DNA of 64,000 bases from an uncultured Rhodospirillales bacterium (GTDB taxonomy: Bacteria; Pseudomonadota; Alphaproteobacteria; ATCC43930; CGMCC-115725). Below are positions 1-64,000 of this stretch, one piece after another. Under the pieces are notes generated by a model. That model did no database searches, was not told the origin of the DNA, and saw only the letters and a list, made by a program, of their open reading frames with translations. The DNA is taken from contig CAIJOA010000011.1 of the NCBI GenBank assembly GCA_903822185.1, positions 62,001-126,000 on the forward strand, read 5' to 3'. Position 1 is the stretch's first letter. Each line of letters begins with the position of its first letter. Both the position numbers and the translations under genes were made by a program.

Positions 1-268
1 ACATCGCCTTGTCGCCACGGCGATCGAGACCGCATTTATCGGCGAGCGCCGCTTCGAGTTCCTTGTCGTGCAGGAAGATCGTATTGCCGCCGGCGTAGGC
101 GTTATGTTCGTTGAAAGGGAAGAACAGCTTGGTGCCGACGGCTGGTGCAAATTCGGAACGACGCGCTTCAGCGGCGACGCTATGCTTGATGATAATGACG
201 TTGTTCAGTCGGGCGTTCTGAAAGAACAAATGATCTTTGGGCGCATCCGGATCGTCTTTCAGCCGCAA
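1..268 (-). CDS. Partial hypothetical protein, C-terminus beyond window
   Basis: The reverse strand stays open from an in-frame TAG at 299-301 to the window edge. It encodes a soluble-looking sequence (about 89 residues from the TTG at 266-268) containing NVIIIKHSV, LFFPFNEHNAYAGGNTIFL and a charged run near the edge. I do not recognise the family. The start is uncertain: the first usable start after the TAG is this TTG, but the reading upstream of the TAG (from another TTG at 338-340) continues with similar composition, so the 5' end may be disrupted by a nonsense codon. No ribosome binding site decides the start. The 300 bases before the next gene hold nothing else I can name. Confidence 0.5.
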   Translation of the reverse strand, partial: MRLKDDPDAPKDHLFFQNARLNNVIIIKHSVAAEARRSEFAPAVGTKLFFPFNEHNAYAGGNTIFLHDKELEAALADKCGLDRRGDKAM

Positions 269-589
269 CGTGATACCGTTGCAGTCGAAAACGCGGGACT
301 ACCCACCATCGACAGTCGGACGGAGAAGATTCTCTTTCAAAGCGATTCACTCGTTCAGCTTCGTGCTAACGACGATGCCACGATCAACCCGAAATGAAGT
401 CACGGATTTTCGCGGGACACCGCCATATTTCTGAACGCAAGTATCACGTCGTAGTGATGACAAACTTCTTAAGAAAAGCGCGCTTTCGGGTAATGCATGG
501 AAGTTATGCGCATCTTACAGGGAAGTTCCCCGAAGACGGGTCCATCTCTTAACAAGACGTGAATGGTTAACTTCTTTAAAGAGTCTTGA

Positions 590-1003
590 TCAGCTCGTCG
601 TGATCGCCGCTAAAGCAGCCTTGGCCACGATGACATCTTCTTCGAGTTGGGCGCCGCCTGCCGCGACACCGCCGATGACCTGTCCGTCCACTATGATCGG
701 GAAGCCCCCCGGCACGTTGGTGAAATCACCGTCCATACGGATCTGCATGCTCAGCACGTTCTCTTCGGGCGCATATCCCGTCGGCAGACGCTGTGAGGCG
801 GAAGTGATCGCTTTCTTCGTAGTCGTTCGGCCCGAAAAGAACCGCGCACCGTCCATCATGATGAAAGCCAAGGTCTGGCCGCTGGCATCGACGACGCAGA
901 GGCTGATCTTCACCCCGATCTCATTTGCCTTGGCGAGCCCGGCTGCCAACATCTTCATGCTCGCTTCGTGGGTGATACGGTGTGTCGCGGCAAAATCCGG
1001 CAT
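590..1003 (-). CDS. GlcG/HbpS family heme-binding-like protein
   Basis: This 137-residue protein matches the GlcG/HbpS (DUF336) family. It opens with the family's early helix (ITHEASMKMLAAGLAKA), then CVVDASGQTLAFIMMDGA, and ends with the Gly-rich PGGFPIIVDGQVIGGVAAGG segment and a terminal helix. The length is normal for the family. Members bind heme or act as small accessory proteins, often beside oxidoreductases; the ligand cannot be read from sequence. No signal peptide is visible, so it is probably cytosolic. It stands alone, about 180 bases from the DUF1328 pair's terminus. Confidence 0.85.
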   Translation of the reverse strand: MPDFAATHRITHEASMKMLAAGLAKANEIGVKISLCVVDASGQTLAFIMMDGARFFSGRTTTKKAITSASQRLPTGYAPEENVLSMQIRMDGDFTNVPGGFPIIVDGQVIGGVAAGGAQLEEDVIVAKAALAAITTS

Positions 1004-1074
1004 GACAGGCTCCCTAATCTGTTGCCCGTCATGCTAGCAGCTTCCGCCGGTTGTTAAACCGGCGCACAACCGTT

Positions 1075-1203
1075 TTACGGCGACGTGTAGCCTCGAGTCT
1101 GGTTCGTTGGCTTATAATCCGTTTGAGCCGGTCCCAACGTTTGACCGACGCACGCGGTCAAAAGCAAGACGACGCTCAGCCAAATGACAGGGCTGCCGGT
1201 CAT
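1075..1203 (-). CDS. Small lipoprotein coupled to DUF1328 gene
   Basis: A 42-residue protein begins [18 protein letters not shown], a short hydrophobic signal ending in a convincing lipobox (LTAC, Cys 18). After cleavage only about 25 polar residues would remain ([24 protein letters not shown]). Its ATG overlaps the stop of the upstream DUF1328 gene in the four-base form ATGA (1200-1203), so translation is probably coupled. Entericidin-like tiny lipoproteins are the nearest analogy by size and layout, but I do not claim homology. A longer in-frame reading exists upstream but would replace the signal peptide with Arg-rich sequence, which argues against it. Confidence 0.6.
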
Positions 1204-1376
1204 TGCCGTAATGCCCGGCCGGCCATCAGGCCCATGACCAAGAAGATCAGCGTAATCACCAGGAACACGACGAAGAGAATCTTTGCGATGCCGGCCGCTG
1301 CGATTGACAGACCGGTGAAGCCCAACAGTGCGGCGATGATCGAAATCAGGAAAAAAGCCAATGCCCAACGGAGCAT
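1200..1376 (-). CDS. DUF1328 small membrane protein (YtjA-like)
   Basis: This 58-residue protein is almost entirely two membrane helices: [20 protein letters not shown] with the typical Gly-Phe-Thr-Gly turn, then [20 protein letters not shown]. This is the DUF1328/YtjA signature and its normal length. The start was chosen at 1374-1376 because AGGAG lies seven bases before it; the open frame runs further upstream but reads as non-coding. It is followed directly by the coupled lipoprotein gene. The function of the family is unknown; members are usually inner-membrane and often stress-linked. Confidence 0.85.
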
Positions 1377-1542
1377 GATATCGACTCCTCTAAGGTGAAA
1401 TTTCTTACCGTTGAAACGCCGCCCCCGTCGGAAATATCCCTCTCCTACTTGGCAGAGCGAAAACATCACAGGATTTCCACGGTTCCGTACCTGGCTTGCC
1501 ACGATCTCGCTCCCGATCCAGGCGCGTGCTAGCGTTCGGGGT

Positions 1543-2667
1543 ATGGAAACGCAGCAGAAACCTCTCCCTAGCCGGGTCAATCAATTCAGCGCCAACAAGC
1601 TGAAGCTTGGCCTCTTCGGCAGCAATTGCTCCTCCGGCCGCGCCGCGACGCGCGTGCCCGAACGCTGGGGCGCAAGCTGGGACGATAATCTCAAGCTGGC
1701 CCAGATGGCCGACGATGCCGGCATGGATTTGATGCTGCCGATCGGGCGCTGGAAAGGTTATGGCGGCGACACCAATTTCGAGGGCACGACGCTCGAAACC
1801 GTGACTTGGGCCTGTGGGCTTCTGGCCCAGACGAAACAGATCAACGTCTTCTGCACCGTGCATGCGCCGCTGGTGCATCCGGTTTATGCCGCCAAGCAAT
1901 TCGTCACCGTCGATCACGTCAGCCGCGGCCGCTTCGGCGTCAATATCGTCTGCGGCTGGAATCAAGACGAGTTCGACATGTTCGGCGTCGAGCAGCGCGA
2001 GCATGACGACCGCTATGCCTATGGCGCCGAATGGCTCGCCGCGATCAAGGCGATGTGGGAACGCGAAGGCGTCTTCGATTTCGATGGCCAGTTCATCAAG
2101 CTGAAAGGCGTCGAGGCTGATCCGAAACCCTATGGCGGTACGCGCCCGCTGATCATGAACGCCGGCGCTTCACCCGCGGGCCGCGCTTTCAGTACGCAAA
2201 GCTGCGACGTGCTGTTCCGGCCCTTGAAGTCGCTCGAATCCGGCGCCGAGGAAGTCCGCGACACCATCGCCGAAGCCGCGAGCCATGGCCGCGAGATCGG
2301 CGTCTATTGCAACGGCTATGTCGTCTGCCGGCCGACCAAGAAAGAGGCCGAGGAATATCACCGTTACTATTCCGACGAGATGGCCGATTGGGACGCGGTC
2401 GATCACCTGATCGCGATCAACAAGATCAACTCGGAATCCTACTCGCAGGAGTATTTCAAAGCTTTTCGCCAGCGTTTCGCCGCCGGCCATGGCGGTATGC
2501 CGTTGGTCGGCACGCCCGACGAGATCGCCGACACGCTGGCCAAGGTCAGCGAAGCGGGCTTTGCCGGCATTTGCTTCTCGTTCGTGAATTACCTCGACGA
2601 GTTTCCGTACTTCCGCGACGAGGTTCTGCCGCGGCTGGAGCGGATGGGGCTGCGGACCAAACGCTGA
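1543..2667 (+). CDS. LLM-class FMN-dependent monooxygenase
   Basis: The 374-residue protein is a luciferase-like, reduced-flavin-dependent monooxygenase of the SsuD/SfnG/RutA kind. Visible landmarks are the N-terminal strand [10 protein letters not shown], the mid-barrel [17 protein letters not shown] and the [11 protein letters not shown] segment typical of this group, followed by [17 protein letters not shown]. Such enzymes use FMNH2 and O2 to cleave C-S bonds or oxidise carbonyl and heterocyclic substrates. The substrate here is inferred from context (sulfonate-type ABC operon and orphan sigma-54 activator next door). I chose the METQQ start at 1543 because the upstream in-frame extension is Arg-rich and unlike the family. 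Confidence 0.85.
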
Positions 2668-2686
2668 TTGAATTGCATGACGACCA

Positions 2687-2785
2687 CGAGCCCTTCGACA
2701 GGCTCAGGGTGAGGAGTCGGTGCGTTGCATCCTTGGCGGATGCCAAATTCCGATTCACCTCACCCTGAGCCTGTCGAAGGGCTCG
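2687..2785. repeat. Palindromic REP-like element, copy 1
   Basis: Two arms of 28 bases (2687-2714 and 2758-2785) are perfect inverted complements, built on CCCTTCGACAGGCTCAGGG and CCCTGAGCCTGTCGAAGGG. They flank a 43-base centre that itself contains an inner hairpin (GCATCC...GGATGC). The same arms recur at 9834-9932. It sits just after the monooxygenase stop and could also end transcription or protect the mRNA. Elements with this core are common intergenic repeats in high-GC Proteobacteria. Confidence 0.85.
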
Positions 2786-2849
2786 GATTGTTTGTGCATG
2801 GCGCCCATTCCTCCCCAACAAATAAATACCATAATCTCATGTTATTTTG

Positions 2850-2885
2850 TATAATATTAACAGTGATAATTTGTTAATTGTTAAT
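2850..2885 (+). promoter_or_regulatory. AT-rich promoter/operator before the sigma-54 activator
   Basis: A perfect TATAAT lies at 2850-2855 but no clear -35 box is present at 17 bases spacing. Immediately after it ATTAACA (2856-2862) is inverted as TGTTAAT (2872-2878), which is then repeated directly at 2879-2885. The stretch is far more AT-rich than its surroundings and ends seven bases before the chosen ATG of the activator gene, so it is a candidate promoter with an overlapping operator. Confidence 0.4.
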
Positions 2886-2891
2886 GGGTGC

Positions 2892-4034
2892 ATGTCGCCG
2901 ACCGAACCGCCGTCTTCTTCGTCCGCCGACCGGGCAAACGCCCCGACCGGCCGCAAGCGGGAGCGCCTTTCGATTTTGACGATGGCGTCACTGACGAAGG
3001 AGGTCCATCGCCCCACCATCCGGGCCTCCGCCCTCGTCTTCGAAGACCCGATTTCCCGGGAGCTTAAAGATCATCTGGAAAAGGTAGCGCCCAGCAACGC
3101 GACGATCCTCATCGTCGGCGAGACTGGTACCGGCAAGGAGTTGGTGGCGCGCTTCGTCCATCAATCGAGCGACCGCCGCAACGGCCCCTTCGTCGCCGTC
3201 AATTGTGGCACCTTTGTCGAGACATTGGTCGAAGCCGAACTGTTCGGTCACGAGAAAGGCGCCTTCACCGGCGCGACCCATGCCAAGCGCGGCTGGTTCG
3301 AGGCGGCGAACGGCGGCACGATCTTCCTCGACGAGATCGGCGACCTGGCCCCTGCCCTTCAGGTGAAACTGCTGCGCGTCCTACAGGAACGCGAAGTCGT
3401 CCCCGTCGGCGCACGGCAGCCGGTGCCGATCGACGTCCGCGTCATCGCCGCGACCAATATCGATCTGGAACAGGCGGTGCGGCTCAACCGCTTCCGGCAG
3501 GATCTCTTCTATCGGCTCAATGTCGCGCGGGTCGATCTGCATCCGCTGCGCGACCGGCCGGGCGACATTTTACCCTTGGCCGAGCACTTCCTCGCCATCT
3601 ACGCCGCGCAACAGGAACGCGGTGACGAATTACGTATCCACCGCGACGCGGTCCGCGGCCTGCGCAATTATGTTTGGCCGGGCAACATTCGCGAATTGGA
3701 AAACGTCATTCATCATGCCGTTCTCGTCGCGCAGGGCAACGAGATCATGGCGCGCGATCTCAACCTGTCGCGGATCGGGCTCGACCATGCGTCGAGTGTT
3801 GGACAACAGGATGAACCGATCGCCCAGATCTTCCGGCGGCTGTTCGATACCAGCACGCCAGGGCTATACGATCTGGTATCCGAGCAACTTGTTCGCGCCG
3901 CGCTCGATTATTGCGACGGCAATCAAGTGCAAACTGCCCGGCTGCTCGGCATTAGCCGTAACGTCTTGCGATCCCACCTTGCGCGGCTGGGTGTGATCGC
4001 ACCAGTCCGGCGGAAGCTGCCGATTGAGTCCTGA
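2892..4034 (+). CDS. Orphan sigma-54 activator (bEBP, PspF/SfnR-like)
   Basis: A 380-residue AAA+ sigma-54 activator. Walker A GETGTGKE is at about 76-83, the sigma-54 contact loop GAFTGA is intact at about 123-128, Walker B (GGTIFLDEIG) is near 141-150, and a Fis-type helix-turn-helix (DGNQVQTARLLGISRNVLRSHL) closes the protein. There is no GAF, PAS or receiver domain, only about 45 low-complexity residues ahead of the ATPase. In this it resembles PspF and SfnR, the latter a regulator of sulfone use. Lacking a sensor, it is probably controlled by its own level or by a partner. Its last 83 bases overlap the convergent ATPase gene. It is the natural candidate to drive the promoter at 9546-9562. 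The start at MSPTEPP follows an AT-rich promoter. Confidence 0.92.
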   Translation: MSPTEPPSSSSADRANAPTGRKRERLSILTMASLTKEVHRPTIRASALVFEDPISRELKDHLEKVAPSNATILIVGETGTGKELVARFVHQSSDRRNGPFVAVNCGTFVETLVEAELFGHEKGAFTGATHAKRGWFEAANGGTIFLDEIGDLAPALQVKLLRVLQEREVVPVGARQPVPIDVRVIAATNIDLEQAVRLNRFRQDLFYRLNVARVDLHPLRDRPGDILPLAEHFLAIYAAQQERGDELRIHRDAVRGLRNYVWPGNIRELENVIHHAVLVAQGNEIMARDLNLSRIGLDHASSVGQQDEPIAQIFRRLFDTSTPGLYDLVSEQLVRAALDYCDGNQVQTARLLGISRNVLRSHLARLGVIAPVRRKLPIES

Positions 4035-4797
4035 CCAGCACGGACAGCACCCGGTCCTTCAAGGCCGAGAATTTCGACGTGCCCCGGCGACGCGGGTGCG
4101 GCGCATCGATAGAAACAATGCCGCAGACGCGGCCCGGTTCCGGCTCCATGACGACGATCTTGTCGCTGAGATAGACCGCTTCCTCAATATCGTGCGTGAC
4201 CATCACGATCGTGATCTTCTCGCGGCGCCAAATCTCCAGCAACTCGTCCTGCATATAAGCCCGTGTCTGAGAATCGAGCGCACCCAGCGGTTCGTCCAAA
4301 AGCAGAATTTTCGGCCTGCTGACGAGCGCACGCGCAATCGCGGCGCGCTGCGCCATGCCACCCGAAAGCTGATGCGGATAAGCACGGGCGAAACCATTCA
4401 GCCGCACGATCTCGATATGCTCGGTGACGATGCGTTTGACCTCAGCCGGTGATGCGCCCGAGGAATCAAGGCCGAGGGCGATGTTTTGTTCGACCGACAA
4501 CCAGGGAAACAGCCGCGGCTCTTGGAAGACGATGCCGCGATCGGCCGTCGGGCCGTCGATCGACCGCCCATCGAGGAGAATGTCGCCCTCGTAATCGGTA
4601 TCGAGCCCTATGATCAGACGAAGCAGGGTCGATTTCCCGCAACCGGAGGCACCGATGACGCTGACTAATTCGCCGGGTTCGACGGTAAAGCGGATATCGC
4701 GCAGGATTTCCCTCGGTTTCCCATCGACCCGATAAGATTTGCTGACCGCTTGGATATCAAGTGAGCTTCGTGTGTCGAGCAATGCTTCGGCGCGCAT
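3952..4797 (-). CDS. ABC transporter ATPase, SsuB/TauB type
   Basis: A 281-residue nucleotide-binding subunit with Walker A GASGCGKST (about 49-57), Q-loop FQEPRLFPW, signature LSGGM (about 144-148), Walker B ILLLDEP, D-loop and MVTHD switch. The SsuB/TauB/NrtD subfamily fits sulfonate, taurine or similar uptake. AAAGGAG five bases before the ATG at 4795-4797 fixes the start. It is the last gene of the operon that begins at 9455. The final 17 or so residues (from LVRSHPAAQG) are read from the antisense of the activator's DNA-binding domain and are unlikely to be conserved. Confidence 0.92.
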   Translation of the reverse strand: MRAEALLDTRSSLDIQAVSKSYRVDGKPREILRDIRFTVEPGELVSVIGASGCGKSTLLRLIIGLDTDYEGDILLDGRSIDGPTADRGIVFQEPRLFPWLSVEQNIALGLDSSGASPAEVKRIVTEHIEIVRLNGFARAYPHQLSGGMAQRAAIARALVSRPKILLLDEPLGALDSQTRAYMQDELLEIWRREKITIVMVTHDIEEAVYLSDKIVVMEPEPGRVCGIVSIDAPHPRRRGTSKFSALKDRVLSVLVRTQSAASAGLVRSHPAAQGGIARRYG

Positions 4798-4811
4798 GAA
4801 AACTCCTTTGG

Positions 4812-5582
4812 TTACGAATTCTGTCGTTGCCATGGAACAAGCCGCCGCAAACCGCAGCGTAAAACGATGTTCATGCCGTAACCGACCAGCGCCAAGGTCA
4901 CGACGCCGATCAACACGATATCCATGCGGAACTGTTCACGGCCTTCGGCGAGGAAAATGCCGATGCCACGGCCGAAACCCATGGCGTATTCCGCGCCGAC
5001 CGTGCCGATCCAGGCGCTGATCAGCGCGATCTCGATGCCGATCGCGATCGACGGCAAGGCACTCGGCAGCAACAGCCGGAAAAGATGTGTACGCCATGAA
5101 AGCCGCATCACGTGTGATGTTTCGATTAATGCGATCGGCACATCGCGCAACCCTTGCTGCGTGTTGAGCGCCGCGGGAAAGAATGCGGACAAGGCGATGA
5201 AGACGAGCTTTGCGCCGTCGCTATTGCCGAACCAGGCCGTCAACAAAGGTATCCAGGCGAAGACGGTGATTTGTCGAACCGCGGTAAAGGATGGCCCGAT
5301 CAAACGATTGGCCAGGGACGACGTTCCGATAACGAAGCCGATAAGGATTCCGAGACCACCGCCGATTAAAAACCCCGCGACCATTCGCACGAGACTGGTG
5401 ACGAGCGAGAGCCAAATCGTGCGGCCGTCGGGATCGAAAAATGGCACCGCGATGACGCGCTGGACCGGCACCAGCAAGCGCGGATCGATCAGCCCGAACT
5501 GGCCGACGAGTATCCATGCCAGGACAAGCACCGCTGGGAAAGCGAGCCCGCGCAAGAAGACGTCGTACTTGTTCTCAGGCAT
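4812..5582 (-). CDS. ABC transporter permease, SsuC/TauC type
   Basis: A 256-residue inner-membrane permease with about six helices and the coupling EAA-type loop (ETSHVMRLSWRTHLFRLLLPSALPSIAIG). MPENKYD was chosen as start; it overlaps the end of the preceding permease gene by eight bases, consistent with coupled translation. A heterodimer with the neighbouring permease is implied because the operon has two different permeases, one ATPase and one binding protein, whereas classic SsuABC uses one permease gene. Confidence 0.9.
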   Translation of the reverse strand: MPENKYDVFLRGLAFPAVLVLAWILVGQFGLIDPRLLVPVQRVIAVPFFDPDGRTIWLSLVTSLVRMVAGFLIGGGLGILIGFVIGTSSLANRLIGPSFTAVRQITVFAWIPLLTAWFGNSDGAKLVFIALSAFFPAALNTQQGLRDVPIALIETSHVMRLSWRTHLFRLLLPSALPSIAIGIEIALISAWIGTVGAEYAMGFGRGIGIFLAEGREQFRMDIVLIGVVTLALVGYGMNIVLRCGLRRLVPWQRQNS

Positions 5583-6438
5583 GGACCGGCGCCCATCGCC
5601 GCAAGCGGCGTTCGATCCAACGCAATCCGCCATCCATCAGGAAACCGATCGCCCCGATGACGACCATGCCGACGATGACAATGTCGATCTGAAACAGCGT
5701 CCGGCCCCAGGTCATCATGTAACCAACGCCGGCCGTATCGGCGAGCATCTCGACCACCACCATCGCGATCCAGGCATGGCCCAGGGCGAGACGAATACCG
5801 CTGAAGATCGTCGGCAAGGCACCGGGCAGGATCAGGCGGAACAACATCGCCGACCGCCGCAGCCGCAGGACATGGGCGACCTCGACATAATGAACCGGGA
5901 TATTGCGAATGCCCGCCGCCGTATTGATGGTGATCGGCACGAAGCAAGCCTTGGCGATGATGACATAGTTCAATGTCTCGCCGATGCCGAAGATCAGCAT
6001 CAGGAAAGGCAACCAGCCCAGCGAGGGGACCTGTGCGATGGCCCGAAGACTTGGTCCGACATATTGTTCGAGCTTTGCCGAACGCCCCATCGCGATTCCG
6101 AGGCTCAAACCGAACGCGGCCCCAATCGCGAAGCCGACCGAAATTCGGCGCAGACTAATCGCCAGTCCCTCGACGATGTCGCCGCTCGTCACAAGATCAA
6201 CGAAGGTCCAGAACACCGTCAGTGGCGATGGCAGAATTTGCGGCGCGAGCCATTCTCGTGCCGTCGCGATCTGCCATAGCAACAACACGCTCAAGGGCAG
6301 GATGAGCGGCAGCAGCAACGCCCCTATCCGATCGACGGGCAACTGGCTGCGAGAACGCCGCTCCGCGCGTACCGGCCGGGCAAGCGCCAGCCGCGCGAGC
6401 AAGCGTGGCGGCAATGCCGGATTGGGTTGGGTTGTCAC
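5575..6438 (-). CDS. ABC transporter permease, SsuC/TauC type
   Basis: A 287-residue permease with a basic cytosolic N-terminus of about 35 residues, then helices from LLLPLILPLSVLLLWQIA. It carries the typical periplasmic start motif LAPQILPSPLTVFWTF and the EAA-type loop VEVAHVLRLRRSAMLFRLILPGALPTIFSG. It overlaps the second permease by eight bases at its 3' end and lies six bases after the binding-protein stop. Substrate by context: sulfonate-like organosulfur compound or a related small acid. Confidence 0.92.
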   Translation of the reverse strand: MTTQPNPALPPRLLARLALARPVRAERRSRSQLPVDRIGALLLPLILPLSVLLLWQIATAREWLAPQILPSPLTVFWTFVDLVTSGDIVEGLAISLRRISVGFAIGAAFGLSLGIAMGRSAKLEQYVGPSLRAIAQVPSLGWLPFLMLIFGIGETLNYVIIAKACFVPITINTAAGIRNIPVHYVEVAHVLRLRRSAMLFRLILPGALPTIFSGIRLALGHAWIAMVVVEMLADTAGVGYMMTWGRTLFQIDIVIVGMVVIGAIGFLMDGGLRWIERRLRRWAPVHA

Positions 6439-6443
6439 GATCG

Positions 6444-7496
6444 CTAGTTCGAGACGACGGCGCCGTTGACGTCGCGGTTAGGCCAGTAATTCTGCAGACC
6501 CAACGTCGCAAGTGCCTTGGCCTCGTAGCTCGGATCGACCCATTGCGACAAATCGACGTCCTTGCGGGTCAATTTCTGCTGTTTGGCGAAATCGATGCCA
6601 TCGGCATATTGGCCGCGGAAGAAATCATCGAGACGCGGGTCGAGCCGGTCGTGAAGCTGCTCGTTCGCATATTCCTCTTTGAGGCTGGCATAGCTGACAC
6701 CGGACTTGGCCCATATCTGCAAGGCCTCTTCGCGATTTTCGGGCTGCGCGACCCACTGGGCGGCCTTGATGAAGCCGTTGACGACATGCTGAGTCGTTTC
6801 GGGATATTTGGCGGCGAAGGCGTCTGTGACGAAGAAGGCGCTGGGACCGGTCGCGCGCGGATCGTCACGCTGCGAGGTGTAAATAACTTTCACCAACCCC
6901 TGATCGCGCAACGGCAGAACACTGGCCGTGCCGAATTCTGCATCGGCGCTGCCTGACGCCAGGGCCGCGAGCTGATCTGCCGTCTTCAGATCGAGGATCG
7001 TGATGTCGCGCTCGGTAAGCCCGTTGGCTTTCAGCGTCTCCAGCAACGACCAATGGAGGATCGTCGCCTTTTGAATTGTGACCGAATGGCCCTTCAACTC
7101 CTTGATCGAGTTGATCGGCAATCCGGTACGCACGACGCCATAAATATTGGTGCCGCCGCCCGACGCAATGATTTTGGTGCCGACACCGGTGGCCCGCAGG
7201 ATGATGCTGGGCAAAGAGCCATACTGCGCGAAGTCGAGCTGACCGTTGGCGATCGCTTCGTTGATCGCAGGACCGGTGCCGGTGAAATAGTTGAAGTCGA
7301 GCTTCACCGCATCGCCGACCTCGGCTTGGATGAAGCCTTTGATATGGGCGATGGCGATGAGCTGCGTGCCGACCTGCTGGCCATAGCCCGAGCCGACCGC
7401 ACCGAAATGTATCGCCCCGGGCGCAGGCTCGGCGGCCGCGGCGATGCCTGCTCCGCCGAAAAGCGTGAGAAGCGATAGGAGAAGAGAACGGATCAT
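6444..7496 (-). CDS. Periplasmic substrate-binding protein, SsuA-like
   Basis: A 350-residue binding protein with a Sec signal (MIRSLLLSLLTLFGGAGIAAAAE, probable cleavage after AAA) and the NMT1/SsuA fold: GAVGSGYGQQVGTQ, LDFAQYGSLPSIILRATG, LKGHSVTIQKATILHW. SsuA-type proteins deliver sulfonates, taurine, nitrate or pyrimidine precursors to their permeases. It sits between the ferredoxin gene and the permeases, so import and the redox enzyme pair are expressed together. The exact ligand cannot be assigned from sequence. Confidence 0.92.
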   Translation of the reverse strand: MIRSLLLSLLTLFGGAGIAAAAEPAPGAIHFGAVGSGYGQQVGTQLIAIAHIKGFIQAEVGDAVKLDFNYFTGTGPAINEAIANGQLDFAQYGSLPSIILRATGVGTKIIASGGGTNIYGVVRTGLPINSIKELKGHSVTIQKATILHWSLLETLKANGLTERDITILDLKTADQLAALASGSADAEFGTASVLPLRDQGLVKVIYTSQRDDPRATGPSAFFVTDAFAAKYPETTQHVVNGFIKAAQWVAQPENREEALQIWAKSGVSYASLKEEYANEQLHDRLDPRLDDFFRGQYADGIDFAKQQKLTRKDVDLSQWVDPSYEAKALATLGLQNYWPNRDVNGAVVSN

Positions 7497-7521
7497 CGAA
7501 AAGATTCCTTTTCGCCGCAGA

Positions 7522-7848
7522 TCAATGCGGCTGCGTCAATTTGAAAGACTGGTCGGTGCCGCGCCGGTCGCGCGAACCGGGTGTCCAACCGATCGCTTCG
7601 CGATAGCTGCCGAGCAATGCGGTTTCGACCAGCACTTGCTCATTCACGACCGCCGGGCCCTCGGCGTCATGCGCGACGAACAGCGCATCGACCGGGCAAT
7701 AGAGTTCGCACATGAAGCAGGTCTGGCAATCGCTTTGCCGGGCGATAATCGGCGGCCCGTCGGATGCAGCGTCGAACACGTTCACCGGGCATACGGCGAC
7801 GCAGATATTGCACTGCGTGCAGCGTTCGGCGCTGACGAGTTCGATCAT
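7522..7848 (-). CDS. 2x[4Fe-4S] ferredoxin, AprB-like subunit
   Basis: A 108-residue ferredoxin with two complete cluster motifs, CTQCNICVAVCP and CQTCFMCELYCP, each CxxCxxCxxxCP. After the clusters comes a tail of about 55 residues (from VAHDAEGP to the end), reminiscent of the AprB tail that wraps round the flavoprotein AprA. Its ATG overlaps the stop of the flavoprotein gene by four bases (7845-7848). By this coupling it is almost certainly the electron-transfer partner of that flavoprotein. The real electron donor or acceptor is unknown. Confidence 0.93.
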   Translation of the reverse strand: MIELVSAERCTQCNICVAVCPVNVFDAASDGPPIIARQSDCQTCFMCELYCPVDALFVAHDAEGPAVVNEQVLVETALLGSYREAIGWTPGSRDRRGTDQSFKLTQPH

Positions 7849-9455
7849 GCCGCCACCTCTTGAACGGCAAGAGCCGGAGCCGGACGTGTCTTGACCCAGA
7901 CTTCGTCGAGGCCGCCGCTGGTCAGGAGATGCCGCTGCGCGGTATCGAGCTTCGCGTAGTCCTCGCGCTTGTGCATACCGCGCGTCTCCGTCCGCACGAG
8001 GGCGCTGCGGAACATCCAGCGCGCCGTCGCCGTCATCGCCGCGGCCTCACGCGCCTTGACGACATCCTCCGGCGCCGCCGCGTCGGCCTGGCGGATATCC
8101 GACCACAACAGATCGAGCTGGCGCAGCGAATGATGCAGGACCGTACCGGTGCGGAAGTAGTTCTTGTCGTACGGTAATACCTCGTCCTGTACCGCGCGGG
8201 TAACGCGGGCCGGATCGAACGGGCGATCGTTCCGCGTTTCGAGCGCAACACCGCCGGCGCGTGTCACGACGCGTTTTGCCGTGCGCGTTCCGAGGTGCCG
8301 AGCACGATCCGCCGCCGCCGCACCAGCCCAAAATCCCGATGACATCGCCCAGGCCGCGTTATGGCTGCCACCGCCGGTGAAACCGCCACAGATCAATTCG
8401 CGCGTCGCCGCGTCGCCCGCCGCATAAAGCCCTGGTACCGACGTCGCGCAGCTTTGATCGGTGATGCGCAATCCACCGGTGCCGCGCACCGTCCCTTCGA
8501 GACGCAGAGTCACGGGGAAACGCTGCGTGAAGGGATTGATCCCGCCGCGATCGAACGACAAAAAGAAGTTCGGCTGCGCCATACGCATCGCCGCCTGAAC
8601 CGATTCATCGGCGCGGTCAATCTGCGCATAAACTTTCTCGCTCAACAGCTTCTTCGCGATCACCGAGCGATGCCGGCCAGCCGCATCGGGAATGACGGTC
8701 CCTGCCTCGTCGGTGAAGGTCGCCCAATTGTAAAAGAGCGTCTTCGTCACCGACCCGAACGCCGGCGCGATGGCGTAGGCGTTGGAGAACTCCATGCTCG
8801 AAAAGTCGGCGCCCGCCTCGGCGGCCATCAGATAGCCGTCGCCGGTCAAAACATTGCAGCCCAGCGCCTTGCTGAGGAACGCGCAACCGCCGGTCGCAAT
8901 TACCACGGCCTTCGCACGCACGACCCAGCTTTCATCCTGCTGACGCCGTACACCCATGGCGCCGGCAACCGCGCCTTCGTCATCGACTAGTAGTTCAAGC
9001 GCCGGGCTATGGTCGAGTATCTTCACGCCGGCTTCGCGCACACGCTTGCGCATCAAGCGCATATATTCCGGACCCTGCAGCGAAGTGCGTTGCGATTTTC
9101 CCTCGTCGTTGGTCGCGAAGGGATAACCCCATTCCGCGAGAAGATTGATGTTGTCGTAGGTCTGATCGAGGACGCGACCCATCCAGGCGCGATCGGCAAG
9201 GAAACCGCCCAATGCTTCGCGGCTCGCCATCGCGGCTTCACGCTTCGCCTGCTCGGGCTGCACATACCAAACGCCGGTTCCCGATGGGGCCGTCGCACCC
9301 GAACTGCCGCAATAGCCTTTATCCACCAACACGACACGCGCGCCGTTTCCGGCAGCGCTGCATGCGGCCCAGGCGCCGGCGGGACCACCGCCGATCACGA
9401 GAACATCGGCATCGAATTGAATTGAGCCCGCGGCGTTCGAAAGCGTATTGGCCAT
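7845..9455 (-). CDS. FAD flavoprotein, fumarate reductase/AprA family
   Basis: A 536-residue FAD protein. The dinucleotide motif VIGGGPAGAWAA lies at about 20-31, followed by VLVDKGYCGSSGATAPSG, an FAD-contact segment VVIATGGCAFLS, and a C-terminal PGLYAAGDAATRELICGGFTGGGS typical of succinate dehydrogenase, fumarate reductase, aspartate oxidase and APS reductase alpha. No signal peptide, so cytosolic. Automatic annotation would call it adenylylsulfate reductase alpha, but the sulfonate-type transporter operon and the sigma-54 promoter argue for reductive or oxidative handling of an imported organosulfur compound. I chose MANTLSN at 9453-9455, preceded by AAGGGAC; the longer frame upstream is unlike the family and would cover the promoter. 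Confidence 0.9.
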   Translation of the reverse strand: MANTLSNAAGSIQFDADVLVIGGGPAGAWAACSAAGNGARVVLVDKGYCGSSGATAPSGTGVWYVQPEQAKREAAMASREALGGFLADRAWMGRVLDQTYDNINLLAEWGYPFATNDEGKSQRTSLQGPEYMRLMRKRVREAGVKILDHSPALELLVDDEGAVAGAMGVRRQQDESWVVRAKAVVIATGGCAFLSKALGCNVLTGDGYLMAAEAGADFSSMEFSNAYAIAPAFGSVTKTLFYNWATFTDEAGTVIPDAAGRHRSVIAKKLLSEKVYAQIDRADESVQAAMRMAQPNFFLSFDRGGINPFTQRFPVTLRLEGTVRGTGGLRITDQSCATSVPGLYAAGDAATRELICGGFTGGGSHNAAWAMSSGFWAGAAAADRARHLGTRTAKRVVTRAGGVALETRNDRPFDPARVTRAVQDEVLPYDKNYFRTGTVLHHSLRQLDLLWSDIRQADAAAPEDVVKAREAAAMTATARWMFRSALVRTETRGMHKREDYAKLDTAQRHLLTSGGLDEVWVKTRPAPALAVQEVAA

Positions 9456-9545
9456 TACAAGTCCCTTATGGGTGAAACCGGACTTCCTCAGAGACGGCAG
9501 GCCACGCCGTTCAATCGCGCGCGATACCGTTTCCGTTTCACCAAG

Positions 9546-9562
9546 AGCAGAATATGTGCCAA
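9546..9562 (-). promoter_or_regulatory. Sigma-54-type promoter of the flavoprotein-ferredoxin-ABC operon
   Basis: On the reverse strand the sequence TTGGCACATATTCTGCT matches the -24/-12 consensus: TGGCAC, exact GG-N10-GC spacing and TGC plus T at -12. The expected transcription start is near 9535, about 80 bases before the flavoprotein ATG. An intact bEBP gene lies at the far end of the same locus. The match is by eye. Confidence 0.7.
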
Positions 9563-9632
9563 CCGGGAATAATCGCGGCTTTGCACCGTTTTCATTACCT
9601 GTACGCCGACGCGGCAACGCTGCGAATCGTCA

Positions 9633-9654
9633 CGCTGTTGCGATGGCAACAGCG
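9633..9654. promoter_or_regulatory. Enhancer-like inverted repeat (candidate bEBP site)
   Basis: CGCTGTTGC, four bases, GCAACAGCG: a perfect 9-base inverted repeat. It sits 71 bases upstream of the -24 box and roughly 100-120 bases upstream of the predicted start, a usual distance for a sigma-54 activator site. A looser half-site GGCAACGC lies nearby at 9613-9620. Confidence 0.55.
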
Positions 9655-9833
9655 ACGCGATGATATTGTTGATTTTGCAGCACCCGATCAGCAGCAAACA
9701 TCCGCGCCGAAACATTGCGTCTTATTTCAAACAAAATCGGGCTCGGAAAACGGCGCTTGACTCAAACAGCTCTGCTGCAAGAACAGCAAAACCGTTCATA
9801 GATCTGTCACGGACTTTTAGTGCAATCCGACCA

Positions 9834-9932
9834 CGAACCCTTCAACAGGCTCAGGGTGAGGCTGATTTTAGGCGCTGCATTTTATGATGCTGGTTTCGGA
9901 TTCACCTCACCCTGAGCCTGTCGAAGGGCTCG
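9834..9932. repeat. Palindromic REP-like element, copy 2
   Basis: Arms at 9834-9861 and 9905-9932 repeat those of copy 1. The right arm is identical to copy 1; the left arm has two changes (AACCC and TTCAAC in place of AGCCC and TTCGAC). The 43-base centre differs in sequence but again forms a small GCAT...ATGC hairpin. The whole unit is bracketed by a 10-base direct repeat GTGCAATCCG (9820-9829 and 9941-9950). Confidence 0.85.
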
Positions 9933-9983
9933 TGGTGTTGGTGCAATCCGCAACGACGCGATCGATAGATCGTCCGTTACTTC

Positions 9984-10811
9984 TCAACCCTCGACCGATG
10001 GCGTCGGATAGCCTTTGCGACGCTTGAAGGCCTTCACCAACTCGCGCACGAGACCGGCTTGCGGCAAGCTGAGTTTTGCCGCGTCGGCTTCTTTCAGGAC
10101 GATGTTCATATCTTTCTCGGCCCAAGGCGTCGGACGTTCGTCCGAGCGTGCGCTCATCGAAAAATTTTGTGCGCTGGAATGGACAAGCGCGCTACGCATC
10201 TTTTCGGGATCGACGCCAAGCGCAGCGCTGAGTTCGAAGCCTTCTTCGTTCGCCATCATGCAGGACCAGAGAATGAGGTTGTTGACCATCTTCCCCACCT
10301 GACCCGCACCGAACGGGCCAAGATGGAAAATGTCACTGGCGTAACATTGGAACACCGGCTCACATGCCTTGAAGGCCGCTTCATCGCCGCCACCCAAAAT
10401 CAACATCGTCCCCGCCTCGGCGAAGGTTTCGCCGCGGGTCAGCGCCATGTCGAGCAGCACGATGCCGCTTCCCGCTGTGCGCTCCACCAAATTGCGCGCA
10501 TAGGTCGGCGCGACCGTCGATCCCATCGCGACAATGAGGCCCGGCCGCGCGCCGGCTACAATACCGTCCGGACCAAACAGGGCTGCATCGACCTGCGCAT
10601 CGAAACCGACGACGATCAGCACCGCATCGCTTTGCTGCGCCAACTCGCGCGGACTGGCCGCAATGGTGACGCCCAGCGCCGCGACTTTGTTGCAGGCATC
10701 GGCGGCCAAGTCGAACCCGACAACGCTGTAGCCTTTGGCAAGCAGATGTCGCGACATCGGCCGCCCCATCGCACCCAACCCGATAACGCCGATCCGTTTG
10801 GGGGTATTCAT
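9984..10811 (-). CDS. NAD(P)-dependent beta-hydroxyacid dehydrogenase family protein
   Basis: A 275-residue member of the 3-hydroxyisobutyrate/6-phosphogluconate dehydrogenase superfamily. It has the N-terminal Rossmann motif IGVIGLGAMGRPMSRHL, the substrate-loop region ALTRGETFAEAGTMLILGGG and the catalytic-Lys helix GAGQVGKMVNNLI. Such enzymes reversibly oxidise short beta-hydroxyacids (tartronate semialdehyde, hydroxyisobutyrate and similar). The gene starts five bases after the stop of the upstream binding-protein gene, so the two form an operon; substrate unknown. Confidence 0.9.
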   Translation of the reverse strand: MNTPKRIGVIGLGAMGRPMSRHLLAKGYSVVGFDLAADACNKVAALGVTIAASPRELAQQSDAVLIVVGFDAQVDAALFGPDGIVAGARPGLIVAMGSTVAPTYARNLVERTAGSGIVLLDMALTRGETFAEAGTMLILGGGDEAAFKACEPVFQCYASDIFHLGPFGAGQVGKMVNNLILWSCMMANEEGFELSAALGVDPEKMRSALVHSSAQNFSMSARSDERPTPWAEKDMNIVLKEADAAKLSLPQAGLVRELVKAFKRRKGYPTPSVEG

Positions 10812-10816
10812 GCCGA

Positions 10817-11788
10817 CTACTCCATAACCGGCGTCAGACCGGGAATGACAAGACGTTCGATCGGCGGTACGACCTCGATGTCGCCGAGATCGTGCATCGC
10901 ATTGACGAGATTGCCGAGCTTCGATTTAGACACCGCACCGGTGGCGGCAAAGAAATCGCCGTTGCGCAGAAAATCGTAACTCTGCGTAACGTCTTCGGGA
11001 CGGCCCTGGCTCGCTTCGACCATGATCTTGATCGCTTCGTCGCGATTGGCCGGATCGCGGAACCAGGCGACGCCTTTGACATAGACCGCAATCAGCTTAC
11101 GCACATCCTCGCGATGCGCCTCGGCCCAAGCCCGATTGACCGCCGAGCCCGAGAACGGAAATTCACCGACATAGTCTTTGACGAGGCCGAGGTTCGTATA
11201 ACCAGCCGCCGCCGCGTAAAAATTCCCCGGCTGGCTCAGCATCGCCGCATCGACCGCTTTCGCCTGCAACGCGGCGAGGCGCGCCGGCGTGCTGCCGAAG
11301 AATTTCATATCGAAATCACCGCGCTTCATGCCGCTCGGCGCCAGCATCCGGTCGAGATAGATATTGGTAATGTCGTTGAAGCCGCCGACGGCGACGGTCT
11401 TGCCGCGCAACGCACCGAGATTCTTGATCTCGGGTTGTCCCATCAGCACGTACGGTGCGGCCTGAACCTCGACCAGCACCAGCGCGACCGGCCCGCCTTT
11501 GACCATCGCGCGGATCGGATCGACCAGACCGCTGGAGATCGCGAGATCAAGCGAGTCCGCCGACAGTTGCTGCAACAGGTTCGGCGCCGACTGAACATAA
11601 ACGATGTCGAATTCCAGCCCTTCTGCGGCGAAGAAGCCTTTACTCATGCCGATATAGAACGGCCAGCCGAGTGGTGAGGCCGATCCGATAGCGCCGGTGC
11701 GAATCTTGTCGGCAGCCGACACCGGTGAAATCAACATCGCAACGAGTGCCGCAATGGCCGCAAACAGCCCGATCCCTTGCCTGACCAT
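10817..11788 (-). CDS. Orphan NMT1/SsuA-type substrate-binding protein
   Basis: A 323-residue periplasmic binding protein with a clear Sec signal (LFAAIAALVAMLISPVSAA) and NMT1/THI5-like features: GSASPLGWPFYIGMSKGFFAAEGLEFDIVY, LDLAISSGLVDPIRAMVKGG and LRGKTVAVGGFND. No permease or ATPase lies beside it; only a dehydrogenase follows. It could serve the ATPase-permease pair at 46-48 kb, which lacks a binding protein, or another transporter outside the window. That pairing is a guess. Confidence 0.9.
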   Translation of the reverse strand: MVRQGIGLFAAIAALVAMLISPVSAADKIRTGAIGSASPLGWPFYIGMSKGFFAAEGLEFDIVYVQSAPNLLQQLSADSLDLAISSGLVDPIRAMVKGGPVALVLVEVQAAPYVLMGQPEIKNLGALRGKTVAVGGFNDITNIYLDRMLAPSGMKRGDFDMKFFGSTPARLAALQAKAVDAAMLSQPGNFYAAAAGYTNLGLVKDYVGEFPFSGSAVNRAWAEAHREDVRKLIAVYVKGVAWFRDPANRDEAIKIMVEASQGRPEDVTQSYDFLRNGDFFAATGAVSKSKLGNLVNAMHDLGDIEVVPPIERLVIPGLTPVME

Positions 11789-11908
11789 GATCCTCCCCTT
11801 TTTCCGCTCGATGGCGTTTGCCGTAGTCTAGCGCAGAAATCGGCGATTGGGTTGTTCTCTCCAACGATTGCACCCGATAAGATCGTAGCGCGTTGTATCG
11901 AGGGGAAA

Positions 11909-13351
11909 ATGTCGGGCGAAGAGCAGAGCGCCAAGGGCTCGTGGGGCGAGCTGTTTACCGATGGGCGCGGTCTCTATTCCTCGCTGATCATCGGCGGCAT
12001 CGCCATGCACGCGACCCAGATGCTGGTGATCGCGATCATCATGCCGACGGTTGTCGCGGATATGGGCGGCGCGGCCTACTACACCTGGGCGGCGATGCTC
12101 TACACCATCGGCGCGATCATCGGCGCGTCCTCGACCGGCGCGGTCTGGGCGAAATTCGGCGCGCGTAAAGGCTACACGCTCGGCTCCGCCATCTTCGCCG
12201 CTGCGACCCTGGCCTGCGCCCTCTCCCCCGACATGGCGATGCTTTGCGGCGCGCGGCTCGTTCAGGGCTGGGCCGGCGGACTTATCTCCGGCGGCGGCAC
12301 GGCGATGATCATGAGCCTTTATGACTCGCGGCTTCGCACCCGCATTCTGGCGATCTCGCAAGGTACCTTTACCGCATGCCATTTGGGCGGCCCGGTTGTC
12401 GGCGGACTCTTCGCCTCGATTCATTGGTGGCGCGGATCGTTCTGGATCATGGTGCCGGTGATGACGCTCTTCGCCGTCCTCGCCTGGCTGAAGATTCCCG
12501 CAAGGCTCGACACCGAAGCCGAACGCAACGGCGTGCCGCCTTTCCCGTTCTTTCGCCTTGGCATGTTGTCGATCGGCGTCTGCTTCGTCGCTGCCGCCGG
12601 TCCGGTCGATAGCATGCTCTTACGCTTGGCATTGATCGGCGGCGCCGTATTGCTGGTCGGCGCGACCTTCCGGCTCGACCGTGAGGCAGGTAACAAGCTG
12701 TTCCCCAGCCATGCCCTCTCGTTGAACGTGCCGATCGGACTCTGTCTGTGGATTCTGATGATCCATTCGATGGCGCAGACGTCGATCACCTTGTTCCTGC
12801 CGCTGCTGCTGCAGGTGGTTCACGGCGTCTCGCCGTTCTTCATCAACTTCATCACCATCACGATTTCGCTGGGCTGGACCATCGGCAGTTTCAGCGTTTC
12901 CGGCTGGGCCGGCCGGCGCGAGCGCATGACCTTGTGGATCGGACCAGCCATCGCTTTCGCCTCGCTCCTCTGCATTACCCTCATCGCGCGGTCGCCGCAG
13001 CTTTCGCTTCTGACCTTCAGCGCTTTCATGATGGGAACCGGCATCGGTATTTATTACGTCCATCTGATGGCGCGGACGATGGAACAAGCGCCGTCTGGTG
13101 AGCAGCGGACCACGGCCGCCGCGCTCTCCTCGATACGCTCGCTCGGCACCGCCTTCGGCGCGGCGATCGCCGGCGTCATCGCGCATAGCGCCGGGCTCGG
13201 CGACGCGACCGATCCCATCGCGGTCGGCGATGCGGTGTCGGCGGTTTATTTGGCCTGCCTCGTCCCGTACGGGCTGGTCGTCTTGCTGGCGTTCCGTTTC
13301 GTGCAGATCGCGATGCCCAAGGAAAAGATCGCGCCGGCGAGCGCTCTCTAA
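11909..13351 (+). CDS. MFS transporter, drug:H+ antiporter type
   Basis: A 480-residue major-facilitator protein with about 12-14 membrane helices. The first ones run from LIIGGIAMHATQMLVIAIIMPTVVAD, followed by a motif-A-like loop (GAVWAKFGARKGYTLGSAIF) and LVQGWAGGLISGGGTAMIMS typical of the DHA2/EmrB group. The substrate is not deducible. AGGGG four bases before the ATG at 11909 decides the start. The last four bases overlap the convergent hydroxylase gene. It is divergent from the binding-protein operon, which begins 120 bases upstream. Confidence 0.9.
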   Translation: MSGEEQSAKGSWGELFTDGRGLYSSLIIGGIAMHATQMLVIAIIMPTVVADMGGAAYYTWAAMLYTIGAIIGASSTGAVWAKFGARKGYTLGSAIFAAATLACALSPDMAMLCGARLVQGWAGGLISGGGTAMIMSLYDSRLRTRILAISQGTFTACHLGGPVVGGLFASIHWWRGSFWIMVPVMTLFAVLAWLKIPARLDTEAERNGVPPFPFFRLGMLSIGVCFVAAAGPVDSMLLRLALIGGAVLLVGATFRLDREAGNKLFPSHALSLNVPIGLCLWILMIHSMAQTSITLFLPLLLQVVHGVSPFFINFITITISLGWTIGSFSVSGWAGRRERMTLWIGPAIAFASLLCITLIARSPQLSLLTFSAFMMGTGIGIYYVHLMARTMEQAPSGEQRTTAAALSSIRSLGTAFGAAIAGVIAHSAGLGDATDPIAVGDAVSAVYLACLVPYGLVVLLAFRFVQIAMPKEKIAPASAL

Positions 13352-14520
13352 ACCTCGTGGCCGTAGAGCCAATCGAGCGGCGCATAGTCGGTCGGTGAGC
13401 GTGCCGCCATCATCGCGTTGCGCGTGGTCGCCGAGAATCCATCCATGTGGAAGAACGATCCCATTGCCCCGGCGGTGATCTGGACGCGCGCGGTGCGGAA
13501 GCTTCGCTCGGCCTGATAGGCCAGCAGTGCCGCGGTCGGATCGCCGTCGCGATTGCCGAGATGCTGGGCAAGACACAATCCGTCTTCGATCGCCTGACAT
13601 GCGCCTTGGGCGATGTACTGGTACATCGGATGCGCCGCATCGCCGATGAGGACGATGCGATTTTTGATCCAGTTGCCGATCGGTTTGCGGTCGTACATCG
13701 GCCAGCGCTTGTCGCGCCACATCAGCTTGAGGCAGTCCTGCAGATAACCGCAGGCCTGAGAAAAATGCGCCTCAAGCTCGTCATAGCCGCCCCAGCCGTC
13801 ATAGCCCGGCCGATAGCTGGGACTCTTGAAGACCGCGACCTGATTAAAGACTTCGCCGCGGCGAATGGGATACTGCACGAAATGCAGGTTGGGTCCGATC
13901 CACATCAAGACGGAATCCGGTCCCGCATGCGGTGAGATATCGGCGATCGGCAGCGTGCCGCGATAGGCGACATAACCGTTACAGACTGGCTCGTCGTCAT
14001 GGACGATCTTGCGGAGATGCGACCAGAGTCCATCCGCCGCGATCAACACATCGGCTTCATAGGACGCGCCATCGGCGCAGCGCGCCCGCGCCGCATCGCC
14101 GAGATCATCGACGGCGACGACATCGCGTTTCGCTTCGAGCGTCACCAGATCGTTTTTCCGACAGGCATCCAGCAACACGGACAACAGATCCCCGCGATGC
14201 ATCACCATATAAGGCTGACCGTACCGGCGGCGGAAGGCATCGCCGAATTCGATGGTGGTAATCGGCTTCTCGGCCAGGGCATCCATCCAGACATGCCGCG
14301 CCGGCAACACGGCATGTTCCTTCAAGGCTTCGACCACGCCCAGCTTCGCCAGGACGCGGCCGGCATTCGGCGCAAGCTGCAGCCCGGCGCCGATTTCGGC
14401 GAACTCCGCGCCCTTTTCCAGCACATGAACCCGCCGCCCCTGTTGCGCCAGCGCCAACGCGACGGTCAATCCGCCGATACCGCCGCCGACCACCAACGTC
14501 GGAATTCTGCCCGATGCCAT
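13348..14520 (-). CDS. FAD-dependent aromatic hydroxylase, salicylate/3-hydroxybenzoate type
   Basis: A 390-residue group A flavin monooxygenase. The FAD motif GGGIGGLTVALALAQQG is near 12-28, the DG motif is ADGLWSHLRKI, and the second FAD motif is RIVLIGDAAHPMYQYIAQGACQAIEDG. Related enzymes hydroxylate salicylate, 3-hydroxybenzoate or 6-hydroxynicotinate with NAD(P)H and O2. No ring-cleavage genes lie nearby, so the pathway is open. It is cytosolic, stands alone and converges on the MFS gene with a four-base overlap. Confidence 0.9.
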   Translation of the reverse strand: MASGRIPTLVVGGGIGGLTVALALAQQGRRVHVLEKGAEFAEIGAGLQLAPNAGRVLAKLGVVEALKEHAVLPARHVWMDALAEKPITTIEFGDAFRRRYGQPYMVMHRGDLLSVLLDACRKNDLVTLEAKRDVVAVDDLGDAARARCADGASYEADVLIAADGLWSHLRKIVHDDEPVCNGYVAYRGTLPIADISPHAGPDSVLMWIGPNLHFVQYPIRRGEVFNQVAVFKSPSYRPGYDGWGGYDELEAHFSQACGYLQDCLKLMWRDKRWPMYDRKPIGNWIKNRIVLIGDAAHPMYQYIAQGACQAIEDGLCLAQHLGNRDGDPTAALLAYQAERSFRTARVQITAGAMGSFFHMDGFSATTRNAMMAARSPTDYAPLDWLYGHEV

Positions 14521-14602
14521 GCCCGATTTCCTCGCCCCAACGACTCTTTATCGAGCCGCTACAGTGACATTTCGTTTTCCCGGCGCAACCCCTAGAAAAA
14601 AT

Positions 14603-14617
14603 GTTCTCTTTCTGTTC
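14603..14617 (+). promoter_or_regulatory. LexA (SOS) box before an unknown gene pair
   Basis: GTTCTCTTTCTGTTC is a perfect GTTC-N7-GTTC direct repeat, the alphaproteobacterial LexA site. It lies 47 bases before the ATG of the unknown gene at 14665. The same form occurs upstream of imuA in this window (14607-type spacer TCTTTCT against TCTATTT), and both are followed or preceded by a start at similar distance. Confidence 0.65.
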
Positions 14618-14664
14618 CAACTCGTATAGGGTGAATTTCAGCACCTCATTCCAGGGGAATGGAC

Positions 14665-14982
14665 ATGAACGCAGCCGCTATTGTCGATGAATATCTCCAA
14701 AGCCATTTCGGCACCCAGCTCGAAGACGTCCTCTGCGACGGCTGCCTGGTGGGACGGCCCGACATACGCCTTGCCGAGACGGTCAAGATCCTGCCCCGGA
14801 TGATACGGTCCGAAAGGGAAGACGATGGCGGCGAGTTCAACAGCTATGAAGGAACGCTGATCATCGACGATCTCTGGTACCGTTTCGGCTGCCAGATCGT
14901 GATCGACAGCAATGGATCGCACTTCATGGCCGATATCAGCAGCTTCGAAGCCGTCGAATGGAAGCTGCGGATCGCGGTTTGA
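14665..14982 (+). CDS. Unknown protein, probably SOS-regulated
   Basis: A 105-residue acidic protein that I do not recognise. It begins MNAAAIVDEYLQSHFG, has two cysteines (VLCDGCLVG), a strand-rich middle (YEGTLIIDDLWYRFGCQIVID) and ends with AVEWKLRIAV. No signal peptide or membrane helix. AGGGG seven bases upstream favours the ATG at 14665 over the one at 14659. A perfect LexA box lies just upstream, so it is likely induced by DNA damage. A second small gene follows closely. Confidence 0.65.
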   Translation: MNAAAIVDEYLQSHFGTQLEDVLCDGCLVGRPDIRLAETVKILPRMIRSEREDDGGEFNSYEGTLIIDDLWYRFGCQIVIDSNGSHFMADISSFEAVEWKLRIAV

Positions 14983-15002
14983 TCCCGAGCAGCGCTTTCC
15001 TC

Positions 15003-15233
15003 ATGTTGCCCGATTGGCGGTTGCGAAATTTCGCCTGGCGGATGGTTGATTGCCACGGCGCCGGTGCGTTCGATCGGGCGATCGCCCTCGCCAAGCAACG
15101 TCACGCTGAAGGCGAGACCATCGCCACGGCAATGTGGATTGCTGTCGCCCGGCATATCGGCTTCATCGCCGCGCCCGATCGAAAGATAGTCGAAGCCTCG
15201 AACGCCACGCTGTCGATGTTGGAAGCGGTTTAG
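15003..15233 (+). CDS. Small unknown protein, DUF6961-like
   Basis: A 76-residue protein from the ATG at 15003. The centre (WRMVDCHGAGAFDRAIALAKQRHAEGETIATAMWIAVARHI) resembles, from memory, the short helical DUF6961 family found in Alphaproteobacteria; that assignment is tentative. An earlier ATG at 14958 would overlap the previous gene by 25 bases. Neither start has a strong ribosome binding site. It lies downstream of the same LexA box and probably shares its transcript. Confidence 0.5.
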   Translation: MLPDWRLRNFAWRMVDCHGAGAFDRAIALAKQRHAEGETIATAMWIAVARHIGFIAAPDRKIVEASNATLSMLEAV

Positions 15234-15234
15234 C

Positions 15235-15735
15235 TCAGACGCCGACGAGTTGGCGGAAGCGGCTGCCGTGGAAGACAAGCGGCTCGACATTCGGCTCGAC
15301 ATGCAGCTTTTCGATCTGCAACAGCGCGATATCGTGATCGCCCGCCGGAATACATTGATCCAGCAGACATTCGAGCCAGACCGCCGAGCCATTGATGAAA
15401 ACGGCGCCGGATTCGCTGGCCGTCCATTCGATGCCGGCGAAGCGGTCGCCGGTCTTGGAGGCAAGCTGACGGCAGGCCGCGTCGTGACCGACGCTGAGGA
15501 CGCTGACACCGAGACGGGTCACGCCATTGAGCTTGCGCCAGGTTTCCGAGCTGGTCTGGACACAGATCGACACCAACGGCGGCGCGAGCGACACCGAAGT
15601 GAAGGAGCTGGCTGCCATGCCGACCGGCACGCCGCCGACCATGGCGCACAGCGCGGTAACGCCACTAGGAAAGCAACCGAAAGCATCGCGCAATTCGCGG
15701 TGATCGGTTGCGGGACGCATCGAGGAGAGGCTCAT
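15235..15735 (-). CDS. Flavin reductase family protein (HpaC/DIM6 type)
   Basis: A 166-residue flavin reductase with the family's early motif LRDAFGCFPSGVTALCA, the FMN-binding VGMAASSFTSVSLAPPLVSICV, and the tail HDIALLQIEKLHV (HDI.. motif). It makes free reduced FMN or FAD for partner monooxygenases. Its ATG overlaps the stop of the neighbouring NADPH:FMN reductase gene as ATGA (15732-15735), so the two are coupled. Two luciferase-like monooxygenases in this window could use the product. Confidence 0.9.
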   Translation of the reverse strand: MSLSSMRPATDHRELRDAFGCFPSGVTALCAMVGGVPVGMAASSFTSVSLAPPLVSICVQTSSETWRKLNGVTRLGVSVLSVGHDAACRQLASKTGDRFAGIEWTASESGAVFINGSAVWLECLLDQCIPAGDHDIALLQIEKLHVEPNVEPLVFHGSRFRQLVGV

Positions 15736-16220
15736 CGGGCCACCGTCGGCAGGCGCTTCTTGGCGCGTTCGGCCCAGCTATCGAGCTTCGGGTCTTCGGC
15801 GAATGTTTTATCGATCAGATAAAGTCCGACGGCGGGGCAGCATGCGCCCAATTCGACCAACACCGGCTTCAGCAGCAGATCGGGCGCCAAAGCATGAGCC
15901 GGGCCTGCGCCGAGCATCACGGGGAACGCCGTCACCTCGGCGAGCCCATCGGTCGGGAACTGATCGAGGAAAAGTTTGAGAAGACCGGTGTAGCTGGCCT
16001 TATAGGTCGGGCAGGCAAAAACGACGATGTCGCAGCCCTGGATCTTCTGCACCCAATCGGTCACGGCGGCGTTGCCGTATTCCAGCAGGCCCCCGCCCAA
16101 TTCGATCAGGTCCAGAACCATATCCGGCTCGGCGCCCGTCAGCTTTTTCGCGACCAGAATACCCGCATCGAGCGTCCGCGACTTCGCCTTTGGATTGCCC
16201 ACAACCACGGCCGTCTTCAT
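15732..16220 (-). CDS. NADPH-dependent FMN reductase, SsuE-like
   Basis: A 162-residue flavodoxin-like reductase: VVVGNPKAKSRTLDAG is the phosphate-binding loop, DIVVFACPTYKASYTGLLKLFLDQFP is the flavin-contact segment of the NADPH-dependent FMN reductase family. SsuE-type proteins feed FMNH2 to alkanesulfonate monooxygenase. AAAGGA seven bases upstream picks the ATG at 16218-16220 over an adjacent GTG. First gene of a coupled pair with the HpaC-type reductase. Two different reductases in one operon is unusual. Confidence 0.88.
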   Translation of the reverse strand: MKTAVVVGNPKAKSRTLDAGILVAKKLTGAEPDMVLDLIELGGGLLEYGNAAVTDWVQKIQGCDIVVFACPTYKASYTGLLKLFLDQFPTDGLAEVTAFPVMLGAGPAHALAPDLLLKPVLVELGACCPAVGLYLIDKTFAEDPKLDSWAERAKKRLPTVAR

Positions 16221-16541
16221 CACTCGGTCCTTTCAGTCTCCATGCTGACTAGCACGCCCTGATAGCCAATCAAGTGGGCAACATCATCGGGCCGAAATCG
16301 GGTTTCGCGCCATCGTAAAATGATCCCATGGCGCTTATGCCCTATGCCTATAAGGTCAGCATTGCTTGCTTATTTATATGTATCGGAAGGGCCGTTCGCA
16401 ACCGGCGGCAACAAGTAGGGGAGCAAAGTCAGCCGGCACAACGACGCAAGCGCCACACCACCCTTATTCATCGTACTAGGCTGGATGGCACGCTTATTGC
16501 GGATTTAGCGAAGCATTCGCTTTGATTCAGGATGGGGCTGT
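16221..16541. other. Gene-free region with a sigma-54-like promoter
   Basis: No convincing protein gene in this 321-base stretch. It holds the sigma-54-like promoter listed at 16485-16501 and, 74 bases upstream of its -24 box, a half-site GGCAACA (16407-16413) like the right arm of the repeat at 9633-9654. Confidence 0.4.
16485..16501 (+). promoter_or_regulatory. Sigma-54-type promoter facing an unannotated short transcript
   Basis: ATGGCACGCTTATTGCG contains TGGCACG and TTGC with exact GG-N10-GC spacing, one of the best matches in the window. Predicted start is near 16512. Nothing conventional lies downstream on this strand: only a 30-codon frame and a hairpin at 16655-16686. Confidence 0.6.
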
Positions 16542-16634
16542 ATGACGCCGATCTTTTATGTGCTCGTACGCGGTGTTGAATTAAAGACAGTTCAACGTTG
16601 GATCAAATGGATCGCTGCGTTTCGCACACCGTAA
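16542..16634 (+). CDS. Possible 30-residue peptide
   Basis: MTPIFYVLVRGVELKTVQRW followed by ten more residues (IKWIAAFRTP). It has a respectable ribosome binding site (AGGATGGGG before the ATG) and lies 30 bases after the start predicted for the sigma-54-like promoter. The peptide is basic, with Arg and Lys alternating with Ile, Trp and Phe, so it could be amphipathic. It may equally be a chance frame inside a small RNA. Confidence 0.3.
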   Translation: MTPIFYVLVRGVELKTVQRWIKWIAAFRTP

Positions 16635-16654
16635 AGCGTGTATGCGATCGAATC

Positions 16655-16686
16655 GAAAAAATGGAGCGCCGCATCAGCGACGCTCC
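16655..16686. terminator. Terminator after the Arg-rich protein gene
   Basis: Stem GGAGCGCCGC/GCGACGCTCC with one mismatch and an ATCA loop. On the reverse strand it is followed by ATTTTTTC, a good intrinsic terminator for the gene at 16692. The forward side has a weaker U-rich run and could end the short forward transcript. Confidence 0.75.
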
Positions 16687-16691
16687 AACCT

Positions 16692-17825
16692 TTATTTCTT
16701 CGTCGAGCCGTAGTCGCCCTTCGCCTTGGTCAGCTTTTCGGGGTGGACGATGGTCTTGTTCACCGCGGCACGCGCGGCGGCGAGATTGCCGAATTCGGTG
16801 TCGCCACCCTCGCGCTTCAGGACATACATCGCCGAAACCGCTTTGGCCGCGCGCTGATCGGCAACCGTGCGTTTGACGATCGACCAATCCGAGCGCTTCG
16901 TCGCACCTTCATTCTCGGCATCCGGCACTTCGTCGAAGCCGCGATCGACCACCGATTCCATCGTATAAAGCTTCTGCGGCGGACGGTCGTTGCGTGCGTC
17001 GCCGCGCCCGCCACCTTTGCCGAACTTGCCACCACCGCCACCCGGACGGCGATCGCGATCGCGCGGACCACGATCATTTGGTCCCCGATCACTGGGTCCC
17101 CTGTCACCCGGGCCACGTTCGCGCGGCGGACGATCGCCAGCAGCAGCCCGGTCACGCGGCGGGCGGTCACCTCTAGGCTTGCGTTCACGCGGCGGACGTT
17201 GGCCCTCTGGTGCGCCTTCGCCGCGCGGGCGATGCGCGCGCGGCAGAAACGGTCCCATCACCTGACGCGGCGCAGTTTCGCTGGTACCTCCGGCCGTTGC
17301 CGTTTCACTGTCTTGACGCGGACGCCGACGGCGCGGCGGACGTGAACCAGGGGAACGCGGCGCGCGCGGCACGGCCGGGGCGCCTTCGGCATCCGTCGTT
17401 CCCTCGGCACTCACAGTGACAATGGGCTGACCGTTTTCATCGAGCAGCGGTACAGCCGCCCCTTCTGGGCGCGGTTTGCGGCGACGACGGCGACGCTTGC
17501 GTTTCGGTCCCTCGCCAGCAGCCGCAACCTCGCCGCCTTCCGACGGCACCGTCGCGGCGCCTTCGGGCAGATGCAGCGTGTTTTCGGTTTCGATATGTGC
17601 CGACGCATCGCCCTCGCCGCTCGCGGCGGCTTCGCCCGGCGCGCCTTCGGGACGCGGCCCCTTGCGGCGGCGACGCCGGCGGCGCTTATGCGGCGCATCG
17701 CCGGCCGCAGCGGTCGTGCTCTCGCTCGTCGGCTCGGCCGGTGCATCTGAAGCCCCGCCGCTCGGCATATCGCTCGAGTGGTCGTTGGAGGGCGGCGGTG
17801 TCGGTTGATCGTCGTCTGGTGTCAT
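16692..17825 (-). CDS. Disordered Arg/Pro/Gly-rich protein, probably RNA-binding
   Basis: A 377-residue protein, mostly low complexity. Acidic/Ala-rich stretches alternate with very basic patches (KRRRRRRRKGPRPEG near 47-61, KRKRRRRRRKPRPEG further on), then RPPRRRRP, a long RGD/DRGPxDRGP region and a GGGGGKFGKGGGRGD RGG-like stretch. Only the last 90 or so residues (from KLYTMESVVDRGF) look folded and are probably the conserved part. By composition it is likely an RNA or ribonucleoprotein partner, but I recognise no named family. Start taken as MTPDDDQ. It is monocistronic with terminators on both sides. Confidence 0.75.
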   Translation of the reverse strand: MTPDDDQPTPPPSNDHSSDMPSGGASDAPAEPTSESTTAAAGDAPHKRRRRRRRKGPRPEGAPGEAAASGEGDASAHIETENTLHLPEGAATVPSEGGEVAAAGEGPKRKRRRRRRKPRPEGAAVPLLDENGQPIVTVSAEGTTDAEGAPAVPRAPRSPGSRPPRRRRPRQDSETATAGGTSETAPRQVMGPFLPRAHRPRGEGAPEGQRPPRERKPRGDRPPRDRAAAGDRPPRERGPGDRGPSDRGPNDRGPRDRDRRPGGGGGKFGKGGGRGDARNDRPPQKLYTMESVVDRGFDEVPDAENEGATKRSDWSIVKRTVADQRAAKAVSAMYVLKREGGDTEFGNLAAARAAVNKTIVHPEKLTKAKGDYGSTKK

Positions 17826-17857
17826 GGCGGCGGACGGTAGCACGGCGACCACGCACG

Positions 17858-17881
17858 AAAAAGGCCGCCCGGAGGGCGGCC
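17858..17881 (-). terminator. Terminator after GST gene
   Basis: GGCCGCCC-GGA-GGGCGGCC, a perfect eight-pair stem, followed on the reverse strand by TTTTTCG. Ends transcription of the GST gene whose stop is at 17909. The forward side has a shorter T run. Confidence 0.85.
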
Positions 17882-17908
17882 TTTATTCATTAACGGCAGA
17901 AAACCTGG

Positions 17909-18601
17909 TTATTCAGCGGCGGCCTTGGGGCTATCGATGAATTGCGACGCCCACATATTGCGGCGTTTCAGGTTCTCGCGATACATCGCCTCGAGTTCGG
18001 GCTGGGGGAACGAGTGAACCGTCGGCCGGGCAATGAGCGCCTCAGCCCAGGCCTTGAGACGCGGGAATTTCTCGATATGGCCCAGCTTTTTCACCCGATC
18101 GAGGAAGAAGTAACGCTGCAGGAACGGCGCATAAGCGGCATCGACCAGCGAGAATTTTTCGCCATTGAAGAACGGCCCATCGCTTTGGGTCGCGAGGGCT
18201 TTTTCCAACTTCTCGAAAGCGGCCGGAATCTTCGCAGATGATTTGTGAAAGGCTTCCTCGGTCGGCGCATAGCCGGTCCCGGTTACGCCATCGGCGAAGG
18301 TCGGGAGGAAGTCGGTCCAGGCGCGGTTGACCGCGCGGACGATCGGATCTTCGGGATGAAGCCGCGGCTGGATCGTCTCGTCGAGATATTCGGCGATGGC
18401 GTTCGATTCAAACAGCGACACCTTATCGTCGATGCGCAGCACCGGCACTTTTTTATGCGGTGAGATCGCGAGGAACCAATCGGGGCGATTGTCGGGCTCG
18501 ATATGGCGGAACTCGAACTCGACTTTTTTCTCGCGCAGCACGATCGCCGCGCGCTGCACCCAAGGACATGTTTTGAAACTGACCAATAGATACTTCGCCA
18601 T
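17909..18601 (-). CDS. Glutathione S-transferase family protein
   Basis: A 230-residue GST. The N-terminal thioredoxin-like domain starts KYLLVSFKTCPWVQRAAIVLREK with a CPW motif and the cis-Pro element KKVPVLRIDDKVSLFESNAI, followed by an all-helical C-terminal domain. The CPW site and general layout suggest an omega- or zeta-like member. GGAGGAC before the ATG at 18599-18601 fixes the start; the longer upstream frame is not GST-like. Cytosolic; substrate unknown. A second, different GST gene lies 77 bases upstream. Confidence 0.88.
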   Translation of the reverse strand: MAKYLLVSFKTCPWVQRAAIVLREKKVEFEFRHIEPDNRPDWFLAISPHKKVPVLRIDDKVSLFESNAIAEYLDETIQPRLHPEDPIVRAVNRAWTDFLPTFADGVTGTGYAPTEEAFHKSSAKIPAAFEKLEKALATQSDGPFFNGEKFSLVDAAYAPFLQRYFFLDRVKKLGHIEKFPRLKAWAEALIARPTVHSFPQPELEAMYRENLKRRNMWASQFIDSPKAAAE

Positions 18602-18678
18602 GATGTCCTCCGCTGTTATTTGCCGGAATGATGGCATAGACCTGGGGCAGGAGGCAAATGCCCCTGCCCCGTAGCTGC

Positions 18679-19287
18679 CTACTTCAAAATTCCTTCGGCC
18701 TTCAGCGCTTCTTGAACATGCGGCCGAGCGCGGATGCGGTCCATAAAGGTGGCGACGTTTTTCCACGGCGTCAGATCGAATTTCACAATCCGCGCCCAAT
18801 TGGTCACGGTGAAAAGATATCCGTCGGCAACGGTAAAATGCTCGCCCATCAGGAAGGGATAACCGGCAAGGATTCCATCGACATGGTCGTAGCGTTTCGA
18901 CAACGCCGCGCGCGCCATCACTTTATATTCCTCGGGGACTGCCGAGTTAAACAAGGGGCTATAGCCCTTGTGCATTTCCGAGGTGATGAAGTTGAGCAGC
19001 TCCATCAAATGATATCGTTCCATCGTGCCGGGTTTCGGCACGATCCGAGAATCCAGATTTTGATCGCCAATATATTGAACGATCGCCGGGCCTTCGGTCA
19101 GCGTGTCACCGTTATCGAGTTGCAGCGTCGGCACCATGCCCTTCGGATTAATGGTGGTGAAATCCTCGCCGGTCTTTGTTTTCTTGGTGCGCAGATCGAC
19201 CTGCACCAGTTCAAAGTCCAGTCCTGCTTCCCGCAGGGCAATATGCGGCGACAATGAACAAGCACCGGGGGCAAAGAATAATTTCAT
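18679..19287 (-). CDS. gstA: Beta-class glutathione S-transferase
   Basis: A 202-residue protein close to E. coli GstA in layout: MKLFFAPGACSLSPHIALRE with the beta-class Cys 10, NPKGMVPTLQLDNGDTLTEGPAIVQYI for glutathione binding, and FTVADGYLFTVTNWA (N-capping box region) in the C-terminal domain. Length and motifs are normal. Conjugates or reduces electrophiles with glutathione in the cytosol. Confidence 0.92.
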   Translation of the reverse strand: MKLFFAPGACSLSPHIALREAGLDFELVQVDLRTKKTKTGEDFTTINPKGMVPTLQLDNGDTLTEGPAIVQYIGDQNLDSRIVPKPGTMERYHLMELLNFITSEMHKGYSPLFNSAVPEEYKVMARAALSKRYDHVDGILAGYPFLMGEHFTVADGYLFTVTNWARIVKFDLTPWKNVATFMDRIRARPHVQEALKAEGILK

Positions 19288-19382
19288 GGTCGCTCTCTCA
19301 ATAAGGGGGCTGGGTTCGTGCGCTTAGTGTGCGCAAGCCGATGCGCGACATCAAGAGGCCGCAGCCTCCAAATGGGCGCAGA

Positions 19383-19622
19383 TTAGTTGGCGAAGAACAG
19401 ATTATGAATCGCCACTGTATGATCGCGCTCGATCTCGTGAGCCGCAACGCGGCCGTTGCGATACTGTGCGCTCACGAGGATCAGACCCGCGGCGACAACA
19501 GCGACCAAAGTAACGGATGCCGCCAAAGATGCCCAATGATCTACCCGCGCAACGGATACGGCACGGCGGCGCTCACGAAGGGCGGCTCGTTGTTCTGCAT
19601 CGAAACGATCGTCATGGAGCAT
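19383..19622 (-). CDS. Small single-pass membrane protein
   Basis: A 79-residue unknown protein. About 28 charged residues (MLHDDRFDAEQRAALRERRR) precede one membrane helix, SLAASVTLVAVVAAGLILVSA, and a polar tail ending LFFAN. The arrangement suggests an inner-membrane protein with its N-terminus inside. No family recognised. The ribosome binding site is weak (AGAGCTG). Its neighbours do not suggest a function. Confidence 0.5.
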   Translation of the reverse strand: MLHDDRFDAEQRAALRERRRAVSVARVDHWASLAASVTLVAVVAAGLILVSAQYRNGRVAAHEIERDHTVAIHNLFFAN

Positions 19623-19693
19623 CGGGCAGCTCTTCTGAGGTGCGAGCGAACGATGCTGAAGCGCGATTGCGCCTTAACGATGGCAATCGGCCG

Positions 19694-19930
19694 TTAGCGG
19701 AATTTCTCTTTTAGGCTGTACATATCGCGGAACCGCTTCTCGATACCGGCCAGCGTCGCCTTACATTTGCCAAGGTCGGCTGTACCAGCGCGGATCGGGC
19801 CGACGATCCAATCGCCACTGGACCGCGCTATGGTCGTCACCTGAAGCGCTCCTTCGCAGCCTGCTACTTTACGTAACTCCGAGAGAAGAATCGCTTCGAG
19901 TTCATCGATCGCGACCTGCTTCGCCGGCAT
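19694..19930 (-). CDS. Small hypothetical protein
   Basis: A 78-residue soluble protein (MPAKQVAIDELEAILLSELR, then GDWIVGPIRAGTADLGKCKA and a basic end MYSLKEKFR). The pattern of helix, strand, helix looks like real coding sequence and similar short genes are frequent in Alphaproteobacteria, but I cannot name a family. It is separated from the membrane-protein gene by about 70 bases in the same direction. Confidence 0.55.
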   Translation of the reverse strand: MPAKQVAIDELEAILLSELRKVAGCEGALQVTTIARSSGDWIVGPIRAGTADLGKCKATLAGIEKRFRDMYSLKEKFR

Positions 19931-20291
19931 CTAAGCCGCCCCGGCGCCGACGCGCATCGGAAAGGTAATCGCATTATTAATCATAACAACTCCGCTCTTT
20001 CCCCAGACAAACATGCAGAGAGGAGAACGGTTCCGATGCGTTGAGTTCGCATGGATACGGCGGTCGGGTCAAATCGGATCAGCTTCCGAATCAAAGTTCA
20101 ACGCTGTGGGGAAATAATCCGAAAGCGCCTTTCGGATTTCCCTTATTGCAGACAAGCAACGGTGTAATCGCCATCAAAAAGAGAAGCTTCGATCGCACAC
20201 CGCTATGTCGAATGAACATCGACAAGGAATTCGCGGCGCTCGAGTCTCTACTCGAATGCCTTCATAACATTAGTCGAAAATAGGATCAGCC
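19931..20291. other. Gene-free region
   Basis: Nothing firm in 361 bases. A forward frame ending at 20283 (last 23 codons MNIDKEFAALESLLECLHNI and on) has no ribosome binding site and its first half looks random. A short hairpin CCGAAAGCGCCTTTCGG is present at about 20119-20135. Confidence 0.4.
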
Positions 20292-20720
20292 TTAGACGAG
20301 GCTCGACAGAAACGCGGCAATTGCCGCTGCGCCTAAGGCGGTGCGCACCGCATGACGCGATCCCCATCGCGTCATCAACGCGTGTGTTTCCGGACCTGCA
20401 GAAGCAGCGTCCGTCCCGGCCAGCGCTTTGTTGAGCGAGATGATGGTCAATCCGGTCCAAGGTCCATTGGCGATCATCGCCAATGCGCCGATCGCAAATC
20501 CCCACGCCCCTGTCTGCCACCAGGCAACAAGGCCCAGCAAACAGCCGAGTGCGCATAGCGGCGCTTGAACGACGAACCCACGCGCGCAAGAAATCTTCCA
20601 TTCCGCCAGCATCGCCGCGTCATCAAGCGAAAGCCGTGCGGGTTGTTCGGCGATGTTGATATAGAAAGCGGCGCCGGTGAAAAACGCAGCGACAATTAAC
20701 GCGCCGAGACCGACGATCAA
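20292..20720 (-). CDS. DUF1772 membrane protein
   Basis: A 142-residue protein with four membrane helices and the DUF1772 signature: GAAFYINIAEQPARL near the N-terminus, AEWKISCARGF in the loop, and MIANGPWTGLTIISLNKAL. The start is a TTG that overlaps the stop of the upstream small gene (TTG at 20718-20720, TGA at 20717-20719), which suggests coupled translation. The family is sometimes linked to anthrone oxygenase, but its role in bacteria is unknown. Confidence 0.8.
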   Translation of the reverse strand: MIVGLGALIVAAFFTGAAFYINIAEQPARLSLDDAAMLAEWKISCARGFVVQAPLCALGCLLGLVAWWQTGAWGFAIGALAMIANGPWTGLTIISLNKALAGTDAASAGPETHALMTRWGSRHAVRTALGAAAIAAFLSSLV

Positions 20721-20833
20721 GGAAGTGGCGCCGCCGGCGGGGCGGCGGGCAGAATAAAATGCAGCGCGAAGAGCGCAATCACGAAAGCGAGAAGCGCCGC
20801 GCCGATATAATCGTATCTGTCCCAGGAACGCAT
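20717..20833 (-). CDS. 38-residue membrane peptide coupled to DUF1772 gene
   Basis: MRSWDRYDYIGAALLAFVIA continues into ALFALHFILPAAPPAAPLP: one membrane helix with a basic, probably cytosolic start and a Pro/Ala end. Its stop overlaps the start of the DUF1772 gene by two bases, which is the best evidence that it is real. No strong ribosome binding site. Function unknown. Confidence 0.45.
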   Translation of the reverse strand: MRSWDRYDYIGAALLAFVIALFALHFILPAAPPAAPLP

Positions 20834-20967
20834 CGCGCGATTATGACACCGCAATAGGCAAAGGCCAATAACGCCACCGTGACCGGGTTTACAAACATGG
20901 CCGCAATCGGGCATGAAAACTTAATCCCGACCCCGGTAAAGTCACAAAGGGCTGTCATCGTTCGAGG

Positions 20968-21225
20968 ATGGCTCAGACACATCCGCATGCCGAAGCAACC
21001 TATCGCGTTCTCGAACGGCCTGATAAATCCTTTGCCGCCGAGGTCGTTATTCCCGGCATGTTCCCGACCTTGATCAGCGGCTTCGCCACAGAAGCCGATG
21101 CCCAAGCCTGGATCGCAAAGCATAAGCAAGACGTTCAGGACTATACGGGCGGCTGGCGACGCAAGAAAAAGAACTATGACCCGCCGACCGATGCGGTGAA
21201 GCCGGCTGCAGCGCCGAAGGCCTAG
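20968..21225 (+). CDS. Small hypothetical protein
   Basis: An 85-residue protein, MAQTHPHAEATYRVLERPDK, with a central element SGFATEADAQAWIAKHKQDV that resembles short beta-alpha proteins widespread in Alphaproteobacteria, then a basic segment WRRKKKNYDPP and an Ala/Pro tail. The GAGG immediately before the ATG is closer than ideal. Function unknown. It stands alone between the small membrane gene and the zinc-finger gene. Confidence 0.65.
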   Translation: MAQTHPHAEATYRVLERPDKSFAAEVVIPGMFPTLISGFATEADAQAWIAKHKQDVQDYTGGWRRKKKNYDPPTDAVKPAAAPKA

Positions 21226-21239
21226 TCCTCAATACATAA

Positions 21240-21515
21240 TCAGCCGGGCGCTGGCTCAAACATGACCTCGTCGATATAGCACCAGCCCCAATCCTCGTCG
21301 GGCTGGAAGCTTTTCATGATCGCGTGCTGCGTCGCGTGGAAATGCTTGGTCGCGTGCTTATGCGGGGACTGATCGCAGCAGCCGACATGACCGCAGACGA
21401 GGCAGAGGCGCAGATGCAGCCAGCGGCCATGTATTTTGAGGCATTCCTCGCAGCCTTGCGGCGTGCGCGGCGCGACATTCTGGATCTGGTCGAGATGCGT
21501 GCAGTCTGCCGCCAT
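21240..21515 (-). CDS. UBP-type zinc finger protein
   Basis: A 91-residue protein that is essentially one UBP (ZnF-UBP) domain: CTHLDQIQNVAPRTPQGCEEC, then CLVCGHVGCCDQSPHKHATKHFHATQHAIMKSF, and WCYIDEVMF. The Cys and His ligands are complete. In eukaryotes the domain binds ubiquitin C-termini; in bacteria the role is unknown. It is divergent from the thioredoxin-reductase-like gene 110 bases away, an association that I recall from many bacterial genomes. The start MAADCTH was chosen because the frame upstream does not match the domain. Confidence 0.88.
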   Translation of the reverse strand: MAADCTHLDQIQNVAPRTPQGCEECLKIHGRWLHLRLCLVCGHVGCCDQSPHKHATKHFHATQHAIMKSFQPDEDWGWCYIDEVMFEPAPG

Positions 21516-21625
21516 GCTGATCTCCGCTGGCCTCTTTGCGTAGGATGCTGCGATCATAAGCCGGATGCCGCATGATTTCATGCTAAGTTCACGACATCCT
21601 CTCGCCGCCCCGCAGGAACCTTTGC

Positions 21626-23314
21626 ATGAGCACCATCGACACCCGTCACGACCAGATGTTTCCCGTGTTGGACGCGGCACAGATGGCAACGGCGCAGCGC
21701 TTTGCCACCGAAGCTGCACACGACTTCGGGCCCGGCGCAACCGTCTATGATGTCGGCGACCGCAATGCCTCGGCTTGGCTGATTACCAAAGGCTCGATCG
21801 AGCTACTGCGCCGCGACGGGCTGAAACATGAATCGACGATCACCACGGCGGGCGTCGGACAGTTCACCGGAGAATTAAGCCAACTGGCAGGACGTGGCGC
21901 CTTGGCCGCCGGTCGTGCCGGTCGCGAAGGCTGCACCGCCCTGCCCTTCGATAGCGTACATCTGCGCGCTTTGATCATCGGCGCTGCCGAACTGGGCGAG
22001 ATCGTCATGCGCGCCTTCATCTTGCGCCGTGTCGGGCTGATCGAAATGGGCGGATCGGGCTCGGTCATCGTCGGCCGTCCCGGTTCGCCCGACCTCGTGC
22101 GACTGGAAGGCTTCCTGCGCCGCAACGGCTATCCCTACACCGTCCTGGATTGCGACGATGACGGCGAAGGCCACGCAGTCATCGAGCGGTTGGGCGTGCT
22201 GCCGGCGGAATTGCCGCTGATGATCTGTCCGACCGGGGCCGTGCTGAAACGGCCCGGCGATGCCGAAGCAGCCCTGTGCCTCGGCATCACGCCCGACCTC
22301 GATCCGGCCAAGGTTTATGACGTTGCCGTGGTCGGTGCAGGGCCGGCGGGATTGGCGACAGCGGTCTATGCCGCCTCCGAAGGCCTGTCGGTGCTCATCT
22401 TGGATCAACGCGCCTTTGGCGGCCAAGCCGGCGCCTCGGCGCGGATCGAGAATTACCTCGGCTTCCCGACCGGCATTTCGGGCCTCGCTTTGATGGCGCG
22501 CGCGGTCAACCAGGCGCAGAAATTCGGCGCTGAACTAGCGATCCCGCTGCAAGTCTCGCGGCTCGATTGCGGTGAGCCTCATCGCAAGCCGGGCGAGCCG
22601 TTGATGCTGCAACTGACCAACGGCAGCACGATCCGATCGAAGACCGTGGTGATCGCATCGGGCGCGCAATATCGCCGGCCGGACATCGCCAACCTCGCCG
22701 ATTTCGAAGGCGCGGGGATTTCCTATTGGGCATCGCCGGTCGAAGCGAAACTCTGCGAGGGCGAGGAAATCGCGTTGGTCGGTGCGGGCAATTCAGCCGG
22801 CCAAGCGACGGTCTATCTCGCGCCACGCGTCAAGAAACTGCATCTGATCGTGCGCGGCAAAGGATTGGAAGCGTCGATGTCGCGTTATCTGATCGATCGC
22901 ATCGCCGCGTTGCCGAATGTCGAATTGTGCGTCGAAACCGAGATCACCGCGCTTGAAGGCAATCCGAATGATGGGCTGACCGGAGTTGTGTTCGAGAACC
23001 GCACCACCGGTGCGAAACGTAGCGCGGCCTTGCAGCATCTGTTCCTCTTCATCGGCGCGGACCCCAATACCGATTGGGCGAAATGCGTCGCCATCGACGC
23101 CAAGGGATTCGTCAGGACCGGCGAAGACTTTTCCAAGGATATCGACACACCGGATCGTGCGCCGTTGCTGCTGGAAACCAGCGTGCCAGGCGTCTTCGCC
23201 ATCGGCGACGTGCGCTGCGGCTCGACGAAGCGTGTTGCCGCAGCGGTCGGTGAAGGCGCAGCCGTTGTCGCGCAGATTCATAGCGTTCTGGCCCATCCGC
23301 TGACGAACGCCTGA
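21626..23314 (+). CDS. Thioredoxin-reductase-like FAD protein with N-terminal CNB-like domain
   Basis: A 562-residue three-part protein. Residues 1-135 look like a degenerate cyclic-nucleotide-binding domain (VYDVGDRNASAWLITKGSIEL, FTGELSQLAGRGALAAGRA). About 145-225 resemble a thioredoxin-like domain without cysteine (VIVGRPGSPDLVRLEGFLRRNG). From about 232 a pyridine-nucleotide-disulfide reductase fold follows: VAVVGAGPAGLATAVYA, FGGQAGASARIENYLGFP, ALVGAGNSAGQATVYLA, GVFAIGDVRCGSTKR. The CxxC that thioredoxin reductases carry before the NADPH motif is missing (YWASPVEAKLC). It is therefore probably a diaphorase or a sensor rather than a classical TrxB. AGGAAC precedes the ATG. Confidence 0.85.
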   Translation: MSTIDTRHDQMFPVLDAAQMATAQRFATEAAHDFGPGATVYDVGDRNASAWLITKGSIELLRRDGLKHESTITTAGVGQFTGELSQLAGRGALAAGRAGREGCTALPFDSVHLRALIIGAAELGEIVMRAFILRRVGLIEMGGSGSVIVGRPGSPDLVRLEGFLRRNGYPYTVLDCDDDGEGHAVIERLGVLPAELPLMICPTGAVLKRPGDAEAALCLGITPDLDPAKVYDVAVVGAGPAGLATAVYAASEGLSVLILDQRAFGGQAGASARIENYLGFPTGISGLALMARAVNQAQKFGAELAIPLQVSRLDCGEPHRKPGEPLMLQLTNGSTIRSKTVVIASGAQYRRPDIANLADFEGAGISYWASPVEAKLCEGEEIALVGAGNSAGQATVYLAPRVKKLHLIVRGKGLEASMSRYLIDRIAALPNVELCVETEITALEGNPNDGLTGVVFENRTTGAKRSAALQHLFLFIGADPNTDWAKCVAIDAKGFVRTGEDFSKDIDTPDRAPLLLETSVPGVFAIGDVRCGSTKRVAAAVGEGAAVVAQIHSVLAHPLTNA

Positions 23315-23336
23315 ACCTGCGCGACCGACGACGGCT

Positions 23337-23726
23337 TCAAGCGGTGATATCGACCCCGCCCGTCGCGCTGGTATCCGTGCTGTCGCTTGTTGCCGGCGCG
23401 GTGGTGGTGGCGGCAGGCGGCTTGCCGTGATGATGGTGATGCGGCTTGGACGCGGCCTGCTGTTGTAATTGCGTCAGGGCTTGCTGCGCACCGCCGATAT
23501 CGCCCGATTGCAGGGCCGCGCCGATCTTGCTCAGCGCCTGCGCCAGCGGACCATTCTGACCGCCTGGCAAATTACCCGCCGATTGCGTCAGCGTTGCATA
23601 GGCCTGCTGTGCAGCGGAAAGATTTCCCGATTGCAGAGCTTGGGTTAGTTGCTGCCAGTTATTGCCGGCATTGCTTTGTTGGGCCGATGGCGTGAAGGCC
23701 GTATTCGAGACACTGGAAACATTCAT
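23337..23726 (-). CDS. Gln/Ala-rich repeat protein with His run
   Basis: A 129-residue protein. After MNVSSVSNTAF two copies of one unit are visible: LTQALQSGNLSAAQQAYATL and, after a Gly-rich linker, KIGAALQSGDIGGAQQALTQL. Then come KPHHHHHGK and a Thr/Ser/Ala-rich tail. The repeats are paired helices, TPR-like in spacing. No signal peptide. GGAAGG before the ATG at 23724-23726 fixes the start. I recall similar unnamed proteins in Alphaproteobacteria but no function. The five-histidine run could bind metal. Confidence 0.7.
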   Translation of the reverse strand: MNVSSVSNTAFTPSAQQSNAGNNWQQLTQALQSGNLSAAQQAYATLTQSAGNLPGGQNGPLAQALSKIGAALQSGDIGGAQQALTQLQQQAASKPHHHHHGKPPAATTTAPATSDSTDTSATGGVDITA

Positions 23727-23891
23727 AAGGTACCTTCCAAAAATGAGGGACGATGCCACGCGCGATTTTTTGTTTGTCCGGTCAGGTCTAAGCGCATCAC
23801 GCTAAACAAAGCTTAATGACAGCGATTTCATCGGAATGCCGGGGGATGGCAACGCGTTGTCGCTGCGTATCACGTAGCAGTGGAGACGAAC

Positions 23892-24056
23892 ATGACCCAA
23901 TATTCCGGCGAACCTTCCTTGGCCGAACTGCTGGCCGATCCGATCATGCATCAGATGATGCGTGCCGATGGTTGCGACATCGATTGCCTCAACGCAATCA
24001 TCGATAAGATAGTCCCGGCCAATGAACGCGGCTTCGGCTGTCTCGACGAACGATGA
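23892..24056 (+). CDS. 54-residue hypothetical protein
   Basis: MTQYSGEPSLAELLADPIMH, then QMMRADGCDIDCLNAIIDKI and an end rich in charge (ERGFGCLDER). GGAG lies six bases before the ATG. The motif LLxDPxxxxxMxADG is, from memory, shared by many short unnamed alphaproteobacterial proteins, so I take it as real. It overlaps the next gene as ATGA. Confidence 0.6.
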   Translation: MTQYSGEPSLAELLADPIMHQMMRADGCDIDCLNAIIDKIVPANERGFGCLDER

Positions 24057-24166
24057 GGGTGTTCGTCTATACCGTCGTAGCCTTCTGGCTCGCCTTCAGC
24101 GCTATCGCCGTGGTCAACACCCATGCGGCTGCGCGCGTCATCGCCCTGGTAAATCACGACCGCTGA
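24053..24166 (+). CDS. 37-residue membrane peptide
   Basis: MRVFVYTVVAFWLAFSAIAV followed by VNTHAAARVIALVNHDR: a single hydrophobic segment then a basic tail. Its ATG overlaps the stop of the 54-residue gene (ATGA at 24053-24056), so the two are probably translated together. Function unknown. Confidence 0.5.
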   Translation: MRVFVYTVVAFWLAFSAIAVVNTHAAARVIALVNHDR

Positions 24167-24177
24167 ACCGCCCTGAT

Positions 24178-24208
24178 CCTTAAAATTTATCTTGAATTAA
24201 GGCTTTTT
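24178..24208 (+). terminator. Weak terminator after the small-gene pair
   Basis: CCTTAA and TTAAGG form a six-pair stem round an AT-rich loop of 13 bases, followed by CTTTTT. The stem is AT-rich, so termination may be partial. Confidence 0.35.
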
Positions 24209-24245
24209 CGCCACAATCCGTTGATATTCGGCGGTTTGGATCCCC

Positions 24246-26780
24246 TTGGTGACAGAATTTTCCGGTTTCCCGCGGCGTCGTCCCGGTGCTGCGCTGAGCG
24301 CTGCTTTACAGCCCATCCCCGACGGCTTGAGCATCGCTATGGGCAAGACCGGCACGGTGATTGTCGCTTTCACGGTCTTTTTGCTCCTGCTGCTCTGGGG
24401 CACGGTTTTTTATCAACTGCACCATGATCGGAGTTCCGTGCTCGACGCGGCGCGGACAAATAACGACAATTTAGCCCGCGCCTATTCCGAACACGTCCTC
24501 GGCACGTTGCGATTGTTGGATCAGACGCTTCTCGGCATCAAAACCGAATATGAGAAAAACGGCGTCGCCCCTGCTCTGCAGCAACGGCTGCAGGACGCAT
24601 CCAATATCGATGCCGGCGCACTGCTTCTCGAAGTGGTCGATGAAGATGGCGACATGCTTGCCTCAAATGCCACACGCCCCAACACGGCAGGCTTCGTCGG
24701 CGACCGCGAATATTTCCAGGCAGATGCCCACGGCGATGCCGCGCAACTCTATATCAGCGTGCCGATAAAAGGCCGCATCACCGGCAACCATACGATCATC
24801 GTTCTTAGCCGAGGCCTCAAGAAAGCCGACGGCAGCTTCGGCGGCATCGTCTTCGTCTCGTTCGACCCACAATTCCTGTCGGGCTTCTTCAACGATCTGG
24901 CCATCGGCAAGAACAGCGCCTTCTGTGTCGTCGGTACCGACATGGTCATTCGCGACATGATCCAAGGCTCGGGCCGCGCCTCGGAGCAGATCGGCAAAAG
25001 CCTGTCGAAATCGCCGCTTGCCGTCGCACTGACGCAGGATCGCAAGGGCGATTACACCGCCGTGAGCCTGCAGGACGGCGTACAGCGACTTTTCTCGTAT
25101 CGCACCCTTCCCGATTATCCCCTCGTCGTCGTCGCCAGCATCGGCCAGCCCGAAGTCCTGGCCGATTTCCACGAACGTAAATCCTGGCTGATCGGCGGCG
25201 CGACCGCTTTGTCGCTTATTTTCCTCGCCGTCGCCCTGTTTCAGCTTCGTCGCCTGACACTGCAATGGCGCGCTGAACAAGCTTTGCGGCAAGCGCAGGA
25301 AGTGTTGGTCGAATCCCAACGCGTCGCAAAACTCGGCTATGTGCTGCACGACATGCGGACGGAGCGTCTTTATCTGTCCGATTCCGTGTTCGAGCTACGC
25401 GGCATCCCGCGGCAGGAGCATTTCACGGTCGAAGAGGGCGTCAAATTCATCGCACCGGAAGACCGGGAGCGCTATTTCGCCACGCGCGAAGCCGCGCTCG
25501 CCAAGCGCGAAGGCTTTACCATCGATCTGCGCGTTCCAATGCCGAACGGCGCGCTTCATTGGGAGCAGCGCGTGGTTCATCCCCAATACGACGCGCGCGG
25601 CGATCTCCTCCGCCTGCTGGTCGTCGTCCAGGATATTACCGAGCGCAAAGAAACCGAGCTCGAACTCAGCCGTAGCCGCGACAACATGGCGCGCGCGCAA
25701 CAGGTTGCCTCATTCGGCAGCTTCGAACGCGATCTCTTGGCCGACAAAACGGAATGGTCGGACGAGATGTACCGCATCATGGGACTCCAAAAGGGTGCCG
25801 TCGTTCCGGGCTATGATACGATCATCGCCCTGGTTCATCCCGACGATCGCGAACGTTTCAGCACGACGATGAATGCCGGTATCGAAGGTGTCGTCACCGG
25901 TAGCCTGGAATTCCGCCTGATACGGCCGGACGGCATCGAACGTATCATCTACCGCGAGAACGGCTTGATTTTCGACGACAACGACCAGCCCGTCAGGCTC
26001 TATGGCAGCTATCAAGACGTCACCGATCGCCGTTTCGCCGAGGAACGAGAACGCGAGCTTGAGCGCCAATTGCTTCATTCGCAAAAACTCGAAGCATTGG
26101 GCACGTTGGCGGGTGGCATCGCCCATGACTTGAACAACACGCTGACGCCGATCATGGCGCTCAGCAAGATCACGGCACGACAGCTTGAACCGGGTAGCCG
26201 CGGCCGCACCAATCTGGAAACGATCTTTACCGCGAGTGAGCAGGCGCGCGATCTCGTCAAACGCGTTCTCGCCTTCAGCCGCCGCGACAAGGTCGATAAA
26301 AAACTTGTCGATCTCGGCACGATGGTGACGGATGCGCTGAAACTTTTGCGCGCCACGATCCCGACCTCGATCGCGCTGGATACGCGGATTGCAGCAGTAC
26401 CTCTTATCCATGCCGACGCATCGCAGATCTATCAGATCGTCACCAACCTCGTGAGCAACGCGGCGCAGGCGATCGGCGACGAGATCGGGGCGATCACCAT
26501 CAGCCTCGACGTGGTGCTCTCCGACAGTCAGGAGATGATTCAACTCTCGGTCAGCGATACCGGCGAAGGCATGGACGAAGCGACACAGCAGCGCATCTTC
26601 GAACCCTTCTTCACCACCAAGCAGGTCGGGCGCGGTACCGGCCTCGGCCTATCGATCATCGCCGGCATCGTCGCCGACCATGGCGGCCGCATCGAAGTTA
26701 AAAGCGCGCCTGGTAAAGGCGCCCGGTTCGACATCTTTATCCGCATCCCCGACGCCGAAACCGACGCCGTCGCCGCTTAA
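24246..26780 (+). CDS. Membrane sensor histidine kinase with two PAS domains
   Basis: An 844-residue kinase. A membrane helix (GTVIVAFTVFLLLLLWGTVFY) is followed by a periplasmic Cache-like sensor of about 250 residues and a second helix (WLIGGATALSLIFLAVALF). Two PAS domains come next (the second begins VASFGSFERDLLADKTEWSD). The H box is GGIAHDLNNTLTPIMALS, the N box NLVSNAAQAIGD, and the G boxes DTGEGMD and GTGLGLSIIAG. There is no receiver domain and no response regulator nearby, so the partner is elsewhere. Starts at TTG 24246, GTG 24249 or ATG 24339 are possible; the last still includes the first helix. The ligand is unknown. Confidence 0.9.
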   Translation: MVTEFSGFPRRRPGAALSAALQPIPDGLSIAMGKTGTVIVAFTVFLLLLLWGTVFYQLHHDRSSVLDAARTNNDNLARAYSEHVLGTLRLLDQTLLGIKTEYEKNGVAPALQQRLQDASNIDAGALLLEVVDEDGDMLASNATRPNTAGFVGDREYFQADAHGDAAQLYISVPIKGRITGNHTIIVLSRGLKKADGSFGGIVFVSFDPQFLSGFFNDLAIGKNSAFCVVGTDMVIRDMIQGSGRASEQIGKSLSKSPLAVALTQDRKGDYTAVSLQDGVQRLFSYRTLPDYPLVVVASIGQPEVLADFHERKSWLIGGATALSLIFLAVALFQLRRLTLQWRAEQALRQAQEVLVESQRVAKLGYVLHDMRTERLYLSDSVFELRGIPRQEHFTVEEGVKFIAPEDRERYFATREAALAKREGFTIDLRVPMPNGALHWEQRVVHPQYDARGDLLRLLVVVQDITERKETELELSRSRDNMARAQQVASFGSFERDLLADKTEWSDEMYRIMGLQKGAVVPGYDTIIALVHPDDRERFSTTMNAGIEGVVTGSLEFRLIRPDGIERIIYRENGLIFDDNDQPVRLYGSYQDVTDRRFAEERERELERQLLHSQKLEALGTLAGGIAHDLNNTLTPIMALSKITARQLEPGSRGRTNLETIFTASEQARDLVKRVLAFSRRDKVDKKLVDLGTMVTDALKLLRATIPTSIALDTRIAAVPLIHADASQIYQIVTNLVSNAAQAIGDEIGAITISLDVVLSDSQEMIQLSVSDTGEGMDEATQQRIFEPFFTTKQVGRGTGLGLSIIAGIVADHGGRIEVKSAPGKGARFDIFIRIPDAETDAVAA

Positions 26781-26789
26781 GGAGGGCGC

Positions 26790-26837
26790 TTGACGGCAGT
26801 ACAGCGATCGCTTAGTAACATACCAACCAGTCGGTAT
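26790..26837 (+). promoter_or_regulatory. Promoter and TetR-type operator
   Basis: TTGACG (26790-26795) and TAGTAA (26813-26818) are spaced by 17 bases. Directly after them ATACCAACCAGTCGGTAT (26820-26837) is an imperfect palindrome (ATACCrACyrGTyGGTAT) of the TetR/AcrR kind. It ends two bases before the regulator's ATG, so bound protein would block its own promoter; the mRNA leader would be about 15 bases with no ribosome binding site. Confidence 0.65.
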
Positions 26838-26839
26838 TC

Positions 26840-27439
26840 ATGCGGAACAGTGACGCGACCAAAGCCAAACTTCTCGATGCGGCCCGCGATGTCATTCGCA
26901 CCAAGGGTTATGCGGCGGCGACGGTCGATGACATCTGCGCCGAAGCGGGCGTCAGCAAGGGCAGTTTCTTCCATCATTTCGCCAGCAAGGAGCAACTTGG
27001 CATCGGCGCGATCGCGGCCTTCAACCAGATGGCGGCGACGGTCTTCAGCACAGCGCCCTACGCTGCCGAACACGACCCGCGCGACCGCGTCCTCGGCTAT
27101 GTCGATTTCCGTGCCTCGTTGCTGGCAATGGCGATCCCCGAATTCACCTGCCTGCTTGGAACGACGGTGCAGGAAATTTATACGACCCATCCCGATCTGC
27201 GCATCGCGTGCGATGAAGGCATGTCCGCGCATGTCGCCGGACTGACGCGCGATCTCGACGCAGCCAAGAAAATCTATGCACCGGACGCCGACTGGAGCCC
27301 CGAAAGCATCGGCTACTTTATGCAGTCGGTGCTGCAGGGCGCGTTCATCTTTGCCAAGGCCAAACAAAGCGCCGCTGTCGCGGAGGACAGCCTGTCTCAT
27401 CTGCGGCGCTATCTCGAAATGCTTTTGCCCAAAACATAA
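26840..27439 (+). CDS. TetR/AcrR family repressor
   Basis: A 199-residue regulator. The DNA-binding domain is at the N-terminus: ATKAKLLDAARDVIRTKGYA, then VDDICAEAGVSKGSFFHHFASKEQL with the recognition helix. The rest is the usual all-helical ligand pocket. An 18-base palindrome directly before the start suggests autorepression. It lies 12 bases before the AHSA1 gene, so both share a transcript, and the inducer may be linked to that gene or the GST next to it. Confidence 0.92.
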   Translation: MRNSDATKAKLLDAARDVIRTKGYAAATVDDICAEAGVSKGSFFHHFASKEQLGIGAIAAFNQMAATVFSTAPYAAEHDPRDRVLGYVDFRASLLAMAIPEFTCLLGTTVQEIYTTHPDLRIACDEGMSAHVAGLTRDLDAAKKIYAPDADWSPESIGYFMQSVLQGAFIFAKAKQSAAVAEDSLSHLRRYLEMLLPKT

Positions 27440-27451
27440 GGAGGAAATTCT

Positions 27452-27916
27452 ATGACAACCCTCACCGACCGCGAGTTGACGCTGACGCGCTTGATCGATG
27501 CACCGCGCGAGAAGCTTTATAAGGCATGGACCGATCCTGTCTTGCTGTCGCAATGGTTCACGCCGCCACCTTACAAAACCGAAGTGAAGCATATGGACGT
27601 GCGGCCTGGCGGCGCCAGTTTGATCATCATGCGCGGCCCGAACGGCGAAGAGATGCTCAATCGCGGCGTCTATCTCGATGTGGTGAAGAACGAGAAGCTG
27701 GTCTTCACCGACGCCTTCACCGAAGCGTGGGTGCCGTCGGAGAAGCCCTTCATGGTCGGGACGATCACCTTCGCCGATGAAGACGGCAGGACGCGCTACA
27801 CCGCTGTCGTCCGGCACTGGAGCGTGGCCGATCGCGAAACCCACGAGAAGATGGGCTTCCACCAAGGATGGGGCATCGCCACCGATCAGTTGGCAGCGCT
27901 CGCCGCCAAAATCTGA
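27452..27916 (+). CDS. AHSA1/SRPBCC domain protein
   Basis: A 154-residue START-like protein of the AHSA1 type: LTRLIDAPREKLYKAWTDPVLLSQWFTPPP, MDVRPGGASLIIMRGPNGEE and the C-terminal WGIATDQLAALAAKI. Such proteins have a hydrophobic cavity; in bacteria they often sit beside regulators. AGGAGG six or seven bases upstream gives a strong start. Second gene of the TetR operon. Confidence 0.92.
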   Translation: MTTLTDRELTLTRLIDAPREKLYKAWTDPVLLSQWFTPPPYKTEVKHMDVRPGGASLIIMRGPNGEEMLNRGVYLDVVKNEKLVFTDAFTEAWVPSEKPFMVGTITFADEDGRTRYTAVVRHWSVADRETHEKMGFHQGWGIATDQLAALAAKI

Positions 27917-27928
27917 GCGGGGCTTACG

Positions 27929-28573
27929 TCAGGCGGCTTTGGCGAACGCGGCCTGCACATCTTTCTCGAAGGCGAGCACTTTCTTCACGCTCGCACGCTG
28001 CGACATGCGTTCGAAATGCGCGGTGCAATTCTTGAATTGCGCCATGTCGAGATTGAACTGCGTGCCGCGGCGATAGCACCAGAAGAAGTGCGCGTCGGGG
28101 GCGGTGAAATGGTCGAAGAAGAATTCACGGCCGGCGAGCATGTCATCGACGACTTTGAATTTCTCGAAAAGGATACCGGCTGAAACCTTCTTGACCGATT
28201 CCTCAGTCCCGGGAACGTCGCACACCTTCGCCGGCGAATTGATCCGCGACAGGAACGGATGGATTCCCGACGAGCAGAAAGATAGCAGCGAGATCGCTTT
28301 GACTTCTTCCATCAACCCGGCGGGCATCAACTTCGCCGCCGGATAAGTCCGGTTGATCCACACGTGCATCGCGACATTCTCGGTCAGCGGCACGCCGTCG
28401 ATCACCAATACCGGCACCTGATGCTTGGGGTTGAGCGCATGGAATTCGGGCGTCCGATTCTGTGCCGTCCGTAAATTGACCGGCCGCGCCTCGAAATCGG
28501 CTCCGGCCTCGGTCAGCGTGACATAAGGCGCCAAAGCGCAGGTGATCGGGGCGTAATAAAGAACCAGGCTCAC
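27929..28573 (-). CDS. Glutathione S-transferase family protein
   Basis: A 214-residue GST beginning VSLVLYYAPITCALAPYVTL with the beta-like Cys, then NPKHQVPVLVIDGVPLTENVAM. The C-terminal helical domain ends FEKDVQAAFAKAA. GGGAGGA seven bases before the GTG at 28571-28573 fixes that start. It converges on the AHSA1 gene with 12 bases between stops. Substrate unknown; the third GST in the window. Confidence 0.88.
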   Translation of the reverse strand: MSLVLYYAPITCALAPYVTLTEAGADFEARPVNLRTAQNRTPEFHALNPKHQVPVLVIDGVPLTENVAMHVWINRTYPAAKLMPAGLMEEVKAISLLSFCSSGIHPFLSRINSPAKVCDVPGTEESVKKVSAGILFEKFKVVDDMLAGREFFFDHFTAPDAHFFWCYRRGTQFNLDMAQFKNCTAHFERMSQRASVKKVLAFEKDVQAAFAKAA

Positions 28574-28700
28574 GAGACATCCTCCCAAAGGGTCTTTGCG
28601 CCCATGCTAGGGTAGTTGGACGGTGCAACCAACCATTGCTTGCAGTCGTCCGCCTTGGCCGTAAAATTCGACATCTTCTCCTTCCGTGCGAGGCGCGCAG

Positions 28701-29213
28701 ATGTCCGGCCACGATCATGACCATGATCACAATCATGACCACGAACACGAGCACCATCATCACGACTGGAAGCATAACGGCGTCCAGGTGATCCATGGCG
28801 ATCAGCTCGACATGAACACGGCGCAGACGCCGGGCATGGAGCGTGCCGCGGCGATCAACCTCGCCCGCGTCGGCGCGCAGAAGTTATGGGCCGGCACCGT
28901 CAAGATTCACGCCAACGCCAAGACCGGCGCGCACCATCACGGCGCGCTCGAGAGCGTGATCTTCATCATCAAAGGTCAGGCTCGGATGCGTTGGGGCGAT
29001 CATCTGGAATTTACCGCCGAGGCCGGACCGGGCGACTTTATCTTCGTGCCGCCTTATGTGCCCCATCAGGAAATCAACGCCTCGACCGACGAGACGCTGG
29101 AATGCGTCCTCGTTCGCAGCGACAACGAGGCCGTGGTCGTCAATCTCGATATCGAGCCGGTCGAAAAGCCTGAAGACGTCGCCTGGATCGACCCGATCCA
29201 CCGTAAGCCTTAA
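28701..29213 (+). CDS. Cupin with N-terminal His-rich metal-binding stretch
   Basis: A 170-residue protein. It begins with alternating His, Asp and Glu (GHDHDHDHNHDHEHEHHHHD), followed by a single cupin domain: TGAHHHGALESVIFIIKGQARMRWGD is motif 1 (two or three His and Glu) and GDFIFVPPYVPHQEINAS is motif 2 with its His. The His-rich arm may store or deliver a metal such as zinc or nickel to the cupin. GAGG upstream supports the ATG at 28701. Four-base overlap with the convergent DUF5996 gene. Confidence 0.88.
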   Translation: MSGHDHDHDHNHDHEHEHHHHDWKHNGVQVIHGDQLDMNTAQTPGMERAAAINLARVGAQKLWAGTVKIHANAKTGAHHHGALESVIFIIKGQARMRWGDHLEFTAEAGPGDFIFVPPYVPHQEINASTDETLECVLVRSDNEAVVVNLDIEPVEKPEDVAWIDPIHRKP

Positions 29214-30151
29214 ACCGGCCGGACCTTTCCGGGGGCGCCGAGCGAACATTCGAGCGCACGGCGCTCCCAGTTCCCCGGGTTGGCGGCAGCTTCGTAACTG
29301 GCAGCCAGGAAGCTGAGCAGCAATCCGTCGGGATCGGATGCGGTACGAACTGCCTCATAGGGTAGAATGAATTCGCCGAGGGTCGTATCGAACGCGGCGC
29401 CGTCCGGCATCGGCCAATCGCGGAATCCCGGCGGCTCGGGATAGGCATAAGAATAGAAGGCAGCATGCGGATAAGCCGCGCTGCCCGGCCAGAAGCCGGC
29501 GCTGCTCACTTCGTGCGAATAGGCTTCGCGCGCGACCGCATCGGGCAGAAACGGCACCCCGCCCGGATGAAGCGGGGCCTTGCGTCCCGAGAAACGCGTC
29601 ACGGCAAGATCGAAGCTGCCCCAGAAGAAATGGACCGGGCTGACCTTCCCAAGAAAGCCGCTACGGAAAAGCTTGAAGATGCGGTCGGTCTGAACCAGCA
29701 CCCGCCAAAAGCGATGCGCCGCGTCGCGATCATAAGCGGCATGAGTCCGGTCGTCCGGAAAACGGATCGGGTCCGGCAGCTCATTGGGCATCTCGTTGAT
29801 CGCCACCTTCATACCGAGACCCGCCAGCAGATCCATCAACCGTTGATGAAAGTCGGCAACGCTTTGCGGCACAAGCGGCAAGGCTTTTTCATCACCGCGG
29901 CTGGTGCGAATGACCAACCCATGGCTGATAAAATCGAATTCGATCTCGAGCATTTCATGCCCGACCGGCATCGGCGAGGTGCCGAGGCCGCGCGCCGTGA
30001 CATAGAGCGGCACCTGCCACCCGTGATTGACCCACGGTGTCAGTTGCAGCCGAATCTTACCGACGATCTGCGTCCATAGTTGGAGGGTCGCGGCCGTATC
30101 GCGCCAATCGGGATAGGAAAGCGCAGGCCATAAAGTGGGATCGGCAGTCAT
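29210..30151 (-). CDS. DUF5996 family protein
   Basis: A 313-residue protein that I recognise as DUF5996: it starts WPALSYPDWRDTAATLQLWTQIVGKIRL, carries TPWVNHGWQVPLYVTARGLGT and later VHFFWGSFDLAVTRFSGRKAP and AFYSYAYPEPPGF. The function of the family is unknown. GGAGGCGAT before the ATG at 30149-30151 fixes the start. Cytosolic by appearance. Confidence 0.88.
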   Translation of the reverse strand: MTADPTLWPALSYPDWRDTAATLQLWTQIVGKIRLQLTPWVNHGWQVPLYVTARGLGTSPMPVGHEMLEIEFDFISHGLVIRTSRGDEKALPLVPQSVADFHQRLMDLLAGLGMKVAINEMPNELPDPIRFPDDRTHAAYDRDAAHRFWRVLVQTDRIFKLFRSGFLGKVSPVHFFWGSFDLAVTRFSGRKAPLHPGGVPFLPDAVAREAYSHEVSSAGFWPGSAAYPHAAFYSYAYPEPPGFRDWPMPDGAAFDTTLGEFILPYEAVRTASDPDGLLLSFLAASYEAAANPGNWERRALECSLGAPGKVRPV

Positions 30152-30262
30152 CGGATCGCCTCCAGTCTGACCCGAGTATGATCCTTCGTGCCCCGTCTTT
30201 CGACTCCCCGCGCGGCGTGCGATAATGGCCCCAGGACAAAAAATCACTTTGGGGAAACTGAC

Positions 30263-31360
30263 ATGACGACCGAAACCAAGCGCGGCGAGCCCGATGCGAA
30301 TATGAAGGCGGCCCGTAACGGCTGGATCGTCCGGATGACCGCCGCCGGCGTGCCGGTCACCGACTTCCTAGAGGTCGCCTATTCGATCGACAATTACGAC
30401 GACTGGTGCCGGGTCTGGTCGGAACGCGCGGCGACGCATGAAAAGATCGGCCGCGCTTGTCTCCTCGAAAATCAGAACGCCTCGGCTGCGATGCACCTCA
30501 ACATCGCCGCCGTCGAATATCACTTCGCCAAATTCTATTTCACCCAAGACCCGGTGCAGATGAAGGCGGCGCATATGAAAGCCGTCGAGTGCCGCACCTT
30601 GGCCCTGCCCCATCTGTCGCCGGCCGGCGAGCGTGTCGCCATCCCGTTCGAGGGCAAATATCTCTATGGAAATCTGCGCAAGCCGCTGAACAGCAGCGGT
30701 AAGCTGCCGGTGCTACTGATCATCTCTGGCATGGATTCGACCAAGGAAGAACAGCACTACGCCGAGCAGCTTTTCCTCGAACGCGGCATCGCGACCGTGT
30801 CGTTCGACGGCCCCGGTCAGGGCGAAGCCGAGTATGACTGGCCGGTGCGTCACACCTTCGAAGAACCGGTCGGCGCCGTGATCGATTGGGTCGAAAAGCG
30901 CGTCGATCTCGACGGCAACCGAGTCGGCATTTCCGGTTCGTCGATGGGCGGCTATTACGCGCCGCGCGCCGCTGCTTTCGAGAAACGCGTCAAAGCCGCC
31001 ATCGCCAATAGCGGCGCCTATAGCGTGATCGAAAATTTCGATCCGCGCCCGATCACGTTGAAGAACGCGTATGTTCTTCGCACTCATTCCAAGACGATGG
31101 AAGAAGCGCGCGAGAAGACCCGTCCATTCGACATGGCCGGCGTGGCATCACGGATCACCTGCCCGATGTTCATCATCGCCGGCAAAGCCGATCACATCAC
31201 CCGCTGGCAGGACGCCGAACGCGTCTCGAAAGAAGTCAAAGGCCCGGTCGTCTTCATCGCCCTCGAAGGCGGCCACCATGTCGGCCACAATCGCGGCCAG
31301 CTCTGGCGCACGCAAAGCGCCGACTGGATGGCAGAGCAGCTTGGCGTGCCGAAGGCCTGA
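30263..31360 (+). CDS. Alpha/beta hydrolase, FrsA/DHPON hydrolase-like
   Basis: A 365-residue hydrolase. An N-terminal helical part of about 130 residues precedes the alpha/beta core: oxyanion strand VLLIISGMDSTKEEQHYAEQ, nucleophile elbow GISGSSMGGYYA, acid region MFIIAGKADHITRW and catalytic His in EGGHHVGHN. The large helical N-terminus is typical of the FrsA-like group, which includes 2,6-dihydroxypseudooxynicotine hydrolase (C-C bond cleavage). The substrate here is not known. GGGGAAA precedes the ATG. Divergent from the DUF5996 gene. Confidence 0.88.
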   Translation: MTTETKRGEPDANMKAARNGWIVRMTAAGVPVTDFLEVAYSIDNYDDWCRVWSERAATHEKIGRACLLENQNASAAMHLNIAAVEYHFAKFYFTQDPVQMKAAHMKAVECRTLALPHLSPAGERVAIPFEGKYLYGNLRKPLNSSGKLPVLLIISGMDSTKEEQHYAEQLFLERGIATVSFDGPGQGEAEYDWPVRHTFEEPVGAVIDWVEKRVDLDGNRVGISGSSMGGYYAPRAAAFEKRVKAAIANSGAYSVIENFDPRPITLKNAYVLRTHSKTMEEAREKTRPFDMAGVASRITCPMFIIAGKADHITRWQDAERVSKEVKGPVVFIALEGGHHVGHNRGQLWRTQSADWMAEQLGVPKA

Positions 31361-31380
31361 TCAACGCTAATTTATTTGAT

Positions 31381-31448
31381 TCGTCATGCCCGCGAAAGCG
31401 GGCATCCATCGTGCGGTCGCTGGATTCCCGCTTTCGCGGGAATGACGA
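31381..31448. repeat. Palindromic repeat element of a second type
   Basis: Two 28-base arms (31381-31408 and 31421-31448) are inverted with two mismatches, and each is itself a hairpin CCCGCGAAAGCGGG. The inverted symmetry continues into AT-rich flanks (TTTATTT outside left, AAATAAA outside right). This core is a familiar dispersed repeat in Alphaproteobacteria. Lying between two convergent stops, it may double as a terminator. Confidence 0.85.
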
Positions 31449-31465
31449 TTAAATAAAATAATCTG

Positions 31466-32596
31466 CTAGCTAGCCTTGCTTGCCTCGTAAGCAGCGATGA
31501 ACTCCGGCGAGCTTTTGCGCAATCGCTCGAAATCGACCCGGCCCGTCCGGGTGATGTAGCCGAGCGCGAATTCCATCGGCGGCAACTTCATATGATCGGT
31601 AAAATGCTCGTACCAGTCAGCGCTGGTATTGGCGGCGGTCACCAGCTTGCCGAGAACCGGTGCGCGCTGCGCCTGATAGGCGGCAAGCGCGGGGGGAACA
31701 TCGCCCTTGTGACCGGCCAGCGCATCCGCCAGCGCCACCGCATCCTCAAGCGCCAACCGCGTGCCGGAACCGATCGAGAAATGCGCGGTATGCAGCGCAT
31801 CCCCCAGAAGGACGCGGTTGCCGACGGACCAGCGTTTGTTGGTGATCTTCGGGAATTGCCGCCAGATCGATTTGTTCGAGATCAGCTTATGGCCCTGCAG
31901 CATGTCGGCGAAGATGCGCTCGCACAGCGCCTGCGCCCGATCGAGCGGCATCGTCTCGAACCCGGCGCGGAAATAGGTCGTCTCGTCCATCTCGATGACG
32001 ACCGTGCTCATATCCGGCGCATGACGATGATGATGCGCGTTGAAGGTGCCGAGCTCGTTCTGGACGAAGGTATGGCTGAGGGCTTCGAACCGCTTGGTCG
32101 TGCCGTACCAGGCGAAGCGATTGGTCAGCAGCGTGATGCCGGTGCCGAAATCCGCTTCGCGCGAACGCCGCACGATCGAGTTCGCGCCGTCAGCGCCGAC
32201 GATCAAATCCGCCGGTCCCAGCGCGTCGAGATCGTCGATGACGTGATTATATTTCGGCACGATGCCGACCGAGGCGGCGCGTTCCCGCAGAATCTGCAAC
32301 AACCGCAGCCGGCCGATACTATTATAGCCCTGCCCATCGATGCGGATTTCGCGACCGTTCAGATAAAGAATGCTGTCGCGCCAATGTTCGAGCGCCGGCT
32401 TGATAGCCTGAAGCGTCTCGGGATCGTTCTGCGCGAGAAAATCGAGCGCCCGGTCCGAAAAGACCAGCCCGAAACCGAAGGTCGCATCGGGCGCGTTCTG
32501 TTCGAGGACATCGATCTCGATCGCCGGCACGCGGCACTTCAAGAGATACGCGAGATTGAGCCCCGCAGGCCCCGCCCCGACAATCACCACTCTCAT
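31466..32596 (-). CDS. FAD monooxygenase like the N-terminal half of anthraniloyl-CoA monooxygenase
   Basis: A 376-residue group A flavoprotein: FAD motif VVIVGAGPAGLNLAYLLK near 3-20, TFGFGLVFSDRALDFL, IVGADGANSIVRR (DG motif), and NRVLLGDALHTAHFSIGSGTRLALEDAVAL. The end (ADWYEHFTDHMKLPPMEFALGYITRTGRVDFERLR) is characteristic of the hydroxylase half of anthraniloyl-CoA monooxygenase/salicylyl-CoA 5-hydroxylase. Those are about 770 residues, with a C-terminal Old Yellow Enzyme reductase half that is absent here. It may act alone or with a separately encoded reductase. Confidence 0.85.
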   Translation of the reverse strand: MRVVIVGAGPAGLNLAYLLKCRVPAIEIDVLEQNAPDATFGFGLVFSDRALDFLAQNDPETLQAIKPALEHWRDSILYLNGREIRIDGQGYNSIGRLRLLQILRERAASVGIVPKYNHVIDDLDALGPADLIVGADGANSIVRRSREADFGTGITLLTNRFAWYGTTKRFEALSHTFVQNELGTFNAHHHRHAPDMSTVVIEMDETTYFRAGFETMPLDRAQALCERIFADMLQGHKLISNKSIWRQFPKITNKRWSVGNRVLLGDALHTAHFSIGSGTRLALEDAVALADALAGHKGDVPPALAAYQAQRAPVLGKLVTAANTSADWYEHFTDHMKLPPMEFALGYITRTGRVDFERLRKSSPEFIAAYEASKAS

Positions 32597-32684
32597 CGCG
32601 TCTTCCCTTCGCGCAAAGCATTGCAGCGACGGGGATACTATCGCCGGTGCCGCGGCATCGAAACAAAGGCATAGCAGACCAACG

Positions 32685-32709
32685 AAAAAGGCCGCCCTCT
32701 CAGGCGGCC
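32685..32709 (-). terminator. Terminator after clpA
   Basis: GGCCGCC/GGCGGCC stem with a six-base loop, followed on the reverse strand by TTTTTCG. It ends the clpA transcript, 27 bases after its stop. Confidence 0.85.
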
Positions 32710-32735
32710 TTCTCGCTTATCGCAATGCGTTAGCT

Positions 32736-35081
32736 TTATTCGACGAACACCGGCTCTTTCGGAGCATCCGGTTCGTCGGGTTCTTCGCGTGCCTTGGGCG
32801 GCGGCCCTGAGGCCGCTTCGAAGGTGAAGGAGAGCTTTTCGTCCTTCACCGTGACCTTCACGACGCCGCCTTTCACCAGCTTGCCGAACAAGAGTTCTTC
32901 AGCCAGCGGCTTCTTGATCTGATCCTGGATCACGCGGCCCAGCGGACGTGCGCCGAACAGCTTGTCGTAACCCTTCGTCGCCAGCCAATCGCGCGCCTGC
33001 TCGTCGAGAACGATCGTGACGTTGCGGTCGGCAAGCTGCTCTTCGAGTTGCAGCATGAACTTATCGACCACGCGATGGATCGTCGTCGGCGCCAGCGGTG
33101 CGAACGAAACGACAGCGTCGAGACGGTTGCGGAACTCCGGCGTGAACATCCGGTTGATCGCTTCCTGATCGTCGCCAGTGCGAACATCGCTGCCGAAGCC
33201 GATGGCGGGTTTCGCCATGTCGGCCGCGCCGGCGTTGGTCGTCATGATCAGGATGACGTTACGGAAATCGACCGTCTTGCCGTTGTGGTCGGTCAGCTTG
33301 CCGTAATCCATCACCTGCAACAGGATATTGAACAGGTCAGGATGCGCCTTCTCGATTTCGTCCAGCAGCAGAACCTGATGCGGATGCTGATCGATCGCGT
33401 CGGTCAGCAAGCCGCCCTGATCGAAGCCGACATAGCCCGGCGGTGCGCCGATAAGGCGGGACACCGTATGGCGTTCCATGTATTCGGACATGTCGAAGCG
33501 CGTGAGCTCGACGCCGAGGGTTCGCGCCAACTGGCGGGCAACTTCGGTTTTGCCGACGCCGGTCGGACCCGAGAAGAGGTACGAACCAATCGGCTTCTCA
33601 CGTTCGCGCAAGCCAGCACGTGACAGCTTGATCGCCGAGACAAGCGCCTCAATCGCTGGGTCCTGGCCATAGACCATCGTCTTGAGATCGCGGTCGAGAT
33701 TCTGCAGCACTTCTTTGTCGTCGCGTGACACCGACTTGGGTGGGATGCGCGCCATCGTCGCAACAACGGCCTCCACTTCTTTGGCGGTGATGGTCTTGCG
33801 CCGTTTGTTCTCGGGCAAGAGCATCTGCGCCGCGCCGACTTCGTCGATCACGTCGATCGCCTTATCGGGCAGCTTGCGGTCGCCGATATAGCGATCGGCC
33901 AGTTCGACCGCGGTGCGGATCGCCTCGGCGGTGTAACGCACTTTGTGGTGACGCTCGTAGTACGGCTTGAGGCCGCGCAGGATCTTGATCGCATCCTCGA
34001 CCGACGGCTCGTTGACGTCGATCTTCTGGAAGCGGCGGACCAGCGCACGGTCCTTCTCGAAGTAGTTGCGGTACTCTTTATAGGTGGTCGAGCCGATACA
34101 GCGGATCGCGCCGCTGGACAGCGCCGGCTTCAACAGGTTCGAAGCGTCCATCGCCCCGCCCGAGGTCGCACCGGCGCCGATCACCGTATGGATCTCGTCG
34201 ATGAACAAGACGGAGCCGGCCATCGCTTCGAGTTCGGTGAGAACCGCCTTGAGCCGTTCTTCGAAATCGCCGCGATAGCGCGTACCGGCCAGCAACGCGC
34301 CCATATCGAGCGCGTAGATGGTCGCGTTCTGGAGAACTTCGGGAACCTCGCGCTGCACAATGCGGCGGGCCAGGCCTTCGGCGATCGCCGTCTTGCCGAC
34401 GCCGGGATCACCGACATAGAGCGGGTTGTTCTTCGAACGGCGGCACAGGATCTGGATGGTCCGATCGACCTCCATCTCGCGCCCGATCAGCGGATCGATC
34501 TTGCCGTTGCGCGCCTTCTTGTTGAGATTGACGCAGTAATTATCGAGTGCGTCGTGGCCGCGCTTCGGCTTGCCGCCGCTGCCGCCACTATTCTCGCTGC
34601 GCTCTTCCTCTTCGGCACCCGAGGCACGCCTCGTCTCGGTGCGGCCCGGCGCCTTGGCGATGCCGTGCGAGATGTAATTGACCGCATCGAAGCGAGTCAT
34701 TTCCTGATCTTGTAGGAAATAGACCGCGTTCGATTCGCGCTCGGCGAACATCGCGACCAGGACATTGGCACCGGTGACTTCCTCGCGGCCCGACGATTGG
34801 ACATGGATCGCGGCACGTTGAAGTACGCGCTGGAAGCTGGCCGTGGGTTTGGCGTCCTCGACGTGAGTCGAGACGAGATTGCCGAGTTCGTTATCGACAT
34901 AGTGCGATACGTCACGGCGGAGTTTTTCAAGATCGACGCTGCAGGCCCGAAGGACTGCCATGGCATCCTGATCTTCGGTCAGCGCGAGCAGCAGATGCTC
35001 GAGCGTCGCGTATTCATGGCGCCTTTCATTGGCATAGGCCAAGGCGCGGTGGAGGGTCTTTTCGAGATTACGCGACAACAT
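32736..35081 (-). CDS. clpA: ATP-dependent Clp protease ATP-binding subunit ClpA
   Basis: A 781-residue class I Clp ATPase. The double Clp-N domain covers about 1-145 ([20 protein letters not shown]). Two AAA+ modules follow, with Walker A GDPGVGKT and GPTGVGKT and Walker B FIDEIHT and LLLDEIEKA. The ClpP-docking tripeptide IGF is in KPAIGFGSD. ClpA unfolds substrates for ClpP, including N-degron proteins handed over by ClpS, whose gene lies 65 bases upstream in the same direction. There is no long M-domain, which separates it from ClpB. Confidence 0.97.
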
Positions 35082-35146
35082 GGACGGCGCATTCCTGTTT
35101 GTTGGAACGGAAGGGCTCTTCGATGGTGAGGTTTCTCTCTAGGCTA

Positions 35147-35476
35147 TCAATCTTTTTCCAATGTGCATTGTAACGGATGTTGGTGCTGGCGGGCGAAATC
35201 CATCACCTGTGTCACTTTGGTTTCGGCGACCTCGTAAGTGAAGACACCACAGATACCGACGCCGCGGCGATGCACGTGCATCATAATACGCGACGCTTCT
35301 TCACGGTTCTTGTTGAAGAACCGCTCCAAAATGTGAACAACAAACTCCATCGGCGTGTAGTCGTCGTTCAGCATAAGGACTTTGTACATCGAAGGCTTTT
35401 TCGTCTTCGCCTTGGGCTTGACGATCACACCCGTGTTAGGGCCTTCGGTGCCGTCTCGTTTATCGGTGTCACTCAT
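35147..35476 (-). CDS. clpS: ATP-dependent Clp protease adaptor ClpS
   Basis: A 109-residue adaptor. After a disordered start (about 30 residues, [17 protein letters not shown]) comes the N-degron pocket: [18 protein letters not shown] and the [24 protein letters not shown] segment. ClpS binds proteins with bulky N-terminal residues and passes them to ClpA, encoded next. Length is normal. Confidence 0.97.
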
Positions 35477-35598
35477 CGTGGTGGTGCTACGGGCCGAGCT
35501 TTCAGAGGTTCAGTCACTCTCACATCGTATGATATGGCCTCTCCCGCGGCAGGACAAAGGGGTTTCTCCTCAACATTCTGTGGGTATCTCGCGCAGAC

Positions 35599-35628
35599 AA
35601 AAAAAGACCCGGCAGAAGCCGGGTCTTT
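35599..35628 (-). terminator. Terminator after phasin gene
   Basis: AAAGACCCGGC-AGAA-GCCGGGTCTTT, an 11-pair stem followed on the reverse strand by a run of T. It ends the phasin transcript. Confidence 0.9.
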
Positions 35629-35655
35629 GAACGCATTCCTTAACGTTGGCAGCGT

Positions 35656-36105
35656 TTAGGCGGTGGGCTTGCCCCAAACGCTCGTCATCGGGACGAAACC
35701 AGCGGCGACTCGGCTGCCCCAGGGCGCCAGGGCCGCCTCGACCATCGAGCAGCCCAACTCGGTCAGTTTGGCCGAACCGTGCATAAGCCGATCGAATTGG
35801 GCTTTGGCAAAGTCGCTCTGCAGCTGAACGACATCTTGTATCGTCCGCGCGCCCAACAGCGCCCGGACCGTCTCACCCGCGCCCTCGAAGGACGCTTTGG
35901 CGGAGGTCATGAATTCTTGGCTGATCGCCTCAACCCCGGCGGAAACCGCGGCATTGGCGGTGGCAACGGCCTCGAGATTTTCGCGGCCGAACGACGCGAA
36001 TTCGGGATACGGCGGCACGGCAGGCGCGATCACCGCTTCGATCGGAGCGGGCGGTACGACCGTCAGTTTGGGTGGCTTGGCCGTTTTGGAGGGTTTCGTC
36101 GCCAT
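35656..36105 (-). CDS. Phasin family protein
   Basis: A 149-residue protein: a Lys/Pro-rich start (MATKPSKTAKPPK) then long amphipathic helices (FGRENLEAVATANAAVSAGV, QEFMTSAKASFEGAGETVRALLGARTIQDVVQLQSDFAKAQFDRL) typical of phasins, which coat polyhydroxyalkanoate granules. AGGAGC before the ATG at 36103-36105 gives the start. The 240-base upstream region contains TGC-rich inverted repeats that may be PhaR sites. Confidence 0.88.
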   Translation of the reverse strand: MATKPSKTAKPPKLTVVPPAPIEAVIAPAVPPYPEFASFGRENLEAVATANAAVSAGVEAISQEFMTSAKASFEGAGETVRALLGARTIQDVVQLQSDFAKAQFDRLMHGSAKLTELGCSMVEAALAPWGSRVAAGFVPMTSVWGKPTA

Positions 36106-36127
36106 CCGTAGAGCTCCTAATAGTATG

Positions 36128-36196
36128 TTGCGGTGCAATATGGATATATTCTCCCTAATTGGAAAGACTGACAAGAAAAATGTTGCAATGCAGCAA
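36128..36196 (-). promoter_or_regulatory. Two TTGC/GCAA inverted repeats before the phasin gene
   Basis: TTGCGGTGCAA (36128-36138) and TTGCAATGCAGCAA (36183-36196). PhaR repressors of PHA genes are known to bind TGC-rich palindromes near phasin promoters; these sites fit that pattern in place and composition. Identification is from memory and unscored. Confidence 0.4.
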
Positions 36197-36345
36197 AATC
36201 TGTTAGCCTCACACCCCATTGATGTCAAAATTGTGGAAAAATCTCGTCCACATGGCGTCATCGTTCTTTACGTTAGTTAAAGCTTTTAGTAGCTTGATTT
36301 GATTAGAGTCATCGTTCGCTTAACCCTCGCTCGGGGAGTTCCGCC

Positions 36346-37662
36346 TTGCAGATCAGCCTAATCCGCCGCCCGTTTCTTGTTGCTACCCTTGTCCTTGGCG
36401 GTTTTTTGGGCAGTTTTATGAGCGCGCCCAGCGCTCAGGCGGCGAAATACTCCTCGATCGTGATCGACGCGCAAACCGGCCAGGTAGTCAGCGAATTCAA
36501 CGCTGATAACCCGAATTTCCCCGCCTCGCTGACCAAGATGATGACGCTGTACCTCACGTTCGAGGCTTTGGAGCGTCATGCGATCTCGCTGGAACAGCGT
36601 TTCCCGATTTCGTCGCACGCATCGGCGCAAGAGCCGACCAAGCTTGATCTCGTCGCCGGCGACAGCATTGCCGTCCATGATTTGATCCTCGGTCTCGTCA
36701 CCCAGTCCGCCAATGATGCAGCGGTCGTGCTGGCCGAAGGCATCGGCGGCAGCGAATCCGGTTTCGCGGAACGCATGACCCGCACCGCTCGCGGACTCGG
36801 GATGAACGACACGACGTTCCACAATGCTTCGGGCCTACCGGACCCGTATCAGCGCACGACGGCGCGCGATCTTTCGGTCCTCGCCCGCCACCTCTATCTC
36901 GATTACCCGCGCCAATATGCGTACTTCTCGACCGAGTCCTTTACCTATCGCGGCGTGCGCTACTCCAACCACAACCATCTCATGAGCTCGTTCCAGGGCA
37001 TGGATGGCATCAAGACCGGCTTCATTCGCGCGTCGGGTTTCAACCTCGCCGCATCGGCCGTTCGCAATCATCGCCGCCTGATCGGCGTCGTCATGGGTGG
37101 CACCTCGGCCCATGCGCGCGATCTCAAGATGGCTGATTTGTTGAACGCCGCCTTCGATGGCCGCTCATCGCCCGATGGTCATTCGCCCGAGATGCGCTAT
37201 GCCGCAGCGACGCCGGCACCCGTTGCCGCCGCTCCGAAGGTTGCAAGCAACAGCGTGACGCCGAAGCTCAATTTCGGCTCGCTGGTCGCCCGCGGCGCCG
37301 TGCATACCCTCGCCACTCTCTCGCCGATCGGCCATGCCGAAGCGGCGACCATGCCGAAGAAGGTCGCCAGTGCCGAGCGTTGGGCGATCCAGGTCGGTGC
37401 TTATCATGAACACACCGCCGCGACCCGCGCCGGCACCACCGCCCGCGCCCAGGTTGCCGTCACGCGCGGCAAGCCGGTCGTCGTCGTCGCTTCGAAGACG
37501 CCGAAAGGTCCAGTCTATAGCGCCCGCATCACCAACCTGACGCAGAGCCAAGCGCAGAGCGCCTGCCAAAAGCTGCGCCGCGAACATAAAGAATGCGCCG
37601 TCGTCCCCGCTTCGACTCAGGTCGCCGAGCTGCGCGGCAGCTCCAAGACGCTGATCGACTAA
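36346..37662 (+). CDS. D-alanyl-D-alanine carboxypeptidase with SPOR domain
   Basis: A 438-residue periplasmic penicillin-binding protein. A Sec signal (LVATLVLGGFLGSFMSAPSAQA) is followed by a peptidase S11 domain with SLTK (61-64), SAN (120-122) and KTG (222-224). The last 80 or so residues (WAIQVGAYHEHTAATRAGTT to the end) form a SPOR peptidoglycan-binding domain that would bring it to the division septum. The start is a TTG preceded by GGGGAG. It trims the fifth residue of peptidoglycan stem peptides. Confidence 0.92.
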   Translation: MQISLIRRPFLVATLVLGGFLGSFMSAPSAQAAKYSSIVIDAQTGQVVSEFNADNPNFPASLTKMMTLYLTFEALERHAISLEQRFPISSHASAQEPTKLDLVAGDSIAVHDLILGLVTQSANDAAVVLAEGIGGSESGFAERMTRTARGLGMNDTTFHNASGLPDPYQRTTARDLSVLARHLYLDYPRQYAYFSTESFTYRGVRYSNHNHLMSSFQGMDGIKTGFIRASGFNLAASAVRNHRRLIGVVMGGTSAHARDLKMADLLNAAFDGRSSPDGHSPEMRYAAATPAPVAAAPKVASNSVTPKLNFGSLVARGAVHTLATLSPIGHAEAATMPKKVASAERWAIQVGAYHEHTAATRAGTTARAQVAVTRGKPVVVVASKTPKGPVYSARITNLTQSQAQSACQKLRREHKECAVVPASTQVAELRGSSKTLID

Positions 37663-37680
37663 ACGCGTTTCAAGACAAAG

Positions 37681-37721
37681 AAAAAGCCTGCGTCGGGATT
37701 CGTCCCAACGCAGGCTTTTTT
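37681..37721. terminator. Bidirectional terminator between convergent genes
   Basis: AAAAAGCCTGCG ... CGCAGGCTTTTT with a TTCG loop and one internal mismatch. Runs of A and T on both sides serve the carboxypeptidase gene and the phosphomutase gene. Confidence 0.92.
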
Positions 37722-37736
37722 GTTTTAACGGGCTGA

Positions 37737-39125
37737 TCAGAACTTCGGAGGCGTCACACCGCTGGCCAGCAACTGCTCCGATAGCAACGCCTTCAATCGC
37801 TCGAGGCCAGCTTCATCATGCGCTTCCGCACGCGCCACCAACACTGCCTGTGTGTTGGACGAACGTAGCAGCCACCAGCCGTCTTTCGTTTTAACGCGCA
37901 CGCCGTCGATCGATGAAATCTCGGCGCCGATCTTTTCCAGCCGCGCCTTCACCTCATCGACCACCGCGAACTTGCGATCGTCGGCGCAGGGGAAACGGAG
38001 CTCCGGCGTATTGACCACCGTCGGCAGGCTGTCGCGGAAATCGGCCAAGCTCTTGTCGCCACGCGCGACGATGCCCAACACGCGAACCGCCGCGTAAAGC
38101 GCGTCGTCATAGCCGTAATAGCGATCGGCATAGAAGATATGTCCGCTCATCTCGCCGGCCAACGGCGCGCCCGTCTCGGCCATTTTCGATTTGATCAGCG
38201 AATGACCGGTGCGCCACATCAGCGGCGTGCCGCCCATGCGCGCGACCTCATCGAAGAACACCTGGCTCGCCTTGACGTCAGCGATGATCGTCGCGCCCGG
38301 CTGGTTGCGAACGATGTCGCGCGCCATCAGCACCATGAACTGATCGCCCCAGAGGACGCGGCCTTTGCCGTCGATGATGCCGATACGGTCGGCATCGCCG
38401 TCGAAAGCGATGCCAAAATCGCAACGTTCCTTCGCGACAACCTCTTGCAGCTGAACCAGATTCTTGAGCTCGCTCGGATCGGGATGATGTGCCGGGAAAT
38501 GGCCGTCGATCACTTCGTTGAGCAGGATATGTTTGCCCGGCAGCTTCGCCGTGATCAGCTTCATCGCTTCGCCGCCGGCGCCGTTGCCGGCGTCCCACGC
38601 CACGGTAAGCTGACGATCGCCGCCATCGTAATCCTTGAGGATACGCGCGACGTAATCAGCCATGACGCTTTTTTCGCTGACGGCGCCCTTGCCCCTGGCG
38701 AACTTGCCTTCTGCGGCGGCGCGGCCGAGGCGCTGAATGTCCTCGCCGAAGAAGGGCTTCTTACACAGCACCATCTTGAAGCCGTTATGCGTCGGCGGAT
38801 TATGCGAACCCGTCACCATGATGCCGGCATCCACCGGCAGCGTGAACGCAGCAAAATAAAGCATCGGCGTTGGGCCGAGACCGACGCGCACAACATCGAC
38901 GCCGACACTGGTCAAACCTTCGACCAAGGCGGCTTCCAATGATGGCGACGACAGGCGGCCGTCACGGCCGACGGCGACGGTCTTGCCGCCGCTCTCCAGC
39001 AGCATCGTGCCGAAGCTGCGGCCGATGGCATGCGCGTCAGGGACGTGCAGCGTTTCATCGATGATACCGCGAATGTCGTATTCGCGCAGAATGGTCGGGT
39101 CGAAACGATGTCCAACGTTCGTCAT
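37737..39125 (-). CDS. Phosphomannomutase/phosphoglucomutase
   Basis: A 462-residue alpha-D-phosphohexomutase: YDIRGIIDETL at the N-terminus, phosphoserine loop GIMVTGSHNPPTHNGFK, metal loop FDGDADRIG, sugar loop GEMSGHIFY and the C-terminal phosphate loop RSSNTQAVLV. It interconverts hexose 1- and 6-phosphates. The gene lies 14 bases after galU on the same strand; together they supply nucleotide sugars for envelope polysaccharides. MTNVGHRF chosen as start because upstream frame runs into galU antisense. Confidence 0.95.
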   Translation of the reverse strand: MTNVGHRFDPTILREYDIRGIIDETLHVPDAHAIGRSFGTMLLESGGKTVAVGRDGRLSSPSLEAALVEGLTSVGVDVVRVGLGPTPMLYFAAFTLPVDAGIMVTGSHNPPTHNGFKMVLCKKPFFGEDIQRLGRAAAEGKFARGKGAVSEKSVMADYVARILKDYDGGDRQLTVAWDAGNGAGGEAMKLITAKLPGKHILLNEVIDGHFPAHHPDPSELKNLVQLQEVVAKERCDFGIAFDGDADRIGIIDGKGRVLWGDQFMVLMARDIVRNQPGATIIADVKASQVFFDEVARMGGTPLMWRTGHSLIKSKMAETGAPLAGEMSGHIFYADRYYGYDDALYAAVRVLGIVARGDKSLADFRDSLPTVVNTPELRFPCADDRKFAVVDEVKARLEKIGAEISSIDGVRVKTKDGWWLLRSSNTQAVLVARAEAHDEAGLERLKALLSEQLLASGVTPPKF

Positions 39126-39139
39126 ATGGGATTCAAATC

Positions 39140-40012
39140 TCAGCGATATTGGGAAATGATGTCCGAGATCGCGTCCTTCATGTCGGGACGCGCCAGGGCA
39201 AAGGCGAGATTGGCCTCGAAGAAGCCGATCTTGTCGCCGCAATCGAAACGCTTGCCCTCGAAACGCAGACCGAAGAACGGACGATGGGCCTCGATCAGCT
39301 TGGCCAGCGCGTCGGTGAGTTGGATCTCGTTACCAGCGCCGCGGCCGAGCATCGCAAGATGATCGAACACATCGGGCTGCAGGATGTAACGGCCGATGAT
39401 GCTGAGATTCGAGGGCGCGTTTTCCGGCTTCGGCTTTTCGACGACGCCTTTCATCTTCACGAGATGGCCATCGTCGCTCTCGATATCGAGGACGCCGTAA
39501 CGGTTCGTATGTGCGCGCGGGACTTCCATCACCGCGACCATATTGGCCGGGCTTTCGGCATAGGCATCGACCATCTGCTTGATGCAGGGCGTCTTTGCGA
39601 GCACGAGATCGTCGGCGAGCAGGACGGCGAAAGGTTCATCACCGATGAGGTTGCGTGCACAAAGCACGGCGTGGCCAAGGCCCAGCGGTTCTTGCTGACG
39701 GGTGTAGGCAACCTGGCCAGGTTTCGGCAGCCACGAGCGGATCGCTTCAAGTTCGGCGTTTTTACCGCGCCCTTTCAGTGAATCTTCCAGCTCGTAGGAA
39801 TGGTCGAAATGATCCTCGATCGCGGTCTTCGACCGGCCCGTGACGAAGATGAATTCCTCGATCCCCGCCGCCTGAGCTTCCTCGACGGCATATTGGATCA
39901 GCGGCTTATCGACCACGGGGAGCATCTCTTTCGGCATCGCCTTGGTCGCGGGCAGAAACCGGGTGCCGAGGCCGCCGACGGGGAAAACAGCCTTACGTAC
40001 GCGCGTTGTCAT
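39140..40012 (-). CDS. galU: UTP-glucose-1-phosphate uridylyltransferase
   Basis: A 290-residue nucleotidyltransferase. It begins RKAVFPVGGLGTRFLPATKAMPKEMLPVVDKPLIQY, the full GalU signature, then EFIFVTGRSKTAIEDHFD and VLLADDLVL. It makes UDP-glucose from UTP and glucose 1-phosphate. MTTRVRK is the normal start; about 13 further residues upstream in frame are not conserved in type. It forms an operon with the phosphohexomutase gene. Confidence 0.96.
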   Translation of the reverse strand: MTTRVRKAVFPVGGLGTRFLPATKAMPKEMLPVVDKPLIQYAVEEAQAAGIEEFIFVTGRSKTAIEDHFDHSYELEDSLKGRGKNAELEAIRSWLPKPGQVAYTRQQEPLGLGHAVLCARNLIGDEPFAVLLADDLVLAKTPCIKQMVDAYAESPANMVAVMEVPRAHTNRYGVLDIESDDGHLVKMKGVVEKPKPENAPSNLSIIGRYILQPDVFDHLAMLGRGAGNEIQLTDALAKLIEAHRPFFGLRFEGKRFDCGDKIGFFEANLAFALARPDMKDAISDIISQYR

Positions 40013-40498
40013 GAAAAATTCTCGTGAGGGTTGCGAAATCCGCCGTGACAACGCACGTCAGGGGCGGCTTGTTCCCGATTTAGCATCAAACAGCTAAGCT
40101 TTTGATAAAGAACTCGGTTTAGTCATCGCCGCCGAGCAAGAATATCCCCGACCACGCGAAAGGACCTCGAACCGCCATGGTCGGGATGAAGCTCATCATA
40201 AGCCGATAATGGGCATTTTTGATCTGCTCAACTGTCGCACCGGTTGTGAGGTTGAGGATAGCATAGGCTCCTTCTCGGGTCATCGTCGCGACTCATGGCT
40301 GCCAGAACGGGTCGATTACCCGTCAGAGGCCCAAATTGATGCTCTCTTTTAGGCATCAACATGGTCCCTAAATAATGCTTTTCAGCATCCAAAGGCTGCG
40401 GTCTGATGAAGCATGAATTCCCGGGTTTCCTCGCGTTTTTTGGACCCCAGAGCACTTTTTGCTTCGCCTCGCCATGAGTCCAATTTGGGACAGGTGGG
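40013..40498. other. Region with only a decayed J-domain gene
   Basis: 486 bases between divergent galU and the purine operon. Apart from the J-domain remnant at 40119-40283 I see only short hairpins (ATGCTTTTCAGCAT near 40376). No sigma-54 motif with correct spacing was found before the purine operon. Confidence 0.5.
40119..40283 (-). pseudogene. Frameshifted DnaJ-type J-domain remnant
   Basis: The reverse strand reads MTREGAYAILNLTTGATVEQ, then IKNAHYRLMM, the first helices of a small J-domain. After the second of the two Met codons (40194-40196) the family expects KLHPDHGGS. Exactly LHPDHGGS appears, but one frame over, as if a single base had been lost. Further on the original frame resumes a plausible ending (FLLGGDD, stop at 40119), so at least a second indel is likely. 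The HPD motif needed to stimulate Hsp70 is therefore not produced. No ribosome binding site. Confidence 0.6.
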
Positions 40499-41797
40499 AT
40501 GAACGCGATCACCGCGCCCGGCACTCTCACCCCGCCGTCGCATGACAGCGCCGCGATCGATCTCGCTGGCATCGGCATCGAGATTTTCGCCCAGATCGAA
40601 GCCCTCGCCGCTCTGAGCGAAGACGGGCCGAAGCTGACCCGCATTTTCCTCAGTCCCGAACACCGTCAAGCGAACGACCGCATGATGGGCTGGATGCGGG
40701 CGGCGGGAATGACCGCGCGGGTCGATGCGATCGGCAATGTCGTCGGCCGCTACGAGGGTGATCATCCCGGCGCACCGGTGCTGCTCCTCGGATCGCATCT
40801 CGATACGGTGCGCGACGCCGGCAAGTACGACGGAATGCTGGGCGTGGTCAGTGCCATCGCTTGCGTTGCCGCGTTGAACCGTGCTCGGAAACGCCTCTCC
40901 TTCGCCATCGAAGTGATCGGGTTCGGCGACGAGGAAGGTGTTCGCTTCGGCACGACCATGTTGGGTAGCCGTGCCGTCGCCGGAAGTTTTACCGATGACC
41001 TATTGGAGCGCACCGATCATACCGGCAAGACGCTCGCCGACGGCTTGATCGCGTTTGGTCTCGATCCGCAAACGATCGGCGACGCCGCGCGATCACGCAA
41101 CGATATCCTCGCTTATCTCGAACTTCATATCGAACAAGGGCCGGTGCTCGAAACCAAAGGCGCGCCGGTCGGCTGCGTCACCTCGATCGCCGGTGCATCG
41201 CGGTTCGAGGTCGATATTTCGGGCCGTGCCGGTCACGCCGGCACCGTCCCGATGAGCGCGCGCAACGACGCCCTCGCTGCCGCGGCGGAATGTATCATTG
41301 CCATCGAACGCCGCTGCGCCAGCGAGCCGGGCCTTGTCGGCACGGTCGGGCAGCTGACCGTCGCCCCCGGGGCGATCAACGTCATTCCGCGCCATGTGCG
41401 TTTCACCATCGACATCCGCGCGCCGGACGATGCGCAGCGGCTGCGCGCAATCCGCGATCTTGAAAGCGAAATCTCCTTCATCCGCGCGACACGCAAAGTC
41501 GGCATCGACATCCGCCTCATTCATGAATTGAAAGCGACGCCCTGCGCGCCGTGGCTGATGAAGCAGATCGGCGATGCCATCACCGCCGAAGGCTTGCCGC
41601 GCATCGATTTGCCGAGCGGCGCCGGGCATGACGGCATGGCCATGATCGATGTCGCCGATATCGGCATGATCTTCGTCCGTTGTGCCGGCGGCGTCAGCCA
41701 TTCGCCGGCGGAATCGATCACCATCGACGACGCGGAAGTCGGTGCGCGCGTTCTGATGAATGTCATCCGCAATTTCACGCCGGGAAAGACGCCATGA
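40499..41797 (+). CDS. Allantoate amidohydrolase-type M20 enzyme
   Basis: A 432-residue M20-family binuclear metal hydrolase. Ligands and catalytic residues are visible: GSHLDTV (His 100, Asp 102), GKYDGMLG (Asp 111), GDEEGVRF (Glu 145-146), ELHIEQGP and the late GAGHDGMAM. The Asp-cis-Glu pattern fits the allantoate amidohydrolase/N-carbamoyl-amino-acid hydrolase/ureidoglycolate branch. The operon, which encodes all flanking steps, makes allantoate to ureidoglycine plus CO2 and ammonia the best reading. First gene of the purine operon; AGGTGGG precedes the ATG. Its stop overlaps the next start as ATGA. Confidence 0.88.
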   Translation: MNAITAPGTLTPPSHDSAAIDLAGIGIEIFAQIEALAALSEDGPKLTRIFLSPEHRQANDRMMGWMRAAGMTARVDAIGNVVGRYEGDHPGAPVLLLGSHLDTVRDAGKYDGMLGVVSAIACVAALNRARKRLSFAIEVIGFGDEEGVRFGTTMLGSRAVAGSFTDDLLERTDHTGKTLADGLIAFGLDPQTIGDAARSRNDILAYLELHIEQGPVLETKGAPVGCVTSIAGASRFEVDISGRAGHAGTVPMSARNDALAAAAECIIAIERRCASEPGLVGTVGQLTVAPGAINVIPRHVRFTIDIRAPDDAQRLRAIRDLESEISFIRATRKVGIDIRLIHELKATPCAPWLMKQIGDAITAEGLPRIDLPSGAGHDGMAMIDVADIGMIFVRCAGGVSHSPAESITIDDAEVGARVLMNVIRNFTPGKTP

Positions 41798-42708
41798 GCG
41801 ACTATCCGCGCGACATGATCGGCTACGGCGCCACGCCGCCACACGCGCAATGGCCCGGCGGCGCGCGCATCGCGCTGCAGATCGTCGTGAATTACGAAGA
41901 AGGCGCCGAGAACAATATCCTGCACGGCGATAAGGCGTCCGAGACGTTCCTCTCCGATATCGTCGGCGCGGTGCCGTTCGTCGGTCAGCGGCACATGAGC
42001 ATGGAATGGCTCTACGAATATGGCAGCCGTGCCGGTTTCTGGCGGCTGATGCGCCTATTCGAGAGCCGCAAGATACCGGTGACGTTCTTTGCCGTCGCGA
42101 TGGCGCTCGAACGCAATCCCGAGGTGGCACGCGCGATGGTCGAAGGTGGTCACGAGATCGCCAGCCATGGCTGGCGCTGGATCGATTATCGGGACATCGA
42201 CGAGGCGACCGAGCGCGAACATATGCAGCGCGCCATCGCCAGCATCAAGAAGATGACGGGGCAGCGCCCGCTCGGCTGGTACACCGGCCGCACCAGCGAG
42301 AACACGCAGCGTATCGTTGCCGAGGAAGGCGGGTTTCTTTATGACGCGGATTCTTACGCCGACGACTTGCCCTATTGGGTCAAGGCCGGCGAACGCGATC
42401 ATCTGATCGTTCCCTATACCCTCGACGCCAACGACATGCGCTTCGCCACGCCGCAAGGATTCAATTCGGGCGATGAATTCTTCGCTTATCTGCGCGACAG
42501 TTTCGACGTGCTGTATGCCGAAGGCGAGTACAGCCCGAAGATGATGTCGGTCGGCCTTCATTGCCGTCTTGCCGGACGGCCCGGCCGCTTCGCCGCGTTA
42601 CAACGGTTTCTCGATCACGTTGCAAAACACGACAAGGTTTGGATCTGCCGGCGCATCGATATCGCCCGGCATTGGCGGGCGGTTCATCCGCCAGGTTTAG
42701 TCAGGTAA
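41794..42708 (+). CDS. puuE: Allantoinase PuuE, polysaccharide-deacetylase fold
   Basis: A 304-residue NodB-type protein: YPRDMIGYGATPPHAQWPGGARIALQIVVNYEEGAE is the PuuE hallmark start, followed by ASHGWRWIDYRD with its His and GWYTGRTSENTQRI. PuuE opens the allantoin ring to allantoate without the metal centre of classical allantoinase. The ATGA overlap (41794-41797) couples it to the amidohydrolase gene. Length is normal for the family. Confidence 0.93.
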   Translation: MSDYPRDMIGYGATPPHAQWPGGARIALQIVVNYEEGAENNILHGDKASETFLSDIVGAVPFVGQRHMSMEWLYEYGSRAGFWRLMRLFESRKIPVTFFAVAMALERNPEVARAMVEGGHEIASHGWRWIDYRDIDEATEREHMQRAIASIKKMTGQRPLGWYTGRTSENTQRIVAEEGGFLYDADSYADDLPYWVKAGERDHLIVPYTLDANDMRFATPQGFNSGDEFFAYLRDSFDVLYAEGEYSPKMMSVGLHCRLAGRPGRFAALQRFLDHVAKHDKVWICRRIDIARHWRAVHPPGLVR

Positions 42709-42713
42709 CCGGC

Positions 42714-43916
42714 ATGGAAGCAGTCTTCGTCGATTTTCTCAGCCTGTGCCTGCGGTGGCTGCACATGATCGCGGGCATGGCCTGGATCGGCAGCTCGTTC
42801 TATTTCATCCATCTCGACCTGACGCTGAAGCCCGATCCCCATCTTCCGGCAGAAGCGCAAGGCGCGGCCTGGGAAGTCCATGGTGGCGGCTTCTATCAGA
42901 TGGTCAAATATCTGGTCGCGCCGCAGCGCATGCCCGACAAACTCGCTTGGTTCAAATGGGAAGCCTATACGACCTGGCTCAGCGGCTTCAGCCTGTTGGT
43001 GGTTACCTTCTATCTCAATGCCCAACTATTTCTCGTCGATAAGACCGTGCTCGATATCGAGCCGATTTATGCTATCGGGCTTAGCATCGGCTTCCTGATC
43101 GCCGGGTGGTTGGTTTACGACGCGACCTGCAAATCCTCACTAGGCCGCAATGAGAATGTCCTGGCCGCGTTCGAGTTCGTCTTCCTCGTCGCGGTCTTCT
43201 ACGGTTTTCTTCATATCTTCAGCGATCGCGGCGCCTTCATCGAGATGGGCGCGCTGATCGGAACGATGATGGTCGCCAATGTCTTTCTGGTCATCATCCC
43301 CAACCAGAAAAAGATGGTCGCATCGCTGATCGCCGGCGAAACGCCCGACGCCGAACTCGGACTCCAAGGCAAGCAGCGGTCTGTTCACAACAACTACCTC
43401 ACCCTACCTGTCGTGTTCATGATGATCAGCAATCACTATCCGCTGATCTTCGGCACAAAATATAACTGGGTGATCTTTGCCCTCGTTCTCGGCATCGGAT
43501 TCGTGATCCGTTACTTCTACAGTTTCCATCATGCCGGCAAGCCCAGCCCGTGGTGGGCGTGGGGCGCAGCCGCGGTGATGATGGGACTGATCGGATGGCT
43601 GTCCTGGATCGGGTCGAACAGCTATCAGCAAGATGCGCGTGCGATCCGCCCGCATGTACCCTTCAGCCAAGTTCAAGAGATCGTCACCGCGCGATGCAGC
43701 GTCTGCCATGCCGCGACACCGGTATGGCCGGGCTTCGCCGCTGCACCGAAAGGACTATTCCTCGACACGGCCGACAATATTCGCGCCCATGCGGATCAGA
43801 TTGAAATCTATGCCGTGCGGACGAAGGCGATGCCGCCGGGCAATGTCACCGATATCAGCGACGCTGACCGTAACCTGCTAGGCAATGGCCTGGCACAGTT
43901 GGCGTCGATTAAATGA
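42714..43916 (+). CDS. puuD: Urate hydroxylase PuuD with cytochrome c domain
   Basis: A 400-residue membrane protein. Eight or so helices begin at FVDFLSLCLRWLHMIAGMAWIGSSFYFIHLD, the DUF989/PuuD region, which contains several conserved His. The C-terminal 75 residues form a cytochrome c-like domain with CSVCH at about 328-332 and a Met ligand candidate in TKAMPPGN. PuuD oxidises urate to 5-hydroxyisourate and passes electrons to the respiratory chain rather than to O2. Its ATG lies five bases after the puuE stop. Confidence 0.93.
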   Translation: MEAVFVDFLSLCLRWLHMIAGMAWIGSSFYFIHLDLTLKPDPHLPAEAQGAAWEVHGGGFYQMVKYLVAPQRMPDKLAWFKWEAYTTWLSGFSLLVVTFYLNAQLFLVDKTVLDIEPIYAIGLSIGFLIAGWLVYDATCKSSLGRNENVLAAFEFVFLVAVFYGFLHIFSDRGAFIEMGALIGTMMVANVFLVIIPNQKKMVASLIAGETPDAELGLQGKQRSVHNNYLTLPVVFMMISNHYPLIFGTKYNWVIFALVLGIGFVIRYFYSFHHAGKPSPWWAWGAAAVMMGLIGWLSWIGSNSYQQDARAIRPHVPFSQVQEIVTARCSVCHAATPVWPGFAAAPKGLFLDTADNIRAHADQIEIYAVRTKAMPPGNVTDISDADRNLLGNGLAQLASIK

Positions 43917-44794
43917 TCAGCCTCGACGCACTCAATCAACTCGGCGAGACGGAGTTCGTTCGTCACCTCGGCAATATCTACGAGCACACGCCCTGGGCAG
44001 CAGAGCGGACCTATAAGGCGCGGCCTTTCGCAAGCATCGCCTCGCTTCTCGACGCCTTCGCGCAAATCGTCAAAGAGTCCGGCGACACCGAAAAACTGGC
44101 ACTCATCAAAAACCATCCCGAACTGGCCGATAAATTGGCACGCGCCGGTGACCTTACCGAGGAATCACAACGCGAACAGCGTGGCGCGGGCCTCGACCAA
44201 CTATCGGGCTGCGAATTCGATATCTTCTCTCGTATGAACCAGGCCTATCGCGATAAATTTGCCTTTCCGTTCATCATCTGTGTCCGGCGGCATACCAAGG
44301 ATTCGATCCTCGCTGCGGTTCAGCGCCGCTTGGAGCACGGCCGCGAAGCCGAAATCGAGACTGCGTTAGTCGAAATCGACCGCATCGCCGCTTTGCGTCT
44401 CGAAGCGTTGGTCGAGCCGGACGGTACGGTAAAGCTGGACGGACGACTTTCGACCCATGTTCTGGACACCCATCATGGCGGCCCCGCCGTCGGTGTCGCG
44501 ATCTCGCTTTACGAATTGTCGCGCCTCGGTACGCCACGCCTCATCACGCGCGGGATCACCAATGTGGATGGCCGCACCGACGCGGCGCTGATGGCCGGCC
44601 GTCCTCTGCCGATCGGTCGATACGAGATATGTTTCGAGATGGGGCCTTATTTCGCCGCGCGCGGCATCGCCGCAACGGACATGCCGTTTCTCGACAGCGT
44701 ACCGGTGCGTTTCGGCATCGCCGATCCCGAAGCGCATTATCATGTACCGCTCCTCGTCACGCCGTGGAGCTATACGACCTATCGTGGAAGCTAA
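43913..44794 (+). CDS. OHCU decarboxylase-HIU hydrolase fusion (UraD-UraH)
   Basis: A 293-residue two-domain enzyme. Residues 1-165 are OHCU decarboxylase: HPELADKLA (68-76 region), GLDQLSGCEFDIFSRMNQAYRDKFAFPFIICVR. From about 178 the transthyretin-like HIU hydrolase starts (LSTHVLDTHHGGPAVGVAISLY) and ends with the diagnostic YRGS. HIU is hydrolysed to OHCU by the C-terminal half and then decarboxylated to S-allantoin by the N-terminal half, so the product order is the reverse of domain order. ATGA overlap with puuD (43913-43916). Confidence 0.94.
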   Translation: MISLDALNQLGETEFVRHLGNIYEHTPWAAERTYKARPFASIASLLDAFAQIVKESGDTEKLALIKNHPELADKLARAGDLTEESQREQRGAGLDQLSGCEFDIFSRMNQAYRDKFAFPFIICVRRHTKDSILAAVQRRLEHGREAEIETALVEIDRIAALRLEALVEPDGTVKLDGRLSTHVLDTHHGGPAVGVAISLYELSRLGTPRLITRGITNVDGRTDAALMAGRPLPIGRYEICFEMGPYFAARGIAATDMPFLDSVPVRFGIADPEAHYHVPLLVTPWSYTTYRGS

Positions 44795-44804
44795 GGAACC
44801 GATC

Positions 44805-46031
44805 GTGACCACGGAAATGCGCGAACTCGATCCACCGCCGCGGCTCCTCATGGGGCCGGGTCCCGTCAATTGCGATCCGCGTGTGCTGCGCGCGATGTCG
44901 ATGCCGATGCTCGGCCAGTTCGATCCGGCCTTCACCGGCTACATGAACGACGTGATGACGTTGCTGCGCGGCATATTCCAAACCGAAAATCGCTGGTCGT
45001 TGCTGGTCAACGGCACGGCGCGCGCCGGCATCGAGGCGATTCTCGTCTCGCTGATCTCGCCCGGCGATCGGGTGCTGGTACCGGTGTTCGGCCGCTTCGG
45101 TCATCTGTTGTGCGAGATCGCACGGCGCTGTGGTGGCGAGGTCATCGCCATCGAAACCGAATGGGGCACCGTGTTCGCGCCCGAGCAGATCGAGGCTGCG
45201 ATCCTTCAGCATCGCCCCAAGCTACTCGCCATCGTCCATGGCGACACCTCGACCACGATGGCGCAGCCGCTTGAAGAGATCGGCGCGATCTGTCGCCGTC
45301 ACGACGTCCTGCTCTATTCCGATGTCACGGCAACACTCGGCGGCATGGATGTTGCGATCGATCGCTGGCAGCTCGACGCTGTCTCCGCCGGCTTGCAGAA
45401 ATGCCTTTCCGGCCCACCAGGCTCTGCACCGATATCGTTCAATGAACGCGCCGCCGAGATCGTCACGCGGCGCAAGCATATCGAAGAAGGCGTCCGCCCA
45501 ACCGGTTTCGTGCCGGGCGCTGGCCCCATCATCGGGTCGAACTATTTCGATCTGCCGATGCTGATGGACTATTGGGGTGAAGCGCGACTCAACCATCACA
45601 CCGAAGCAGCATCGATGCTCTATGCCGCGCGGGAATGTGCGCGGATCGCCCTCGAAGAGGGTTTGCCTGCCCGTTTCGCGCGCCATCGCGCCGCGAGCGC
45701 CGCCATGACGGCCGGACTGACCGCGATGGGTCTTAAACTATTCGGCGATCAAACCCATAAAATGCCGAACGTCACAGGGGTCTTCATTCCCGACGGGATC
45801 GATGGCGAGCGCGTCCGGGGCGGCATGCTGCACAATTTCGGCATCGAGATCGGAACGTCTTTCGGACCTTTGCAGGGGCGCATCTGGCGCATCGGCACGA
45901 TGGGGTATGTGTGCCGCAAACAGAATGTTCTTCTTTGCCTCGGTGCGCTCGAGGCCGGCCTGCGGCAGGCCGGCATTGTCGTGCCGTCCGGCGCTGCGGT
46001 CGATGCCGCCCTGGCAAGTTACGGCGCGTGA
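44805..46031 (+). CDS. Ureidoglycine-glyoxylate aminotransferase-like (PucG type)
   Basis: A 408-residue class V PLP aminotransferase: LLMGPGPVNCDPRVLRAMSMPMLGQFDP is the AGT/PucG-like opening, NGTARAGIEAIL the phosphate-binding turn, SDVTATLGGMDV carries the ring-binding Asp, and LQKCLSGPPG the Lys. By position after AllC-like, PuuE, PuuD and UraDH it most likely converts S-ureidoglycine and glyoxylate to oxalurate and glycine; alanine- or serine-glyoxylate aminotransferase is the alternative. AAGGA seven bases before the GTG at 44805 favours that start over an ATG at 44817. Confidence 0.87.
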   Translation: MTTEMRELDPPPRLLMGPGPVNCDPRVLRAMSMPMLGQFDPAFTGYMNDVMTLLRGIFQTENRWSLLVNGTARAGIEAILVSLISPGDRVLVPVFGRFGHLLCEIARRCGGEVIAIETEWGTVFAPEQIEAAILQHRPKLLAIVHGDTSTTMAQPLEEIGAICRRHDVLLYSDVTATLGGMDVAIDRWQLDAVSAGLQKCLSGPPGSAPISFNERAAEIVTRRKHIEEGVRPTGFVPGAGPIIGSNYFDLPMLMDYWGEARLNHHTEAASMLYAARECARIALEEGLPARFARHRAASAAMTAGLTAMGLKLFGDQTHKMPNVTGVFIPDGIDGERVRGGMLHNFGIEIGTSFGPLQGRIWRIGTMGYVCRKQNVLLCLGALEAGLRQAGIVVPSGAAVDAALASYGA

Positions 46032-46042
46032 TGATCGTCCGG

Positions 46043-46059
46043 TCGGCACGGGTTTTGCG
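46043..46059 (+). promoter_or_regulatory. Sigma-54-type promoter before ABC ATPase-permease
   Basis: TCGGCACGGGTTTTGCG has GGCACGG, TTGC and the exact GG-N10-GC spacing; only the T before GG and the base after GC deviate. Predicted start near 46070, after the aminotransferase stop and about 90 bases before the ATPase start. It could let the transporter be expressed independently under nitrogen limitation. Confidence 0.5.
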
Positions 46060-46075
46060 TAACAAACGGACAGGA

Positions 46076-46162
46076 ATGACGATCGCCATTTCGGGGAAAA
46101 CGGAGAGCCAGCACATGCAAACGTCATTGCCCGCCATCGCTTCGACCAGCACACGGCGATGA
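46076..46162 (+). other. Possible short leader frame overlapping the ATPase start
   Basis: ATG at 46076 opens a 28-codon frame (an internal ATG at 46115 has GGAG upstream and gives MQTSLPAIASTSTRR). Its TGA overlaps the ATPase ATG as ATGA (46159-46162). The ATPase start itself has no ribosome binding site, so coupled re-initiation is a possibility. Confidence 0.3.
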
Positions 46163-46998
46163 TCGTGGAAGCGGTGCCTCCTCCTGCGAGGTCAGCGATA
46201 CCCAACGAGCGCCGGCGAGCGCTGATCAAGCTGAACAATCTCAGCAAGATCTATCGCGGCGGTACGCTTGCCTTATCCGATGTCGATCTAACGGTCGGTG
46301 ACGGCGAATTCATCAGCATCCTGGGACCATCGGGCTGCGGAAAATCGACCTTGCTGCGGATGATCGCCGGCCTTGGCGGAATCTCGGGCGGGACGATCGA
46401 TTGGCCGCAATCGCGCTATGACGCGCATGGCGAACCGATCCGCGATCTCGGCTTTGTCTTCCAAGAACCGACGCTGATGCCTTGGGCGACGGTGTTCAAC
46501 AATATCTACCTGCCGCTGAAACTCGCCGGTGTCAGTCGGCGCGACGCGAAGGCGCGCATCGACGAAGTCATCGCTATGGTCGGGCTGGAGAAGTTCGCCG
46601 ATGCTTATCCGCGACAGCTCTCTGGCGGCATGAAGATGCGCGTCTCGATTGCGCGGGCGCTCGTGGTGAAGCCGCGCGTTCTGCTGCTCGATGAACCTTT
46701 CGCCGCGCTCGACGAGATCACCCGCTTCCGCCTCAACAACGATCTGTTGCGGTTATGGCAAGACCAGAAATGGACGGTGATCTTCGTGACCCACAGCGTC
46801 TTCGAATCCGTCTATCTATCGAACCGAATCATCGTCATGAGCGCACGGCCCGGCCGGATCATCGCCGACCTGCCGATCACCGCGCCCTATCCGCGCGGTG
46901 AAGCTTTCCGCATCTCGTCCGAGTACAACGAATTCTGCCGCATTACCTCGAACGAATTGAGCCGCGCCATGGTCGGCGTTGCCGAAGAGGAGCATTGA
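46159..46998 (+). CDS. ABC transporter ATPase, NrtD/SsuB-like
   Basis: A 279-residue nucleotide-binding protein with Walker A GPSGCGKST, FQEPTLMPW, signature LSGGMKMRVSIARAL, Walker B LLLDEPFAALDE and switch VTHS (Ser where Asp is usual). The first 24 or so residues are not family-like, so the true start may be later. It is followed by one permease gene and lies directly after the purine enzymes, suggesting import of a purine breakdown compound. No binding-protein gene accompanies it. Confidence 0.9.
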   Translation: MIVEAVPPPARSAIPNERRRALIKLNNLSKIYRGGTLALSDVDLTVGDGEFISILGPSGCGKSTLLRMIAGLGGISGGTIDWPQSRYDAHGEPIRDLGFVFQEPTLMPWATVFNNIYLPLKLAGVSRRDAKARIDEVIAMVGLEKFADAYPRQLSGGMKMRVSIARALVVKPRVLLLDEPFAALDEITRFRLNNDLLRLWQDQKWTVIFVTHSVFESVYLSNRIIVMSARPGRIIADLPITAPYPRGEAFRISSEYNEFCRITSNELSRAMVGVAEEEH

Positions 46999-47000
46999 GC

Positions 47001-47837
47001 ATGGCGGACAACAAAACAGATACGACCGTCACCGCGTCCTCGCCCGGCGAAATTCCGCGTAGTGTTCGCCTTCTCGTCCCGATCCTTCTCGGCATTGCGG
47101 TCATCGGCTTCTGGGAATTCGCGGTTTATTACTGGAAGATTCCGAAGTTCATCTTCCCGGCGCCGTCGATGATCGTCCAGGCTTTGATCTTCGATCTGCC
47201 GACGCTGAGCGCGTCGCTCTGGACGACGGTCAAGATCACCTTGGCGGCTTTCTTCATCGCATCGGTCCTCGGCATCTGCGCCGCGGTGCTGTTCATCCAA
47301 TCGAAGATTCTCGAGATCAGCCTTTTTCCCTACGCGGTGATCCTGCAGGTAACGCCAGTTGTTGCGATCGCGCCCTTCATCCTGATCTGGGTCGGGCTCG
47401 ATCATGTCGAGCGGGCGCTGCTGATCCTGGCGACCATCGTCGCCTTCTTCCCGATCCTGTCGAACACGGCGCTGGGTCTGAAAAGCGTCGATCACAACTT
47501 GCGCAATCTGTTCGACCTTTATGGCGCGTCGCGCTTTCAACGGCTGCGCGAGCTCGAATTCCCCAGCGCCCTACCCTACATCCTCGGCGGTCTGAAGATT
47601 TCGGGCGGTCTCGCGCTGATCGGTTCGGTCGTGGCGGAATTCGTCGCCGGTTCCGGCACCGGCACCGGTCTCGCTTGGCGCATCGTAGAATCAGGCAACC
47701 GGCTTAACATTCCGCGCATGTTCGCAGCGTTGCTGTTGCTGTCGATCCTCGGCGTGGTGATCTTCTTCAGCCTCTCATGGCTCGAGAGAATTCTTCTCAG
47801 CAAATGGCATGAGAGCGCGGTGCGCCGCGAGAACTAA
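47001..47837 (+). CDS. ABC transporter permease, SsuC/TauC type
   Basis: A 278-residue permease with six helices, the start motif KFIFPAPSMIVQALIFDLP and the coupling loop FDLYGASRFQRLRELEFPSALPYILGG. GAGGAG about nine bases before the ATG at 47001 supports this start; TTG at 46995 is an alternative. Partner of the ATPase just upstream (stop and start separated by two bases). Four-base overlap with the convergent LysR gene. Confidence 0.92.
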   Translation: MADNKTDTTVTASSPGEIPRSVRLLVPILLGIAVIGFWEFAVYYWKIPKFIFPAPSMIVQALIFDLPTLSASLWTTVKITLAAFFIASVLGICAAVLFIQSKILEISLFPYAVILQVTPVVAIAPFILIWVGLDHVERALLILATIVAFFPILSNTALGLKSVDHNLRNLFDLYGASRFQRLRELEFPSALPYILGGLKISGGLALIGSVVAEFVAGSGTGTGLAWRIVESGNRLNIPRMFAALLLLSILGVVIFFSLSWLERILLSKWHESAVRREN

Positions 47838-48745
47838 GCCGGTTCGCCGCCGAATTCGCCGAGCGAGGTCTTAAGCTGATCGGCCATGAGTTGCGGCAGC
47901 ACGTCGAGCATGCCCTTGCTGCGATGAACCACCTGCAACACCTGCGGCCCAAGATTGCGGTCGCGCAGCGGAATGAACGCCGCCTCGCCGACGCGCCGCT
48001 CGACCTCGATATCGATGGCGTTGAGAAACGTGATCCCCAGCCCCAGCAGCGCGCTTTGCTTCATCAGCTCGACCGAATTAGTTTCGATCACCGGTTCGAC
48101 CCGCACGGCCAACCGCGCGAAGCTGCTATCGAGCAATTCCCGCAGCGTCATCGAGTTATCCGGGAAGATCAGCGGATAGCCGATGCACTGCGCCAGCGAC
48201 GCGGTCGTCTGTTTAGCCAGCGGATGATCAGGCAAGGCCACGACGCCCAAACGAGATTCGACCGCCGAGAAGACCTGCATTCCGGGAACGGCCGGCAAAT
48301 TGAACGCGAAACCGAGATCGGCCTCGCCGGCGATCACCGACGCCACCAGATCATTAACCGGCAGGACCTTCACGACGACCTTCACCCCAGGATGATCTTT
48401 GCGGAAGGACTTCACCACACGCGGCAAGATATAAGCCGCGGGCGTGCCCATGGTCGCGATGGTCACCTCGCCACGGCGAAGGCCTTTGATGTCCTCGATC
48501 CGAGCGCGAACCTTTTGATGATCTTTGAGCGTCTGGCGGACATGGGCGATCAGCAATTCGCCGGTCGCCGTCAGGCGCAACCGCTTGCGTAAGCGTTCGA
48601 AGACCGGCGTGCCCAACTCTTCTTCAAGCGAAAGAATCTGACGATTGACCGCCGAAGACGCGACATTGAGGCGGCCTGCCGCCTTGCGGATCGAACCGCA
48701 CCGCGCCACCTCGTCGAGATATGTAAGCATGCGGGAATGAAGCAT
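47834..48745 (-). CDS. LysR family regulator
   Basis: A 303-residue LysR protein. The winged helix-turn-helix is at the N-terminus (MLTYLDEVARCGSIRKAAGRLNVASSAVNRQILSLEEELG), followed by the effector domain (GEVTIATMGTPAAYILPRVV, GIGITF-like LLGLGITFLNAIDI). The RKAAGRLNVASSAVNRQI form resembles regulators of sulfur or nitrogen compound use, but that is weak. It converges on the purine transporter and is 77 bases from the stop of the next monooxygenase gene, so its target is uncertain. Confidence 0.92.
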   Translation of the reverse strand: MLHSRMLTYLDEVARCGSIRKAAGRLNVASSAVNRQILSLEEELGTPVFERLRKRLRLTATGELLIAHVRQTLKDHQKVRARIEDIKGLRRGEVTIATMGTPAAYILPRVVKSFRKDHPGVKVVVKVLPVNDLVASVIAGEADLGFAFNLPAVPGMQVFSAVESRLGVVALPDHPLAKQTTASLAQCIGYPLIFPDNSMTLRELLDSSFARLAVRVEPVIETNSVELMKQSALLGLGITFLNAIDIEVERRVGEAAFIPLRDRNLGPQVLQVVHRSKGMLDVLPQLMADQLKTSLGEFGGEPA

Positions 48746-48821
48746 CGTGGCTCCGTCTCATGCTGCCCTAAAGACAGCATGGTCGCAGCATGACGATGCC
48801 TTTACAAGAGCGCGAAATGTC

Positions 48822-50144
48822 TCAGGTCGGGCGCGGCAGTCCCAGGTTTTCGCGCAGCGTCTTGCCTTCATACTTGGTCTTAAAGCGCCCGCGCCGCACC
48901 AGTTCCGGCACCACGGTATCGACGAATTCGTTCAGCCCTACCGGCAGATGCGCGGGCTGAATGAGGAAGCCATCGACGCCTTCTTTGAGGAACCAGTCCT
49001 CCATTTCGTCGGCAATATGCTGCGGCTTGCCTTTGAGCGTTCGTTGGCCGCGTGCACCCGCGAATTGCTTATAGGAATCGCGGATCGTCAGATTGTCGCG
49101 CCGCGCGACATCCATGATCCGCTTGCCGGAGCTCCCCTCGACATCGGGAATCAAATGATAGGGCAACGGCCCATCGACCCGGAACGGTGTCAGATCGATG
49201 CCGCCCAGTTCGGTCGAAAGAAGCTGCCGCCCGACATCGGGGTGGATCAGCGATTGGAGATATTGATGTTTTTCCTCGGCTTCTTCGTCGGTGCGGCCGA
49301 CGATGACATTCAGCCCCGGCATGATCTTGATGTGCGACGGATCGCGATCGAACTTGTCCATACGGCCGCGAATATCGGCGGAAAAATCTTGCGCCTCTTT
49401 CAGCGTATGCAATGGCGTGAAGACGATCTCGGCGATTTCGGCGGCGAAGTCACGGCCGGTATTGGACGCGCCGGCCTGGGCGAAGACCGGATAACCTTGC
49501 GGCGGCCGCGGCACATTCAACGGACCGCGCACCGAAAAATGTTTGCCCTGATGGCGCAGATAATGAAGCTTCTCGGGTACGAAATAGGTCGATGTCTCGC
49601 GATCACGGACGAAGGCATCGTCGTCCCAGCTATCCCACAAGCCGCGACAGATCTCGACGAATTCACGCGCCCGTTCATAGCGCTCGTCATGGCCGAAATG
49701 TTCGGTGCGGTTGTAGTTATAGGCCTCTGATTTGTTCGACGAGGTGACGACGTTCCACCCGGCCCGGCCTTCGCTCATCATGTCGATCGAGGCGAAGCGG
49801 CGCGCGATCGTATAAGGCTCGTTGTAGCTGGTGGTCGCGGTCGCAACGAGGCCGATATTTTTCGTCGTCGCGGCAAGGCCCGACAGCAGCGTCGTCGGTT
49901 CGAAATAGGCCATATATTGCGGCCAACGGCTCAAGGCCGCGACATTGCCGTCGCGCGTCGCATTGGAGTCCGCCAGAAACACGAGATCGAATTTCGCCCG
50001 TTCGGACGTCTGCGCCAATTCGACATAGTGGCGGAAATTCATCCCGGCATCGGCTTGCGCTTCGGGATGAAGCCATGCCGCGACGTGATTGCCGGTCGGA
50101 TGAAAGAACCCGCCGAGCCGCATCTGACGTTTCGGCTTGGTCAT
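48822..50144 (-). CDS. LLM-class monooxygenase, NtaA/SnaA/DszA family
   Basis: A 440-residue FMNH2-dependent monooxygenase of the NtaA/DszA group: LGGFFHPTGNHVAAWLHPEAQAD, RAKFDLVFLADSN, EPTTLLSGLAATTKNIGLVATATTSYNEPYTIARRFASID and GRAGWNVVTS are all family landmarks. Members attack nitrilotriacetate, EDTA, dibenzothiophene sulfone and similar. It needs a separate flavin reductase; the pair at 15.2-16.2 kb is a candidate. GAGGC precedes the ATG at 50142-50144. It follows the binding-protein gene by 16 bases. Confidence 0.92.
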   Translation of the reverse strand: MTKPKRQMRLGGFFHPTGNHVAAWLHPEAQADAGMNFRHYVELAQTSERAKFDLVFLADSNATRDGNVAALSRWPQYMAYFEPTTLLSGLAATTKNIGLVATATTSYNEPYTIARRFASIDMMSEGRAGWNVVTSSNKSEAYNYNRTEHFGHDERYERAREFVEICRGLWDSWDDDAFVRDRETSTYFVPEKLHYLRHQGKHFSVRGPLNVPRPPQGYPVFAQAGASNTGRDFAAEIAEIVFTPLHTLKEAQDFSADIRGRMDKFDRDPSHIKIMPGLNVIVGRTDEEAEEKHQYLQSLIHPDVGRQLLSTELGGIDLTPFRVDGPLPYHLIPDVEGSSGKRIMDVARRDNLTIRDSYKQFAGARGQRTLKGKPQHIADEMEDWFLKEGVDGFLIQPAHLPVGLNEFVDTVVPELVRRGRFKTKYEGKTLRENLGLPRPT

Positions 50145-50160
50145 CGCGATCTGCCTCGGA

Positions 50161-51270
50161 TTAGCGCGTCCGCCATTGCGGCACGACCTCGGTATTGAGC
50201 CGTTCCGTCCAGACCGCGCGCGACGCCGCCAACAGTTCAGGATCGAAGAAACGAATCTGATCCACGTTCGCGGCACTGGCGCAGCGCGCCTTCTCGGCAT
50301 CGGACAACTGAACCTTTGTGTTGGTCGGTCCTTGATAAGTTCCCACCGCGACGGCCTTTTGCACCGACGGTTCCAACATGATGTTCATGAAGGCGCCTGC
50401 GAGCTCTTCGTTCTTCGTCCCTTTGACGAGGCCAAGATGGCTGATCGAACCGATCGCCTTTTCCTTCGGATAGACATAGGCGATCGGATATTTGTCGTTC
50501 TTCATCGTCTCGAGGTAATAGAGATATTCCGTCGCCAGGGTGACATCGCCCGTCTTCAGCAACGGCGCCCAATCGGTCCAGAACACCGTCAGTTTCGCCG
50601 GACGCAGATCGGCTAGTTTCTTGAAACCCGGATCGATATTGGTCGCCGACCCGCCCGACATTTCGGCAGCGATGATCGTCAATTGTGGCATCGAGGTATG
50701 GACCGGTGCGGCATAGGCCAGCTTGCCGGCGAATTCCGGCTTCCACATATCGGCATAGCTGGTGATCGGGTCTTTGACCGTATCGGGGTTGTAGGCCAGC
50801 ACATAGGCGTTCACTGATACCGGTACGCCGCCCAGCGTGTCCGCCGTCTGGCCGGTTTTAAGGCCGAATGCCCAGGAACCGACATCGGCCGCATTGGGCA
50901 GCGCTTTACGCTGGATCGGCATCAATACGCCGGCCTTCAGTCCCGTGACCATGTTTTCGTCGCCGCCGAAAAACACGTCGATGGTCGGGTTGTCTTTTTG
51001 CGCGAGCAATTTGTTGTAGCGCGCGCCGACCCCGCCGATGTCGTAGGCGATCGTCGCCCCGGTCTGTTTGACGAATTCCGGCTGGACGTTGGCGATGACC
51101 GAGTCCTGACTAACACCGCCCCAGACGGAGACGGTCAAGACCTGGTCCTTCCCGATTGCCGGGGCAGCGAGGGCCGAGCGCAATGGCGAGACCGCACCAA
51201 GCGCCGCGCCGGCGGCAATTCCGCCAACCAGCTTGAGGGCATCGCGTCTTGAAGGATTACGTCGTGCCAT
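50161..51270 (-). CDS. Tat-exported PotD-like substrate-binding protein
   Basis: A 369-residue binding protein with a twin-arginine signal (SRRDALKLVGGIAAGAALGA) and an extracellular solute-binding family 1 body: LTVSVWGGVSQDSVIANVQPEFVKQTGATIAYD, GDENMVTGLKAGVLMPI and LAYNPDTVKDPITSYADMW. It resembles polyamine or thiamine/iron type binders. No permease or ATPase is next to it; instead the monooxygenase gene follows. The Tat route suggests export after folding. A sigma-54-like promoter lies just upstream. Confidence 0.9.
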   Translation of the reverse strand: MARRNPSRRDALKLVGGIAAGAALGAVSPLRSALAAPAIGKDQVLTVSVWGGVSQDSVIANVQPEFVKQTGATIAYDIGGVGARYNKLLAQKDNPTIDVFFGGDENMVTGLKAGVLMPIQRKALPNAADVGSWAFGLKTGQTADTLGGVPVSVNAYVLAYNPDTVKDPITSYADMWKPEFAGKLAYAAPVHTSMPQLTIIAAEMSGGSATNIDPGFKKLADLRPAKLTVFWTDWAPLLKTGDVTLATEYLYYLETMKNDKYPIAYVYPKEKAIGSISHLGLVKGTKNEELAGAFMNIMLEPSVQKAVAVGTYQGPTNTKVQLSDAEKARCASAANVDQIRFFDPELLAASRAVWTERLNTEVVPQWRTR

Positions 51271-51318
51271 ATCGAACTCCGATCACAATAAACGCTGCTC
51301 TTGCGTCACCGCAGCATG

Positions 51319-51335
51319 TGCAAGCGCCGTGCCGC
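51319..51335 (-). promoter_or_regulatory. Sigma-54-type promoter of binding-protein/monooxygenase operon
   Basis: Reverse strand GCGGCACGGCGCTTGCA: GGCACGG, TTGCA and exact GG-N10-GC spacing. Predicted start near 51308, about 38 bases before the ATG at 51270. I see no copy of the 9633-9654 palindrome upstream. Confidence 0.5.
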
Positions 51336-51459
51336 GTGCATCCATGTGACCGCAGCCGGAAAACGCAGAGAAGCATTAATTAGGCGACGGATTGCTGCCT
51401 AAAAGAGAGCGTCTGGTGGCGCTTCGACGATCGCGTCCCATCCGCTAGTATTGGGTGCA

Positions 51460-52614
51460 ATGACAACGTCACCCTCCGAAAACCCCCGACGCCGCCCGCG
51501 ACGATGGTTCCTGTTCTGGCCGTTCGATACTATCGCGCGGTTCTGGCCCGTGTTCCGCAAACGGCACGGCGTGTTGGTGATCCGGATCGACGGCATCGGC
51601 GACATGGTGCTGTTCCATGGCGCCTTCAATCATTACGCCGAGGCGCTGGGCGTCGATCGCGGCGATATCACCATCCTGGGCTGTGACAGTTGGGCAAGGC
51701 TCGCGGCCACTTTCTTTCCCGGTGTGTGTTTCCAGTCGTTCGACGAACATGCCTATGACCGCAATCCGTTTTACCGGCTGAAGATTTCGCTGTGGGTGCG
51801 ACGGCAGGGCTTTGCGGTGGCGCTGCTCGACAGCTTCATGCGCAAGCCTCTAGTCGCCGATAGTCTGCTGTATGTTTCGGGCGCACCGTTACGCGTTGCG
51901 ACCAAACCTTACCTCAGTCCCAAGACACAAAAGCTGTTCGACTGGTATCTGTCGCGCTGTCATCGCGTCATCGATACCGGGCCGCATCCGACGCACGAGA
52001 TCCTGCGTCATTTCACCTTTGTCTCCGCTTTGGCCGGCCGCCCGATCAAAGCCGAGCCGCCGCGCCTCCCTTGGCGAGACAAGACACCGGATTTGCCGAA
52101 GCCCTATGCCGTCATCAATTTCGGCGCCAACGAACCGGGACGTCGTTGGGAATTCGAGAACTTCCTCGCCGTCGCACGCGACCTCAAGGCGCGCGGGATG
52201 ACGGTTGTGTTCGTCGGCGGCCCTGCGGAAGCCGATTACAAAAATCGCCTCGATGGCACCGGCTTCGTCGATCTGATCGGCGCGACCAGCCTTGAAGGGC
52301 TGATGGACGTGCTGCATCACGCCGCGCTCGTCGTCACCAGCGAAACCGGACCGGCCCATCTCGCGGTCGGTCTCGGCGCGCCCAGCATCACCATCCTCGG
52401 CGGCGGACAGTTCGGCGGCTGGATGCCGTTCCCCGACGACGTCACGCCGCCGATGACATTGAGCGTCTATCGCAAGATGCCGTGTTATGGCTGTCTGTGG
52501 AATTGCACCCTGCCTCATACGCGCGGCGAGCCCTATCCCTGCGTCAGCGCCGTGACGGTCGAAGACGTGCTGCAAGCGATCAATCGATTGTTCCCGGTCG
52601 GCACGACGGCTTAA
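51460..52614 (+). CDS. Glycosyltransferase family 9 (heptosyltransferase-like)
   Basis: A 384-residue GT-B enzyme. Near the N-terminus VLVIRIDGIGDMVLFHGAFNHYAE is the GT9 acceptor-side motif; the C-terminal half has PYAVINFGANEPGRRWEFENFLAVAR, TVVFVGGPAEADY and VVTSETGPAHLAVGLGAPSITILGGG. GT9 enzymes add heptose or other sugars to lipopolysaccharide. No other LPS genes lie near. Four Cys close together near the end (CYGCLWNC and CVSA) are unusual. MTTSPSEN was chosen over a start nine bases earlier. Confidence 0.88.
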   Translation: MTTSPSENPRRRPRRWFLFWPFDTIARFWPVFRKRHGVLVIRIDGIGDMVLFHGAFNHYAEALGVDRGDITILGCDSWARLAATFFPGVCFQSFDEHAYDRNPFYRLKISLWVRRQGFAVALLDSFMRKPLVADSLLYVSGAPLRVATKPYLSPKTQKLFDWYLSRCHRVIDTGPHPTHEILRHFTFVSALAGRPIKAEPPRLPWRDKTPDLPKPYAVINFGANEPGRRWEFENFLAVARDLKARGMTVVFVGGPAEADYKNRLDGTGFVDLIGATSLEGLMDVLHHAALVVTSETGPAHLAVGLGAPSITILGGGQFGGWMPFPDDVTPPMTLSVYRKMPCYGCLWNCTLPHTRGEPYPCVSAVTVEDVLQAINRLFPVGTTA

Positions 52615-52618
52615 GCGA

Positions 52619-54115
52619 TCAAGCAAAGAGGCCGTGCAGAAACCAGCGCGGCGCGACATCCGGTTTATAAAACCCCGCGCGATAGAGCCAGAAGCGGCGG
52701 CCCGCTTCATCCTCGACGCAATAATAATCGCGCGTCTCGGCGGCCTCGCGCCACCATTCGGGGGCAATCCGTTCGGGACCATCAGCGCGGCAAACCCGAT
52801 GATGGAGATGCCGCCACCGGAAGGAAAAAGGCGGCTCGTCCGGCACCATCGCCATCGCCTCGATCAGTTCGGGACGCGCTAGCAGGCGCACCGGCCGCCG
52901 CTTTCGTGCATCCCACAGCAACGGCGATTGCTTATCGAGCGCAGGCTGAAACCGCACGGCGCGTTCCGGAATATGACTTGCGCGTAACGCCGGTCGCGCC
53001 AAGGCACGCGCCCCAAGCCGCGTGGTCAGCCGATCGATCAAAGCGGCAAGATCGGTATTGTCCTCGACCGGCGCGTTATCGAAACCAAGCTGTATCGGTG
53101 TCAGACGTTCGGCCAGGGTTGCGGTCAACACCATGTCTTCGATGCCAAGACCGGGATCGATCAAGGGCAAGCGTTCGCGAAAGAGATGAAGCAGATGCCG
53201 CGGATCGCGTGACGGCATTGCGGTGCCGATGGTGGCTTCTTCGACACGGCCATCGACGCGATAGAGCGACAGCGTCAGCTTGCGCGCGCCGGCATCTTCT
53301 TCGGCCAGCTGACGGCATAGCGTATCGAGCAATTTCTGCGTCGAGGCCGCGATGGCTTCCGCCGCCATTATTGGTTCGGCGAAAGTGCGCCGGGTCCAAC
53401 GCAGCCGTTCCGGCGACAAAGGCGATAAGGGTTCCGGCGTCCGATCCAGCGCTTCATCGAGCCGCACGGCGAGCGCTTCACCGCACCGCACAGCGAGCGA
53501 CGCGCGCGGCATTGCATAGAGTTCGCCAATGCGCCGCAATCCCAAGCGCATCAACAAGGCGGCAACTTTCGGCTCAAGCCGTAAGGCAGCGACCGGCAGA
53601 TCGGCCAAGGCTTGGCGGGCACCGCCGCCCGGCACCACGGCAGTATCGCCGCCGCCGAAACGCGCGATAGCCCAAGCCGTACCGGCGCTATCGGCAATCG
53701 CGGCACGGCCCTTAATACCCTGACGCCGCAAACGCGCGACAAGTTGCGCGACGAGCCCCGCCTCACCGCCAAAGAGATGCGCGCAGCCGGTTACGTCGAG
53801 AAAGATGCCGTCCTGACCATCCGGTACCGTCCAGGGACTGAAACGATCGCACCAACGCGCCATACGTAACAACGCGGCGGCATCGCCGGCAAAATCGGCT
53901 TCATCGATGCCGACGTCGGGACGCAGCACTTTCGCATCGGTCAGTCCCATGCCGACCGAGATGCCTTCCGCCTGCGCCGCGTCATTCGCCGCGGTGACGA
54001 TGCGCCGCCCGCCGGCCATCGTCGCCAGAATGAACGGATGCTTATCCTGCCGCCTGTTGCGATAGCGCCAGTCGATCGGCCATTGCGGCAGAAAGAGAGA
54101 CAGAACCCGTCGCAT
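52619..54115 (-). CDS. imuB: Error-prone repair protein ImuB (Y-family polymerase-like)
   Basis: A 498-residue Y-family protein beginning RRVLSLFLPQWPIDWRYRNR, with AANDAAQAEGISVGMGLTDAKVL and a long C-terminal part ending DVAPRWFLHGLFA. ImuB is catalytically inactive and links ImuA and DnaE2 to the beta clamp during SOS mutagenesis; the acidic residues of active Y polymerases are not apparent. It starts inside the 3' end of imuA (74-base overlap). No dnaE2 follows; the next gene is convergent. Confidence 0.92.
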   Translation of the reverse strand: MRRVLSLFLPQWPIDWRYRNRRQDKHPFILATMAGGRRIVTAANDAAQAEGISVGMGLTDAKVLRPDVGIDEADFAGDAAALLRMARWCDRFSPWTVPDGQDGIFLDVTGCAHLFGGEAGLVAQLVARLRRQGIKGRAAIADSAGTAWAIARFGGGDTAVVPGGGARQALADLPVAALRLEPKVAALLMRLGLRRIGELYAMPRASLAVRCGEALAVRLDEALDRTPEPLSPLSPERLRWTRRTFAEPIMAAEAIAASTQKLLDTLCRQLAEEDAGARKLTLSLYRVDGRVEEATIGTAMPSRDPRHLLHLFRERLPLIDPGLGIEDMVLTATLAERLTPIQLGFDNAPVEDNTDLAALIDRLTTRLGARALARPALRASHIPERAVRFQPALDKQSPLLWDARKRRPVRLLARPELIEAMAMVPDEPPFSFRWRHLHHRVCRADGPERIAPEWWREAAETRDYYCVEDEAGRRFWLYRAGFYKPDVAPRWFLHGLFA

Positions 54116-54788
54116 CGCATCCCTCCATTTTCCACATTGCCGGCACCGCGCCGCGACAGCGCAGCAGTTCGACCTGCCATTGCGCGCGACCGACTCCCGG
54201 CTCACCCGGCGTCAGCGATCCGGGCAACGCCGCAACGCGCCAACGCGTCACCGCTGAAGATGCCGCCGTGCTGCTTTCCCGGTGCAGCAGGAAGCCGGTC
54301 ACGCCACTATTTTCGGCCGCAAGCTGAAGCCGGCGGGTCGCCGTCATCGACACACCGGTAATCTCGCCGACCACCGCCGCCAGCGCCGCGCTGCGCAGCC
54401 CTTCTTCCATGACCCAGAGAATTTCCGAATCGTTGGGCGCGCGGGCCAAGATCAGACGCTGCGGTTTCAATCCGAAAAGCGCGAGACCGGGCGCATGGAG
54501 ATCGGGCCGTTTGAGGCACCACAGCACGGGCCGGGCGGGGGAAAGCCGCGCCAGGATTCCGGCGAGGAAAGCCGCCGCGACGGCCCCGTCCTCTTCCTCC
54601 GCAGCCGCCCCTTCGACCTCATGCACCGCCCCCAGCGCCAAGCCGCCACCGGGCAAAGCGGCATCGATCACCGGCACGCCGAATGGCAAGACCGCTCCAC
54701 CCCGGTTGCCCTGTTCGAGCGCCGCCAATTGCCGCCGCAAGGCGTCGAGCTTGGCGGCTTGTTCCCGCTTTTGCGCCGCTTTGGCCAT
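54042..54788 (-). CDS. imuA: SOS mutagenesis protein ImuA
   Basis: A 248-residue RecA-like protein: AAKLDALRRQLAALEQGNRG, LPFGVPVIDAALPGGGLALGAVHEVEG (typical ImuA opening), RPVLWCLKRPDLHAPGLALFGL and GVTGFLLHRES. It lacks a complete Walker A, as ImuA proteins do. It acts with ImuB and DnaE2 in damage-induced mutagenesis. The ATG at 54786-54788 lies close after a LexA box. A longer frame through the LexA box is not family-like. Confidence 0.92.
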   Translation of the reverse strand: MAKAAQKREQAAKLDALRRQLAALEQGNRGGAVLPFGVPVIDAALPGGGLALGAVHEVEGAAAEEEDGAVAAAFLAGILARLSPARPVLWCLKRPDLHAPGLALFGLKPQRLILARAPNDSEILWVMEEGLRSAALAAVVGEITGVSMTATRRLQLAAENSGVTGFLLHRESSTAASSAVTRWRVAALPGSLTPGEPGVGRAQWQVELLRCRGAVPAMWKMEGCDATGSVSLSAAMADRLALSQQAAG

Positions 54789-54806
54789 AAATCCCAACCC
54801 AAGATT

Positions 54807-54821
54807 GTTCTCTATTTGTTC
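54807..54821 (-). promoter_or_regulatory. LexA (SOS) box of imuAB
   Basis: GTTCTCTATTTGTTC on the forward strand, a perfect GTTC-N7-GTTC, 18 bases before the imuA ATG. The position, just ahead of the imuA start, fits repression by LexA. Confidence 0.85.
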
Positions 54822-54932
54822 TATTCTGATGAAAAGAGTCAAGCTTCGCCACCGGTTGCCCTTCCCCTACTTTCGCCTTAGAGAGCGTTGGCAGACGTAG
54901 AGCCGTTCGTATTAAGGCTCAGAAGGACTTCT

Positions 54933-55586
54933 TTGGATTTCATCGGCGCGTTTCGGCATTTTGTCGTCGATTACGGCTATCTCGCCGTGTTCCTGGGCAT
55001 CTTCCTCGAAGATTTCGGCCTGCCGACACCGGGCGAGACCATGCTGATCGCGGGCGCCGTCCTCGCCTCGCATGAACAGCTCAATATTTATTGGCTGCTG
55101 CCCATCGCTTGGCTCGGCGCCGTTCTCGGCGACAGCATCGGCTATCTCATCGGCGCGCGCGGCGGCAACAAGCTGATGGTCAAATACGGCAGCCGCATCG
55201 GCATCACCGACGCGCGGCTGAACAAGGTCGAGCAGTTCTTCGAACGCTATGGCGATATCGTCATCGTCTTCGCGCGTTTCTTCGTCATCCTGCGCCAGCT
55301 CAACGGCATCGTCGCCGGCACGCTGCAAATGCCATGGCCGCGTTTCTTCTTTTACAATGCGCTGGGCGCGGCGCTGTGGGTCGGGTTCTGGGGCGGCGCG
55401 ACATACTGGCTGGGACGGCGGTTCTTCGAATATCTGCGCTCGTTCGGGTGGACCGAACATATGCTGCTGATCATCGGCGCGATCGTCGCCGTCGCCGTCA
55501 TCGCCAGGCTGTGGTGGCATTGGCGGTCGAAGCGCGGCAAGGCCTCGCCAGCCGCCCTCACCGATAAATCCGCCGAAAAAAAATAA
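54933..55586 (+). CDS. DedA family membrane protein
   Basis: A 217-residue DedA/SNARE-associated protein: YGYLAVFLGIFLEDFGLPTPGETMLIAGAVLAS carries the conserved Glu-Asp and Pro-x-Pro-Gly-Glu, followed by LGAVLGDSIGYLIGARGGNKL, FARFFVILRQLNGIVAG (Arg motif) and AALWVGFWGGATYWLG. DedA proteins are lipid-carrier flippase candidates in the inner membrane. AGAAGGAC before the TTG at 54933 favours that start over 54888. Confidence 0.88.
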   Translation: MDFIGAFRHFVVDYGYLAVFLGIFLEDFGLPTPGETMLIAGAVLASHEQLNIYWLLPIAWLGAVLGDSIGYLIGARGGNKLMVKYGSRIGITDARLNKVEQFFERYGDIVIVFARFFVILRQLNGIVAGTLQMPWPRFFFYNALGAALWVGFWGGATYWLGRRFFEYLRSFGWTEHMLLIIGAIVAVAVIARLWWHWRSKRGKASPAALTDKSAEKK

Positions 55587-55595
55587 GTCGCCGGG

Positions 55596-56423
55596 TTATT
55601 CGGCGGGATGCGCCGTCGTGTTCGGCGCACGGCCGAACAACCGCATCAGCCCGGCTATCAGCACCAGCGTGCTGACGTAAAACAAAAGCTGGATGCCGGT
55701 CGGACGCGCAACATAACCGACCAGCGCATGAAGCGCCTGCCCCACAATGCTTTTCTCGGGCAGGATGCGCGATGTATCCCAGAGATTGCCGAGCGGCGGC
55801 ACCAGATCGGCCTGCAGCAGGAACGCCGCGGCCTGCGACGCCATGCCGGCCGCGAGCAGCAGGATCAGCCACGAGGTGACGGCAAAGAGATGCCGCATCG
55901 GAATGGTGACGAGGCCCCAATAGATCGCCGCACCGATGGCCATGCCGCAAACGAGGCCGATCGCACCACCGGTCAGCAGCGACACGGCGCTGCCGCCTTG
56001 CGCGGCGATAATGCCATAGACGAAGAGAACGACTTCCGAACCTTCACGCCCAACCGCGAGACCGCAGAGCAGCGCCAAAGCATAGAGCGGCTTGCTGCCC
56101 GCCAAGACTTCGCTGCCGAGGCGATTGGCCTCGACGACATGTTCCTTGGCATGCCGGCTCATCCAGACATTGTGCCAGCCGAGCATCAGAACCGCGCCGA
56201 GCAGGATCGCGGCGTTGAAAAGCTCCTGACCGATGCCATCGACCGCCGAAGCGATTTCATCCGTCAGGGCCGCGACCACCACGGCGAACAGCACGCCACC
56301 GGCAACACCCGCCGTCACCCACTTGCCGCGTCCGGCCACGCCCTGACTGGCGGCAAGAACGATCCCGACCACCAGGGAGGCTTCAAGGACTTCGCGGAAA
56401 ACGATGACAGCGACGGCTAACAT
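55596..56423 (-). CDS. FTR1 family iron permease
   Basis: A 275-residue protein with seven helices. Two REXXE-type motifs of FTR1/EfeU are seen: REVLEASL at about 9-16 and REGSEVVLF in the fourth helix. It imports ferrous or ferric iron, or works as the permease of an EfeUOB system; efeO and efeB are not here. Start MLAVAVIVF taken because it puts the first helix at the N-terminus; AAAGGTG lies upstream. Confidence 0.9.
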   Translation of the reverse strand: MLAVAVIVFREVLEASLVVGIVLAASQGVAGRGKWVTAGVAGGVLFAVVVAALTDEIASAVDGIGQELFNAAILLGAVLMLGWHNVWMSRHAKEHVVEANRLGSEVLAGSKPLYALALLCGLAVGREGSEVVLFVYGIIAAQGGSAVSLLTGGAIGLVCGMAIGAAIYWGLVTIPMRHLFAVTSWLILLLAAGMASQAAAFLLQADLVPPLGNLWDTSRILPEKSIVGQALHALVGYVARPTGIQLLFYVSTLVLIAGLMRLFGRAPNTTAHPAE

Positions 56424-56466
56424 CCGAGAGCACCTTTCGGGTACGACCGGCACAAACATGTGCAAT

Positions 56467-56481
56467 TGCGAATCGTTCGCA
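56467..56481 (-). promoter_or_regulatory. Inverted repeat before FTR1 permease (possible Fur site)
   Basis: TGCGAA-TCG-TTCGCA, a perfect 6-3-6 palindrome 43 bases before the permease ATG. The core GCGAATnnTTCGC resembles Fur boxes of Proteobacteria. Iron control of an iron permease would be expected; this is inference. Confidence 0.45.
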
Positions 56482-56572
56482 GCATAGCAGATCAGCCCCT
56501 ATGGGCAAGGGCTTACCGTCCCCGCTGCCGGGTGCCATAGACAGACCTCGCCCCTGCCCGGCTGGAGATTTC

Positions 56573-56962
56573 ATGGCATCGACCGTTTCCGACAACGACG
56601 CCGTCCTGAGCGCGAATTTGGAATTTTATCGCGCCTTCACCACCCGGGACATGGGCGCGATGTCGGCGCTTTGGGCCGAAGAGGTTCCGGTTCTTTGCAC
56701 CCACCCCGGCTGGACGCCGCTATCGGGACGCGACGAGGTGCTGCGCAGTTGGCGCAACATCCTCGCCAATCCCGAAGCACCCCATGTCGCCTGCCACGAC
56801 GACCGCGCCGTCCTCTATGGTGACATGGCCATCGTGCTGTGCGAGGAAGAACTCGATACCGGCCACCTGACGGTCACCAACATCTTCCATCGCGAAGGCG
56901 GCCGCTGGCGCATGGTCCATCATCAGGCGAGCCAGATCGTCATGCGCTCGCGCGAGCGCTGA
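56573..56962 (+). CDS. NTF2-like/SnoaL family protein
   Basis: A 129-residue NTF2-fold protein: AVLSANLEFYRAFTTRDMGAMSALWAEEVPVLCTHPGW, LSGRDEVLRSWRNIL, then a beta sheet ending GGRWRMVHHQASQI. This fold hosts small isomerases, hydrolases and binding proteins; the pocket gives no substrate. GGAG before the ATG at 56573 gives the start. Divergent from the FTR1 gene. Confidence 0.88.
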   Translation: MASTVSDNDAVLSANLEFYRAFTTRDMGAMSALWAEEVPVLCTHPGWTPLSGRDEVLRSWRNILANPEAPHVACHDDRAVLYGDMAIVLCEEELDTGHLTVTNIFHREGGRWRMVHHQASQIVMRSRER

Positions 56963-56971
56963 CGCTTTAAT

Positions 56972-58417
56972 TTACCCGCTGCGAATATCCTCGCCTGCAT
57001 CGCGCATTAAGCCCAGCACGTATTTGGTCGAAACATTGGTGAGACGACGCACCCGATTGAGATCGATGCCGACAAGCTTGCCGGCACGCTTCTTCACCTG
57101 ACCATCGACGAACACCCAACTGACATTGGCCGGTTGGACCCGCAGCACGACAGTCGCGACCGGATCGGTCGCGGGGATAAGGCTGATATCGTCGAGATCG
57201 ATCAGGATCAGGTCTGCGCGCTTGCCCGGCGTCAGCGTTCCGACCTTGGCATCGAGCCCGGTCGCCCGCGCGCCCTGCAAGGTCGCAAACTCCAGCACAT
57301 CGCGGATCGGGATCAGTGTCGGCTTGCCGCCTTCCTTACGGGCGCGGTCCGTCTCCAGCATGTGATCGGACATCACCAGCGCGCGCATCTGGGCAAAGAG
57401 GTCGGCAGGCATGCGGGTTTCGTTATCGACGCTGAAGGATGGGCGCAGGCCGTATTTGAGCCAACGCTGCGCGCTGGGGAAGCCATGGCCGGACATTATC
57501 TCGGTCGCCGACGAGGTCGAGATGGTGCCGCCATGCGCGGCCATCATCTGATATTCCTCGTCCGTCGCCTCGATCCCATCGGTATGGACGAAGGTCATGT
57601 CGGGACCGAGCAGCCCTGCCTCATTCAGTTTGGTGATGCCCCCCGCCTTGGTAATGTGCATCGTCACGCGCATACCGAGTTCGCGTGCGAGCTTGATGTC
57701 GATGAAGGCTTTCTTCGGGGTCCCCGCAACGTCTCGGGTTGCGATGGCCATGGTCATCAATTGATCGTCGGAGCGGAAATATTGCTGCTTTATGCGGCGA
57801 ATGTCGGTATCGCGGCGCGTCTCTATATCCGGCGCCTTGGCGACCGCCGGGTCGGGGGAATAGCCATAGGCATAGATGCTGCGCATGCCGGAATCGGCGA
57901 GGCCTTTGATCGCCGAATCGGCATGAGCCGGAGAATTGGTGATATGCGACCAGTCGAGCATCGTCGTGATGCCGGCATTGAGCGCGCCGACCGCGCCCAG
58001 CAGATTGCCGATATAGACGTCCTCGGGCCGATAACGCGGTCCCAGCGTTCCGGTGATGACCTTGATATAGACCGCGAGGTCGCCTTCCGAGATCAGCGAG
58101 CGCGTCACCGTCTCCCAGGTATGACGATGGGTATCGATCAGCCCCGGCAACACGACCTTCTGCCGTGCATCGATCACCGTCGCATCGGCGGCGCGGATCG
58201 ATTTACCGACATCGAGAATCTTGCCGCCTTCGATCAGGACATCGCCGACGGGCAGTTCGCCGACCGTCTTGTCCATCGAGACGACATAGCCGCCTTTGAT
58301 GAGGGTCTTACCCTTGGCCGCGGCGGGCTTATTCGATTGCGCGGCGGCGGGGTGGAAGGCGGGAAGCGTCGTAGCGGCGGCAAGTCCGCCCATGAATGCG
58401 CGTCTGCCCACTGGCAT
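56972..58417 (-). CDS. Tat-exported amidohydrolase (TRZ/ATZ type)
   Basis: A 481-residue amidohydrolase with a twin-arginine-like signal at the N-terminus (GRRAFMGGLAAATTLPAFHPAAA). The core follows with VVLPGLIDTHRHTWE (first metal His pair), MTMHITKAGG (later His), FVHTDGIEAT and the returning strand GKRADLILIDL. Related enzymes deaminate or dechlorinate N-heterocycles. Periplasmic placement is uncommon for the group, most being cytosolic. It is 86 bases from the Rieske gene on the same strand, which may share its transcript. Confidence 0.88.
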   Translation of the reverse strand: MPVGRRAFMGGLAAATTLPAFHPAAAQSNKPAAAKGKTLIKGGYVVSMDKTVGELPVGDVLIEGGKILDVGKSIRAADATVIDARQKVVLPGLIDTHRHTWETVTRSLISEGDLAVYIKVITGTLGPRYRPEDVYIGNLLGAVGALNAGITTMLDWSHITNSPAHADSAIKGLADSGMRSIYAYGYSPDPAVAKAPDIETRRDTDIRRIKQQYFRSDDQLMTMAIATRDVAGTPKKAFIDIKLARELGMRVTMHITKAGGITKLNEAGLLGPDMTFVHTDGIEATDEEYQMMAAHGGTISTSSATEIMSGHGFPSAQRWLKYGLRPSFSVDNETRMPADLFAQMRALVMSDHMLETDRARKEGGKPTLIPIRDVLEFATLQGARATGLDAKVGTLTPGKRADLILIDLDDISLIPATDPVATVVLRVQPANVSWVFVDGQVKKRAGKLVGIDLNRVRRLTNVSTKYVLGLMRDAGEDIRSG

Positions 58418-58503
58418 GGTCGTTTCTCCCTCTGTTGATGGCCCGCTGCTTGGTGCGCAGGCTTTTCGAAAACGGCGTCGATTTTATCGCGTGCGCCGAG
58501 GCG

Positions 58504-59775
58504 CTACCACTTCGCGCTGCCGTCCTTGGCAAAAATTTCCCGCCAGTCCGCATCTTTCGGCACGACACTGTCGTGCGCGCGAACGTTGCGGTGGGTTTTC
58601 GGATCGAGACCGGGCGGGTCTTCGCCCCGTTCGACCTTATCGACCGCATCGAGCAGCATGCGCCGCATCGTTACGATGGGACGATCCGAGGTGCCTAGAT
58701 TTTCGAGCGAGCGATCAACGATCGGCCCCATGCCCTCTTGCACCGCGAAATCTTGCGTGTTGACGCCGACGATGCCGGTGTAGTTGACCGTCTTCTGCAT
58801 CTGGCGGTCGATCATGTAATCGTTCGCGAGGTTCCGCTTCAGCGAGAATGTGCCCGGGATCAGATCTTCCTGGGCGCGGCCGTAATCGGCATCGATGAAG
58901 GTCAGGAATTCCTGCGTGAAAGGCGTCGTTTCGTCGTAGCAGTACGCCCAGTTATAGACACAGACATGCTCGTCATCGACCGGTACCCAGAAGTGGCCGT
59001 CGATGCGCGGGAATTGAGCCCGTCCGCCGACGCGCGCCGTCACATTGCCGCGCATCTGCTGATAGGGCATCACGTACTGATAAACGCGAACATAGGATTC
59101 CGTCTCGCCTGCATTACGGTTCGAGATATAGCGATAACCGTAATCCGTCGGCTCGACATCGATCTTCGGCGCGCCGTCGCGATTGCGCAGCAGCTTCTTG
59201 TCGCCGAGTTTCAAGTTATGCAGGAACGAGGAATGTGCGGTATCGAGCCCGCCTTCTAGCGCCTGAAGATAATTGCAGTCTTCGAACGTCTTGGTCAGAT
59301 GCCGGTGCGTCGGCGGCACGCGCATCCATTCGTAATCGGGCAGCGGCGGCGTCTTATCGGCCGGCCCCATATACGCCCAGATGAACCCGCCCTTTTCGTA
59401 CGTCGGGTAGGCCTTGATCTTGATGTTGTTCTTCATCGGCGAGGATGCCGGTTCGGACGGCAGATCGACGCAATTGCCGTCGGCACCGAATTTCCAGCCG
59501 TGATAGACGCAGCGGATGCCGCATTCCTCGTTACGGCCGAAGAATAACGGCGCGCGGCGATGCGGACAGAACGCGTCGATCAACCCGACACGGCCCGTGG
59601 TGTCGCGATAGGCCAGCAGGTCTTCGCCGAACATGCGCACCCGCACCGGCGCGCCGTCATTCTCGGGCAATTCTTCCGCCAACAAGGCCGGCTGCCAATA
59701 ACGGCGTAGCATCTCGCCCGCCGGCGTTCCAGCGTTGGTCCTGACCAACCGTTCGTTCTGTTCGCGCTTCAGCAC
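58504..59775 (-). CDS. Rieske non-heme iron oxygenase, phthalate dioxygenase-like alpha subunit
   Basis: A 423-residue oxygenase. The Rieske cluster motif is CPHRRAPLFFGRNEECGIRCVYHGW (C-x-H, 17 residues, C-x-x-H). It lies in a domain opening RYWQPALLAEELPE, which is typical of phthalate 4,5-dioxygenase-like enzymes. The mononuclear iron site is in the half after DTAHSSFLHN. It needs a separate reductase, not seen here. Divergent from the IclR gene, which very likely controls it. Confidence 0.9.
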   Translation of the reverse strand: MLKREQNERLVRTNAGTPAGEMLRRYWQPALLAEELPENDGAPVRVRMFGEDLLAYRDTTGRVGLIDAFCPHRRAPLFFGRNEECGIRCVYHGWKFGADGNCVDLPSEPASSPMKNNIKIKAYPTYEKGGFIWAYMGPADKTPPLPDYEWMRVPPTHRHLTKTFEDCNYLQALEGGLDTAHSSFLHNLKLGDKKLLRNRDGAPKIDVEPTDYGYRYISNRNAGETESYVRVYQYVMPYQQMRGNVTARVGGRAQFPRIDGHFWVPVDDEHVCVYNWAYCYDETTPFTQEFLTFIDADYGRAQEDLIPGTFSLKRNLANDYMIDRQMQKTVNYTGIVGVNTQDFAVQEGMGPIVDRSLENLGTSDRPIVTMRRMLLDAVDKVERGEDPPGLDPKTHRNVRAHDSVVPKDADWREIFAKDGSAKW

Positions 59776-59781
59776 TCTACC

Positions 59782-59897
59782 GCTCCGTATTTTTGTCGCC
59801 TTGCGGCTTTAAATCGACGACTCACTTTGACGCGCGAAAAAATACCGAATACTGTTTTGTTCCGCAATGCAGAAGCATGTTCTTATATACGGAACAA
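59782..59897. promoter_or_regulatory. Divergent regulatory region with GTTCCG repeats (candidate IclR sites)
   Basis: Three related boxes: GCTCCGTAT (59782-59790), TTGTTCCGCAAT (59857-59868) and ATACGGAACAA (59887-59897). The second and third form an 8-base inverted repeat TTGTTCCG/CGGAACAA. They lie between the Rieske and IclR genes, one beside each start. Confidence 0.5.
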
Positions 59898-59907
59898 CTT
59901 GGCACGC

Positions 59908-60684
59908 ATGAGATCGAAACTGTCGTCCGTCGCCAATGCGATCGGTGTGCTCAAAGCCTTCTCGGACGAAACCTACGAGATGGGTATCACCGAGCTTGCG
60001 CATCGCTTGGGATTGGCGAAGAGCACGATCCATCGGCTCGCCGCGACGCTGGTCGAAACCGGCATGCTGGAACAGAATCGAGAAACCGAAAAATACCGGC
60101 TGGGCTTCACCACGTTCGAATTGGGCGCCCTCGCCCGCCGCAAGATGGACGTCTCCAGCGAAGCCAAAGCATGCCTTATGGCGTTACGTGAGAAGACCGG
60201 AGAGACGGTTCATCTCGCGATCATCGACGCGGCCGAAATCGTCTATGTCAATTATCTCGAAAGCCGAAGCGCGGTGCGGATCAGTTCGGCCATCGGCCTG
60301 CGCAAGCCGGCTCATTGTACCGCCGAAGGTAAAGCGATCCTTGCGTTCCAACTGCTCGAGAATACGGACCGTTTGAACACCATCTCCCTTGATCAGCGCA
60401 CGCCAAAAACGATCACCGACGCGCAATCCTTGTTGAAAGAACTGGCAGCCGTCCGAAGCCAGGGCTTCGCCATCGATGACGAGGAAAGCGAGATCGGGAT
60501 GCGTTGTATCGCAGCGCCGATCCATGACGAGAACGGCCACGTCAGCGCCGCCGTCGGCATCGCCGGCCCCATCCAACGTCTGCCCAAGAAACTGCTTCTT
60601 TCCTTCGGGCCCGCGATCATCAACGCGACGAACGAGATCTCCTTTCGGCTGGGCGGATCGCATAACCGTGCGAAACGCGCTTAG
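59908..60684 (+). CDS. IclR family regulator
   Basis: A 258-residue IclR protein: SVANAIGVLKAFSDETYEMGITELAHRLGLAKSTIHRLAATLVETGMLEQ is the winged helix-turn-helix, and the GAF-like effector domain carries VHLAIIDAAEIVYVNYLES and PAHCTAEGKAILAF. Such regulators sense aromatic or small-acid ligands. The start at 59908 follows the inverted repeats; an earlier TTG at 59827 would add 27 residues and overlap them. It likely controls the divergent Rieske oxygenase and perhaps the transporter operon downstream. Confidence 0.92.
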   Translation: MRSKLSSVANAIGVLKAFSDETYEMGITELAHRLGLAKSTIHRLAATLVETGMLEQNRETEKYRLGFTTFELGALARRKMDVSSEAKACLMALREKTGETVHLAIIDAAEIVYVNYLESRSAVRISSAIGLRKPAHCTAEGKAILAFQLLENTDRLNTISLDQRTPKTITDAQSLLKELAAVRSQGFAIDDEESEIGMRCIAAPIHDENGHVSAAVGIAGPIQRLPKKLLLSFGPAIINATNEISFRLGGSHNRAKRA

Positions 60685-60814
60685 GAAAGGAAGATACGAT
60701 GATTGGTTGTGTCTCCGACATGGAGCGGTTGGATTGATTGTGCGGCCATAGATGCCGTGATACGGCTTAAATCAGGAAGAGCGGCAAACCGCGTCGATAT
60801 AAAAGGGAGGCACC

Positions 60815-61912
60815 ATGAATTATTCGAACAGAGGCGCGCGCAAAATCCACGGCGCTTTGGCTGCCGCGATGGCCATTGCTGTTTTATCACTGTCGCACAT
60901 GGCGCTCGCCGAAACGGCACATACGCCCGAACTGGATAAGCTTATCGCCGCCGCGCAGGCCGAGAAGCGTCTCGATGTCGTTTGGGGGCCTGCCCTCGCC
61001 GCGCACGTCGGCGCGAAGGCCATCGAAGCTGCGATCAACAAAGCTTACGGCACATCGATTGAGGTCAATTACACACCTGGCCCTTCCATGCCGCAAATGG
61101 CGACCCGCACCATCGAAGAAGTCAAAGCCGGGCGCGTCCCCACGTCGGACATCTTCCTCGGGATTGAGGTTTCGTTCGTCGAGATGCTGCGCCAGGACAT
61201 CCTGATGCCGGTGCGCTGGCAGGATTATTTTCCGGCGATTACGCCCGCGGAAATGCCTTCGGAAGGACGGACGCTGGTGATAACGACTCTCTTCAACGGG
61301 ATTCTTTACAACGCCAATCTAATCAAGCCCGCCGACGTCCCGCATCAGATCGCCGATGTGTTCAAGCCGAAGTTCAAAGGCAAGATCGCCTCGACGCCTT
61401 ATGCCGTCGGCTTCGACCGCCTTGCCCTCGCCAATGGCTTCGACAACGTGAAAGCGATTGTCGAGAAGACGGCGGAATGGTCGGGCGGGTTGATGCGATG
61501 CGGCGAGAACGACCGCATTTCGACCGGCGAATTCCTGATGCTCTTTCTCAATTGCGGCAGCCGTATCCCCGACAACCTGAAAGCCGAAAATGGCGGGCCG
61601 CTGGGTTCGGCCGAACTTGACGATGCGCTGGCCACCAGCATGACCTATTTCGGTATTCCCAAGAACGGCGCCCACCCCAATCTCGCCAAGCTTTTCGCCG
61701 GGTTCATTGCGACCAAGGAAGGACAAGACGTCATCATCAAGGTGGCGAGCGAGTCATCACATCTCGTGCCAGGCACGCCGGCTTACGAAAAGGCGCAAGG
61801 CTACCTGAAGAAAGGCGACAAGCTGCTCGCCTTCGGCCCCGAAGACATCCTGCCCCGGGCCAAGGAACTCGACGAGTACAAGAACACCTTCACCAAGATG
61901 TTGTTGAAGTAG
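60815..61912 (+). CDS. Substrate-binding protein, FbpA/ThiB-like
   Basis: A 365-residue periplasmic protein with a Sec signal (GALAAAMAIAVLSLSHMALAE) and extracellular solute-binding domain: AAAQAEKRLDVVWGP, SDIFLGIEVSFVEMLRQDILMPV, FKPKFKGKIASTPYAVGFDRLA. It belongs with the iron/thiamine/phosphonate binders (family 1 or 6). GGGAGGC before the ATG. The permease follows 15 bases later. The oxygenase and hydrolase neighbours suggest an organic substrate rather than iron. Confidence 0.9.
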   Translation: MNYSNRGARKIHGALAAAMAIAVLSLSHMALAETAHTPELDKLIAAAQAEKRLDVVWGPALAAHVGAKAIEAAINKAYGTSIEVNYTPGPSMPQMATRTIEEVKAGRVPTSDIFLGIEVSFVEMLRQDILMPVRWQDYFPAITPAEMPSEGRTLVITTLFNGILYNANLIKPADVPHQIADVFKPKFKGKIASTPYAVGFDRLALANGFDNVKAIVEKTAEWSGGLMRCGENDRISTGEFLMLFLNCGSRIPDNLKAENGGPLGSAELDDALATSMTYFGIPKNGAHPNLAKLFAGFIATKEGQDVIIKVASESSHLVPGTPAYEKAQGYLKKGDKLLAFGPEDILPRAKELDEYKNTFTKMLLK

Positions 61913-61927
61913 GCCCGTATCAAACTC

Positions 61928-63673
61928 ATGGCCTGGCTCGCCCTCAATCAACCACGAAGCATGCTGCGCGGCCTTTTAGGCCGGGCGACCCTATTCGGGG
62001 TCGCCGCCCTTCCCCTGGCTTTGGTCATGCTGCTTCTCGCCGTGATCTTGTGGCTCGGCTTGGCGGAGGACGTTCATAACGGCTTCTTCGGTCCCCTGAC
62101 CCTGAAGCATTATCATCTCCTGATCACCAGCCCGCTGATCGCGCGGGCGATTCTGAATACACTCGGCTTCTGCCTTGTCACCGTCGCCGTGGCGATGACG
62201 ATCGGCATGACGTCAGCCTGGTTGGTCGAGCGGACGGACCTTCCAGGCAAGAAGACGATCTATTCGCTGATGACGCTGGGTCTGCTGCTGCCGACCTTCT
62301 TTCAGGCGATGGGATGGCTGTTCTTTCTTCATCCCCGCATCGGCATGCTGAATCAGTGGCTGGTGCAGCTTTTCGACCTCGATGACAGTCCTTTCAACAT
62401 CGCCAGCATCGTCGGCATGGGGTGGGTCGAGGGCCTTGGGCTCGCGCCGCTGGCTTTTGTCATGACCAGTCCGATTCTGCGCGCGATGAATCCGGCCTTC
62501 GAGGACGCCGCCCGCGTCCACGGTCTTGGACGCCGCGCCATGCTGACCAAGATCATCCTGCCGCTGATGTGGCCCGGTTTGATCGCCGCCGCGATCTACA
62601 TCCTCGTCATCGGCGCCGCGACATTCGAAGTGCCGGCGATTATCGGGCTTGGCGGCAAGATCCTGACCTTCAGCACGCTCGTCTATATCAGCGTGACGCC
62701 GGAAATGGGCATCCCCAACTACGGCGAAGTCGGCGCGTTGAGTATGCCGATGATCATTCTGTCGGTGCTGATGAGCTGGTGCTATTTCCGCGTCATCCGT
62801 TTCGGCGATCGTTACGCCGTCATCCAGGGCCGCGGCTACCGTCCGAGATTGATGCAGTTGGGTCCATGGATGTGGCTCGGCTGGGGATTGCTCGCCACCT
62901 ACTTCATTATGGCGATTATCCTACCATTGCTGATGATGGCTTGGGCGGCGTTCCTGCCTTTCTTCCAGCCCTTTTCGGCCCGTGCGATCAGCCAATTGAC
63001 CCTGGCGAATTTCCAGCAAATTCCCCTGACCTTGATCGGGCGCGCCGCCATCAATTCGCTGATCCTGATGGTCAGCGTCCCCATTGCCGCCGTGGTCTTC
63101 GGACTGGCGATTTCCTGGGTCGTCATTCGGTCAGGGATCAAAGGCCGTTATTTTTTCGACTGGATCGCGTTCCTGCCCCATGCCGTACCGAGCGTGATCT
63201 TCGCCATCTCTTTCCTGGCATTGGCGCTCTTTCTCCTGCCCAGCAATTTCCATCTCTACGGCACGATCTTCATCGTCATGCTGGTCTATGTCGTCGTGCG
63301 GTTGAGCTTCACGACGCGCGTTCTCAATGGCGCGCTGCTGCAGCTCCATGTCGAACTGGAAAATGTCGCGCAGGTAAGCGGCATTCCGATGCTCACGACA
63401 ATGCGCAAGATAACGCTGCCGTTGCTCGCGCCGGCGATTCTCAATCTGTGCTTGTGGAACGCCCTCCTGACATTTCGTGAATTGACGGTCGCGGCGTTTC
63501 TGGTGACGCAAGACAATATCACCCTCCCCGTCGTGGTCTGGGGCATATGGCAATCGGGCGGGCTTGGCCCTGCCGCAGCCTTGTCGCTGCTGTTCCTCAC
63601 CGCGCTTTTCCCGGTGATCATCGTCTATTGGATTGTCGGCATGCGCGCCCTCGGCGGCGCCGGCCATCCCTAA
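61928..63673 (+). CDS. ABC permease of FbpB/ThiP type (two fused cores)
   Basis: A 581-residue membrane protein with 12 helices arranged as two permease cores. Each has its own coupling loop: ARVHGLGRRAMLTKIILPLMWPG at about 195-217 and AQVSGIPMLTTMRKITLPLLAPA near 475-497. This fused form is the rule for the iron and thiamine class. No ATPase appears before the window ends; it may lie after the hydrolase gene. Confidence 0.92.
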   Translation: MAWLALNQPRSMLRGLLGRATLFGVAALPLALVMLLLAVILWLGLAEDVHNGFFGPLTLKHYHLLITSPLIARAILNTLGFCLVTVAVAMTIGMTSAWLVERTDLPGKKTIYSLMTLGLLLPTFFQAMGWLFFLHPRIGMLNQWLVQLFDLDDSPFNIASIVGMGWVEGLGLAPLAFVMTSPILRAMNPAFEDAARVHGLGRRAMLTKIILPLMWPGLIAAAIYILVIGAATFEVPAIIGLGGKILTFSTLVYISVTPEMGIPNYGEVGALSMPMIILSVLMSWCYFRVIRFGDRYAVIQGRGYRPRLMQLGPWMWLGWGLLATYFIMAIILPLLMMAWAAFLPFFQPFSARAISQLTLANFQQIPLTLIGRAAINSLILMVSVPIAAVVFGLAISWVVIRSGIKGRYFFDWIAFLPHAVPSVIFAISFLALALFLLPSNFHLYGTIFIVMLVYVVVRLSFTTRVLNGALLQLHVELENVAQVSGIPMLTTMRKITLPLLAPAILNLCLWNALLTFRELTVAAFLVTQDNITLPVVVWGIWQSGGLGPAAALSLLFLTALFPVIIVYWIVGMRALGGAGHP

Positions 63674-63715
63674 TTTCAAGCCATCGTTAGAAAATAAGAG
63701 TGAGGAGATGCCGTC

Positions 63716-64000
63716 ATGATCAAAAGTGAGCCCGTCACGTTAACAGCCCAGGACGGCGTGCAATTTCACGCCCAATGGCATTACGATGATGCCGTCAAGC
63801 CGACGGCGGCAATCATGGTCGCGCACCCGACAACGGATTGGCGCAATCATTTCCTGTTGAAGCTATTGGCCGAACGCGGCATCGGCGCGCTCGGCTACGC
63901 CACCCGCTTCTCGACACGGGAGGCAGAGCTCATTTTGGAAGAGACGTTGCTCGACACGGCTGCCTCAGTCGAGTTCCTGCACAGCAAGGGTTATCGCAGC
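63716..64000 (+). CDS. Alpha/beta hydrolase, 3' end beyond window
   Basis: The first 95 residues are visible: MIKSEPVTLTAQDGVQFHAQ and, later, MVAHPTTDWRNHFLLKLLAERGIGALGYATR, which is an oxyanion-hole strand (AHPTTDW) of an alpha/beta hydrolase. GAGGAG lies about eight bases before the ATG. It is 42 bases after the permease stop and probably in the same operon. The nucleophile elbow is not in the window. Confidence 0.75.
   Translation, partial: MIKSEPVTLTAQDGVQFHAQWHYDDAVKPTAAIMVAHPTTDWRNHFLLKLLAERGIGALGYATRFSTREAELILEETLLDTAASVEFLHSKGYRS

Follow-up and report, generated by a model that had tools for sequence, protein, structure and literature searches.

The window, the whole stretch of 64,000 nucleotides that was analysed, comes from the genome of an uncultured Rhodospirillales bacterium (4.27 Mb in 50 contigs, 95% complete). 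In a 468-base intergenic region of the window, between a minus-strand operon for two reductases and the minus-strand gene of an Arg/Pro-rich protein, lies a plus-strand sigma-54 motif that points away from the operon and towards the latter gene (Table 1). An earlier note on this DNA had proposed that the motif drives a nitrogen- or sulfur-responsive small RNA or peptide. Gene calls behind the site contexts given below were made with a simple codon-bias caller written for this analysis, and G001 was the only genome of the same genus that was compared.

Table 1. Features of the window and of the counterpart region in a second genome of the genus (G001)
Feature	Position	Strand	Basis or remark
SfnG-like LLM monooxygenase	1543-2667		190 bits vs 383-bit equivalog cut-off
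Receiver-less sigma-54 activator (PF00158 + Fis-type HTH)	2982-4034	+	Candidate activator for local sigma-54 promoters
Flavin reductase (PF01613), operon with FMN reductase	15235-15735	-	Pair also in G001 (by eye), Leisingera and Cupriavidus (annotated)
NADPH-dependent FMN reductase (PF03358; SsuE/MsuE-like, below NCBIfam cut-offs)	15732-16223	-	Divergent neighbour of promoter
GGCAACA half-site of TGTTGC-N4-GCAACA palindrome	16407-16413	+	72 bp upstream of 16486 motif
Probable sigma-54 (-24/-12) promoter, 11/11 match, without downstream gene	16486-16500	+	Motif scan, shuffles, gene calls
30-codon ATG frame	16542-16634	+	Not conserved, close to chance expectation
Intrinsic terminator of minus-strand gene 16692-17852	16662-16687	-	Stem energy, tail, position
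386-aa Arg/Pro-rich protein gene, convergent with promoter	16692-17852	-	No Pfam or NCBIfam match
G001 SsuA-like binding protein	7720-8739 (L061)		53 bits vs cut-off 163.5
G001 NtaA/DmoA-like monooxygenase, cut by contig end	from 8756 (L061)		260 bits (fragment) vs cut-off 279.7

The sigma-54 motif and potential activators

The site TGGCACGCTTATTGC agrees at all 11 positions with TGGCACG-N4-TTGC, which we take to be the sigma-54 (-24/-12) consensus; it contains the TGGCAC-N5-TTGC core and has the GG-N10-GC spacing of sigma-54 promoters, as the earlier note had described. It is the only match in the window without a mismatch. In 4000 dinucleotide shuffles of the 468-base intergenic region an 11/11 site never arose, and a site of at least 10/11 arose in 1.1%. 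No plus-strand gene was called shortly 3' of the motif, the next one starting at 20968, which agrees with the note's statement that no normal gene lies downstream.

Looser matches to the motif are not enriched. Across the whole genome, matches with at most one mismatch are rarer than those to the reversed control (99 versus 131), and matches with at most two mismatches in the window fall below expectation (22 versus 29.5), so only the class of perfect intergenic sites is informative. The genome has seven perfect sites, six intergenic and one inside a called gene. Five of the six intergenic sites have a called gene start 33, 40, 40, 60 or 71 bp downstream, the genes behind them including one for an NMT1-type binding protein, fliK and two small genes without a Pfam match; the 16486 site is the only one of the six without a called start at 33-71 bp. 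The window contains three sites of at least 10/11 with intact GG-N10-GC, all within the 12.4% of bases left non-coding by the simple caller; a fourth 10/11 match (23174-23188), without the -12 GC and located in the called gene 21626-23314, is outside this count. These window figures and the seven genome-wide perfect sites are the unbiased counts, as some of the other surveyed regions were picked for monooxygenase hits or perfect sites and the intergenic proportion there is biased. Besides the 16486 site, the window has 10/11 sites at 51320-51334 and 46044-46058; one of them, on the minus strand, precedes by 50 bp a gene for a binding protein, behind which comes an NtaA/DmoA monooxygenase gene, and the other precedes an ABC ATPase gene by 101 bp. 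Several sigma-54 sites in the genome stand in front of genes for binding proteins or LLM monooxygenases.

RpoN is encoded once in the genome, alongside five proteins that carry the sigma-54 activator domain, of which the one at 2982-4034 is in the window; the genome holds both the sigma factor and enhancer-binding activators. The palindrome TGTTGC-N4-GCAACA may be the site of the local activator. A sigma-54 site at 9547-9561(-), TGGCACATATTCTGC (9/11), lies 92 bp upstream of the called flavoprotein gene 7845-9455 and is accompanied by two copies of this palindrome, one at 9636 and a second, imperfect one 31 bp away at 9667. In G001 an apparent orthologue of the flavoprotein gene, recognised by eye, shows this layout too, with two palindromes at a spacing of 31 bp and a 10/11 site. 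The palindrome is not enriched in either genome: allowing up to one mismatch, it occurs at 7 places in the genome of the window against 12 for the reversed pattern, and at 10 against 11 in G001.

The complete palindrome was not found before the 16486 site, where the best match is 8/12, at 16442, and none was seen before the corresponding G001 site. Of an activator site, expected some 70-150 bp upstream of a sigma-54 promoter, only the half-site GGCAACA was seen; the earlier note had placed it 74 bases upstream, but its distance is 72 bases; at the 9547 promoter the palindrome lies 74 bp from the motif. Counting both strands, 8,020 bases of intergenic DNA contain five such heptamers, the one at 16407-16413 among them, so the half-site is weak evidence. 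Nor does the absence of the full palindrome tell much about whether the promoter works, as only one of the 12 sigma-54 sites examined, the 9547 promoter, has it. A scan near 16486 with patterns presumed to represent NtrC, NifA and IHF sites gave nothing convincing, with no NifA-type site and NtrC-like matches at three mismatches only.

The convergent gene, the hairpin and the candidate transcript

The earlier note had the plus-strand transcript end at a hairpin at 16655-16686. The hairpin in fact spans 16662-16687 and terminates the minus-strand gene 16692-17852. In that orientation it lies immediately past the stop codon of the gene, with 11 bp of uninterrupted stem (-21.5 kcal/mol) and a TTTTTT tail. 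On the plus strand the stem is broken by a C/A mismatch (-16.4 kcal/mol) and the tail is ACCTTTATTTC; it might be a weak stop for plus-strand transcripts, but its mismatch and poor tail led us to reject it as the terminator of a transcript from 16512. As this is the sole terminator-like hairpin, none was found that fits the strand such a transcript would be read from.

The product of the convergent gene matches proteins in 9 of the 37 genomes searched, its own included, through its C-terminal 122 residues. Its homologue in G001 (69% over 121 residues) is on a different contig in a different neighbourhood, where it precedes a gene that resembles, by eye rather than by search, that of another binding protein.

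The 30-codon frame to which the earlier note had assigned a good ribosome binding site does exist, with GGATGGGG just upstream, but it is not special. ATG frames of at least 30 codons occur in 25.5% of 5000 shuffles; frames of this length with any start codon and a Shine-Dalgarno-like motif occur in 3.1% of 5000, which speaks for a functional small RNA or peptide, as does the distance of 41 bp from the motif to the start codon, which falls in the 33-71 bp range of the other intergenic perfect sites. The codon bias of the frame is hardly any (0.05 per codon). Searched against 38 other genomes of the family, the peptide gave nothing better than E 0.2; its likeness to a GVEIKGARRWI-type stretch in several larger proteins (E 0.14-0.9) was taken for chance. 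All frames of 16224-16700 gave weak hits alone against 414 called proteins (E at least 0.13). At the DNA level, 16224-16700 has nothing beyond pieces of 22-37 bases in 4 of 60 relatives (E 0.0045-0.0083) and no match in plasmids. Neither the peptide nor the DNA behind the proposed RNA is conserved in these searches.

RNA starting at 16512 folds somewhat better than shuffles when the hairpin is included (z -1.78; 7 of 200 shuffles), whereas the RNA body without the hairpin is ordinary (z -0.90). No Rfam family was found over the window at the curated threshold, and a permissive search of 16224-16720 gave two sub-threshold hits, both on the minus strand at the hairpin; a tRNA/tmRNA search found none. 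No conserved sequence or structure of a sigma-54-dependent small RNA and no conserved reading frame of a small regulatory peptide were found in these comparisons, in which G001 was the one genome from the same genus. The note's proposal of a small RNA or peptide is therefore left unsupported by the peptide and DNA searches, the folding and the strand of the hairpin.

The reductase operon and its counterpart in G001

Among 36 relatives searched, the FMN reductase has a close homologue in G001 only (68-69% identity). Three other family relatives have matches of 35-36% with another gene close upstream, which are uninformative, and a profile search at E 1e-25 of 385 class genomes (own included, G001 evidently not drawn) returned only the copy in the window. 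Plasmid homologues were found in 73 records, all below 60% identity, and three of their neighbourhoods were read. An LLM monooxygenase gene is near the homologue in two of the three, on the opposite strand near the reductase pair in a Leisingera plasmid and after the pair on the same strand in a Cupriavidus plasmid; none is annotated in the Rhodococcus plasmid neighbourhood. Upstream of the Leisingera and Cupriavidus homologues there is no sigma-54 site of at least 9/11, the plasmid upstream regions having 8/11 or no site. In these two plasmids the reductase pair is accompanied by RidA and alpha/beta-hydrolase genes in addition to the LLM monooxygenase gene, an arrangement that we take to be reminiscent of the rut pathway.

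In G001 the orthologous FMN reductase gene is followed, as in the window, by that of a flavin reductase (the latter recognised by eye, not by search). A divergent sigma-54 site, TGGCATACTTTTTGC, occurs on the corresponding strand with a 9/11 match and GG-N10-GC spacing, 257 bp from the start codon of the FMN reductase gene versus 263 bp in the window. The motif, whose absence from close relatives the earlier note had named as evidence against its proposal, has a counterpart at the matching position. Of 4000 shuffles, 0.5% produced a 9/11 or better site on that strand no more than 20 bp from this position, a limit set post hoc; a 9/11 site anywhere in the G001 gap arose in 6.6% of shuffles on that strand and in 12.9% on either strand. 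The window and G001 regions align locally with a best score of 21 in the same orientation and again 21 in the opposite one, shuffles having a median of 20, so only the motif and its position agree. The sequence downstream of the site differs between the two genomes.

The G001 site lies about 299 bp before the start of the SsuA-like binding-protein gene, unlike the 33-71 bp at other sites, and an NtaA/DmoA-like monooxygenase gene follows. This operon is missing at the locus in the window, where its place is taken by 16692-17852. A search at E 1e-10, run with no positive control, gave no match to the G001 binding protein in the genome of the window, and the best match there to the G001 monooxygenase (60%) is on another contig. 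At the same E value, the monooxygenase fragment has 13 matches in the 4.27 Mb, which suggests a specialist in organosulfur or organonitrogen scavenging.

Origin of the 16486 site and comparison with known systems

The perfect match, the intergenic position, the presence of RpoN and activator-domain proteins and the matching site in G001 indicate that 16486-16500 is probably a genuine sigma-54 promoter, with predicted activity. In the explanation that we consider best, and to which we give about an even chance on the strength of the sequence comparisons, this promoter was orphaned by rearrangement or loss of a neighbouring operon and yields at most a short, non-conserved RNA. The promoter would share a divergent regulatory region with the FMN-reductase/flavin-reductase operon. 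Ancestrally, in an arrangement like that of G001 today, it would have pointed towards an operon that encodes an ABC substrate-binding protein together with a monooxygenase of the NtaA/DmoA type and that probably serves organosulfur use; in this genome that operon would have gone from the locus, and the regulatory region would have been joined to the unrelated convergent gene with its own terminator. Should RpoN and an activator still act on it, the orphaned promoter would give rise to a short RNA from about 16512 without a conserved product. The G001 site presumably drives the binding-protein/monooxygenase operon behind it, and the operon was presumably lost in this lineage rather than gained in G001, the two genomes agreeing with either course. 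The locus is a probable case of a regulatory site that has outlived its operon.

The response that the earlier note described as to nitrogen or sulfur leans weakly to sulfur, because SsuA-like binding proteins, an SsuE/MsuE-like FMN reductase and NtaA/DmoA- or SfnG-like monooxygenases are found nearby or in G001, the SsuA-like proteins of the neighbourhood and of the G001 counterpart all scoring below the NCBIfam cut-off. NtaA-type enzymes can also serve nitrogen use. The activity of the 16486 promoter, its dependence on an activator and its response to sulfur are predictions.

Several other readings were weighed. A chance match to the sigma-54 consensus, with the positional agreement in G001 a coincidence, is doubtful yet deserves attention. 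The deficit of one-mismatch matches relative to the reversed control, the one perfect site inside a called gene, the frequency with which a 9/11 site turns up somewhere in the shuffled G001 gap, the regional alignment that is no better than shuffles and the lack of a full activator site before 16486 all agree with it; it has difficulty with the absence of any 11/11 site from the shuffles of the region, with the rarity of the G001 agreement at its position and with the intergenic location of six of the seven perfect sites. The string ATGGCA..CTT.TTGCG common to the window and G001 might, instead of being a promoter, be what is left of a shared coding sequence. In one frame each of the two copies reads ATG-GCA, and in G001 the site falls within an open frame of 83 codons. 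However, there is no coding bias in the G001 frame (-0.03 per codon) or in the window frame, the G001 frame has no NCBIfam match, and its product has no homologue in the genome of the window; across 37 genomes the search returned the product itself and a single weak match (30% identity, E 0.004). This very improbable reading was rejected as the main explanation on the absence of coding bias and homologues.

That the site drives a functional small RNA or a 30-residue peptide, dependent on sigma-54 and induced when nitrogen or sulfur is limiting, is unlikely. The ideal promoter, the well-placed start codon, the modest frequency in shuffles of such a frame with a ribosome-site motif and the somewhat better folding with the hairpin are what it would predict, but the peptide and the DNA are without conserved matches, the RNA body folds ordinarily, the hairpin belongs to the minus-strand gene, no Rfam family reaches the curated threshold and the G001 sequence downstream of its site differs. 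It is improbable that the promoter still fires under sulfur limitation and was re-used after loss of the operon, for an RNA or peptide that depends on sigma-54, is specific to the lineage, runs towards 16692-17852 and perhaps into it in antisense, and is tied to the SfnR-like organosulfur regulon. Orphaning of the promoter stays our preferred explanation. The locus also carries a caution for small RNA calls made from a promoter motif and a hairpin, since here the hairpin belongs to the other strand.

The 16486 site resembles sigma-54 (RpoN) -24/-12 promoters in its TGGCACG-N4-TTGC sequence, its GG-N10-GC spacing and the RpoN and activator-domain proteins of its genome; it differs from them in having no downstream gene and no complete activator site in view. 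SfnR of Pseudomonas is a sigma-54 activator that acts on sfnFG, an operon for dimethyl sulfone (PMC8234197). The window is similar to the SfnR/RpoN organosulfur regulon in that a receiver-less activator, an SfnG-like LLM protein and an FMN reductase occur in one neighbourhood and that sigma-54 sites lie upstream of some binding-protein and LLM genes; the activator gene adjoins that of the SfnG-like monooxygenase at 1543-4034, forming an SfnR-like pair. The orphan 16486 site differs in having only a half-site of the local palindrome, whose full form was found upstream of the 9547 promoter alone among the 12 sites examined. By analogy, the region of the window may work like an SfnR-type regulon.

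NfiS of Pseudomonas stutzeri is described as a sigma-54-dependent small RNA (PMC6606865). Compared with small RNAs of the NfiS type, the candidate in the window is without conservation and without a good terminator of its own, and it shares with them a sigma-54 site facing a gene-free intergenic region. Were the RNA real, it would represent a young regulator, specific to this lineage, that arose from an orphaned promoter.
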